The translations under genes and the position numbers were made by a program. From the IMG/VR virus record IMGVR_UViG_3300042991_000284, positions 1 through 35,145 of that record: 35,145 nucleotides of DNA; one strand, written 5' to 3'. Source of the DNA: a virus. This document shows positions 1 to 35,145 of this stretch, piece after piece; within the stretch, counting starts at the first letter, position 1, and every line of letters begins with the position of its first letter. The notes under the pieces were generated by a model that was not told the origin of the DNA, searched no databases, and worked only from the letters and a program-made list of their open reading frames with translations.

Positions 1-3000
1 ATCGAACCCGCCGGGAAACGATTTCAGCGACGAACCGCCGAACAACTCATAAAGCCCCTTGAATGCGTCGCCAACCCCCATAACGCCCTCTTTGGCAACT
101 TCGGCCAGGATAGTGTCGATGTCTTTCATCTTTTTCGGGGATGGGATTGTCGCGCCCCGGCCCTGCGTCAATACGCCCCGGCCAGAGCTACTGGAAGGTG
201 AAGCGGGCGTTACTTTTTTCCCGGTATCTATAACCTCGTCAAGAAGAACATCAAGCTCATCGTCGGTTATCTCCGCAATCTCCTTCATTATATCGGCTAC
301 TGGCTCTTCCGCCGTTGTTTGCGTCTCACCCAAGGAGTCGGCCTCATCCTTTTTCCCCTTCTCTTGCTCTGTCTGTAATGCAGGGGTTTCGGTTTCTTGC
401 GAGGATGCCGCAGGCTCTTTTGTCTGGGCACTCTCCGGCTGCGATTTAAGATTCAAGATGTCCTTATTCAGCACGAAATAGTCATCTTCGCCGCTTGCGC
501 CAGTTGCTTCTTCGTACCAATCGAGTTCACCGCTTTTAGTTCTTTGCCCATCAGGGTCGTTCCACTCACCGGCAACGTGCTTGATATTGACAATATCGTA
601 TCCCATCTCCTTTGCTTTATTTACTACATCGCTTAACCGGTCACGATAATAGGCTCTACCCATGTTCTTTTCTTGGAAGTCAGCATAAGCCTCCAAGCTG
701 TCTATCGTTAATGTTTTTGCTCCCGCCTTTATATCTGCCTCAACCGGAGACAGATCAATAGAAGACATTGCGCCTTTTTCTGTATTCCATTTTTGTTCCT
801 TATAATCGTAGTATGAGTAATCCTCGCTTCCCTTACCTTCTCCAACATACACACTGGCCTTGCTCCAGCGTTTTTTATCTGTGGTAAAATAAAGAACATC
901 CTTCCCGGTCTTGTTTTCTCCTGTATAGGATTCTCGCTTTTGGTTTGCGCCTGTGCCGTGAAGTGGAGGAAGTTTCGTATCAAACCCTTCATCAAGAATT
1001 TTCTGGACATTCTCTTTTTTGGTGAAGTGATAAATTCGTTTTGCTGGTGTCTCAGGTTGAATGACAGGCTTATTTTCCCGCAAATCAGGATTTTTCTGTA
1101 GAATAGACTCTTTACTGCTATTCAATTCAGCAATTCTTTCTTTATTTAATTTTATCGCTTCGTTGATATTCGTGATTACTCTTTTACGTCTTCCTTCGTT
1201 GATTTCTGTGATAGATTTCTTTGTCCCAAGATCATTAAAACCGCCATCATCACCTACTTTTATTATAGCGTCATTATCTTTATAGACTCTCGAACTCCAA
1301 TCTCTTATTTCGTCTTCATGAGAAACGATATCTCTTTCTTTTTGTGCTATTTCATTATCAATATCACTTATTTGCTTTCGTATTGGTTCAAGCGTTTTCT
1401 GGTAGTCATCCTCCAATTTCTTTTCAAACGCAACCTTTTCATCCCCTTCAAGCATAATACCAAGAAGGTCAACAAGTGTATTGGCGTTTTCTTCCTCCGC
1501 CTCTTCAGGTGAAGGCGTGATTGTGCCCTCTTCTTTCTTGGAGTCCTCCTCTGCTGTTTCAACCGAAGGCGTGCTTTTCCCTTGCCATTCATCATACGCA
1601 TTATTGAAACTTTGAGCTAAATCCGGATACTCCGCGACAAGCCGGGTTCTTTCAGATATCGCTTCATCACTGGTTAAGACGTTCCCGGCAAGGTCAGCCA
1701 CGAAGCCGTTGTAAGCGTCGTCAGGAGATATTTCGGGCTGTGTGACGAGCATATTTTCTTCTCCACCAGGGGCTCCTCCGGGCGGGTTGACGGGGGGGGT
1801 GGGGCCAGGCTGATTTGCAGTAGCATCTTCATCAGGCGGGTTCTTTATGGTTTCGTCAACCTTCTTCGTAACATCGGTGGCAATGATACTGTTTATCTTG
1901 TCTTTCAACTGCGGATATCGTTCTTTCATCAAGTCAAGATCGTCGGCTGTGTAAATCCCTTCACCCTTGCCCCGTTTTATCAAATCAATAGCGTCATCTG
2001 CCGTGAAGGGGTTATCACCAACCTTCCCTGTTTTTAGCCCGGTATCAATGGCCTCGTTGAATGCGGCGGCTCTGATTATACGCTTCAATACATCAGATGC
2101 GGCAGCGTCGGGGTCTTGGTCTTTTTTGTTCCCCTTGCCTTGCGTCGCTGCGCTGAATACTCCACCGACTCCACCGCCGACTGCCCCTGTCCATCCGGCC
2201 TCGTTCAGCCTCTTGATGTTCTCTACGGACAACATCTTGAAAGTAGGATCATTTATGGCGGTGTTGACAAGCGACATGAACTCTTGTCCTGCTTCCTGCG
2301 CGTATTCACCACCACCGGAGATAAGAGCTTCCTTGGCTATCCTGGCGATTATAGACGTATCACCGGCAGATAATGCTTTCTTAAATGCTGTTTCAGCAGG
2401 TGTACCGAGAAACTTTCCTATCAGACGCGAGTTACCACCGGCAAGCTCTAAAAAAGCTGCCGTAAGACCTGTTGCCATAGCTGATACAGGATTATCAACT
2501 CCCGTTTCTTCCATAACTTCAGCCCAATTTCCACCGGCTTCTAATGGAGTAACCCCGGCAATAATCCCGGCCTTTGCCCCAAAGTTTCTAAGCCCTGATT
2601 TTACGAGTTCATGTTGAGCGACTTTGGCTACACTTTGTTTCGCCAGAGTTTCGGCGGCCTCTTTTGTCATTCCTTTTTTGATATAGGCTTCGGCTGCTTC
2701 AGCTATCAATTTTTTTGCCGTAGCCTTCCCAAAGAAACCGCCCACCGCCCCCGCCGCAGTCCCCGCTCCCGGAGCAGCCGCTGAACCAATGGCCGCCCCT
2801 GCCATTGCCGTTACCGCGCCCTCCGCCATAGACGGGACAAGCTCTCCAAAAGCCCCCACTGCCCACCGAGCAGCCTTCAGCGGTTCCGAAATAGACAGGT
2901 CATCAAACTTTACAGATGCAGGGTTTTCCCCAGCTTCTTCAATGTTGCGCTTGTATCCCTCAAAGCCAGCCTTTTTTAATCCTTCACTTCCAATAGCAGA

Positions 3001-3360
3001 ACCGACCAACCCAGCAAATCCGTAACCTGTTGCTTGAAGCGTATCAGTCCCACGCAAAACACCTCGTGTAAATTCGTTACGGTTTTCAAGATTATTTTGG
3101 GCTGTCGGAGTTAAATACCCAGGCGCAGCCGACGCTGCCCCAGCGCGTAACCTGTCTTCAAACTTCTTCGGCCTCCGTGCCTCGTTGTCCAGCCGGATAT
3201 CTCCGTCTATCTTCGCAGCTTTGGTAAACTGATTAAAGTCAGGGAATTTCTGGTCGAATCCACCACGGTAATAGATTTCCTTCCCAACTTCTTCAAGCGG
3301 GGTATCTGCACCGTAATAATCCTTGTTCTTCTCGTAGTAATCACGGAGATTCAAAGGCAT
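1..3360 (-). CDS. Large virion/ejection-type polyvalent protein with ADP-ribosyltransferase-like region (partial)
   Basis: The frame is open from an ATG at 3358-3360 to the window edge, giving at least 1120 residues with the C-terminus missing. A ribosome binding site AAGGAG precedes the start. Residues about 110-420 are Ala/Gly-rich with many amphipathic or hydrophobic stretches, as in phage internal or channel-forming ejection proteins. Residues about 560-760 are charged and coiled-coil-like. Residues about 775-970 run from RIYHFTKKENVQKILDEGF to YFVLNKDILNL, the N- and C-terminal signatures of ADP-ribosyltransferase-type folds seen in phage polyvalent proteins. After a low-complexity linker the sequence becomes helical again. 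It is the last gene of the late operon. I infer a protein delivered with the DNA that modifies a host target. The enzyme assignment rests on motif resemblance only. Confidence 0.75.
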   Translation of the reverse strand, partial: MPLNLRDYYEKNKDYYGADTPLEEVGKEIYYRGGFDQKFPDFNQFTKAAKIDGDIRLDNEARRPKKFEDRLRAGAASAAPGYLTPTAQNNLENRNEFTRGVLRGTDTLQATGYGFAGLVGSAIGSEGLKKAGFEGYKRNIEEAGENPASVKFDDLSISEPLKAARWAVGAFGELVPSMAEGAVTAMAGAAIGSAAAPGAGTAAGAVGGFFGKATAKKLIAEAAEAYIKKGMTKEAAETLAKQSVAKVAQHELVKSGLRNFGAKAGIIAGVTPLEAGGNWAEVMEETGVDNPVSAMATGLTAAFLELAGGNSRLIGKFLGTPAETAFKKALSAGDTSIIARIAKEALISGGGEYAQEAGQEFMSLVNTAINDPTFKMLSVENIKRLNEAGWTGAVGGGVGGVFSAATQGKGNKKDQDPDAAASDVLKRIIRAAAFNEAIDTGLKTGKVGDNPFTADDAIDLIKRGKGEGIYTADDLDLMKERYPQLKDKINSIIATDVTKKVDETIKNPPDEDATANQPGPTPPVNPPGGAPGGEENMLVTQPEISPDDAYNGFVADLAGNVLTSDEAISERTRLVAEYPDLAQSFNNAYDEWQGKSTPSVETAEEDSKKEEGTITPSPEEAEEENANTLVDLLGIMLEGDEKVAFEKKLEDDYQKTLEPIRKQISDIDNEIAQKERDIVSHEDEIRDWSSRVYKDNDAIIKVGDDGGFNDLGTKKSITEINEGRRKRVITNINEAIKLNKERIAELNSSKESILQKNPDLRENKPVIQPETPAKRIYHFTKKENVQKILDEGFDTKLPPLHGTGANQKRESYTGENKTGKDVLYFTTDKKRWSKASVYVGEGKGSEDYSYYDYKEQKWNTEKGAMSSIDLSPVEADIKAGAKTLTIDSLEAYADFQEKNMGRAYYRDRLSDVVNKAKEMGYDIVNIKHVAGEWNDPDGQRTKSGELDWYEEATGASGEDDYFVLNKDILNLKSQPESAQTKEPAASSQETETPALQTEQEKGKKDEADSLGETQTTAEEPVADIMKEIAEITDDELDVLLDEVIDTGKKVTPASPSSSSGRGVLTQGRGATIPSPKKMKDIDTILAEVAKEGVMGVGDAFKGLYELFGGSSLKSFPGGFD

Positions 3361-3374
3361 GTTTGCTCCTTAAA

Positions 3375-4295
3375 TCAATAATATTGTTGTTTTTTAGCAG
3401 GGATATACAAATTGCCAGCCGGGGGCATCTTGAAACGACTATAAAAATCGCCCAACATCTCAGAAGCTTTCTGTGCGCCCGGATTCATTTCGGTCTTTTT
3501 CTTCTTTGGCACGGGAGCCATAATCTGCTGTGGGGGAGCCGTTGGAGCACCTACTACCGGAGGCGTTTTCCCATTGCTAACTGGTGGAAGAATAGCCGCT
3601 GGTGCTGGTGCTGGTGCTGGCGGCGGCGGTGTTGCTTGACGCGGCATTACCGTTTCGGGAGGAGTTACCCCATTGTCTCTGCTTATAGTGTCACCTGGAA
3701 TAGCGGGGCCAATCCCCAAATATCCCCTCATCTTGTCAGTTTCTATTTGGCGTTCTTTTGGTGTCATCGTACTGCCGTTAAAAGACTCTAAAAACTTTCC
3801 AAAGGCTTCATATTGTTGCTTCTTGGGATCGGCTTTTAATGCTTCCCCTTGATAGCCCATGTTCGCCGTATGTTGCGTTCCAAGTAAATTTGTTTTTGCA
3901 ACATCAAGTGCCGACCCACGCGATTGTTCAGCCCCATAATCAGAGGCAGTGGCCCCGATTCTGGCTACATTTTGAGAGGAGGCGGCATTGATTTTCGCAA
4001 CATTCGTAGCACTCTCGGTTTGTGTCCTCGCAACATTCTCGGCAGTGTTGCTAATAAGCCCCTGCCTCGCCATAGCCCCAATATCCGTAACACGCTGCCT
4101 CTCAAGATCGGCTTCGCCTTGCTCCCGCTGCTTAAGGCGGTCAAGATACGCCTTATTTGCCTCTTCATTCCTCTTGCGCCCTGATGCAAGATCGGCGTAT
4201 TGTTCCGAATGTTTAGTCCTATCCATTTGAAAGTCGTGGCGTTCCTGCGCCATCCTCATTATCTGATCCATCATGCGGTTTATATTATAATCCAT
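3375..4295 (-). CDS. Putative internal virion protein, helical N-half and Pro-rich C-half
   Basis: This 306-residue protein was not recognised. The N-terminal 70 residues are highly charged and predicted helical (many Arg, Glu, Gln and Met). The middle is rich in Ala, Ser, Thr, Asn and Gln. Residues about 200-270 are Pro/Ala-rich with runs such as PPPPAPAPAPAA, a flexible linker, and a Lys-rich patch KKKK follows. It has a good ribosome binding site (AAGGAGACGAAC before ATG) and is the first gene after the promoter at 4334-4362. Its stop lies 14 bases from the start of the large ejection-type protein. The pairing suggests a co-packaged internal protein or a chaperone for it; that role is inference from position and composition. 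Confidence 0.7.
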   Translation of the reverse strand: MDYNINRMMDQIMRMAQERHDFQMDRTKHSEQYADLASGRKRNEEANKAYLDRLKQREQGEADLERQRVTDIGAMARQGLISNTAENVARTQTESATNVAKINAASSQNVARIGATASDYGAEQSRGSALDVAKTNLLGTQHTANMGYQGEALKADPKKQQYEAFGKFLESFNGSTMTPKERQIETDKMRGYLGIGPAIPGDTISRDNGVTPPETVMPRQATPPPPAPAPAPAAILPPVSNGKTPPVVGAPTAPPQQIMAPVPKKKKTEMNPGAQKASEMLGDFYSRFKMPPAGNLYIPAKKQQYY

Positions 4296-4333
4296 GTTCG
4301 TCTCCTTTTCAGTGTGGATACTCTGTAGCCTGC

Positions 4334-4362
4334 ATTATAAAGTAAAAAGTCTGTTGTTTCAA
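4334..4362 (-). promoter_or_regulatory. Sigma70-like promoter for the last two late genes
   Basis: On the minus strand, TTGAAA (4362-4357) is followed by a 17-base spacer and a perfect TATAAT (4339-4334). It lies in the 82-base gap upstream of the 306-aa gene. This is the best promoter match I found inside the late region, and it would give the ejection-type genes their own transcript. Confidence 0.65.
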
Positions 4363-4377
4363 TCTCTACCTCATCCC

Positions 4378-5781
4378 CTAATTTATGCGCTTATAAAAAG
4401 TAGCCGGGATTATAATATATTTTGAGGCCACTGCCCCTTCGTGTTCATCCTTGAACGTGGGCTGTCCAAGCCATGTATATGAGGGTGTTCCCACCCCGCC
4501 AGTGCCCAGAGAGGCAGTCTTCAGCACTGCCACCCTGTCCCCCACTGAATACGCTAAATAATCACTCGATTCAATTATTATTTCGCAGCCCTGCACCTTA
4601 ACGCCATACCCAGTGCCTGTTATTGATGTAATAACCCCCGACGTGAGATGTTGCATTTCAACCCAGTTGCCAGCATAAACAAACGGGGCAGACTCCTGAA
4701 ACCACCAGACATGCGGTGGTACTGTCACCGGCTTGCACAGTATCCCTATAAATTCACCGGGGATCGGCATAGTGCTGTCCTTATGTATCCAGTACCGCAT
4801 CCATTTCTTAGGGGATACATCCTCGCCGTAGTCCTTGTTGGTGTCCGAGAACAGTTCTACGTCCCCTTTCGGGTTCGGGGCGTAAGCGGTTGTCCCTGAT
4901 GAATTGAGGGTGTTTTGCGACGCAACCGGGACATCCGGGGCAAGATAACCGCTCTCAACAAGGTGACGCCCATAACACCTATTCTTATCCGCAGTCATTC
5001 TACAAAACATTCCCGCGTCTTCCGCTATTGGCTTTTCTTCGTCTGTGAGGCTGTGTGCGGGCTTGGAATGGTAAGCACTCTTCCCGTCCACCCCGGCAAA
5101 CGGATAACCGGAAAGAGCTGTCTCCTGAATCAGTGATATGACCTCCTGTACCCCTGGAGTTCCTACCGGAAACGTCAGATAGCCGACATAATCATTGATA
5201 ACAAATCCGTCAGGCCCATCTGATGCGTATTTAATCGCCTGTCCTGTCTGCCATAATTCAAAAGCTATCGTATTGATCCAGTATATTCCAGAGTTTTCAT
5301 ACAGTGAGCCAATTATCCTGTCGTGAACATCATACGTTACATCAGCAATAAGTTGACTTGCCAGATCACGGAAAGTCTTGATTGGTGAGAACTCTGCCGA
5401 TGCTAAAAAACCGAGATTCCCTGCCATATATGCAGAATAGTTCGCATGATCGCCGTCAGGGGGTGTCTGACCCCCGGTAACGGCTATGGCCGGAGTGCCG
5501 TCTCCCGCGTCATAATACCGATTCATAAAGTTTTTGTGGCAGCGAAGATACCAAAGGTCGGGAGCAAGCGGCGCGGCAGATGCGTAATTCGTATCCGATC
5601 TGACAATATCTCCCGGCTCCAGTGTCAGGAGGAAATCAGTCAAACCCTTAACTGCCTGCCCCAGCACTGTCCCTGTCCCTGACAGGCCCTTCATGCTCGT
5701 AATAATCTTGTCGATATTGCTGGACGTTGCAAACCCCGGAAGCCCTTTTATTTTTGCAAGGACATTTTCGAGTTCGTTCAT
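4378..5781 (-). CDS. Putative virion structural protein, family not recognised
   Basis: The protein has 467 residues. The first 60 residues are helical with Gly-rich turns; the rest looks beta-rich and mixed, with many Trp, Tyr and Gly residues. Residues about 335-465 contain short barrel-like strands (GYGVKVQGCEIIIESSDYLAY, split by turns; only the pattern matters). No enzyme motif was seen. It begins one base after the stop of the 385-aa coiled-coil gene, so the two are translationally linked, and it is followed by the promoter at 4334-4362. Position among tail genes suggests a tail or receptor-contact component. The function is not known to me. Confidence 0.7.
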   Translation of the reverse strand: MNELENVLAKIKGLPGFATSSNIDKIITSMKGLSGTGTVLGQAVKGLTDFLLTLEPGDIVRSDTNYASAAPLAPDLWYLRCHKNFMNRYYDAGDGTPAIAVTGGQTPPDGDHANYSAYMAGNLGFLASAEFSPIKTFRDLASQLIADVTYDVHDRIIGSLYENSGIYWINTIAFELWQTGQAIKYASDGPDGFVINDYVGYLTFPVGTPGVQEVISLIQETALSGYPFAGVDGKSAYHSKPAHSLTDEEKPIAEDAGMFCRMTADKNRCYGRHLVESGYLAPDVPVASQNTLNSSGTTAYAPNPKGDVELFSDTNKDYGEDVSPKKWMRYWIHKDSTMPIPGEFIGILCKPVTVPPHVWWFQESAPFVYAGNWVEMQHLTSGVITSITGTGYGVKVQGCEIIIESSDYLAYSVGDRVAVLKTASLGTGGVGTPSYTWLGQPTFKDEHEGAVASKYIIIPATFYKRIN

Positions 5782-5782
5782 G

Positions 5783-6940
5783 TTACGTCGCCGCCTTTAT
5801 CGTGTGAGTAAGGGTCGTCAACACATTTGCCGCAGCCAGCATTTCCTGCGCCTGGATCGCCGCATAACAGAGACTGGAGTAATTCGATATCCGCCCGTTG
5901 ATCAGATTGACTCGTTGCTCGTCTATCTCGGCTTGCGTCGAAGCGTCTATATTCGCGAAGTCCCTGTTATCTCCTTCCGCGTTTACTCTCAGGTTGACGT
6001 TCTGGGCGATCTCAGCAGTCCTTCTGGTAAGGTTGTTGTTCTTGGTTCTGCTATTCAGTTCAACGTCGTCGCGCTTGTTCGCCAACACGGTGGATTCGCG
6101 GGGGATCAAGGTGCTGTTGTTGTAAGTTATCTCCCTCTCTACCTCGATCCACTTGAGCCTTGCCAGTTCTATTTGATCCTCAGCAATAGGAAGTTCCGCG
6201 CTGGCGGTAGCTGTCTGTGCCTGCTCAATGCTTAATTCCCCAGCCAGCAGCCCGATTTTCTCTATCTGTATATCGGTTCTTGTGGTATCTATTTTCGTCC
6301 GGGCAATTTGTAAGTCTATCTCAACCAATTTGGTTGCTGCCGCTATCGTATCCAACTGAATCTTTAGAACGGCATTTGCGGCGGTCAGTTTTTCGACATC
6401 CATTTTTGCAGACTGCAAAGACTTCTCCGCGATTGCAATATCAGTCTCTGCCAATGCGTATCCTTCAATCTCTATATAGGCAGTCAGCTCTGTAATTCTT
6501 GCAGAGGTCTTATTGATTTCTGCCGTTACTTTTGCCGCCATTGTGTCAAGCTCGGCCTCATCCAGCGACAATGCCGCCATTTTCGCGTCCCATTCTTGCG
6601 TTTCAGTGGTTATTTTTAATGCCCCGGTAACAAGTTTTTGCGCGTGGATAGCCTCATCCAGCGAAGCGAGATACCGTCTGGAGGCGATATCGCTGACGAA
6701 AACCTGCTCCTGTGCAGTCAAGGCCGCCATACTGTTATTATAACTATTCAGCAGGTTCGCCAGTTCCACATCTTCGATCTCTACCAGGTAGGCGTAGCCG
6801 TTCCGATAGGCCCCGGAATACAACCCATAAACTATAACCCTCTCGTCAACCTGGTTAGTGTCGAACGCGCAGGAATAGATATAGGCGGGCCAAATAGCGG
6901 TTTCCCTGTTTGCCGCTCGTAAATATGCTTCGTCAGACAT
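5783..6940 (-). CDS. Coiled-coil virion protein, first of an adjacent look-alike pair
   Basis: This 385-residue protein is almost entirely helical and coiled-coil-like after residue 70, with long Ala/Glu/Ile/Leu/Lys/Thr-rich heptad-type segments up to about residue 350. The N-terminal 60 residues are different: they contain aromatic and Cys residues and look globular. No catalytic motif was found. The neighbouring 402-aa gene has the same size, composition and architecture, so the two may be paralogues or partners in a rod or needle-like structure. It ends two bases before the start of the 467-aa gene. A shaft, spike or tail-needle role is inference. Confidence 0.7.
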   Translation of the reverse strand: MSDEAYLRAANRETAIWPAYIYSCAFDTNQVDERVIVYGLYSGAYRNGYAYLVEIEDVELANLLNSYNNSMAALTAQEQVFVSDIASRRYLASLDEAIHAQKLVTGALKITTETQEWDAKMAALSLDEAELDTMAAKVTAEINKTSARITELTAYIEIEGYALAETDIAIAEKSLQSAKMDVEKLTAANAVLKIQLDTIAAATKLVEIDLQIARTKIDTTRTDIQIEKIGLLAGELSIEQAQTATASAELPIAEDQIELARLKWIEVEREITYNNSTLIPRESTVLANKRDDVELNSRTKNNNLTRRTAEIAQNVNLRVNAEGDNRDFANIDASTQAEIDEQRVNLINGRISNYSSLCYAAIQAQEMLAAANVLTTLTHTIKAAT

Positions 6941-6952
6941 GATATCTCTCCA

Positions 6953-8161
6953 CTAACCGATCAGATGTGTCAGCCCTGCTGTTATTTTTGCCGTTGCCTG
7001 GGCTTCCGCTATTCTCCGTATTTTGTTTGCCTCGTTTGCGGTATTGGAAGTGCCTTCTTCTATTTCCTTCGTGGTAATGGTGGTCGCGCTCGTCGTTTTT
7101 GTCGTCGCCTGGATGGTGTGGGTTTCTTCTCTGATTGAGGATATGAGGCCCGCCCCGGTTGCCTCTTTATTCAGGTCTGTCGTAAAGTGGGTGGCAAGAT
7201 TTGCCTCGTATTCATTCTCTTTCGTAATCCCGTAATCATGGGCGGTATTATCGTTATTGAATTTAGTATCATTCAATGTCCGGTGTGCCTCAGCCAGCGT
7301 CAACCTGCTGGTTTCGGCGGCAATGTTATTACTGATTTCTTGTAACTGATAGCCAGCCTTCGTCTGCGCTATTACCGCCTGCGCTACTTTTTCGGCTGCA
7401 ATAGCAAGCATACTCGGTATTTCCACGGTAGTTATTTTTGCGGCCAGGGTCTCGTTCTTTGCTGCTAACTGGGCGATAAAAGGGGCCAAAGTTCTTTGTT
7501 TGTAAACAACCTCCGTTTCGGCGGCAATGTATTCCTCATAATAGGCGGCCTTCTGCCCTTCAATAACCAGAAGTTCCTGTTCCTTCTGTAATATCTCTTC
7601 AAGGATCGGGATAACATCCGCCTTCCTCTGCGCGGTGAGTAGTTTCGCGCTGGCAAGTTGCGCCTCATAAGTAGTGGTTTGTCCATCCAATTCGGCGAGT
7701 TCTTTCCGGTATGCCTCCATCTCAAGTGCTATCGCGTTTTTCGCCGTGAGAAAGACAATTGATCTCGCGGCAACATTTATAGCAAGCTGCGCCTGCGCCT
7801 CATCGTCGTATGCCATCCCCTGTTTGATAAGCCCAAGCTCCGCGTCCCATGCAGAAAGAATCTCCTGCTTTTCCACTTCCCACGCAATCACGGCATTTTT
7901 ATAGGAATGATCATAGTCAATCCCCTTCTGCTTCAGTTCCCGTTCAATCGTCTCAGAGAGAATCTTATAATTTACAGCAGACAGGCCCATCTTCGCCTCG
8001 GCTTCGAGATCATTTTCCATCTCGTAAGCAAAGCCTGGGAGGGAGAGAAACCCCCTGCCAGCTATTTCTGCCATCAGATGGGAATGAGCAGCGACATACT
8101 TCTTAATAATCGGTGTTTTCTCTTTTCGCCAAAGGGCTTCTTCCCTTAGTATCTCAGACAT
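6953..8161 (-). CDS. Coiled-coil virion protein, second of the pair
   Basis: This 402-residue protein is Ala/Glu/Gln/Ile-rich and predicted to form long coiled coils from about residue 110 to 390, ending in a Thr/Ala-rich tail (AQATAKITAGLTHLIG). The first 100 residues are mixed helical. It starts eight bases after the 600-aa gene and ends 13 bases before the 385-aa gene, so all are co-transcribed. Similar length and sequence style to its downstream neighbour suggest duplication or a heteromeric fibre. No family name could be assigned from sequence alone. Confidence 0.7.
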   Translation of the reverse strand: MSEILREEALWRKEKTPIIKKYVAAHSHLMAEIAGRGFLSLPGFAYEMENDLEAEAKMGLSAVNYKILSETIERELKQKGIDYDHSYKNAVIAWEVEKQEILSAWDAELGLIKQGMAYDDEAQAQLAINVAARSIVFLTAKNAIALEMEAYRKELAELDGQTTTYEAQLASAKLLTAQRKADVIPILEEILQKEQELLVIEGQKAAYYEEYIAAETEVVYKQRTLAPFIAQLAAKNETLAAKITTVEIPSMLAIAAEKVAQAVIAQTKAGYQLQEISNNIAAETSRLTLAEAHRTLNDTKFNNDNTAHDYGITKENEYEANLATHFTTDLNKEATGAGLISSIREETHTIQATTKTTSATTITTKEIEEGTSNTANEANKIRRIAEAQATAKITAGLTHLIG

Positions 8162-8168
8162 GGCCCCC

Positions 8169-9971
8169 TCATTTCGTTAAGATAATCGGCATCAATTTGA
8201 TGCTTGCAAGATCAGAGAAATCCGCAACGCTCAGCTTCCACACCTTTGATTTAAGCTCGTTAGAAAAAACCGTCTTCCCGCGGGCGTCAATCGCATACAC
8301 TTCTCGTTTCCCGTTATCAGTTTCCAATACCATTACCGGAGCATCCCCGGAGATAGACAAATATCCCCGCCGGAGACGTTTCTCGTTTCTTGCGTCAAAG
8401 TCCGTCTCACTCAAGATCGCGCCTGTGTGGATTTGTGCCCCCGCGTCAGTCTCTCCCGTCAGTTCGTAAATGCCACCACTGTTGGCCCCAAAGGATTTGC
8501 CGTCAAAGGTGCAGTATGAATTAAAGTCATACCCTGAATACATGGACGGGAAGAATGCAGGGGTGCTCAGGGCGTAACATTCCCATATCCCCCCATCAAG
8601 TTCGACTTCAACAGATAGTCTCAGCCCGCTTGTAACAGAGCGATAGAACGTCCCGTTACTACCGACATTCTCCTCGATGGTTATGCTGTCACTGAAAGAC
8701 AGGGGAATCTGTGCCGTATATTCACTTGAATCCTCTGATGTCAGGGCCTCGGATACGTCCGCGATAAACGCCGCCATGACCGCCGATACGTCCACTGCTA
8801 ACATAACGGTTTCGAGGGCCAGGGGGAACGCCCGCTGCACGGAATCAACCACCGTTATCGTATCTGCCGCTTCCAATATCTGTATGCGGACAGCCTGGGC
8901 CAACTCCGAAAAGCCGAGATATTCGAGAACGACAACGACCAACTGAAACTTTGCGATATCTCCCACGCTCGCCGCATCGTTTAGAGTCTCGCCATACAGC
9001 GCGACCCCGGAAACCATATCGTCATAAATGCCCAACGCTTCAGGGACTATTTCAACCCCGTCCCATTGCGTTATCTGCTCATCAACGATGGTCATCCAGT
9101 CGGATATCTTCAACCCCAGGGCAGCATCCACGATACTGACAATCGCTGCCCCATCCTGCACAACGAACTGAAAGGCTATTGATGCGTTATCATAGATGAA
9201 GGCTCCGTCGGAGATTGCCCAGTCAAGATACCACGGCATTCCGTTGGAGTCGGCCCCTGAGATACTCTCAAAAACATAGAATTGCAGGCATTTCCCAGCT
9301 TCGTCGGCTGCCTCAAACTCATCTTCTATGATGCCTACGTAAGAAGTGGGCAGCGCGTCAGACAGATTAGCTCCGTCCGCTATTTCACCATCAACATGCC
9401 CCTCAGAAGCAATGTCGGTGAGACCACATCCATCGTCTATAGATTCATTATAGACTACGTCATAGTTGACATACAGGGAGGCATCAAGATGATAGGCTCT
9501 CCGGTTAGCTCCAGAAGATGAACCATCGTCATAAATGATAACCTGTACCGCATTACCTGATGCAAAGCCAGCCCTGTCAACGACCTCCTGTAACGCTGTT
9601 TTAATTTCTGGAGACTGATAACTGGTGTCTGCCGTCCATGAGCCAGGCGACCATGATACAGTCGCCGCAGTATCCTCCAAAACCTCGGTATCACCATAAG
9701 TAGTCGGAGCAACGGCGTTATCAACATCATTAAATGCTACCATTAAAGCGCATGTTTCGGTACTGCTCGTTGTGTATGCCGTTAAGGTAAGGATACAGGA
9801 GTTGATTGTTGACCCCTGCGGGATAGTAACTCCGGGGAACCGAAAGAACGAATGATACGGGATACTACTCACTTTGCCAAAGACAAGATACGCGCTGCTG
9901 GTATCAAGGGTTAAATCGCCCCAGAATCCGTCATCGGCTTCGACTGTTACGTTAAAAGTTGATTCTGCCAT
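8169..9971 (-). CDS. Putative tail fibre or adhesion protein, jelly-roll-like N-terminal domain
   Basis: This is a 600-residue Ser/Thr/Asp-rich, mostly beta-strand protein. Residues 1-180 contain a pattern like the DNRLRE-type extracellular domain (FFRFPGVTIPQGSTINSCIL followed by strands, ending LYVNYDV). That suggests a carbohydrate- or surface-binding jelly roll. Residues about 180-430 are acidic, and the C-terminal 150 residues are again beta-rich. It sits among tail genes and starts three bases after the stop of the 52-aa gene. I infer a receptor-binding or tail-decorating role. The domain resemblance is by eye and moderately uncertain. Confidence 0.65.
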   Translation of the reverse strand: MAESTFNVTVEADDGFWGDLTLDTSSAYLVFGKVSSIPYHSFFRFPGVTIPQGSTINSCILTLTAYTTSSTETCALMVAFNDVDNAVAPTTYGDTEVLEDTAATVSWSPGSWTADTSYQSPEIKTALQEVVDRAGFASGNAVQVIIYDDGSSSGANRRAYHLDASLYVNYDVVYNESIDDGCGLTDIASEGHVDGEIADGANLSDALPTSYVGIIEDEFEAADEAGKCLQFYVFESISGADSNGMPWYLDWAISDGAFIYDNASIAFQFVVQDGAAIVSIVDAALGLKISDWMTIVDEQITQWDGVEIVPEALGIYDDMVSGVALYGETLNDAASVGDIAKFQLVVVVLEYLGFSELAQAVRIQILEAADTITVVDSVQRAFPLALETVMLAVDVSAVMAAFIADVSEALTSEDSSEYTAQIPLSFSDSITIEENVGSNGTFYRSVTSGLRLSVEVELDGGIWECYALSTPAFFPSMYSGYDFNSYCTFDGKSFGANSGGIYELTGETDAGAQIHTGAILSETDFDARNEKRLRRGYLSISGDAPVMVLETDNGKREVYAIDARGKTVFSNELKSKVWKLSVADFSDLASIKLMPIILTK

Positions 9972-9974
9972 TTA

Positions 9975-10133
9975 TTATTCTCTCTTTCCCTCTGGAGGAA
10001 TAGTAACTGTTTTTTCCTTTACTATCGCCGTTTCCTGGCGGCGGGTATCAAGCCTTTGCAACTCACTAAAACCAGCGTCTTTAATCCCGGAGGCCACACC
10101 GATAATCTTTATTTCTTTGGCTCGATTTTCCAT
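9975..10133 (-). CDS. Small hypothetical protein, 52 aa
   Basis: This short gene starts at ATG 10131-10133 and ends TAA at 9975-9977, filling exactly the gap between the 662-aa gene (stop at 10136) and the 600-aa gene (start 9971). The protein starts MENRAKEIKIIGVASGIKDA and ends in a charged tail with EKTVTIPPEGKRE. No clear Shine-Dalgarno is seen, so translation is probably coupled to the upstream stop two bases away. The tight packing is the main support. The function is unknown. Confidence 0.6.
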   Translation of the reverse strand: MENRAKEIKIIGVASGIKDAGFSELQRLDTRRQETAIVKEKTVTIPPEGKRE

Positions 10134-10135
10134 AG

Positions 10136-12124
10136 TTAATTCAGCCTGTCTGTCTGTGGGATGTACGCCATCCCCATTATTGCCTGCGGGGTAACGTCAA
10201 GGGCTGTAGCGATAGTATCTATCCACGGCGTTCCGTTATGGTATATTCTTCTTTTATCAACAGGTTCTGTGTTTGTGTAAGTAAGTCCGCTTTGCGGCTC
10301 CAGCCATAGAAGGATGCCGTTGATTATTTCACGATCAGGAATCTCAATGTTTATCCATCGGTACGGCCATACCGGGTTCTCCTCAAAATTCGGAAGCTGT
10401 TCTTCAATCGGGAATGCCTCAAACTCTTCTCCATATATTTTTATGGTGCTTGTGAATAAGGTGTGAGGCCTATGCCATGTTACTGGCCAGTGCGTATTTG
10501 TCTCCCACTGATATAAGATAGAATATGGCGATGAAGTTCGCCCTGTTTGCCCTAATAAAGTCTTACGGAGTCTTTCAATTTTCGGCTCTGACACCAACGG
10601 AGGCCATGTTGTCATCATATAAATTTCCTCTATTGGCTCCCCTTCTTCTTCGGTTGTATCGCACTCGGTCGTCATAATACTGACCAGCGTTCCCTGATCA
10701 ATATAATCAATGGTGTGATATCTATAGATATAGCGGTAATACCCGTTTTCCGAAATTACTTCCGCGTCTGCAAGATGCCGCCGCAGCCCTCTTGCTGATG
10801 GGTCAATAGCAGACAAATGATACACATCATTATAAGAAATGGATTCTATATGAACTCCAGTGGTAATATCCTGATATCCAAAAACACCAAGACTCGGAAG
10901 ATCACCGCTATTTTCCACGAAGCCGGTATTTTCATTGGTAAACGTAGCGGTAGAGACTAATTCGAGCACGTTTTTTCCAAGCCGGTATGTCCTTACCTGA
11001 TTCCCCATCGCCCAATAAATATCCGTAGCTGAGAAATTTACCGATGTTGGACTATTCATGGAAGTGCCGGATTTCACATCCGCGTGAGGGTACGGAACCA
11101 TGTTTAACGGGTCAAGAATGTAAAATATGTTCAGCAGCGGGTCAAGAATGTAATAACACCCATTTCCAAATGGCTGCACAATCGAATCGAACATCCAGCC
11201 AAAAGAGGAAATGAACGCCCAATTACTCCCGATCTGACGACGACGTGCGCAAGGAACGCGATCGCCCCACTCTGCCGGGACTGCCAGGGCACTATTTATC
11301 TGCACTGCATCAGAATTTAAGTCAAGCGCGTAGTCTGTCCCTTCCGTCTGGACAACCAGCCACGCATGAAGTTCTGTCTCTTCGCCAGCACCAAAACCTG
11401 TAGGGAACGGCGGAGCCGGGTCTCCATAGCCAAGTAATACCCCGCATTCAATATGCAAAGCTGACGCAGGGTATCCCTTGTCGAGCAGAAGCTGAGCTTT
11501 GGTTAAAGCAAAGTCCTCACAATCACCTGACTCCCCTGGATTCATTATACGCCAATTATCACTGCCCCCACTCTCCTTGATGTAAGAACATCCGTGATTT
11601 ACCGTATAATTAACCTCGGTCATGTCTGCAATTAACTGGCTTGTCAAAGGCAGACAAGTATTGTCGTTATTCGTCACAAGTGGATGATAAGGGTTGGCAA
11701 CAGCAAATGCGACCCAGCCTGGGAACGGGTTCGGGTCAATATACAACGACGTGAAAACAAAATACAAATCTTGTGTTGTGCCAGCGACATTATGACTGAA
11801 TTTTTTCAGGTGAAAAAATACATGCCGTAATTGTTCAGGGTAAAGCGTCGTTGCCGGGATTGTTGCTGAATAGGAACCGATCTGCCGCCCCCACATTTGT
11901 TCAAGAATTGTAATTCCCCCGGCAGACGAGTTAGCACGAGCAATGGCATATTCACCCGGAGTTTTCTCAAAGAAGAAATAGTAATTACCGTCTGACTGGT
12001 TGCAATTGCGGCGGCCCAGTATATGTCCGACCACATAGGTCGTCTCGCCTTTAAGAGCTACTATCACTTTGTCGCCGACAATAAATCCACCAGCTCCACC
12101 TTCTACTGCGCCGTTGGCCCGCAA
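10136..12124 (-). CDS. Transglutaminase-like cysteine peptidase-type tail protein (downstream part of a TGA-split frame)
   Basis: The frame is open from a TTG at 12122-12124 for 662 residues. Counting from there, GDCEDFALTK holds Cys202, ELHAWLVV holds His253 and DYALDLNS holds Asp268. This is the Cys-His-Asp triad layout of bacterial transglutaminase-like cysteine peptidases. The N-terminal 40 residues look like the second half of a small barrel. The C-terminal 380 residues are beta-rich with many Trp and Tyr, typical of a virion component. No ribosome binding site precedes the TTG. The same frame continues upstream through one TGA into the 48-codon segment at 12140-12286, so the native product was probably about 715 residues. 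I infer a tail-associated enzyme that may process cell-wall or virion protein bonds. Confidence 0.7.
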   Translation of the reverse strand: MRANGAVEGGAGGFIVGDKVIVALKGETTYVVGHILGRRNCNQSDGNYYFFFEKTPGEYAIARANSSAGGITILEQMWGRQIGSYSATIPATTLYPEQLRHVFFHLKKFSHNVAGTTQDLYFVFTSLYIDPNPFPGWVAFAVANPYHPLVTNNDNTCLPLTSQLIADMTEVNYTVNHGCSYIKESGGSDNWRIMNPGESGDCEDFALTKAQLLLDKGYPASALHIECGVLLGYGDPAPPFPTGFGAGEETELHAWLVVQTEGTDYALDLNSDAVQINSALAVPAEWGDRVPCARRRQIGSNWAFISSFGWMFDSIVQPFGNGCYYILDPLLNIFYILDPLNMVPYPHADVKSGTSMNSPTSVNFSATDIYWAMGNQVRTYRLGKNVLELVSTATFTNENTGFVENSGDLPSLGVFGYQDITTGVHIESISYNDVYHLSAIDPSARGLRRHLADAEVISENGYYRYIYRYHTIDYIDQGTLVSIMTTECDTTEEEGEPIEEIYMMTTWPPLVSEPKIERLRKTLLGQTGRTSSPYSILYQWETNTHWPVTWHRPHTLFTSTIKIYGEEFEAFPIEEQLPNFEENPVWPYRWINIEIPDREIINGILLWLEPQSGLTYTNTEPVDKRRIYHNGTPWIDTIATALDVTPQAIMGMAYIPQTDRLN

Positions 12125-12139
12125 CGGTGAAGCAGGCAG

Positions 12140-12286
12140 TCAATGATAGAAGATCAGCGCATTTTTAGCATGGCCTCCCACTGTGACGGTACAGGTATCA
12201 CTCGCGGTATTGATTGCGGTGATTGTCCCGCCGTCAAATTTAGTGTTGACAACTTCGCCAATGTCTATAAAATCAAGTGTCGGCAT
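12140..12286 (-). CDS. N-terminal segment (48 aa) of the transglutaminase-like gene, ended by in-frame TGA
   Basis: ATG 12284-12286 opens a 48-residue frame starting MPTLDFIDIGEVVNTKFDGG and ending ALIFYH, then TGA at 12140-12142. Downstream, the identical frame runs on as L-P-A-S-P into the 662-aa gene. The segment has strand-rich content (GGTITAIN, TCTVTVGG) that appears to complete the barrel-like start of the next frame (FIVGDKVIVALKG, YVVGHILG). It is therefore best read as the missing N-terminus of the same gene, ended by a stop where a sense codon is expected. Alternatives are a genuine tiny protein or programmed read-through. Confidence 0.6.
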   Translation of the reverse strand: MPTLDFIDIGEVVNTKFDGGTITAINTASDTCTVTVGGHAKNALIFYH

Positions 12287-12384
12287 TATTCAGCCCCAAA
12301 GGGTTAAGTTCTTTTACCCCACCATTCCTTGAGTAGTCCCAAAGGGTGTTTCCCTATTTTGCCACTTGACCCACAGTGCTCAAA

Positions 12385-12990
12385 TCAGCTCGTTGTCAAT
12401 GTTAGCTGATAAGTTACAGCCAGTTCATCGTCGGCAATAACCGCCCGTGACGATGCGAATGTCTTCGCGCAGAAGAGCGTACCGGTTGTCGCTGTTTTAG
12501 CCTGTGACGACGCGAGAAACGCCCCGTAAACAGTAAACGATGCTGCGATAACAAACGTCGCCTTCGACGCGGCATTAGTTGCAACCGCCGTAGTTGTGGC
12601 CGCCATCGTATAGGCCGGGCGGTTAGTTAAAGGGTCGTCATAATCCGCGTCCTGGCATTCTCCGTAAGTCCCGGCAGCACCAAGGCAGGTTGCGGCTGTG
12701 TTAGCAAGCGCGGGAGTCACGCTGTTTTTAAAAATCCCGCAGTAGATCGCGGCATCAGTGGTCTGTGCCCGGAACTGGACATTCAGCATCCGCGCCATCC
12801 CTTCCGTGGTAAAGATATTCGGCCCGGTCTGTGTATGAATCAGTTCCCCGTTACGGAAATGGTCAAGCGTGACAGGGTTGGTAAACAAAAGGCCCGATTC
12901 TACACGATGTTTGAGAGCATACCGAGTAACCTTATCTTCCAGGAAGTGTTCAAATAATGATTTTAATGTGATTATTATTCTCATTTTCAT
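12385..12990 (-). CDS. Putative virion structural protein, 201 aa
   Basis: The first 45 residues are basic and helical. Residues 45-80 contain the segment GELIHTQTGPNIFTTEGMAR, and the rest is Ala/Thr-rich with beta-strand character, ending in DDELAVTYQLTLTTS. Such Ala/Thr-rich strand proteins are common among phage head or tail decorations. It has a reasonable ribosome binding site (AAAAAGGAGAATG). The gene lies between the nozzle-like 444-aa gene and the split transglutaminase-like gene. The 98 bases after its stop (12287-12384) show no gene and no convincing terminator. The specific role is unknown. Confidence 0.65.
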   Translation of the reverse strand: MKMRIIITLKSLFEHFLEDKVTRYALKHRVESGLLFTNPVTLDHFRNGELIHTQTGPNIFTTEGMARMLNVQFRAQTTDAAIYCGIFKNSVTPALANTAATCLGAAGTYGECQDADYDDPLTNRPAYTMAATTTAVATNAASKATFVIAASFTVYGAFLASSQAKTATTGTLFCAKTFASSRAVIADDELAVTYQLTLTTS

Positions 12991-13026
12991 TCTCCTTTTT
13001 CGTTAATTAAAAAGATTCGTGATCTC

Positions 13027-14361
13027 CTATATCAAGAAGCCGCCGCGTCTGACTTCGCACAAAGCAAGATCAGTCGCTGCCATGATAACACCAGTTTGCC
13101 GCGCCATTTCGTTGTGAGTGTCAATATGCCCATGTGAAAAAGCAAATTCCGTATCAGCGTCCCTGTCACCGACCCCGCTTCCAATCTTCCCCTGGCGGAA
13201 ATTCGTCAAATACTTCATTTTCCCACCAACATTCCGGTAAAGAGATGCCCCTTGCGTGGGCGGTATTATATGCACCTTATTTTTTGTGACGTTAAAGAAA
13301 TGCCCAGACGCGGCTCCGACGACAATCCCCTCGGTTGTCAACCATACCGGAACATCCGCAAAGTCCTTCTCCGGCGTTCCGAGCGTCCAACCAAGTTCCG
13401 GCATATTGTTACAGTAGGCCAGCGTTCCCTTGATACTTCCGGCCCCCGCGTCCTGTTGTTTCATTTGCTCCGGGATCGTCCCTGCAAGGAACAACGTCCG
13501 CTTCTCCATGCCGATAAACAGACCTGTCGGAACCTTGGCAATCATGGTTACGGTGCTGTCAAAATGATATTTGTTCGTGGTAAGCCTGAACCATCCGAGA
13601 TTAAACGGGAGACTGTAATAGACATCCTGCCCCGATGACCCCCATATCCTGCCAAAGGCGTAACAGAGATTCCCCATAAACGGCGGCGGTGAACAAAGAA
13701 AGGACGGCAATGGTTCGACCGTTGGCAGCTCAACGATCTTGTTTGTATCGCCTATCAAGTAGAACTGATACTCTTCGGCGTCCGTCGCCCACACTATCGC
13801 GCCCGCCGGTCTGTTCAATATCTGAATCCCCCCGGTAAGGGACAGGGTAATCTCAGATATCGGCCCATTGCCCGATAATTCGTCACCAGAAACATTTGTC
13901 ATTGTTACTTTATATGTACCGGCAGGAAGTCCGCCCGTTCCTGATAACAGCATCGGGCCGGGAGGGGAATCCACACCCCATGCTGATATTGAGTCATTAT
14001 CGGGGTCTAAGACTCCCTGCCAGTGCTGGTTGGAAATATATACTTTATCCTCCGCGTCAACATAGGATAGTGGATCATCAGGCCCAGGGATACTTGTCAG
14101 TGCTGTAGCTACGCTATCACGGATTTTATACAGCACACCATTTGCCGCGCATAACATCACACGCTCTCCTGCCCACAGACTATGCGCGTTCGGTAAAGCC
14201 ATATAAAGAGACCTGCCTTCCCTGATAATGAGACTGCCCGTCAGATCAACATCGGCATTAAGAATCACACGAGGTTCGGCAATCTCAGTTTTCGAGTAGA
14301 ACTTTCCGGCGTCCTTGATATTGTTCGCCCCTGAAAATCCTTTTATGTTTATCTCTGACAT
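13027..14361 (-). CDS. Putative tail nozzle / beta-propeller tail hub protein
   Basis: This 444-residue protein is beta-rich throughout, with repeated Gly/Trp/Tyr-containing blade-like segments (for example NAHSLWAGERVMLCAANGVL and TGLFIGMEKRTLFLAG). This is the style of short-tail nozzle and DNA-stabilisation proteins such as tail tubular B-type or P22 gp10-type. Its start follows directly on the stop of the 233-aa adaptor gene, and the adaptor-then-nozzle order is the usual one in short-tailed phages. No catalytic motif was seen. The assignment rests on gene order and composition rather than on a recognised signature. Confidence 0.55.
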   Translation of the reverse strand: MSEINIKGFSGANNIKDAGKFYSKTEIAEPRVILNADVDLTGSLIIREGRSLYMALPNAHSLWAGERVMLCAANGVLYKIRDSVATALTSIPGPDDPLSYVDAEDKVYISNQHWQGVLDPDNDSISAWGVDSPPGPMLLSGTGGLPAGTYKVTMTNVSGDELSGNGPISEITLSLTGGIQILNRPAGAIVWATDAEEYQFYLIGDTNKIVELPTVEPLPSFLCSPPPFMGNLCYAFGRIWGSSGQDVYYSLPFNLGWFRLTTNKYHFDSTVTMIAKVPTGLFIGMEKRTLFLAGTIPEQMKQQDAGAGSIKGTLAYCNNMPELGWTLGTPEKDFADVPVWLTTEGIVVGAASGHFFNVTKNKVHIIPPTQGASLYRNVGGKMKYLTNFRQGKIGSGVGDRDADTEFAFSHGHIDTHNEMARQTGVIMAATDLALCEVRRGGFLI

Positions 14362-15063
14362 TTAATCACACCTTCCCGCATCTACAAAGCCGCCCGCGCC
14401 GTAATACTCCGGCTCCGCGTCAATGCCGACATAATCACACAGGTCAGTCATGTAGGTGTAGAACTTTCCGGCGTGGTACTTGCTGCCTATCCCGGTATTA
14501 TCCTGCCCATCTTCAATAGCTTCCCCGAAGATGTTCATCAGGACATAGTGCTTTATAAGGAGTTCAGCAAGATGTTCGGGCAGGCCCTCCGGGGAATCTC
14601 CTTCCAACGCCATTGTGTCTGGCTTCTTGTAGTAGTGAACGCCAATCGTCGTCGTTGCTGTCGGGATACCCTGGTAGTAAATGTTACTTCCCTTGACAGC
14701 GACGCGGTAGATTGTCCCGGTTTCCGCAAATCCTTTATCGTGTGTCTGGTTTGCAAACAATCTGAAAGCGTAATAATCACCGCCTCGTGGAGGGTTTATC
14801 TTGTAGTTTCCTTCGAGATAGACAAGAGAAACATTCCTTTGGTAATCACTCGGAAGTGATACATAGGGCAGAGACGTGGATGTATTTACGGTTCCGTAGG
14901 TGTAGAGGTCTGGCAATGGAGGCGATATCTGGTTGGGCATCCTGATACCGCCAGCGATATGCTGAAGGGCTAAGTTTATCCTGTCAGTCAGCCGCTCCTG
15001 CGTGTAGGCCCCATCTTGAAGGATATCTTCGATGGAGCTGATTAAGGTTGTAAGCGTCGGCAT
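14362..15063 (-). CDS. Head-tail adaptor (tail tubular A-like)
   Basis: This 233-residue protein has an N-terminal helical part (LISSIEDILQDGAYTQERLT then LALQHIAGGIR), a beta-rich middle, and the stretch YYKKPDTMALEGDSPEGLPE followed by a helix (LAELLIKHYVLMNIFGEA). That pattern, a YYKKP-type strand followed by a Leu-Pro-Glu-His helix, is characteristic of phage head-to-tail adaptor proteins that bind below the portal. It sits after capsid and decoration genes and directly before the nozzle-like gene, as expected. Translation of the next gene is coupled (stop and start adjoin at 14361/14362). Confidence 0.7.
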   Translation of the reverse strand: MPTLTTLISSIEDILQDGAYTQERLTDRINLALQHIAGGIRMPNQISPPLPDLYTYGTVNTSTSLPYVSLPSDYQRNVSLVYLEGNYKINPPRGGDYYAFRLFANQTHDKGFAETGTIYRVAVKGSNIYYQGIPTATTTIGVHYYKKPDTMALEGDSPEGLPEHLAELLIKHYVLMNIFGEAIEDGQDNTGIGSKYHAGKFYTYMTDLCDYVGIDAEPEYYGAGGFVDAGRCD

Positions 15064-15078
15064 TGTCAGCCCCCTTTA

Positions 15079-15120
15079 AATAGCCTCCCCCCTACTGTAT
15101 GCAGGGGGAAGGTTGCTATT
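15079..15120. other. Strong hairpin between decoration and adaptor genes
   Basis: AATAGC at 15079-15084 pairs with GCTATT at 15115-15120, enclosing a second stem of CTCCCCCCT against AGGGGGAAGG around a loop of about 9 bases. It lies in the 72-base gap after the decoration gene. A T run follows it on the plus strand, whereas on the minus (coding) strand only TTT follows. It could be an RNA-stabilising or attenuating stem for the late transcript, or a terminator for antisense plus-strand transcripts. Confidence 0.55.
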
Positions 15121-15135
15121 TTTTGATACCTGTTA

Positions 15136-15522
15136 CTACACTTCAGACGCCGTTTGTACGACGTAGGCCGAATCGTCGAAAACGATGTGTAAAAGCACGT
15201 TTGCCGCGCCACCAAGGATGGTCGCATCGAAGGATACCTTGATTTTGGTATTGGCTACCGTCGCGGAGGCCGGATCAAAAACGAGGCCCTTATTGGTCGT
15301 ATCCGCCACCCCGGCGAGAGCAATGCCAGCCGCTACACCACCAGCCGGGACGGTCGCTGTATTCACAGCAGTCGCGCCTCTTGCAAGGATGAGTGTACCG
15401 GTAGCAACCATCGCGGCATTCGCGATAACTTTACACGATTTGACATTTCCACGGGCAGGGACGGGGATGTAATAATCTTCCACTCCGCCTGCACTATACA
15501 GATTGATGTATATGTCTTTCAT
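15136..15522 (-). CDS. Putative head decoration protein, 128 aa
   Basis: This small, Ala/Val/Thr/Gly-rich, strand-dominated protein (for example VPARGNVKSCKVIANAAMVA and GTLILARGATAV) has very few charged residues, a composition typical of capsid decoration or stabilisation proteins. It lies immediately downstream of the capsid gene and upstream of the adaptor gene, with a clean ribosome binding site (AAAGGAGAACAC before ATG). Two RNA hairpins flank it (15547-15570 and 15079-15120), which may stabilise an abundant capsid-decoration message. The role is inferred from position and composition. Confidence 0.65.
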   Translation of the reverse strand: MKDIYINLYSAGGVEDYYIPVPARGNVKSCKVIANAAMVATGTLILARGATAVNTATVPAGGVAAGIALAGVADTTNKGLVFDPASATVANTKIKVSFDATILGGAANVLLHIVFDDSAYVVQTASEV

Positions 15523-15546
15523 TTGTGTTCTCCTTTGTTTGATGAG

Positions 15547-15570
15547 GGGGCCGTCAGCAAGACCGGCCCC
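15547..15570. other. Hairpin between capsid and decoration genes
   Basis: GGGGCCG (15547-15553) and CGGCCCC (15564-15570) form a perfect 7-bp stem with a 10-base loop in the 63-base gap after the capsid gene. No T run follows on the coding strand, so simple termination is unlikely; an mRNA processing or stabilising stem is possible. Confidence 0.6.
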
Positions 15571-15585
15571 GGTTAGAAGTTAAGT

Positions 15586-16569
15586 TTACGGGTCAGTCAG
15601 GTTGTAATGACAGACCTGCATTTTCCGGTTGGAGCAGAACAAATTCCCGCGCCACCTGGTGTTAGCAGAAATCAGGTCAGGCTGACCGATGATGCCTTTA
15701 TTCAACCACACGGGAGCCGTGAAATTGAAATCCTTATGGCTCCGCAGGTGCAGGAAGTTCAGGTTGAGCGCGTAGAGATAGCCGGTAGAGAGGTAGGTAT
15801 CACCAATGATTGGTGCTCCCTTGTGGGTGATGTTATCCCACCCTGCCTCAACCATCGTGGTATTGGCGTATCTCTGCTGGGGATGAAGCGACCGTTCATA
15901 CCCGTCACGCAACAGCGGCGTTGTCACGACGAAATTGGGAAGAAATTCCTTCAGTTCGCCCATGTTTGGGGTTCGCCATATGGTTTGCATGACTTCAAAC
16001 GATATAGCCTCACTCGTGGAGATTATCCCAGGAGCCCAATTAGCCATCTCTGCTTCAGTGATGGAGCCGTATTCGACTGAAGTTGTGGCATTGAACAGAT
16101 CGCCCAGGCCGTTAATCCGGGTTGTGTCCGCGGCGGCGGTGATGATATCCTCGGCCATCTGAATGCGGGCCGCCTTGATGATGCTCTGGATGTACTTTTT
16201 CGAGAGGTCAATTACCGCCTCTTCCCCGCTGTTCTGAGAAATGTCGTCGAGATTCAGCGTGTTAGAACCATACACACCGGCCCATCTGAACCTTGCGGCA
16301 TCGAGGATGTCAACCTTGCTCTGATTGATAACTGTGTCAGCACCGTACCCGCCCCGGTTGGACAGTGCATATTCCAGCGGGATTTTCACCATCAGGCCGC
16401 CATCAACGACCTCATGGGGTTTTACCTCCCAGTTATCACGGGTAACTGCATTGCCCATGAGTTTCCAGAGAAGCGCGGACGCCTTGGAGACGATATCAAC
16501 ACTGTCTCCCATTTTTGTTTTCAACCAGTAATATTCCGTGGTTGCGTTTAACTGATTTATTAAAGACAT
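15586..16569 (-). CDS. Major capsid protein
   Basis: This 327-residue protein directly follows a scaffold-like gene and precedes a decoration-like gene, the standard head-gene order. It has the mixed helix/strand make-up of HK97-fold coat proteins. A long helix near residues 120-145 (KKYIQSIIKAARIQMAEDII) could be the spine helix. It is followed by the Gly/Asn/Thr-rich GLGDLFN region, and aromatic-rich strands lie in the last 100 residues. The length fits small coat proteins of this fold. The ribosome binding site AAAAGGAGATAAGCC precedes the ATG. The assignment is mainly from context plus overall pattern. Confidence 0.8.
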   Translation of the reverse strand: MSLINQLNATTEYYWLKTKMGDSVDIVSKASALLWKLMGNAVTRDNWEVKPHEVVDGGLMVKIPLEYALSNRGGYGADTVINQSKVDILDAARFRWAGVYGSNTLNLDDISQNSGEEAVIDLSKKYIQSIIKAARIQMAEDIITAAADTTRINGLGDLFNATTSVEYGSITEAEMANWAPGIISTSEAISFEVMQTIWRTPNMGELKEFLPNFVVTTPLLRDGYERSLHPQQRYANTTMVEAGWDNITHKGAPIIGDTYLSTGYLYALNLNFLHLRSHKDFNFTAPVWLNKGIIGQPDLISANTRWRGNLFCSNRKMQVCHYNLTDP

Positions 16570-16602
16570 GGCTTATCTCCTTTTTTCGTAAAGGCAATTC
16601 AG

Positions 16603-17376
16603 CTACGCTTCGCCTCGCGCTGCCCGTAGAGCAGCCAAAGCTCCTTCGTCAGCCTCCTTGCCTGAGAGTCGTGTTTTTTGTTTCCCCTGTCCCTCCGCAG
16701 AGTTCATCCCCTTCGTAAGGACTGTTCCAGTATTATTTCTCCCTTCGATGATGTTCAGACGCTTCATCAGGTCAGCTTTTTCTGCTTCCCCGGCCTTAAC
16801 CGCAGAAGCCGCATCGTCGCGCTGAATCTGATAGAATGCCGAGAGAGAGTCGAGCATCCCGGTCTGGTCATTTGCCAATGAGTCCCTAATCCGCATCTGC
16901 ATCTCCGGCATATTAAAGTCAGGGTTCTTTTCAAGGAACATCTTCTGCGTGGCTTTTACGTCGCGCTCGTCAAGTTCCTTCTTGAACACCTGGCTTGCAG
17001 CATTCAGGGTCTTTTCGTGCTGCGCCTGTGCTGTCATGGAATTGCTTTGCCGTATCAGCTTACTCAATTTGGGCTGATATGTTTCATCAGCGGGATCGAG
17101 TTCTGAAATCTGCTTTTCAATCAAAGCCTGTTCCTTTTCATAATCTGTCGCCGGGGCGGCCTCTTGCTGACGTTCACCGCCTTTTGCTGCGAAGTTGTTC
17201 AGGGTCTGCGTGAGCATTTCCGTCTGTTTTCGCAAACTGCCCAGCTCCGAACCCTGTTCACCGAGTTTCTTTTCCAAATTGCCCCTTTGGCCTTTCTCCT
17301 GCAAGAAAGCCGCGGCCAATTCTTCAGGTGTCTGAAACTCTGTCCCCCCAATGCCTGTTGTATTCTCTTCACTCAT
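16603..17376 (-). CDS. Scaffold protein
   Basis: The protein has 257 residues, is highly charged, Gln/Glu/Lys-rich and almost entirely helical, with coiled-coil-like segments (EELAAAFLQEKGQRGNLEKK and later heptads). It has a basic C-terminus (KQKTRLSGKEADEGALAALR), as in phage scaffolds that bind the coat protein through their C-terminal helix. It lies immediately before the major capsid gene with a 33-base gap. It is the first gene after the terminator at 17459-17515, so it needs read-through or its own promoter; I see no clear promoter in the 80 bases upstream. A good ribosome binding site (AAGGAGACAAA) precedes the ATG. Confidence 0.8.
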   Translation of the reverse strand: MSEENTTGIGGTEFQTPEELAAAFLQEKGQRGNLEKKLGEQGSELGSLRKQTEMLTQTLNNFAAKGGERQQEAAPATDYEKEQALIEKQISELDPADETYQPKLSKLIRQSNSMTAQAQHEKTLNAASQVFKKELDERDVKATQKMFLEKNPDFNMPEMQMRIRDSLANDQTGMLDSLSAFYQIQRDDAASAVKAGEAEKADLMKRLNIIEGRNNTGTVLTKGMNSAEGQGKQKTRLSGKEADEGALAALRAARGEA

Positions 17377-17458
17377 TTTGTCTCCTTCCTCGGAACCGTG
17401 AGATTTTGAGCTACCCTTTCGGACTCAATGGCCGGTCTGCCCGATGTTTCGACATAAC

Positions 17459-17515
17459 CAAAAAAGCCCGGACAACCAGAATGCTTTCTTAGGCATCTTC
17501 CTGGTATCCGGGCTT
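17459..17515 (-). terminator. Strong intrinsic terminator between portal and scaffold blocks
   Basis: On the minus strand AAGCCCGGA (17515-17507) pairs with TCCGGGCTT (17472-17464), with a further inner pairing of ACCAG with CTGGT and ATGC with GCAT, and is followed by a run of T (17463-17459). This splits packaging/portal genes from the scaffold/capsid genes and would reduce or separate their expression. Confidence 0.85.
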
Positions 17516-17552
17516 CAAATTGCCCCCTGAAAAGAGGGATTATCAGTAACCG

Positions 17553-17738
17553 CTACATCTTCTTTTTCGTATTGCTGCTCACATAAACGTCTCCTAATCC
17601 GCCCTGGGTCATGTTGACTTCAATCAGTAGCCGATATTGTAGCGTTTTTTTTTGTAAAGTCAACATTTTTATTGTCTCCTCCAATTCGCTGCTAACTTTC
17701 TCGATAAGCTCGTCAGATTTCACAAGCTCACCCCACAC
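17553..17738 (-). CDS. Small coiled-coil hypothetical protein, 61 aa
   Basis: The protein starts at a GTG (17736-17738) that overlaps the end of the FmdB-type gene by 11 bases. The first 40 residues form a clear heptad pattern (SDELIEKVSSELEETIKMLT then LQKKTLQYRLLIEV), followed by a Gly-rich turn and a Lys-rich tail. It is the last gene before the terminator at 17459-17515. Small coiled-coil proteins here are often unassigned head accessory factors. The overlap and lack of an obvious ribosome binding site suggest coupled translation. The function is unknown. Confidence 0.55.
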   Translation of the reverse strand: MWGELVKSDELIEKVSSELEETIKMLTLQKKTLQYRLLIEVNMTQGGLGDVYVSSNTKKKM

Positions 17739-17994
17739 AAGTAAGGTCGTGGTCTCTCAAATATCGCTTGTATGCCCCCCGTGTGTCGATATATTTGGCA
17801 TCATCAGGGAGGTTCGCTTTGGCAGAATCAAGCCACCGGACATCCCCGTCCGTGATAACGGCCCCATGCGAGCTGATAATGAGACGCGCCATCATCCCAC
17901 AGTTACACCGTGCTCTCTTCGGAACACGGCTGATCTTATGAAACTTCTCGAAATGTTTCTTGCAATAACGGCATTCATACTCATATATTGGCAT
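17728..17994 (-). CDS. FmdB-type zinc ribbon protein
   Basis: The start MPIYEYECRYCKKHFEKFH, followed by RVPKRARCNCG, matches the FmdB/CxxC regulatory-type zinc ribbon: two Cys knuckles (C8-x2-C11 and CxC near residue 30) bind one zinc ion. After the ribbon the protein has a basic, Tyr/Arg-rich C-terminus (RGAYKRYLRDHDLTC). Such small ribbons are frequent next to phage portal genes. It starts 13 bases after the portal stop and overlaps the next gene by 11 bases. The family match is good; the role in the phage (nucleic-acid binding or head assembly) is not established by the sequence. Confidence 0.8.
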   Translation of the reverse strand: MPIYEYECRYCKKHFEKFHKISRVPKRARCNCGMMARLIISSHGAVITDGDVRWLDSAKANLPDDAKYIDTRGAYKRYLRDHDLTCVG

Positions 17995-18007
17995 AAATTC
18001 TCCCCCC

Positions 18008-19933
18008 TTATGCTGGCATTACTTTCGATTGGGCAGCATCTCCCGGCCCGCCTTGCGGAAGCATCAGCGTTTTTCGTAACTCAATCGCGACTTCCTTCTT
18101 CATCCCTGCCGCAATGAGGATTTGCAAAGCCTGATCAAGTTGTGATTCCGCTGTTCTCTCCACCTCTTCCTTCCAGTTCTCCCAATTAAGAGCTTCCAGT
18201 AAGCCCTGCTGGCCTATGGCGTGGACTTCATAAAGCCTCATCGCCATTTCCATGCGCTGGAGGCTTGTTCGCGGTGTCGTTGACCCTGATTCAACAACGT
18301 AAGAGAATTTCCTGTCCACATAATTCGCCCCCATAAACACTTGCGGCGTCCCCGCAACATTTATCGTTTCCATCTCTGCCCCGTGATTCTGCCACAAGCC
18401 AATGGCCCATCGGCTTCGCTGTTCAACAAGAGAATCAATGGCACTCGTCTTGGTCTGCATTACGATCGCGTTCCGCTCCTGCAAGGCAATAATAGCAGAA
18501 GCAGCAATAACCCCGGTCGGAGCAACCCCCCTGTCAGCTTCCTCAATCTGATAAATCCTGTCGAAAAAATGGATAATCAAATCAAGCGTTCTGAAAAACG
18601 TCTCCGGCAAGTTCGGGATTTGCATAAACTCGATACGGGCAGACGGGATCGTCGGCATGAGAACCATCCTGCCCGGCTTCGTAATGTTCTCCTCAATCAT
18701 CTCTTTCGTAATCCCGCAGTTTTTCTGGACAATCAACGGCGGGGCCATAACATTAAGGACGTACGACACAAGTTTAGACATTATCAGGTTTATCTTCCGC
18801 AGCAGGTCGCCAACCTGTTCAGCAGCAGAGAAACCCCAAATCGACACCTCATCCCGGTATGAATTAGCATGATAGCACGGCAGCCGCCCCCAGGGATAAG
18901 TGTTTGCTACTGCATTAATATCAAGGTTCCAATTGATATTCGGATTCGCGCAATCAAACAAAACGCTGTACCCTGACCACAAACTTTGTGAGCTATCCGT
19001 CTTTGCAATCGTTATCTTCCTGATACCATCAGGATAAACCTGTTTGGTTGTCTTTCTTATCATCTCAACAGGGATACCATCTTCCCCCATCTCAACAACC
19101 TTTTCCGTTATCGTCTCTTTACGCAAATCACGTAACCAGACCTCAATCACAATCGTGCGTCTGACAGCCTTCTCGTCGTCGCGCCTGGCCGCTCCTGATA
19201 CCGTCATGGGGTCGGCATAATTTCCTAATGTATTGTTCGTGTTCCCATATCCCTGCGGCTTTATCTCTTCCCGCGCCAACCCAAGTGCTTCGCTGTAATC
19301 CTCTTTCTTCAGGCCCTTTACGTCAAACATCCGCTCCAGCCTGCTTATGTAATCCGTGTGCATGTAACAAATATACGGAGCTTCTGTCGAAATGTCAGCC
19401 CAATCCCCTGGCGCAGGATAGAACGAAAACGGGTCAGCAATCAGCATGTCCGGCTGCATGTTCGGCTTATCCCAAAAGGGCTTCTCAATGGCTATCCCGT
19501 ATATCTCCATCATCCTTGCGGTATGCCTTGTCTTGTCCTGCTGGCCGGTGTCCTTCCACCATTTCTTGAGCCTGTTGCTTAAAATCCCCTCCTCATCCTT
19601 ACTTACCCCGTCAATGTTGACAACCTCACCAGTCGGATTCCTCGCCGTAATGCTCGATACCGTGCGCTCAACATTGGCAAAATAAAGATTGATAAGCATA
19701 CTCGGCGAAGATTGCGTTGAGGCCCCCTTCTTCGCGCTGTTCTGCTGCTTCTGATTCCCCCGATAAAGCGAATAATTCGCCATCCAGTCCCCTGGCTTGC
19801 CGAGACGCTCCCTCTCCATCCTGGCTTGATCAAACAGCATGTACGCAAAGTCAGCCACGTCAGGGTCACCCTCTGGCGGGATATCAGATATATCCCAATC
19901 TCTCTCCATATTATCGTCTTTAGATTTCCTCAT
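18008..19933 (-). CDS. Portal protein
   Basis: This 641-residue protein sits between the terminase and scaffold/capsid genes and has the expected features of a portal. These are an acidic N-terminus, the clip/stem-like region with YICYMHTDYISRLERMFDV, and a long helix-rich C-terminal half (ALQERNAIVMQTKTSAIDSL). A Gln/Leu-rich C-terminal helix (AESQLDQALQILIAAGMKKE) would form the wing or barrel. The segment CHANSYRDEVSIWGFSAAEQ resembles the conserved portal motif in which a Trp-Gly-x-Ser precedes helices. Portals form the dodecameric DNA entry ring that binds the large terminase. The call rests on gene order plus motif style. Confidence 0.85.
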   Translation of the reverse strand: MRKSKDDNMERDWDISDIPPEGDPDVADFAYMLFDQARMERERLGKPGDWMANYSLYRGNQKQQNSAKKGASTQSSPSMLINLYFANVERTVSSITARNPTGEVVNIDGVSKDEEGILSNRLKKWWKDTGQQDKTRHTARMMEIYGIAIEKPFWDKPNMQPDMLIADPFSFYPAPGDWADISTEAPYICYMHTDYISRLERMFDVKGLKKEDYSEALGLAREEIKPQGYGNTNNTLGNYADPMTVSGAARRDDEKAVRRTIVIEVWLRDLRKETITEKVVEMGEDGIPVEMIRKTTKQVYPDGIRKITIAKTDSSQSLWSGYSVLFDCANPNINWNLDINAVANTYPWGRLPCYHANSYRDEVSIWGFSAAEQVGDLLRKINLIMSKLVSYVLNVMAPPLIVQKNCGITKEMIEENITKPGRMVLMPTIPSARIEFMQIPNLPETFFRTLDLIIHFFDRIYQIEEADRGVAPTGVIAASAIIALQERNAIVMQTKTSAIDSLVEQRSRWAIGLWQNHGAEMETINVAGTPQVFMGANYVDRKFSYVVESGSTTPRTSLQRMEMAMRLYEVHAIGQQGLLEALNWENWKEEVERTAESQLDQALQILIAAGMKKEVAIELRKTLMLPQGGPGDAAQSKVMPA

Positions 19934-19938
19934 GTCCC

Positions 19939-20346
19939 TTACCCCTTACAAAAGCGCATATGCGAAGCCAGCCCGGCTTCCCCCTTGCAACCCTTCCCAC
20001 ACCTGGAACAAGTAAGCAGCAACTTCCGCGCACCTGGCCGCTTCTTCTTGCTGTTCTTCCTTACAGGGTCTGCTAACTTCTCCGTGACCAGCACCTCTTC
20101 CACCTTGACAGGCTCAATCTCAGAAGCCTCTACAATAACAAACTTGCCCCCCCTGACCAACATCCCCTCACAAACCGGACAAGTCATAACAGAAGGCCCC
20201 GAAGAACGGTTTGTCAACCAATCCATGCCCCATATCGCACGGTAAGGTGTAATGCTAAGCATTCCGCCATGAGGAACCTTATCAGGGTCATATTGGTCAG
20301 TCGTCACAAAACTTACCTTGCCACAATCCGGACATTTAACCTGCAT
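19939..20346 (-). CDS. Two-part zinc finger protein (Zn ribbon plus C2HC finger)
   Basis: This 135-residue protein starts with CPDC at residues 5-8 and has a second knuckle CPVC near residue 56, together forming a split zinc ribbon. After a Val/Glu-rich, then Lys/Arg-rich linker (RKNSKKKRPGARK), the C-terminus has C-x2-C-x12-H-x3-C (CSRCGKGCKGEAGLASHMRF then C). This is a classical beta-beta-alpha C2HC finger pattern, uncommon in phage structural regions. It overlaps the start of the upstream 89-aa gene's end by 11 bases and precedes the portal start by 6 bases. Nucleic-acid binding is likely; the packaging-related role is inference. Confidence 0.65.
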   Translation of the reverse strand: MQVKCPDCGKVSFVTTDQYDPDKVPHGGMLSITPYRAIWGMDWLTNRSSGPSVMTCPVCEGMLVRGGKFVIVEASEIEPVKVEEVLVTEKLADPVRKNSKKKRPGARKLLLTCSRCGKGCKGEAGLASHMRFCKG

Positions 20347-20605
20347 TTTTACCCCCTAATATAGACATGAACCGTTCGGTATTCTTCAATATCCGATCCT
20401 CACCCCCCGCAATATCCAAATCAACCTCCGGAATATCCAAATCAGCCTCCGGAATACTGAACACCGCCCCCTTCGGCTCCTTAAAAAATCCCACGGCCCC
20501 ACCCTTCTGCCCCCTGAACATCAAAAACGCACCCATCATAACCGCAGTAAGGCACAGAACCCCCACTACAACAACCATAACCACAACCCAGCCAATGCTG
20601 ATCAT
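20336..20605 (-). CDS. Small membrane protein with acidic repeat
   Basis: The 89-residue protein starts with one strongly hydrophobic segment (residues about 4-28, WVVVMVVVVGVLCLTAVMMG plus AFLMF), followed by a basic flank RGQKGG. An acidic tandem motif (PEADLDI then PEVDLDI) follows, which the DNA shows as a near-perfect 24-base duplication around 20408-20455. This is a typical N-in or N-out single-pass inner-membrane protein. It overlaps both neighbours (20602-20868 and 19939-20346) by a few bases, so translation is coupled. Position among packaging genes is unusual for a lysis gene; the role is unknown. Confidence 0.6.
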   Translation of the reverse strand: MISIGWVVVMVVVVGVLCLTAVMMGAFLMFRGQKGGAVGFFKEPKGAVFSIPEADLDIPEVDLDIAGGEDRILKNTERFMSILGGKNAG

Positions 20606-20868
20606 GCCTTACCTCCCATGATAACAAGATTCTTCGGTGTAACATCGGCTCCTAACTCTCCTTCCGTTGGCCTCAACGGGATTAAAACCCCGCAAGTCGA
20701 GCACACAAACCCGGCAGGCTGAATAGCCGTCTCCGCGACACCAGAGGGCGATAACAACGCAGGTATAACCCGCAGGATAACTGCATTACTCGTAAAGACA
20801 TACCCCCCGCAATGCGGACATACACGCTCCTTCAAACTCTCCCACTTCACATTGATATTGGTATCCAT
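20602..20868 (-). CDS. Zinc ribbon hypothetical protein, 88 aa
   Basis: Two CxxC knuckles are visible: CPHC (residues about 17-20) and CSTC (about 56-59), spaced as in zinc ribbons. A hydrophobic strand region lies between them, and the protein ends PKNLVIMGGKA. It overlaps the downstream membrane-protein gene by 4 bases (TGA/ATG). It begins 14 bases after the 253-aa gene and is the first of three small zinc-binding genes between the large terminase and the portal/scaffold (with 19939-20346 and 17728-17994). No specific function is recognised. Confidence 0.65.
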   Translation of the reverse strand: MDTNINVKWESLKERVCPHCGGYVFTSNAVILRVIPALLSPSGVAETAIQPAGFVCSTCGVLIPLRPTEGELGADVTPKNLVIMGGKA

Positions 20869-20881
20869 CTTTTTCCCCCCC

Positions 20882-21643
20882 TTAAATTACAAATGCGTTC
20901 TCAGACCTCTGCTCCATCCACATCGTCTGAATCAGTAACGAATGAACCAGACCCCCTACCGCAACAATAACCGGGTCGTCCTGACCGAACTCCCGTAACC
21001 GCGTCTTCAATACCTCATGGCCCCCATGAAAGAACCTCGGCATCAAGGCCTCCCGTGACGACGATAATGGCGCATACATCGCCTGGGGCGTGAACACAGA
21101 CCGAAGCGACCTCAAATAAGTATCAAACATCAACGTATCGTAGAAGTCATACGGAGCCGCTATCGAAACCGAATCCCTCTCCCCCAGACGATCATTAAGC
21201 ATCGCCATAGTCATAACGAACCTGTCCGGGTTGCCATACAGCGATGATAGCATCTCCGGGATAACCAGATGCCCCCATCGTGCCCGCATCTCCAACCATC
21301 TCCTCATCAAACACAGGACATCCTGCTCCTGCGCCTCATCAAGCAACTGAAAAACCGTGTCCTCCACCTTTATCGTGTCCGACTTCAGCTTAACCACGCC
21401 AATAACCCCAAGATACCCCGGACGGGAATCCTTACCCGCCTGCTCCGATGCCTGCGGCGAAGGCCAGCCTACGCAACCATAAATACCATAGTAAGCCTGG
21501 CCCGTGGCGATATTCCTGAAATGGTAAGGCTTCTCGATCATCGGCTTACCCGTGACAATGGACTGGTCAATCCGCGCCTGTAGCGTCTCCAGCGGATATT
21601 CATCCGTCACTAACTCAATATTGCTCCTGCTAACACCGGCCAT
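20882..21643 (-). CDS. Hypothetical phage protein between terminase and portal, 253 aa
   Basis: The protein is a mixed helix/strand protein of unknown family. Visible segments include GYLGVIGVVKLKSDTIKVED (strand-rich) and later long helices with VFQLLDEAQEQDVLCLMRRW. The C-terminal half is helical with many Met, Phe and Tyr residues. There is no P-loop, nuclease or zinc motif. It starts 5 bases after the large terminase stop and is followed by zinc-ribbon genes, so it is part of the packaging/portal operon. Conserved genes in this position are common in phages but have no single known role. Confidence 0.65.
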   Translation of the reverse strand: MAGVSRSNIELVTDEYPLETLQARIDQSIVTGKPMIEKPYHFRNIATGQAYYGIYGCVGWPSPQASEQAGKDSRPGYLGVIGVVKLKSDTIKVEDTVFQLLDEAQEQDVLCLMRRWLEMRARWGHLVIPEMLSSLYGNPDRFVMTMAMLNDRLGERDSVSIAAPYDFYDTLMFDTYLRSLRSVFTPQAMYAPLSSSREALMPRFFHGGHEVLKTRLREFGQDDPVIVAVGGLVHSLLIQTMWMEQRSENAFVI

Positions 21644-21648
21644 ACATC

Positions 21649-22902
21649 CTACTCCATCGGGAAATCAGGCGTTACCGACCCAGAGAACATCCCCACAGAC
21701 ATCAGGTCGGTAACCGCATACACAGCGGCATCCATACGATTCGGGCTCCTGTCGCCGGGCAGGTACAAGCACATCTCATCCTCAAGGGCGGGGAACGAAC
21801 CGACGTGATGCACCAGGCCTTTCTCGTACTTGGCCGCAACCGGCTCGGCCCTAACGACCTTGCCTCGTGTGGCATGAACCAGACGCACCGGGACATCCCT
21901 GTCAGCCTGTTGCAGGGTCATCCTCACCATCTCCCCCCCCTGATTCTGCTCGGCAATGATCAGATTTGCTTGATGCCGGTGATATGCGTCCACAGCCGCC
22001 TGCGCCCAGACCAGCGGGGAACCCGATATGGTGCAATCCTCTACGATATAGACCTGTTCGCCGCTACTGCCAGCGACGATTATACCAGCCGCATCTCCCC
22101 CGCCATCGCCCGAAATGGAAGGATCGACGGCAACAACGATCTTGCTTAGGGCCGGGCAGATGCTAACACGGTTGTCATCGAGCGTTTTCCGTGTCCACAG
22201 AGCCCCAGGGGCTTCATCAATATCCTCGGCAAGGATTTCCATACGATAGGCGAGTTGAGTCATATCCCCGGATATCTCGGCCAGGGCCTCCTTGCTAATG
22301 TGCGGGTTATCCATCGAAGAGAAGTGGAACGTCGCCCAGCGTTCGGGTTGCGTCGCTGCTAACTCCTTAGCCTTTTTAAACAGTTTGGCGGCGTGTTGAG
22401 GATCGTCCGCCTTGGTAACTGACCGGGTATGAAGCGAGGGCGGCGTGTAAATAAACACGGCATCGCCGTTGTTATCGAGCAACATGGGCGCACCAACCAG
22501 GCCCCAGGTATCCTCGCTCATAATCTGATACTCATCGAGGATGAGCACGTCGGCGTAATCGCCTCGGAGGGAATCGGCATTGAAACAGGTCTTAGCCCTT
22601 ATCCTCTGCTCTGTCCCCCGCAGGTCAATGATGTGCTCGGTTTCATTTTTATAAAACACCCCCGCATCAACCAGGGGGCGCAGGATATCCGTTACCGTGG
22701 CCCAGAACCGGCCTATCTGCTCTGAAGTAGGTGCTCCGTACAGGATACGATGCCCGGCAAGGAACTGTTCTACCGCATAAATGCCGATACCTACCGTTTT
22801 CCCGCTACGTCGCCCAGCCCGGATAACCTTCCTCTTGGCCGGGGAACGCATGAAATCAAGTTGCCTTGGGTGCGGCATTGGTATGGTTATTTGATAGTCC
22901 AT
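21649..22902 (-). CDS. Terminase large subunit (ATPase/nuclease)
   Basis: At 417 residues, a short but full large terminase. Walker A is GRRSGKTV at residues 30-37, Walker B is VLILDEY at 119-125 with the catalytic Glu124, and the coupling motif is IYTPP near 151-155. The nuclease domain has acidic residues in the expected order: Asp260 in VVAVDPS, Glu318 in IIAEQNQGGE, and Asp391 in PNRMDAAVYAVTDL. It packages DNA into the prohead through the portal ring. It begins 52 bases after the small subunit, with two copies of a GTGTTAGCAG repeat in the gap. Confidence 0.95.
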   Translation of the reverse strand: MDYQITIPMPHPRQLDFMRSPAKRKVIRAGRRSGKTVGIGIYAVEQFLAGHRILYGAPTSEQIGRFWATVTDILRPLVDAGVFYKNETEHIIDLRGTEQRIRAKTCFNADSLRGDYADVLILDEYQIMSEDTWGLVGAPMLLDNNGDAVFIYTPPSLHTRSVTKADDPQHAAKLFKKAKELAATQPERWATFHFSSMDNPHISKEALAEISGDMTQLAYRMEILAEDIDEAPGALWTRKTLDDNRVSICPALSKIVVAVDPSISGDGGGDAAGIIVAGSSGEQVYIVEDCTISGSPLVWAQAAVDAYHRHQANLIIAEQNQGGEMVRMTLQQADRDVPVRLVHATRGKVVRAEPVAAKYEKGLVHHVGSFPALEDEMCLYLPGDRSPNRMDAAVYAVTDLMSVGMFSGSVTPDFPME

Positions 22903-22925
22903 GCTACATCATCCCCTGTCCAGGT

Positions 22926-22946
22926 CTGCTAACACGCTGCTAACAC
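22926..22946 (-). repeat. Two direct repeats GTGTTAGCAG in the terminase intergenic gap
   Basis: On the minus strand GTGTTAGCAG occurs at 22946-22937 and again at 22935-22926, 11 bases apart (one helical turn). The only bases between the small and large terminase genes are 22903-22953. The repeat belongs to an over-represented 7-mer family in the window. It may be a binding or packaging-related site. Confidence 0.5.
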
Positions 22947-22953
22947 CATAACA

Positions 22954-23433
22954 TCATGGCTTATTGCCGTAGGTGACGTGGATATTTATCGCCCCATCAC
23001 CCGTACCTAACTCCAGTTTCTCCCCATATTTCTTGGGCTTAAGCTTGGAGGCAATCCATTTCCTGGTATCTAATCGCAGCCGTGACCTCTGAACATATTC
23101 ATTATTCATCTTGCGCGTGACGTTGCCCCCAGCATCACAGATTTCAATCTCATCGCGGGCAATATCATCAGCGATATCAAGCATTTCATCAACTAAATAA
23201 TCGCTTTGAGTTTCTTTGGCCCGTGCGTAGTCCTGCTGAAATTTTGGGTTGCTATCCAGCCATGTCCATACGGTTCGGTTGCCGATTTCAATTCCATGCT
23301 CTTGTTTTAATTGGATTAGCGTAGAGGGCAGGCTTTTATTTGATGTGCTGATGATCTCGCAGATTTTATCCATTATTTCTTCTTTGTGAAGTGTCCGGGG
23401 TCTGCCTACGGGATTTTTCAATTTATTTTCCAT
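22954..23433 (-). CDS. Terminase small subunit
   Basis: The 159-residue protein starts at ATG 23431-23433 just after AAAGGGGGAATT; a more upstream ATG lacks such a site. The N-terminus has a basic motif NPVGRPRTLHKEEIMDK then a helix-turn-helix-like stretch (LPSTLIQLKQEHGIEIGNR and TVWTWLDSNPKFQQDYARAK). These are typical of small terminases that recognise the packaging site. The C-terminal part is helical and basic (RLDTRKWIASKLKPKKYG), and the tail GAINIHVTYGNKP could contact the large subunit. It ends TGA, which shows TGA is a normal stop in this genome. Confidence 0.85.
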   Translation of the reverse strand: MENKLKNPVGRPRTLHKEEIMDKICEIISTSNKSLPSTLIQLKQEHGIEIGNRTVWTWLDSNPKFQQDYARAKETQSDYLVDEMLDIADDIARDEIEICDAGGNVTRKMNNEYVQRSRLRLDTRKWIASKLKPKKYGEKLELGTGDGAINIHVTYGNKP

Positions 23434-23725
23434 AATTCCCCCTTTTTGGGAAGAATTATACATCAAAAAACCATTTTTCAACACATTTTTTTAGCAATGG
23501 CGGGTTGTGTGAAATCATTAGGGTTTTAGCGATTCCGGTGTAAATCCTGAAACCAGGCCCCTATATGTTGTAGTTCTTGGGGCCGCGCCATACCGGATAT
23601 GGTATATAAAAATAATGCTTGATATATATATAATAATCCTCTAAACTGAAATCAAAAACGCCGCAGCCGCAAGTCCTGATCGTTCCCTGGGCGGGAAAGG
23701 CAGGCAGGCACAGGAAAGGGAAGCC
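23434..23725. promoter_or_regulatory. Divergent regulatory region with palindrome and hairpin
   Basis: This 292-base gap lies between the late minus-strand genes and the plus-strand operon. It contains an imperfect palindrome ATACC-N6-GGTAT (23590-23605) and a hairpin GGCCCC (23556-23561) with GGGGCC (23579-23584). An imperfect dyad GGTTT...AAACC lies at about 23522-23554, and there is an AT-rich stretch with TATAAT at 23629-23634 on the plus strand. No convincing -35 pairs with that -10. It likely carries the promoter(s) and an operator; details are uncertain. Confidence 0.45.
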
Positions 23726-24295
23726 ATGAAAAAATATAATTGGGATTACGGTTTTGAAAGATTCGAGGACAAGGCAGAACCGGCGGGTTCAGTCTTTTTC
23801 GATGTTCACGTCGGCATGGGTAGGCCGCAACGGCTCTACCCGGAAACACCTGCCGAGCTGGCAGAATGCAGGGCGCAGGTGTCAACCTGTGTAAACTCCT
23901 TAGGTTCGCTGTCCCCCGAAAAGCGGAAAGTTTACACCATTAAAAAGTTTAAAATTGAAGCGATGAAGCATCATGACCGGGAAATTGTGGGTATTTCCGT
24001 GGAAGTGACTTACACGGAAAGGGCTCCTAATCTTTTCCTCATAGGGAACTGCGGGGACGCTGAAACCAGAAAATATATAATGGACGACGAACAGACGGTT
24101 TTTTGGGTAGAAGATGGAATGGCGTACCGGACACAGGGCGAACATCCTGATTGGATAGTAAAAGAATGCCTCGCCCATGCAAAAAAGTTTAGGCGCCAGG
24201 CAGAGGATCGCCTCCGCAAGGGGGGCCTGTCTGCCTTGTATAAGGCAAATCAGATTATGGATAATTATGGTTTTTTTGCGATAGAAACAATTTAG
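23726..24295 (+). CDS. Hypothetical protein, 189 aa
   Basis: No family was recognised. The protein is mixed, with a beta-rich first half (SVFFDVHVGMG then RLYPETPAELAECRAQV) and a second half ending in a long charged helix (KECLAHAKKFRRQAEDRLRK). It is the first plus-strand gene, preceded by AGGAAAGGGAAGCC and ATG at 23726. It is followed by a strong terminator (24335-24386), so it forms a separate short transcript. The position beside the divergent region suggests an early or regulatory-type gene; this is inference only. Confidence 0.6.
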   Translation: MKKYNWDYGFERFEDKAEPAGSVFFDVHVGMGRPQRLYPETPAELAECRAQVSTCVNSLGSLSPEKRKVYTIKKFKIEAMKHHDREIVGISVEVTYTERAPNLFLIGNCGDAETRKYIMDDEQTVFWVEDGMAYRTQGEHPDWIVKECLAHAKKFRRQAEDRLRKGGLSALYKANQIMDNYGFFAIETI

Positions 24296-24334
24296 AGGCC
24301 ACAGAACCGCCGGGGAAACCTGGCAAATCACAGG

Positions 24335-24386
24335 CCGCTTTTACTCCTGATATTTATTATATCAGGGTAGAGGCGGTCTTTTTTTT
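24335..24386 (+). terminator. Intrinsic terminator after the 189-aa gene
   Basis: CCGC...CCTGATAT (24335-24353) pairs with ATATCAGG...GCGG (24359-24376), followed by TCTTTTTTTT. It is a long, strong stem with the T run on the plus strand, 39 bases after the stop. Confidence 0.85.
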
Positions 24387-24387
24387 A

Positions 24388-24420
24388 CGCTCCGGACAGA
24401 CGGGGGGAAATGGGGAAATT
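24388..24420 (+). repeat. Leader element copy 1 (type 2)
   Basis: GACGGGGGGAAATGGGG preceded by CGCTCCGGACA lies just before the ATG at 24421. It shares the core GACGGGGGGAA with the copies at 27277 and 27646. The purine-rich stretch is probably the ribosome binding site; the rest is a recurrent leader. No strong stem is seen in this copy. Confidence 0.5.
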
Positions 24421-24978
24421 ATGAAAAGGACAGAAATCATCGAAGCATTGGAGGCGGGGAATTATAAGATAGAACATGAAGAGGATTGCGGCTGTTCGTT
24501 CGACTGGCGCATAAACCGGGGAAACATTGAGGAAATCGGTGAAGGAAATGAATGCTGGGAGGGTAATATCCTCTATATCGGGGATGAGATGATCGCACAG
24601 TCTATCCGGTATCAGGGCCGGGACATACTGACCCCTGAAATCAGTGAAGACGATATTCCGGATGAAATCTGGGATGAGATGGGTATAAGCGATATGGTTG
24701 AGCAAGGCGAGTCTGCTAACAACGATACTCACGAGCGCAACCGCAGGGACAGTCTGGTTGACTGGCTTAATGGCTTAGTAGCGCAGGGCTATCGGTTAAT
24801 GCGTGATAATGATAGGGGTTTCGCTAATGAGTACACGATTATACTGGTGCGGCCTAACACTGACGACGGTGAGACTGGCGTCTGCTGGGATGAGATTGAC
24901 GCCGAGCAATGGGCAACGGATTACCTTTACGATGGCGACGCCGTGACGGAGGCTTTTAACAGCGCACAGGTTATCTAA
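24421..24978 (+). CDS. Acidic hypothetical protein, 185 aa
   Basis: The protein is very rich in Asp and Glu (for example ISEDDIPDEIWDEMGISDMV and DGETGVCWDEIDAEQWATDY). It starts with a short helical segment RTEIIEALEAGNYKIE. Such strong acidity is seen in phage DNA-mimic and anti-host proteins, but also in ordinary small proteins, so no function is assigned. It has two short Cys pairs (CGC near residue 23 and CW near residue 41). The gene follows a leader repeat and has a very purine-rich ribosome binding region. It is followed 11 bases later by the next leader hairpin. Confidence 0.6.
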   Translation: MKRTEIIEALEAGNYKIEHEEDCGCSFDWRINRGNIEEIGEGNECWEGNILYIGDEMIAQSIRYQGRDILTPEISEDDIPDEIWDEMGISDMVEQGESANNDTHERNRRDSLVDWLNGLVAQGYRLMRDNDRGFANEYTIILVRPNTDDGETGVCWDEIDAEQWATDYLYDGDAVTEAFNSAQVI

Positions 24979-24989
24979 TATTTACGCCG

Positions 24990-25027
24990 CCCCCGCCCGG
25001 CTAAAGGCGGGGGGGAAGGGGGATATT
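24990..25027 (+). repeat. Leader element copy 2 (type 1 hairpin)
   Basis: CCCCCGCC (24990-24997) and GGCGGGGG (25006-25013) form a perfect 8-bp stem with loop CGGCTAAA. A G/A-rich tract follows up to ATG 25028. The same hairpin-loop design recurs at 25260 and 27972. It would place the start site just after a strong stem, suggesting control of translation or RNA stability. Confidence 0.6.
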
Positions 25028-25246
25028 ATGAGTTACAGAGATGAGTTTGGAGAATTCTTTGGCAGGTTAAACAACGATGGCGATGTGATGGTACTGCACA
25101 CCAGCAGTGGCGAGAACGCAACCAGGCTGGCTTGTAGCTATATTTATCCTATTGATAGCGATTTCAGTGCCCGTTATGACCACGCGGAGGGAATTATCAT
25201 CAGTGTCGGCGACGCTAAACTGATCGGGCTGGACATCGAAATTTAA
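25028..25246 (+). CDS. Hypothetical protein, 72 aa
   Basis: This small protein starts MSYRDEFGEFFGRLNNDGD and continues with beta-like stretches including VMVLHTSSGENATRLACSYI and GIIISVGDAKLIGLDIEI. It has no recognised family. It is placed between two leader hairpins (24990-25027 and 25260-25293), so it is an independent translation unit of the same transcript. The codon pattern and clean start with a purine-rich site support it as a real gene. Acidic/hydrophobic balance is ordinary; no membrane segment, zinc motif or nuclease motif is visible. Confidence 0.55.
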   Translation: MSYRDEFGEFFGRLNNDGDVMVLHTSSGENATRLACSYIYPIDSDFSARYDHAEGIIISVGDAKLIGLDIEI

Positions 25247-25259
25247 TTTTATCATGCCG

Positions 25260-25293
25260 CCCCGGCGGCTAATCCGGGGAAGGGGGGGGAAAA
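25260..25293 (+). repeat. Leader element copy 3 (type 1 hairpin)
   Basis: CCCCGG (25260-25265) pairs with CCGGGG (25274-25279) around loop CGGCTAAT, nearly the same loop as copy 2 (CGGCTAAA). It is followed by GAAGGGGGGG up to the ATG at 25294. Confidence 0.6.
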
Positions 25294-26421
25294 ATGATAA
25301 ACCTTGATGAATTAACCGGGATGAGTGTTGAGGAATTGCGCGATTATGCAAGGAAAAACACGCCTATCAAAAAAACTGCCATTGTTTTCTTGAAAAAGGG
25401 CGAGTTGATACACGCGATCCTCAACCCCTCTGAACCTCTGCCCGGTTTTCAGTCCCCGGCGGCTGTTCCGGACACGCCGCCCGTTGACTTGGCGACTATG
25501 TTAGCGGAGGCCCTTCAGGGGAAAATAACAGCCGGGCTCGATGAGAACCGTGTCCGGGACATTATCGCCGAAGCGTTTGAGGCGTCTGAAAGCATCACAA
25601 CCGAAATGGTTGCGGCGATGATTGAGGCCGCACAGAAAAACGCCGTGAAAACCATCGAAGTCAAGCGGCACGACGGTTCAACCAAGGCGGTTGGTTTTCA
25701 GCACTATATTTTCAGCGATGTTTTAGCATCTATCTCCGCAGATATTCCGATTATGCTTGTAGGCCCGGCGGGATCAGGAAAAACACACCTGGTCAAATCG
25801 GTTGCAGACGCTCTGGGCCTACGTTTTATCCCTCAAAGCGTGACAGCGCAGACATCCATTTCATCGCTTATGGGTTACATGAGCGCGTCCGGTATCTACA
25901 TCAATAGTCCTTTTCGTGATGCCTACGAAAATGGCGGGTTGTTTCTGCTCGATGAAATAGACGCAGGGAACGCTAATGTTTTGTCGGCATTAAATGCCGC
26001 CACCTCAAATGGTGTGTGCCTTTTCCCCGATAATGTTCTCGTTCACAAGCATAATGATTTCAGGGTTGCCGCCGGTGCTAACACCTACGGCAACGGTGCA
26101 AACAGGTCTTACATAGGGCGCAACCCTATGGACGGTGCGACAAAGGATCGGTTTTCGATCGTTGATATGCCATACGATGAGGCTTTAGAACGCGCACTAT
26201 GCGAAAACCAGGCCTGGTGCGATACCGTGCAACGGTATAGACACGCCGTTGACGAACTAACCGATATCAAACACATTATCAGCCCCCGTGCAACATTTTC
26301 AGGCGAGAAATTACTTGCGGCTGGATTGCCGGTTAGTAAGGTTATGGATATGACCATTTGGAAGGGGTTGAATATAGACACGCAATCAAGGATTGAAAGC
26401 GTTGCCGGAAGGAATAGGTGA
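25294..26421 (+). CDS. MoxR/CbbQ-type AAA+ ATPase
   Basis: This 375-residue protein has Walker A GPAGSGKT at residues 157-164 and Walker B FLLDEID at 217-223. A sensor-1-type AAGANTYGNG lies around 259-268, an arginine-finger region KDRF at 284-287, and a sensor-2-type SPRAT at about 330-334. The N-terminal 50 residues carry a SAP- or Rho-N-like helical motif (MSVEELRDYARKNTPI). The rest resembles CbbQ/NirQ/MoxR ATPases, which remodel partner proteins, often ones with metal-ion-adhesion domains. The next gene, overlapping the same transcript four bases later, could be the partner. It is preceded by a leader hairpin (25260-25293). Confidence 0.85.
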   Translation: MINLDELTGMSVEELRDYARKNTPIKKTAIVFLKKGELIHAILNPSEPLPGFQSPAAVPDTPPVDLATMLAEALQGKITAGLDENRVRDIIAEAFEASESITTEMVAAMIEAAQKNAVKTIEVKRHDGSTKAVGFQHYIFSDVLASISADIPIMLVGPAGSGKTHLVKSVADALGLRFIPQSVTAQTSISSLMGYMSASGIYINSPFRDAYENGGLFLLDEIDAGNANVLSALNAATSNGVCLFPDNVLVHKHNDFRVAAGANTYGNGANRSYIGRNPMDGATKDRFSIVDMPYDEALERALCENQAWCDTVQRYRHAVDELTDIKHIISPRATFSGEKLLAAGLPVSKVMDMTIWKGLNIDTQSRIESVAGRNR

Positions 26422-26425
26422 GACG

Positions 26426-27262
26426 ATGGCAATCAAAAAAAGAAAAAAGCAACAACAAACAGGCAGTGATATTTTCAATGAATATCGCTCGGTTTTTGAG
26501 ATTGCGGATATCCTGGACACGATCCCGGCGGAGAACCACAGCCGGAGCTACGACGATCGACAATTCTGCCCCTTCAGTTTTGAAGGTACTCTCTCCGCCT
26601 TGCGTCACGGCTGGAGGGAAGGGACTTGCGAGATACACGCAATAACCGAAAAAATACAGACGGATAGCAAGCTGGCATTAGACGGATATTCGATAGACTA
26701 TGATGTTACTGGAGATTTCATTGACATGGGCGCATATCTGGAAGGGACTCCCGAATGCATGGGCAGTATAATTCCCCGGCATATCATCAAAGATAGCGTT
26801 ACCATTGTTGTTAATGCTTCTGCCGGGTTCCGTGTTAGCGAGAAAATAATCAGGACACGCGGTGCGGCGATAACCGCTTTGATCGAGCGTCTTCAGGACG
26901 AATATGATGTTAATCTTATCGTAGGGATAAATGTAGATAATATCCCTGATGGCAGGACGATGGAAATTTCCTGGCGGATAGACCTTCAAAACGAATTCTC
27001 ACGTGATCTTGTTGCGTTTGCGGTTGCACATCCCGGTTTTTTACGCAGAGTCTTTTTTGCGCTGGTTGAAGTTGCCGCCGGTGCAAAAAACTGTTCACCT
27101 TACGGTCATGTCCGGGAGTTGAAAAAGACCTTGAAGGGTTTAAATGGTGCTCGGCATTATTATTTCCCTGCCGCAAATTATGATGATGAATACTGGCAAG
27201 AAACGGAAACAGCGACGAAAAAAGTTGTGGAAATCATGGAAAGCATTCAAAAAAATAATTGA
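26426..27262 (+). CDS. Hypothetical partner of the AAA+ ATPase, 278 aa
   Basis: I chose ATG 26426 because GGAATAGGTGAG lies just upstream; an earlier ATG at 26393 is inside the ATPase gene. The protein starts basic (MAIKKRKKQQQTG). It then has mixed strands and helices with NLIVGINVDNIPDGRTMEIS in the middle and a C-terminal helix-rich region. No MIDAS motif (DxSxS) is visible, so it is not an ordinary VWA partner. Its tight linkage with the MoxR-type ATPase makes a substrate or cofactor role likely. The function is otherwise unknown. Confidence 0.6.
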   Translation: MAIKKRKKQQQTGSDIFNEYRSVFEIADILDTIPAENHSRSYDDRQFCPFSFEGTLSALRHGWREGTCEIHAITEKIQTDSKLALDGYSIDYDVTGDFIDMGAYLEGTPECMGSIIPRHIIKDSVTIVVNASAGFRVSEKIIRTRGAAITALIERLQDEYDVNLIVGINVDNIPDGRTMEISWRIDLQNEFSRDLVAFAVAHPGFLRRVFFALVEVAAGAKNCSPYGHVRELKKTLKGLNGARHYYFPAANYDDEYWQETETATKKVVEIMESIQKNN

Positions 27263-27276
27263 CTGGAGAAACATAA

Positions 27277-27317
27277 CGCTGTCCTATCGGCACGACGGGG
27301 GGAAATGGGGGGAAAAA
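27277..27317 (+). repeat. Leader element copy 4 (type 2)
   Basis: CGCTGTCCTATCGGCACGAC followed by GGGGGGAAATGGGGGG ends at the ATG 27318. It is nearly identical to copy 5 at 27646 (CGCTGACCTATCGGCAAGAC then GGGGGG). Confidence 0.6.
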
Positions 27318-27638
27318 ATGAAGCTGATGACGAAAGCGATTGAACAGGCGGCACAGAAACAATACCATTTAGGCGCGGATTTTAACCAAAAGGTTGTGGC
27401 AAAGTTTTTCAATCCGACGGGCAGGGGTACGTGGTATCTGATGAATCAAGACCCCGAAGACCCCGATTATTGCTGGGGAATTGTCAGGCTATACGAAGTT
27501 GAGGCGGGTTCTTTTTCATTGTCTGAACTACAGTATTACCAGGGGCGATCCGGTTTAGGTATCGAACGTGATTTGTTCTTTATCCCGATGTTAGCATCGG
27601 ATGTCTGGGCACGGTTGCAAAACGGGGAACACATTTAG
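27318..27638 (+). CDS. DUF2958 family protein
   Basis: The 106-residue protein, from ATG 27318 just after a GGGGGGAAAAA site, shows the DUF2958 signatures VVAKFFNPTGRGTWYLMN, then FSLSELQYYQGRSGLGIERD and FFIPM. The order KFFxPxGxxTWY, a FSLSEL helix, and GLxIERDxxF is the family's pattern. DUF2958 proteins are short and common in phage, plasmid and integrative elements but have no settled function. It sits after the ATPase pair and before a second leader element. An upstream in-frame ATG at 27144 lies in the previous gene and was not used. Confidence 0.85.
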   Translation: MKLMTKAIEQAAQKQYHLGADFNQKVVAKFFNPTGRGTWYLMNQDPEDPDYCWGIVRLYEVEAGSFSLSELQYYQGRSGLGIERDLFFIPMLASDVWARLQNGEHI

Positions 27639-27645
27639 GGTTTTT

Positions 27646-27684
27646 CGCTGACCTATCGGCAAGACGGGGGGGAAGGGGAAAAAA
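27646..27684 (+). repeat. Leader element copy 5 (type 2)
   Basis: CGCTGACCTATCGGCAAGAC then GGGGGGGAAGGGG precedes the ATG at 27685. It differs from copy 4 at only a few bases, so the two are direct repeats 369 bases apart, each placed before a start codon. Confidence 0.6.
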
Positions 27685-27951
27685 ATGAACTCAAGCGAAT
27701 TGAAATCTCTTTTTTGTCAGGCATGGCAGGACAGCCATTTTTTCGATCAAAAAACCATGCGTTTTTTTGGCGATCGAATGGCAAACTACGGGGTAAGGCA
27801 GGCGGTTATTGACACAGACTCCGAGACAGACATCCCGGTCTGGGAACTATTCCGACGCCGCCCGGTAAAACACGGCCTAAGAATGAGTGCTTATTTCCGG
27901 CGGGATACATTTGCTATTGTATCCGCAAGAATCAAGCGGGAAAACATTTGA
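27685..27951 (+). CDS. Small conserved-looking accessory protein, 88 aa
   Basis: The start NSSELKSLFCQAWQDSHFFD, followed by TMRFFGDRMANYGVR, and the segment WELFRRRPVKHGLRMSAYF are a recurring motif style in short phage and plasmid proteins (SHFF, TMRFF, ELxRRRPVK). I can not name the family with certainty. The protein is basic (many Arg) and compact. It sits directly after DUF2958 and a type 2 leader, and ends 4 bases overlapping the next frame's leader region. A DNA- or RNA-binding role is plausible from its charge; that is inference. Confidence 0.65.
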   Translation: MNSSELKSLFCQAWQDSHFFDQKTMRFFGDRMANYGVRQAVIDTDSETDIPVWELFRRRPVKHGLRMSAYFRRDTFAIVSARIKRENI

Positions 27952-27971
27952 TGTATTTAGTTCTAATGCCG

Positions 27972-28010
27972 CCCCCGCCCGGCAATAGGCGGGGAGAAAT
28001 GGAGAGGAAA
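27972..28010 (+). repeat. Leader element copy 6 (type 1 hairpin)
   Basis: CCCCGCC (27973-27979) pairs with GGCGGGG (27988-27994) around loop CGGCAATA, then AGAAATGGAGAGGAAA runs to ATG 28011. It matches copies 2 and 3 in stem type and in the CGGC start of the loop. Confidence 0.6.
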
Positions 28011-28196
28011 ATGGAAAACATCAAAGAGGCATTCTATGAAGCCAGCTATTTGCTTCAAAAATTACAGGCCGCTTATGTCCATGCCAAGCCGATTGAGGGG
28101 ATTATAATCCTTGCGTTGGTTGGGAAAGCGGCTGATATCAGGAACGCGATTAAGGCTCTGATGGAAGCGATGGAAGCGATGGATAGCAAAGATTGA
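28011..28196 (+). CDS. Small helical protein, 61 aa
   Basis: The start at ATG 28011 is chosen because GGAGAGGAAA stands just before it; the frame is also open upstream, through the leader hairpin. The protein (MENIKEAFYEASYLLQKLQA...) is all-helical with an amphipathic N-terminal helix. A short Ile-rich stretch GIIILALVGKAA follows, then a second helix with KALMEAMEAMDS. It may be a membrane-touching or coiled-coil regulator. It lies between a type 1 leader and the ribbon-helix-helix gene. The function is unknown. Confidence 0.55.
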   Translation: MENIKEAFYEASYLLQKLQAAYVHAKPIEGIIILALVGKAADIRNAIKALMEAMEAMDSKD

Positions 28197-28216
28197 CCTG
28201 GACTGGAGGTGATACA

Positions 28217-28345
28217 ATGACAAAATATTTGCTGAAAATGCCAGTATGGCTGCACCGGGCTTTGAAGATACTGGCGGCAGAAGAAGGGAAAAGTATGCAG
28301 GGGTTGATCGTAGAAGTTCTGATAAAGTTTGTAAATTCTCGGTAA
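28217..28345 (+). CDS. Ribbon-helix-helix-type small DNA-binding protein, 42 aa
   Basis: ATG 28217 follows a near-perfect Shine-Dalgarno GGAGGTGA. The protein has the typical Arc/MetJ/CopG layout: a basic N-terminal strand (TKYLLKMPVWLHRALK) and a first helix (LKILAAEEGKS). A Gly-Lys-Ser turn and a second helix (MQGLIVEVLIKFVNSR) complete the fold. These dimeric proteins bind operators as repressors or copy-number controllers. It is the last gene of the operon and is followed within 8 bases by a strong terminator. It may regulate this operon, for instance through the repeated leaders or the palindrome at 23590-23605; that link is inference. Confidence 0.75.
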   Translation: MTKYLLKMPVWLHRALKILAAEEGKSMQGLIVEVLIKFVNSR

Positions 28346-28352
28346 TTAAGGG

Positions 28353-28382
28353 GCCGGAGGCGATGAACCTCCGGCTTTTTTT
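28353..28382 (+). terminator. Strong intrinsic terminator ending the plus-strand operon
   Basis: GCCGGAGG (28353-28360) and CCTCCGGC (28368-28375) form a perfect 8-bp stem with a 7-base loop, followed by TTTTTTT. It lies right after the ribbon-helix-helix gene, between convergent operons. Confidence 0.9.
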
Positions 28383-28383
28383 A

Positions 28384-28521
28384 TCACGCATTACGTCTCC
28401 CGCCGGTCTGTTTCCCGGCGCCCTTGCCGCCCTTGTTCCCCTTACCGCCTCCGCGTCCATCCTTCGGCCCTCCCGCATTCTTTGGCGGGCCTGTCTTGTC
28501 GTTCCTGGGTATGATGGTCAC
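28384..28521 (-). CDS. Small Gly/Lys-rich basic protein with unclear start
   Basis: The frame encodes PRNDKTGPPKNAGGPKDGRG then GGKGNKGGKG and ends in AGKQTGGRRNA. This resembles small basic PRxDGTGPxGxG-type proteins (DUF5320-like). The ribosome binding site GGAGGTGA is excellent, but the codon at the right distance is ATA (28510-28512), or ATC before it. A GTG (28519-28521) lies inside the ribosome binding site and would give a MTIIPRN start. A TGA stands directly upstream of that GTG. So the product is 42 aa if ATA initiates or 45 aa if GTG does. Confidence 0.55.
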   Translation of the reverse strand: MTIIPRNDKTGPPKNAGGPKDGRGGGKGNKGGKGAGKQTGGRRNA

Positions 28522-28550
28522 CTCCCTTCATGGTAAAAAATAAATCAACT

Positions 28551-28841
28551 TTAATTTTCCTCACATTGAGTAAGTTCTTTAATTTCTTCAGACCAGTCTT
28601 GTTTTTTCCCGTTTATTTCATAGCCTAAAAAGAACGGGTTCTCTTCTGGTTTTCGATATATTCCTTCCAGAGGCATGAATATCAATGGGATAATATAGTC
28701 TTGAGATTCTTCATCATCTGGATCACCTTTTTCCAACGCGATGACAGGACAATCTACGCGCAGAATAGCACCATCTGATTCTACGTCGTGGAAGCAAACT
28801 GTGATTTGCTCCGGTGCTGCCATAATCTGTTTGATCTTCAT
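28551..28841 (-). CDS. Acidic hypothetical protein, 96 aa
   Basis: The protein starts with short strand segments (MKIKQIMAAPEQITVCFHDV) and is rich in acidic residues (KGDPDDEESQDYIIPLIFMP). The C-terminal half is mixed, with KKQDWSEEIKELTQCEEN as an acidic helix. It has no recognised family. It lies in the replication operon, 15 bases downstream of the DUF1064-type nuclease gene. The ribosome binding site GGAGGGATAAACG is good. The function is unknown; acidic small proteins here may be nuclease or replication accessory factors. Confidence 0.55.
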   Translation of the reverse strand: MKIKQIMAAPEQITVCFHDVESDGAILRVDCPVIALEKGDPDDEESQDYIIPLIFMPLEGIYRKPEENPFFLGYEINGKKQDWSEEIKELTQCEEN

Positions 28842-28856
28842 CGTTTATCCCTCCTT

Positions 28857-29198
28857 TCAAATCTCCTTTAATATCCATACTTTTTTCTCCCTTCTGACGA
28901 GTACAAATTGGAACATCGGGAACCTTTCAGCCACAACTTTCAGCTTTATATTTGCATCCTCTTCCATAAACCCCTTTGTCTCATGGAACTCTATTCGGTC
29001 GTCAACCACCACCATAAAATCCGGCGTGTAAAACGTCCTGTTTGCAAGCCTGAATTTCACCGCCTCATACTGATATGAGACGATCTCCCCTGTGAGTAGC
29101 AGTGTGTGCAGGTATGCGGCATAGTCCTGTTCGAGTTTGTTCATGGTTCCCGGTATCGGTTGCGTCCGTGGTCGCGGTCTCATTTTCCCGTATGTCAT
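28857..29198 (-). CDS. DUF1064-type PD-(D/E)xK nuclease
   Basis: The protein has 113 residues, with Glu23 in a helix (MNKLEQDYAAYL), Asp60 in FYTPDFMVVV, and EFHETKG near residues 70-76 holding Glu73 and Lys75. Together these form the E, PD, ExK pattern of DUF1064/Holliday-junction-resolvase-like endonucleases common in phage replication modules. A later strand FVLVRREKKVWIL completes the core. Phages use such enzymes to resolve branched DNA before packaging. The start MTYGKMRPRPRT is supported by GAAAGGGGGAAATGAAAA just upstream. It sits below RepO in the same operon. Confidence 0.8.
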   Translation of the reverse strand: MTYGKMRPRPRTQPIPGTMNKLEQDYAAYLHTLLLTGEIVSYQYEAVKFRLANRTFYTPDFMVVVDDRIEFHETKGFMEEDANIKLKVVAERFPMFQFVLVRREKKVWILKEI

Positions 29199-29214
29199 TT
29201 TTCATTTCCCCCTT

Positions 29215-29310
29215 TCAATGGACTACCCTGTTTTTCGCGTTTATTTGCCCCTCTATTGATTCCGGCGTCAGAACACGCCAAACTTTACCCTTCGCCCCCT
29301 GTTTTTTCAA
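29215..29310 (-). CDS. Possible tiny basic protein, 31 aa
   Basis: A TTG at 29308-29310 overlaps the stop of the upstream gene (TGATTG) and opens a 31-codon frame with KKQGAKGKVWRVLTPES in its first half, ending in a basic tail. It fills the 108-base gap before the DUF1064-type gene. There is no clear ribosome binding site, so only translational coupling would express it. The content is protein-like (Trp, Arg, Val), but the length makes this weak. Confidence 0.3.
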   Translation of the reverse strand: MKKQGAKGKVWRVLTPESIEGQINAKNRVVH

Positions 29311-29717
29311 TCACGGGCAACGTCGTGAGGATTTCGGCATGTTATTTCATTTTCCCAGCATCGTTTTGTTTCTTGCCAGTCTTGATTGTGGTGGTTTTGA
29401 TTTTTGAAGTATTTCGTCCGCCCGGTGTCAATATCATCCCGGTACTGACACGGCCTCTCACACATATAGCATAGGTCGGCAGTAGTGTTGTCTGTGCTGA
29501 TTACCTCCTGATGCCATAAGATTTTGTCTGCTACTGTGTAGGGGCCTACGAAGCCGTTGCGTCGGCATTCGATCATTACTTCTCCCCATTTGTCCAGTAA
29601 ATCAGATGGTATCTTAGTCCTGTAGGTATCCCAATTTTTACTGTCTCCCATGCGCTGATATGCCAGAATGAGTTTCGCTATGGATTCACATTCCCCATCG
29701 CTGAATATTCTACTCAT
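29307..29717 (-). CDS. Hypothetical Cys-containing protein, 136 aa
   Basis: I chose ATG 29715-29717 because it overlaps the stop of RepO (ATGAGTAG) and the frame upstream is the shadow of RepO. The protein starts MSRIFSDGECESIAKLILAY and is helical for about 70 residues. It then has CYMCERPCQY (a possible zinc knuckle near residue 82), and ends with CWENEITCRNPHDVARD. The four Cys could bind zinc. Its position after RepO is where lambda-type phages keep the helicase loader or recombination accessory genes, but the sequence does not show a loader motif. The function is open. Confidence 0.6.
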   Translation of the reverse strand: MSRIFSDGECESIAKLILAYQRMGDSKNWDTYRTKIPSDLLDKWGEVMIECRRNGFVGPYTVADKILWHQEVISTDNTTADLCYMCERPCQYRDDIDTGRTKYFKNQNHHNQDWQETKRCWENEITCRNPHDVARD

Positions 29718-30537
29718 AATCTGGTCTGGTGTCTCCTGTGGAGGGATGACTGGTTGTTTTTTTAATAGCTTTATTCCGTTCGTATTCCGCGACGATTGCG
29801 GCAACTTCTTCGTCTGCCCTTGCCTGTACTGCTGCAAGGCCGGTATCTCGTTGATTGGTACTATATGTCTTTCTCCCATTGCCATTACCCCCCTCTGTTT
29901 TTAGTGAGTAGATATCCTGCCATGAATTTTCAATGCTCTGCTCCAGGAGTCGATTTGGATCGCCTCCGAGTTTTGCCAGTTTTTTTATGATCAATTTTTG
30001 TGCGTATGGGGTCGCTGGTTTTTTGATGGTTTTTCGCATCTCAAGATAGGCAACCCAAATTTCTTTTTTTACGGCATCGGGAAGTACAATTTCATGTGCC
30101 GTGCCTTTTGTAATAGTATCTTTTGTAATAGTATCTTTTGTTGTTACAGTTTTCCGTAACGGTTCGTTTCGGGAAAGTGTAACGGTAGATTTCATTTTTC
30201 TGTAACGGTTACAGTTTTCCGTAACGGTCTGCCATGTGTCGAAGTCCTTGTTAAACATATACTTTTTATGGATACCGTTACAGTTTTCCGTAACTGTTAC
30301 AATTTTCCGTAACTGTAGGTTGTTTACAATCTGAGAGCATCTTGTTTTTGACAGGCAAGTCCCGGCTATCATTTGAGATAATGAGATAATATCCTCTTTT
30401 TTATGGAAGCCATATGTTTTCCTGAGAACCAAAAGGGCAATCCGAAATTCATGCCCGGAGAGGTTAGATTTATACAGAGCTTCCATGAGGTCATTGGCTA
30501 TTGGTGTATAGCCATCTTCCTTTTGAGGCTTTGCCAT
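29710..30537 (-). CDS. Replication protein O-like initiator (RepO family)
   Basis: This 275-residue protein has the phage RepO/replisome-organiser N-terminus: DGYTPIANDLMEALYKSNLS, then a winged-helix region (GHEFRIALLVLRKTYGFHKK, IISLSQMIAGTCLSKTRCSQ, then VNNLQLRKI) to about residue 80. Between residues about 74 and 132 it has two copies of TVTENCN and a TVTT segment, encoded by iterons in the DNA (30143-30316). The C-terminal half is helical and likely contacts the helicase loader. Lambda O has the same layout, with origin iterons inside its own gene. The protein should bind these iterons and start DNA replication. Confidence 0.85.
   Translation of the reverse strand: MAKPQKEDGYTPIANDLMEALYKSNLSGHEFRIALLVLRKTYGFHKKEDIISLSQMIAGTCLSKTRCSQIVNNLQLRKIVTVTENCNGIHKKYMFNKDFDTWQTVTENCNRYRKMKSTVTLSRNEPLRKTVTTKDTITKDTITKGTAHEIVLPDAVKKEIWVAYLEMRKTIKKPATPYAQKLIIKKLAKLGGDPNRLLEQSIENSWQDIYSLKTEGGNGNGRKTYSTNQRDTGLAAVQARADEEVAAIVAEYERNKAIKKTTSHPSTGDTRPDYE
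30106..30316. repeat. Iteron-type replication origin inside repO
   Basis: Four near-identical 18-base repeats (GTTACAGTTTTCCGTAAC) occur at about 30143, 30208, 30277 and 30296 (the last as GTTACAATTTTCCGTAAC), each with GTTAC...GTAAC half-sites. Extra half-sites TGTAACGG lie near 30179 and 30202. An AT-rich tandem repeat TTTTGTAATAGTATC occurs twice at 30106-30135, just downstream in the gene's direction. This is the layout of a lambda-type origin (iterons plus an AT-rich unwinding region). Confidence 0.8.
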
Positions 30538-30550
30538 TATTATTCACCGC

Positions 30551-30751
30551 CTAAACTATCAAATCTTTTGGGTCAATGAGTAACGGCTTCGCCATTCTCT
30601 CGATAACTGATAACGCTTTTGCCCCCCCGCCCTCGCCATTGATGTAATAGTTCAACAACTGACGGGATACGCCGAGCTTCCGTGCGTAATCAGAGTAAGA
30701 CCAGCCTAACCGCTTCAACTCCGCTTCGATTTTTTTCTTGTTCAGCTTCAT
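30551..30751 (-). CDS. Small XRE-type helix-turn-helix regulator
   Basis: The start is ATG 30749-30751 after AAAGGAG (a further upstream ATG is worse placed), giving 66 residues. The sequence MKLNKKKIEAELKRLGWSYS then DYARKLGVSRQLLNYYINGE is a standard XRE helix-turn-helix (YARKLGVSRQLLNYYING), followed by GGGAKALSVIERMAKPLLID. Its size and place, first in the replication operon directly downstream of the divergent promoter region, match lambda Cro or CII. It likely binds operators in 30752-30915. The protein should repress or activate the two divergent promoters; no repressor with a dimerisation domain was found in this window. Confidence 0.75.
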   Translation of the reverse strand: MKLNKKKIEAELKRLGWSYSDYARKLGVSRQLLNYYINGEGGGAKALSVIERMAKPLLIDPKDLIV

Positions 30752-30780
30752 TGGCTCTCCTTTCAAAAATAATTGGCTAT

Positions 30781-30809
30781 ATTTTTGCGTAAAAAAAACG
30801 AATTGTCAA
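30781..30809 (-). promoter_or_regulatory. Possible promoter for the HTH-repO operon
   Basis: On the minus strand TTGACA (30809-30804) has AAAAAT (30786-30781) 17 bases away, a 4 of 6 match to the -10 consensus. It is 30 bases upstream of the HTH start and is the mirror of the plus-strand promoter at 30886. Confidence 0.45.
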
Positions 30810-30885
30810 GGGAATTATTTATCAATAAAAACATAAGCATTTTCGATAGGATATAATTTATTTCTATTTTTTTAAAAAAAATTAC

Positions 30886-30914
30886 TTGACAAGAATTAAA
30901 AAATTTAATATCCT
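30886..30914 (+). promoter_or_regulatory. Sigma70-like promoter for the recombination operon
   Basis: Perfect TTGACA (30886-30891), 17-base spacer, TATCCT (30909-30914). It lies in a very AT-rich stretch and points into the plus-strand recombination genes starting at 31101. The sequence between 30752 and 30885 is AT-rich and probably carries operators for the HTH protein; no clear dyad was found. Confidence 0.7.
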
Positions 30915-31100
30915 GTAGCCGAAACAGAATAACACCACAACACGCCTGGGGCTTCGAGCGTGGTTCCTCCGGGAATGATGAGGATGCCGAGCATCCCGCC
31001 ACGCATACAGACCAGACACGGGGAACGGCAAAAACCCGTTGCCAATGTTTTGAGGTGGTGGCCTTGCGGTGGCAATTTAAAGAAGAAAGGGGGTGAAAAA
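30915..31100 (+). other. Leader of the recombination operon (no gene assigned)
   Basis: About 185 bases separate the promoter from the ATG at 31101. They contain a short stem CACGC...GCGTG (around 30939-30961) and a weaker one GGCAA...TTGCC. A frame from GTG at 30960 runs on into the next gene in phase, but the clear ribosome binding site AAAGGGGGTGA lies before ATG 31101, so I treat this as untranslated leader. Confidence 0.4.
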
Positions 31101-31220
31101 ATGGGATTTGCGGAGAATATGTTGGTAGTCGGTCTGCTGGTCGCGGTTATCTGCGGGGGCGTCCTGATTGTTCATGGCATCGGGCTTGTTGTCATGTGGG
31201 TTGATAAACGGTTCCGCTAA
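31101..31220 (+). CDS. Small membrane protein, 39 aa
   Basis: ATG 31101 follows AAAGGGGGTGAAAAA. The protein (MGFAENMLVVGLLVAVICGG then VLIVHGIGLVVMWVDKRFR) is one long transmembrane helix with a short basic C-terminal tail (DKRFR), so it should sit in the inner membrane with its C-terminus inside. It is the first gene of the recombination operon. Such tiny proteins at this place in phages are often host-takeover or superinfection factors; none is recognised here. Confidence 0.6.
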   Translation: MGFAENMLVVGLLVAVICGGVLIVHGIGLVVMWVDKRFR

Positions 31221-31245
31221 CAGCACAGCATAAAGGAGAAATCAA

Positions 31246-31443
31246 ATGACAACAAGAGCACCTGAATACGAGACGTACAAAAGCCATGACCTGATCAAAA
31301 TCTACACGGGCAGGAAATGGAAGGACAAAAATGGTGACGAGCAGGAGGAGTCTATCTCCTTCGGTTCTAAAAAGGCGCAGGCAATCTGCGATAACATTGA
31401 CGCAATCCGCATCTTTGCGAAGAAAGGAGAAGAAAAGAAATGA
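31246..31443 (+). CDS. Small basic hypothetical protein, 65 aa
   Basis: The protein starts TTRAPEYETYKSHDLIKIYT and ends in a basic tail (FAKKGEEKK). The middle (KWKDKNGDEQEESISFGSKK) is a mix of charged strands. Its shape, a short strand-rich core before the YqaJ-type nuclease gene, recalls small single-strand DNA-binding or nuclease accessory proteins of phages, but no family was recognised. It overlaps the start of the nuclease by 4 bases (ATGATGG), so they are translated together. The ribosome binding site AAAGGAGAAATC is good. Confidence 0.6.
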   Translation: MTTRAPEYETYKSHDLIKIYTGRKWKDKNGDEQEESISFGSKKAQAICDNIDAIRIFAKKGEEKK

Positions 31444-32342
31444 TGGATGGCCCACAATGGTTAGAGGAACGCAGGAAGGGCATAGGCGGGTCAGACGTAG
31501 CCGCAATTATGGGGTTGTCCCCATACAAAACAGCGTATCAGGTTTACCGAGAAAAGAGAAAGGAGGTCGAGAGTTGGCACGGAAACAATGTGACAGACTG
31601 GGGCAAACGCATGGAACCAGCGATAAGGCAGTGGTACAGCGACACGACAGGCCGGGTGGTGCGATTACCGGAAAAGATTCTATATCACACGAAGCACAGG
31701 TACATGCTCGCTTCGCTTGACGGATTCACGGATGATAACAGGGGTCTGGAAATCAAAACGTCGAGAAATTCGCGGGGGTGGGGAGAGCCAGGCACAAACC
31801 AAATCCCGGATTATTACATGCTCCAGGTACAGCATTACATGGGTGTGACTGGCCTGCCTGTGTTCGATGTTCCGGTGTCGATTGGTGGGGCATCGCCAGA
31901 GATTTATGAGGTTCCCGCTGATATGGAGCTGATCGGGCTTATCATCGAAGTAGAAGGGGAATTTTGGGCGAGGGTAGAAAATGGCAATCCACCAGAACCG
32001 GTCACATACGCCGATGCCGTCCAGCGTTTCGGCACAAGCGCAACAGAGGGCATTATTGTCGCCACCAATAAAGAGTTTGAAATAATCTCCGAGTTAGCAG
32101 AACATCGTGACACTATAAAACGTCTGCAAGACGAAGAGGAATCACTGAAAGCGAAGCTGATCATCACGTTAGGCGAGGCAGGGAACATAATCGCCGCACC
32201 AGACGGGAAACAACTCATCACATACAGGCTTTCAAAGGGACGGACGATGTTCGACGCAAAAACTCTTGAGGCAGAAATGCCGGACATTTACCGTCAATAT
32301 GTAAAATATTCCGAACCGTCGAGGCGGTTCATTCTCAAATAA
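31440..32342 (+). CDS. YqaJ-type viral recombinase/exonuclease
   Basis: The N-terminal pattern WLEERRKGIGGSDVAAIMGL followed by SPYKTAYQVYREKR is the hallmark of the YqaJ phage exonuclease family. Catalytic-type residues follow in order: Glu59 (WGKRMEPAI), Asp94 (ASLDGF), Glu104 and Lys106 (LEIKTS), and Gln129 in LQVQHYMGVTG. At 300 residues it is the usual length. Such enzymes degrade one DNA strand to leave single-stranded ends for the partner annealing protein, here the gene at 32355. The two are adjacent with a 12-base gap. A C-terminal helical region (KRLQDEEESLKAKL) is probably for oligomer or partner contact. Confidence 0.9.
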   Translation: MMDGPQWLEERRKGIGGSDVAAIMGLSPYKTAYQVYREKRKEVESWHGNNVTDWGKRMEPAIRQWYSDTTGRVVRLPEKILYHTKHRYMLASLDGFTDDNRGLEIKTSRNSRGWGEPGTNQIPDYYMLQVQHYMGVTGLPVFDVPVSIGGASPEIYEVPADMELIGLIIEVEGEFWARVENGNPPEPVTYADAVQRFGTSATEGIIVATNKEFEIISELAEHRDTIKRLQDEEESLKAKLIITLGEAGNIIAAPDGKQLITYRLSKGRTMFDAKTLEAEMPDIYRQYVKYSEPSRRFILK

Positions 32343-32354
32343 TAGGAGGTTACA

Positions 32355-33326
32355 ATGGAAGCACCTGCAATCTATAACGAATCGCCGATTGCCACAAAGC
32401 CGCATCAGAATCAGGCAATGGTCGATGTTGAACAACAAAGGGTAATGGCCGAGGTACAGAGCACGGTCGTGTTAGCAAAGCGTTTCCCTCGCAATCAGAT
32501 AGAGGCTCTGGACAGGATATTGATGGCCTGTCAGCGTCCTGGTCTCGCAGAACAAGCCCTCTATACCTACGCACGGGGTGGAACGGAAATAACAGGCCCG
32601 TCAATCCGTCTTGCCGAGGCTCTCGCGCAGGGATGGGGAAATATTCAGTACGGCGTAAAAGAACTTGAACAGCGCAATGGGGAAAGTACGGTAGAGGCAT
32701 TCTGCTGGGATGTTGAAACCAATACCCGGCAGGTCAAGGTCTTTCAGGTAAAGCATGAACGCCATACGAAAAAGGGGAATTACCGGCTCGAAGACCCCCG
32801 CGATATTTACGAAATGGTGGCCAATAATGCCGCCAGAAGGCTCAGGGCCTGTATCCTCGGCATCATACCTGGTGATGTGATTGAATCAGCCGTGGCGCAA
32901 TGTGAAATAACGCAGAAAGCAAAGGCTGATACGTCGCCAGAGGCCCTCAAGAAGCTCGTTGATGTTTTCGGAGCGTACAGTATCACCAAAGAGCAAATCG
33001 AGAAGCGTATTCAGCGGAGGCTTGATACAATAACACCGGCACAGCTCATCTCACTGCGAAAAATCTACAACAGCCTGAAAGACGGCATGAGCACGGCTGC
33101 TGACTGGTTTGAGCTTGTGCCGCGGAAGGTAGAAGATGCAACCCCGCAAGGGGCCAATCTTAAAGATAAGGTCAAGGCCGTAAAGGAAAAGACGGAAGAC
33201 ACCTCCCGGTTTGAGTGCCCTAATGGTGGTTATGTCACGCTCGGAGTTTGCGACACCTGCAAGGGCCGTGAACCGCACCCAGGTGATTTCTGCCCGGCAT
33301 ATATCGAACATACACCGGCAAAATGA
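32355..33326 (+). CDS. Putative phage single-strand annealing/recombination protein
   Basis: The 323-residue protein follows the YqaJ-type exonuclease by 12 bases, the usual exonuclease-annealase pair. It has the phage-typical core YTYARGGTEITGPSIRLAEA, ESTVEAFCWDVETNTRQ, YRLEDPRDIYEMVANNAARR and ACILGIIPGDVIESAVAQCE. These are found in many phage recombination regions. The C-terminus has four Cys (C288, C299, C302, C313) in ECPN, GVCDTCKG and DFCPAY, a zinc-ribbon-like tail. It should anneal the single strands made by YqaJ. Whether it is a true RecT-family member can not be settled here. It ends at the first pentamer array. Confidence 0.65.
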   Translation: MEAPAIYNESPIATKPHQNQAMVDVEQQRVMAEVQSTVVLAKRFPRNQIEALDRILMACQRPGLAEQALYTYARGGTEITGPSIRLAEALAQGWGNIQYGVKELEQRNGESTVEAFCWDVETNTRQVKVFQVKHERHTKKGNYRLEDPRDIYEMVANNAARRLRACILGIIPGDVIESAVAQCEITQKAKADTSPEALKKLVDVFGAYSITKEQIEKRIQRRLDTITPAQLISLRKIYNSLKDGMSTAADWFELVPRKVEDATPQGANLKDKVKAVKEKTEDTSRFECPNGGYVTLGVCDTCKGREPHPGDFCPAYIEHTPAK

Positions 33327-33385
33327 TTTTCCATCAGAACGCCCCCCGGCGCGTACCTGAAAGGGAAGCCGGGGATTGTAGGCAA

Positions 33386-33577
33386 GGAACAAGGCACGGC
33401 AAGGCAGGGCTCGGCTCGGCGAGGCACGGCAAGGAACAAGGCTTGGCTGGCTTGGCGAGGCACGGCGGGGCAGGGCATGGCAGGGAACATGGTTGGGCCA
33501 GGCGTGGCGCGGCTCGGCTCGGCAGGGCATGGCATGGAACAAGGCACGGCAGGGCAGGGCATGGCATGGCAGGGCGA
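33386..33577 (+). repeat. Composite pentamer array 1 (GGAACAN plus GGCNN blocks)
   Basis: Four blocks start with GGAACAA, GGAACAA, GGAACAT and GGAACAA (33386, 33433, 33484, 33536). These heptamers are followed by 8, 9, 9 and 7 GGCNN pentamers; block 2 has one unit shortened to four bases. Block lengths are 47, 51, 52 and 42. The array then stops at GGATTTTTC. The two variable bases are diverse, but TA is never used, so few stop codons appear in any frame. It lies just after the annealing protein gene and before the RAMP-reminiscent gene, and I consider it non-coding. No spacers of unique sequence separate units, so it is not CRISPR. Confidence 0.9.
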
Positions 33578-33635
33578 GGATTTTTCAAAGGACATTACGA
33601 AGTTGAACCTATAATTCATTTAAAGGATGGGTAAA

Positions 33636-34301
33636 ATGCAACAGTATAAAATCACGATGGAGGGCTTGACACCGTTATTGATGCACAACGACAATTTGAC
33701 GTTTACAGAAAAAATCAAGGCGTGGCAAAAAGACCCGGAGAACAAGATGTCGAGCAAAGCTGGCGACGATCGCACCCCCGCATGGATATGGATCGGATAC
33801 CTGTACCATGACAATCAACACATTGGCATCAATTCCGACAATATTATGACGATGCTTCGTGAGGGCGGTACGAAGGTGAAGGTCGGTAGCGGGAAGGAAA
33901 CGTACAAGAAGCAGACGCAGAGCGGCATCATACTTGACCGACAACAGTTTGACCTGTTTGTTGACGGGAAGATCGTCGGCATCGACAAAATTAAGCCACT
34001 TATTGGGGAGCCGGACTTTGCCGAACACATCCGGGTCGCCGAGGAAAACGGCTTTGAATTGCTTGTCAAGCGAGCGAAAATCGGTCAGTCGAAACATATC
34101 CGGGTCAGGCCGATGTTTCGTAAGTGGGTGGCCGTGGGCTCCCTCTCGGTGTTAGATGAAGAAATTTTTGGCATCACGAAGGAAATACTCGAACTGATAC
34201 TCCGCCAATCGGGTTCGCTATGCGGAATCGGTGATTGGCGTCCGTCGAGTCCGTCGAGCGGGACGTTCGGGAAATTTGCTCCTACGGTCGAACGGATGTA
34301 G
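33636..34301 (+). CDS. Hypothetical recombination-region protein with RAMP-like signatures, 221 aa
   Basis: I chose ATG 33636 (MQQYKITMEGLTPLLMHNDN) because AAAGGATGGG stands at a good distance; ATG 33627 lies inside that site. The start ITMEGLTPLLMHN and the glycine-rich C-terminal loop (GIGDWRPSSPSSGTFGKF) recall the first strand and G-rich loop of RAMP/Cas7-like RNA- or DNA-binding folds. The middle has strands and a basic segment (LVKRAKIGQSKHIRVRPMFR). The resemblance is by eye and the fold is unproven. It lies between two composite pentamer arrays, an unusual position that suggests a cassette or a link between protein and arrays. Confidence 0.65.
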   Translation: MQQYKITMEGLTPLLMHNDNLTFTEKIKAWQKDPENKMSSKAGDDRTPAWIWIGYLYHDNQHIGINSDNIMTMLREGGTKVKVGSGKETYKKQTQSGIILDRQQFDLFVDGKIVGIDKIKPLIGEPDFAEHIRVAEENGFELLVKRAKIGQSKHIRVRPMFRKWVAVGSLSVLDEEIFGITKEILELILRQSGSLCGIGDWRPSSPSSGTFGKFAPTVERM

Positions 34302-34308
34302 GTAGCGA

Positions 34309-34511
34309 GGAACAAGGCAGGACTCGGCTCGGCTCGGCAGGGCACGGCGAGGCATGGCGAGGCAGGGAACAGGGCGGGGCACGGCATGGCTGGGCGCGGC
34401 TGGGCTTGGCATGGCTTGGCATGGCGAGGAACACGGCGGGGCTTGGCGAGGCGGGGCCTGGCGAGGCGAGGAACATGGCGAGGCATGGCACGGCGAGGCG
34501 AGGCTGGGCCT
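34309..34511 (+). repeat. Composite pentamer array 2 (GGAACAN plus GGCNN blocks)
   Basis: Blocks start at 34309, 34366, 34428 and 34470 with GGAACAA, GGAACAG, GGAACAC and GGAACAT. They carry 10, 11, 7 and 7 pentamers of GGCNN type (one GACTC); block lengths are 57, 62, 42 and 42. The array ends at GGATTTTCC, like array 1, whose last block also has 7 pentamers. The region fills almost the whole 250-base gap between the RAMP-reminiscent gene and the 157-aa gene. Confidence 0.9.
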
Positions 34512-34551
34512 GGATTTTCCCAGAAACAATTAACCGAGAGAGGCTAATCAC

Positions 34552-35025
34552 ATGAAAACAAATCTATTTTTTGGGGGGATACCGACACAGGCGGACGTAA
34601 ATAAACTGACGGAGCATTTCCCTCTTGAACAGATGACGACGGGGGCCAGGTTCAGTTATGCCGACGTGAGCGCGTTGCTTGGCACAGGTGTCCGGTCGCA
34701 CCGGTTCAATACGGTGACAACGATGTGGCGGCGGAGGGTCGAAATAGCATACAACATCATCATCGGATGTGACATAGAAAGGGAATCGTTTTACGTCCTG
34801 TCTGAGCCGGAAAAGGTGAAATTGAGCCTACAGAAACTCCGGTCGTCTGTGAGTTTTTCGCGGCGGTCGATAGTGGTATCAGGCCGGGTTGATCTGAAAC
34901 AGCTCACCGACGAAGACCGGAAAAGTCATGATTTTAACTGTATTCGTGCCGCTGCAATCATCACCACCGGCCAGTTGCGTAAAAAAGACAAACAGCTCCC
35001 GGAAATGGAGGTACGTTTACCATGA
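34552..35025 (+). CDS. Hypothetical protein, 157 aa
   Basis: The protein starts MKTNLFFGGIPTQADVNKLT and has helix-turn-helix-like content in the first half (FSYADVSALLGTGVRSHRFN then TVTTMWRRRVEIAYN), followed by a Lys/Ser-rich strand region. It ends with acidic and basic helices (DEDRKSHDFNC, LRKKDKQLPEME). DNA binding is plausible from the N-terminal half. ATG 34552 follows GAGAGGCTAATC, a modest ribosome binding site, just after the second pentamer array. It overlaps the next gene by 4 bases (ATGA). No known family was recognised. Confidence 0.65.
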   Translation: MKTNLFFGGIPTQADVNKLTEHFPLEQMTTGARFSYADVSALLGTGVRSHRFNTVTTMWRRRVEIAYNIIIGCDIERESFYVLSEPEKVKLSLQKLRSSVSFSRRSIVVSGRVDLKQLTDEDRKSHDFNCIRAAAIITTGQLRKKDKQLPEMEVRLP

Positions 35026-35145
35026 GAAACAAAAAACCAGAGTTACCGGGAAAGCTGTTGCCGTGTCCGTTTTGCGGGGATGAACCCACCGTCTCCTGGA
35101 ACGGAGCTATGGTCATCAAGTGTACCAACCCCGATTGCTGCCACC
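35022..35145 (+). CDS. Lar-type zinc ribbon protein (partial)
   Basis: The gene starts at ATG 35022, overlapping the previous stop (ATGA), and runs off the window after 41 codons. The visible part MRNKKPELPGKLLPCPFCGD then EPTVSWNGAMVIKCTNPDC has CPFCG and CTNPDC, the paired zinc knuckles of the Lar family restriction-alleviation-type phage zinc ribbons. Lar-like proteins modulate host type I restriction in Rac; many relatives have no proven role. The C-terminus is missing, so the family call is partial. It belongs to the recombination operon. Confidence 0.7.
   Translation, partial: MRNKKPELPGKLLPCPFCGDEPTVSWNGAMVIKCTNPDCCH

What the first reader, a model, noticed from the sequence alone, without database searches (positions are those of the whole stretch)
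33386..34511. Two composite pentamer arrays with identical grammar flank one gene
Both arrays follow the same rule: a GGAACAN heptamer then 7-11 GGCNN pentamers, four blocks per array, ending at GGATTTT. Spacing of the heptamers is 47, 51, 52 and 57, 62, 42, all equal to 7 plus a multiple of 5 except one unit short by a base. The variable pair is diverse but TA is absent. The arrays flank a single gene and have no unique spacers, so they are neither CRISPR nor a simple microsatellite. Arrays whose spurious translations read like ARHGKAGLGSARHG are familiar to me from phage recombination regions, but the heptamer-plus-pentamer grammar is not something I know as described. Possible roles: recombination substrate, protein-binding scaffold, transcript structure, or a mobile cassette boundary.
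Basis: seen in the sequence. Interest (0 to 1): 0.8.

Follow-up and report, generated by a model that had tools for sequence, protein, structure and literature searches.

The report
Phage VIPR guide-RNA arrays and genes
The two repeat arrays are most likely guide-RNA arrays of a VIPR system, a phage-borne, CRISPR-like way of finding DNA first described in a 2026 preprint; the gene between them encodes the guide-holding protein, and one guide matches the integrase gene of another phage.

Summary
In detail: two sense-strand arrays of GGCNN pentamers broken by GGAACAN heptamers flank one gene, far beyond chance. They are not unique. The gene between them (phrog_4652) was used to fetch 132 other viral loci by protein alone; 122 have a GG-period-5 array beside the gene, on the same strand, and none elsewhere on that strand. 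Its AlphaFold model matches Cas7/Csm3 CRISPR backbone proteins. It is a homologue of the Vipr protein of phage SUSP1, and the next gene is a homologue of SUSP1's accessory gene (vap). This is therefore a VIPR system (bioRxiv 2026.04.26.720920): RNAs of alternating GGY/NN in which only the NN pairs read the target DNA, with one skipped base between pairs. I applied that rule to the longest block. It matches 22 of 22 NN bases in one other phage element, inside an integrase gene, with every skipped base at a codon's third position. The match starts at the heptamer's own dinucleotide and stops one unit before the next heptamer, so each block looks like one guide and the heptamer marks its start. 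The system is already known. The heptamer-divided, tail-less array may be the 'staggered arrays' mentioned there, whose figure I could not read.

The parts
33381..33584 (+). vrRNA array A: four heptamer-led blocks (A1 33386-33432, A2 33433-33483, A3 33484-33535, A4 33536-33577) ending in GGATTTT (33578-33584)
33627..34301 (+). vipr gene (phrog_4652): RAMP/Cas7-like guide-RNA-binding protein; likely true start 33636
   Evidence: phrog_4652 E=5e-21; AF2 model pLDDT 95.9; Csm3/Cas7 best PDB matches; BLASTP to SUSP1 Vipr E=3e-17
34309..34518 (+). vrRNA array B: four heptamer-led blocks (B1 34309-34365, B2 34366-34427, B3 34428-34469, B4 34470-34511) ending in GGATTTT (34512-34518)
34366..34422 (+). 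guide B2 as read by the 1-nt skip rule: AG(heptamer) GG AC AT TG GC TG TT AT TT AT; matches a phage integrase gene
34552..35025 (+). vap (accessory) gene, SUSP1-vap family; predicted winged helix plus helical hairpin
   Evidence: HMM of the family hits SUSP1 vap E=3e-13; AF2 pLDDT 92.6; weak winged-helix matches only

Best explanation
The locus 33381-35025 is a VIPR (Viral Interference Programmable Repeat) system of a tailed phage. The arrays are transcribed in the sense direction into guide RNAs (vrRNAs). Several copies of the Cas7-like Vipr protein (33627-34301) are inferred to coat each RNA, holding one GGY triplet each and exposing the NN dinucleotides. The NNs pair with double-stranded DNA, leaving one target base unread between dinucleotides, and the bound complex represses the target gene. 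The Vap protein (34552-35025) probably aids DNA binding. In this array type each heptamer-led block is one guide: it starts with the NN of GGAACNN, and the last pentamer plus the next GGAAC is its 3' boundary. Block B2 is aimed at the integrase gene of another phage. Shown here: array grammar, gene-array linkage, protein family and fold, and the target match. Inferred from the preprint: RNA expression, binding, repression.
For: Of 132 loci fetched by Vipr protein only, 122 have a GG-period-5 array within 1.5 kb on the same strand, 0 elsewhere on that strand, and 1 has one on the opposite strand. The six of the ten exceptions that were read show degenerate or GCANN/GGTNN arrays by eye. 104 of 132 also carry the vap family. 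The fold matches Csm3/Cas7: Foldseek E=4e-5, VIA Z 11.9. Homology to SUSP1 Vipr E=3e-17 and Vap E=3e-13. In close relatives separators are identical while NN positions are replaced block by block and GGY is kept. B2 under the 1-nt skip rule: 3 hits, all one element, in a P4-type integrase (MKMKQAHIVPL) with the skip at the wobble base. Heptamer AG also pairs, the last unit GA does not, and the next best score is 14/24. The reversed-order control gave 0 hits. Mechanism from PMC13142463.
Against: No RNA or binding data for this phage. Only one confident target was found: B1 gave no exact match, and A3 has two competing candidates. The window arrays lack the structured 3' tail described for type II vrRNAs; stretches after GGATTTT fold no better than shuffles. 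Blocks are short (7-11 pentamers, against 9-16 repeats in the preprint). Vap's winged-helix fold is not statistically supported (best E 0.016).
Confidence: 0.95

Rival explanations
1. The arrays are a DNA-level element (recombination hotspot, annealing substrate or cassette boundary) used by the neighbouring RecE-like/phrog_3657 recombination genes.
For: A RecE-like exonuclease and phrog_3657 lie just upstream; arrays often flank one or two genes as if bounding a cassette.
Against: Arrays track the Vipr gene in 122 of 132 loci, while neighbours in other phages include integrase, antirepressor, tape measure or polymerase genes. They are strictly on the sense strand of vipr, which a symmetric DNA element would not need.
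Confidence: 0.02
2. A TRAP-like regulator: an oligomeric ring protein binds GGY every 5 nt of the mRNA to control the operon itself, NN being mere spacers.
For: Period 5 with 2-nt spacers resembles the NAG-NN repeats bound by TRAP (own knowledge); the arrays lie in the operon's own intergenic regions.
Against: The fold is Cas7/RAMP. NNs are replaced block-wise between near-identical loci while separators stay identical, and an NN string matches a foreign phage gene in codon phase; neutral spacers predict neither.
Confidence: 0.02
3. VIPR system, but guides run across several blocks and the GGAACNN heptamer is only a structural or phasing element (bringing the mean period to about 5.2-5.3 nt), not a guide boundary.
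For: Heptamers recur every 42-62 nt; the preprint mentions 'staggered arrays with overlapping vrRNAs' without details in the main text.
Against: The B2 match starts exactly at the heptamer dinucleotide and ends one unit before the next heptamer, with no pairing in the neighbouring blocks. The two arrays of L046 end with GGAACNN and one of them also begins with it.
Confidence: 0.2

Closest known systems
VIPR system of Escherichia phage SUSP1 (type II; PMC13142463)
   Same: Homologous Vipr and Vap proteins, GGY/NN repeat RNAs beside vipr, 1-nt skip target match, target in a competing phage.
   Different: Window arrays are continuous, divided by GGAACNN heptamers, without hairpin/pseudoknot tails; an array lies between vipr and vap; Vipr only 26% identical.
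'Staggered arrays with overlapping vrRNAs' (VIPR, fig. S18 of the same preprint)
   Same: From the name, plausibly the same architecture as the window's heptamer-divided arrays.
Type III / VII CRISPR Cas7 (Csm3) backbone
   Same: Fold of the protein; a repeated protein that coats a guide RNA.
   Different: No CRISPR repeats with contiguous spacers and no cas genes among the neighbours searched; period 5 with GGY, not 6; guide read in dinucleotides.

Membership tests
VIPR | Vipr protein: minimal RAMP (RRM core, G-loop, thumb), homologous to SUSP1 Vipr | tested here: met
   BLASTP E=3e-17 to SUSP1; profile E=2e-23; Cas7-like fold; conserved GxGDWRP...G.F loop. G-loop and thumb were not compared residue by residue.
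VIPR | Accessory vap gene beside vipr | tested here: met
   Window 34552-35025; family HMM hits SUSP1 vap E=3e-13; present in 104 of 132 loci
VIPR | Non-coding RNAs of GGY/NN tandem repeats flanking vipr, sense strand | tested here: met
   Sequence feature only, transcription not tested:
VIPR | 9-16 repeats per vrRNA | tested here: inconclusive
   Blocks have 7-11 pentamers plus a heptamer; true RNA ends unknown
VIPR | GGY conserved, NN hypervariable | tested here: met
   Block-wise NN replacement with identical separators in relatives L113-L134
VIPR | Invariable structured 3' tail after the repeats | tested here: inconclusive
   Only a shared GGATTTT; downstream folds not better than shuffles. 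Hairpin separators are seen in relatives
VIPR | NN string matches mobile-element DNA under the 1-nt skip rule, skip at codon wobble position | tested here: met
   Block B2 22/22 in an integrase gene; one target only
VIPR | vrRNA expressed and bound by Vipr; DNA binding and repression | not testable with these tools
   needs bench work
CRISPR-Cas | Repeats alternating with unique contiguous spacers, with cas1/cas2 or effector operon | tested here: not met
   No unique contiguous spacers; neighbouring genes are vipr, vap, RecE-like, phrog_3657
Known Rfam RNA families | Match above gathering score | tested here: not met
   0 matches in 13 relatives, none above gathering in window 31000-35145

The most novel reading that the evidence does not exclude
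A tail-less, staggered VIPR array type in which GGAACNN is a shared joint: it closes one guide, opens the next and supplies the next guide's first paired dinucleotide, so one continuous GGCNN transcript is cut into 7-11-unit guides without hairpins or ribozymes. If so, arrays A and B hold eight guides, at least one against a rival phage's integrase.
Probability: 0.5. Interest if true: 0.65.

Novelty: new member of a known kind. Interest (0 to 1): 0.6.

Why it matters
VIPR is a very recent, RNA-guided DNA-recognition system with a gapped code, proposed as an ancestor of CRISPR. This locus gives an independent check of that code on data not chosen for it, a natural target (integrase codons 1-2, wobble base skipped), and a sharp prediction about how tail-less arrays are divided into guides. 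The main text says two other array types were confirmed by RNA sequencing but does not say so for the staggered one. The association also gives a function to phrog_4652, listed as unknown, and shows that some annotated phage ORFs are really guide arrays.

Tried and rejected
Coding arrays: heptamer (7) and pentamer (5) lengths keep no common frame, so rejected. Microsatellite slippage: units differ at NN while GGC is kept, so rejected. Helical phasing (heptamer every ~10 pentamers gives ~10.4 bp/turn): mean over heptamer arrays is 10.7 and mycobacteriophage arrays use a 4-mer GGCA joint instead, so dropped. Rfam: nothing. Local search of 211 guides for targets in ~1.5 Mb of held loci, skips 0, 1, 2, 4, 5: no excess over shuffled units; these loci are mostly the VIPR regions themselves. 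B1 20-nt target: none. A3 18-nt pattern: 7 hits, all at one conserved terminase codon stretch in correct codon phase, but about one chance family is expected at 18 nt, and a 16/20 match lies 13 bp from the B2 target in the integrase gene (1 of 100 shuffles reaches 16), so A3's target is undecided. Guides of Desulfovibrio-type loci L045/L046 against 348 and 297 relatives: nothing above background. Literature for pentamer repeats found nothing until 'RNA-guided / Cas7 / pentanucleotide' terms were combined.

Full report
WHAT IS THERE. The two arrays are exactly as described. Array A (33381-33584) and array B (34309-34518) are runs of GGCNN pentamers opened and divided by GGAACAN heptamers at 33386, 33433, 33484, 33536 and 34309, 34366, 34428, 34470, each ending in GGATTTT. 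They flank a gene at 33627-34301, and a second gene follows at 34552-35025. First-order surrogates of the window never give a period-5 GG chain scoring above 5.5, while the arrays score 43.5 and 46. All strict hits are on the sense strand. The window is an IMG/VR virus record with portal, terminase, capsid and head-closure genes.

IT IS A WIDESPREAD FEATURE. The pattern GGAACA-N-(GGCNN)4 hits 25 stretches of IMG/VR, and GGAACNN-(GGCNN)5 hits 36 viral and 14 genome stretches, several of the latter being unrelated simple repeats. Parsed arrays reach about 135 units and keep the grammar. Isolated phages carry versions too. Mycobacteriophages of genus Cheoctovirus (Quico, Donkeykong, BobaPhett) use a GGCA joint; Gordonia phages UmaThurman and ODay have GG[CT]NN arrays.

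THE PARTNER GENES. Clustering neighbours showed two families recurring beside arrays: that of 33627-34301 (phrog_4652, function unknown) and that of 34552-35025. The decisive test was the reverse search. Loci were fetched by the protein only. Of 132 loci, 122 have a GG-period-5 array within 1.5 kb on the same strand, none elsewhere on that strand, and one on the opposite strand. Six of the ten exceptions were read and show degenerate or differently spelled arrays by eye, for example GCANN in phage phiHSIC. The second family is present in 104 of 132.

THE PROTEIN. AlphaFold2 with 87 aligned sequences gives a confident model (pLDDT 95.9). Its best solved-structure matches are CRISPR backbone proteins, Csm3 and type VII Cas7 (Foldseek E 4e-5; VIA Z 11.9, rmsd 3.8 over 164 residues). 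The second protein is predicted as a small winged-helix-like domain plus a long helical hairpin, but no structural match is significant.

THE RNA LOGIC. In many relatives the pentamer blocks are separated by hairpin elements, giving a CRISPR-like layout. In a group of close relatives (L113-L134) the hairpins are identical, while the NN letters of whole blocks are replaced and reassorted and GGY is kept. So NN carries exchangeable information and GGY is scaffold.

WHAT IS KNOWN. A preprint (PMC13142463, bioRxiv 2026.04.26.720920) describes exactly this as VIPR: a RAMP protein (Vipr), an accessory gene (vap), and vrRNAs of GGY/NN repeats that read double-stranded DNA through NN with a one-base skip. 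It reports experimental proof in phage SUSP1. The SUSP1 gene at KT454805 28474-29061 is homologous to the window gene (26% identity, E=3e-17), and the next SUSP1 gene to the window's second gene (E=3e-13). That these two are the paper's vipr and vap follows from the layout it describes, one array upstream and three downstream, which the SUSP1 sequence shows.

TEST OF THE CODE ON THIS WINDOW. I took the longest block, B2, left out its last unit (which before a heptamer is mostly GGCGA or GGCAA in relatives), and searched IMG/VR with the 1-nt skip pattern (20 fixed bases). Three contigs matched, all copies of one phage element with terminase and replication genes. The site lies in a P4-type tyrosine integrase, over codons for MKMKQAHIVPL, with every skipped base at a third codon position. 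Beyond the searched pattern, the heptamer's own dinucleotide AG also pairs (22 of 22), the left-out unit GA does not, and neighbouring blocks do not pair. If the collection holds about 5e10 bases (my estimate), chance gives about 0.1 such 20-base match; the extra AG and the codon phase lower this to roughly 0.002. A reversed-order control pattern and block B1 gave none. Block A3 is undecided: it matches 16 of 20 in the same integrase gene, in phase, 13 bp away, and exactly matches a conserved terminase stretch in seven contigs.

THE HEPTAMER. On the Vipr tree heptamer arrays cluster mainly in the window's clade (11 changes against 18 in shuffles, 0 of 500 as low). The B2 boundaries, and locus L046, whose two arrays end with GGAACNN and one of which also begins with it, suggest that GGAACNN closes one guide and opens the next. 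The preprint's 'staggered arrays with overlapping vrRNAs' may be this type, but its main text gives no heptamer sequence and the supplement was not readable here.

VERDICT. A real and interesting system, already described in kind; this is a new member with a less documented array architecture and a plausible natural target.

Noticed in passing
L196 (phiHSIC) 4564-4900; L188 3760-4000: Two Vipr loci use GCANN-type pentamers instead of GGYNN, a related but different scaffold triplet.
   Followed up: partly
L068 (Gordonia phage Trine) 4580-4870: vrRNA arrays alternate with elements that look like a tRNA acceptor stem plus T-arm (GGTTCGACTCC), suggesting processing by host tRNA enzymes.
   Followed up: no
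L062 5943-6329 (Donkeykong gp48); L064 4793-5116 (UmaThurman gp40): Annotated 'hypothetical proteins' lie on top of the pentamer arrays and are probably not genes.
   Followed up: no
GU169904 (Staphylococcus phage SA1) 91679-92263: A record labelled Staphylococcus phage holds a Felixounavirus-type Vipr at 99.5% identity; the record may be contaminated or mislabelled.
   Followed up: no
window 21649-22902: The terminase is 62% identical to that of 'Methanosarcina virus MetMV', far above all other phages.
   Followed up: no
window 30105-30141, 30277-30316: Short AT-rich tandem repeats (15-mer x2.5, 19-mer x2.1); possible operator or replication sites.
   Followed up: no
window 31440-33326: RecE-like exonuclease followed by phrog_3657 (unknown function) just upstream; phrog_3657 may be the annealing partner.
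   Followed up: no
L049 69-1652: Pentamer arrays with unusual long joints (such as GGTTTCTTCTCAACGGCTTTTCGAGG), a further separator type.
   Followed up: no
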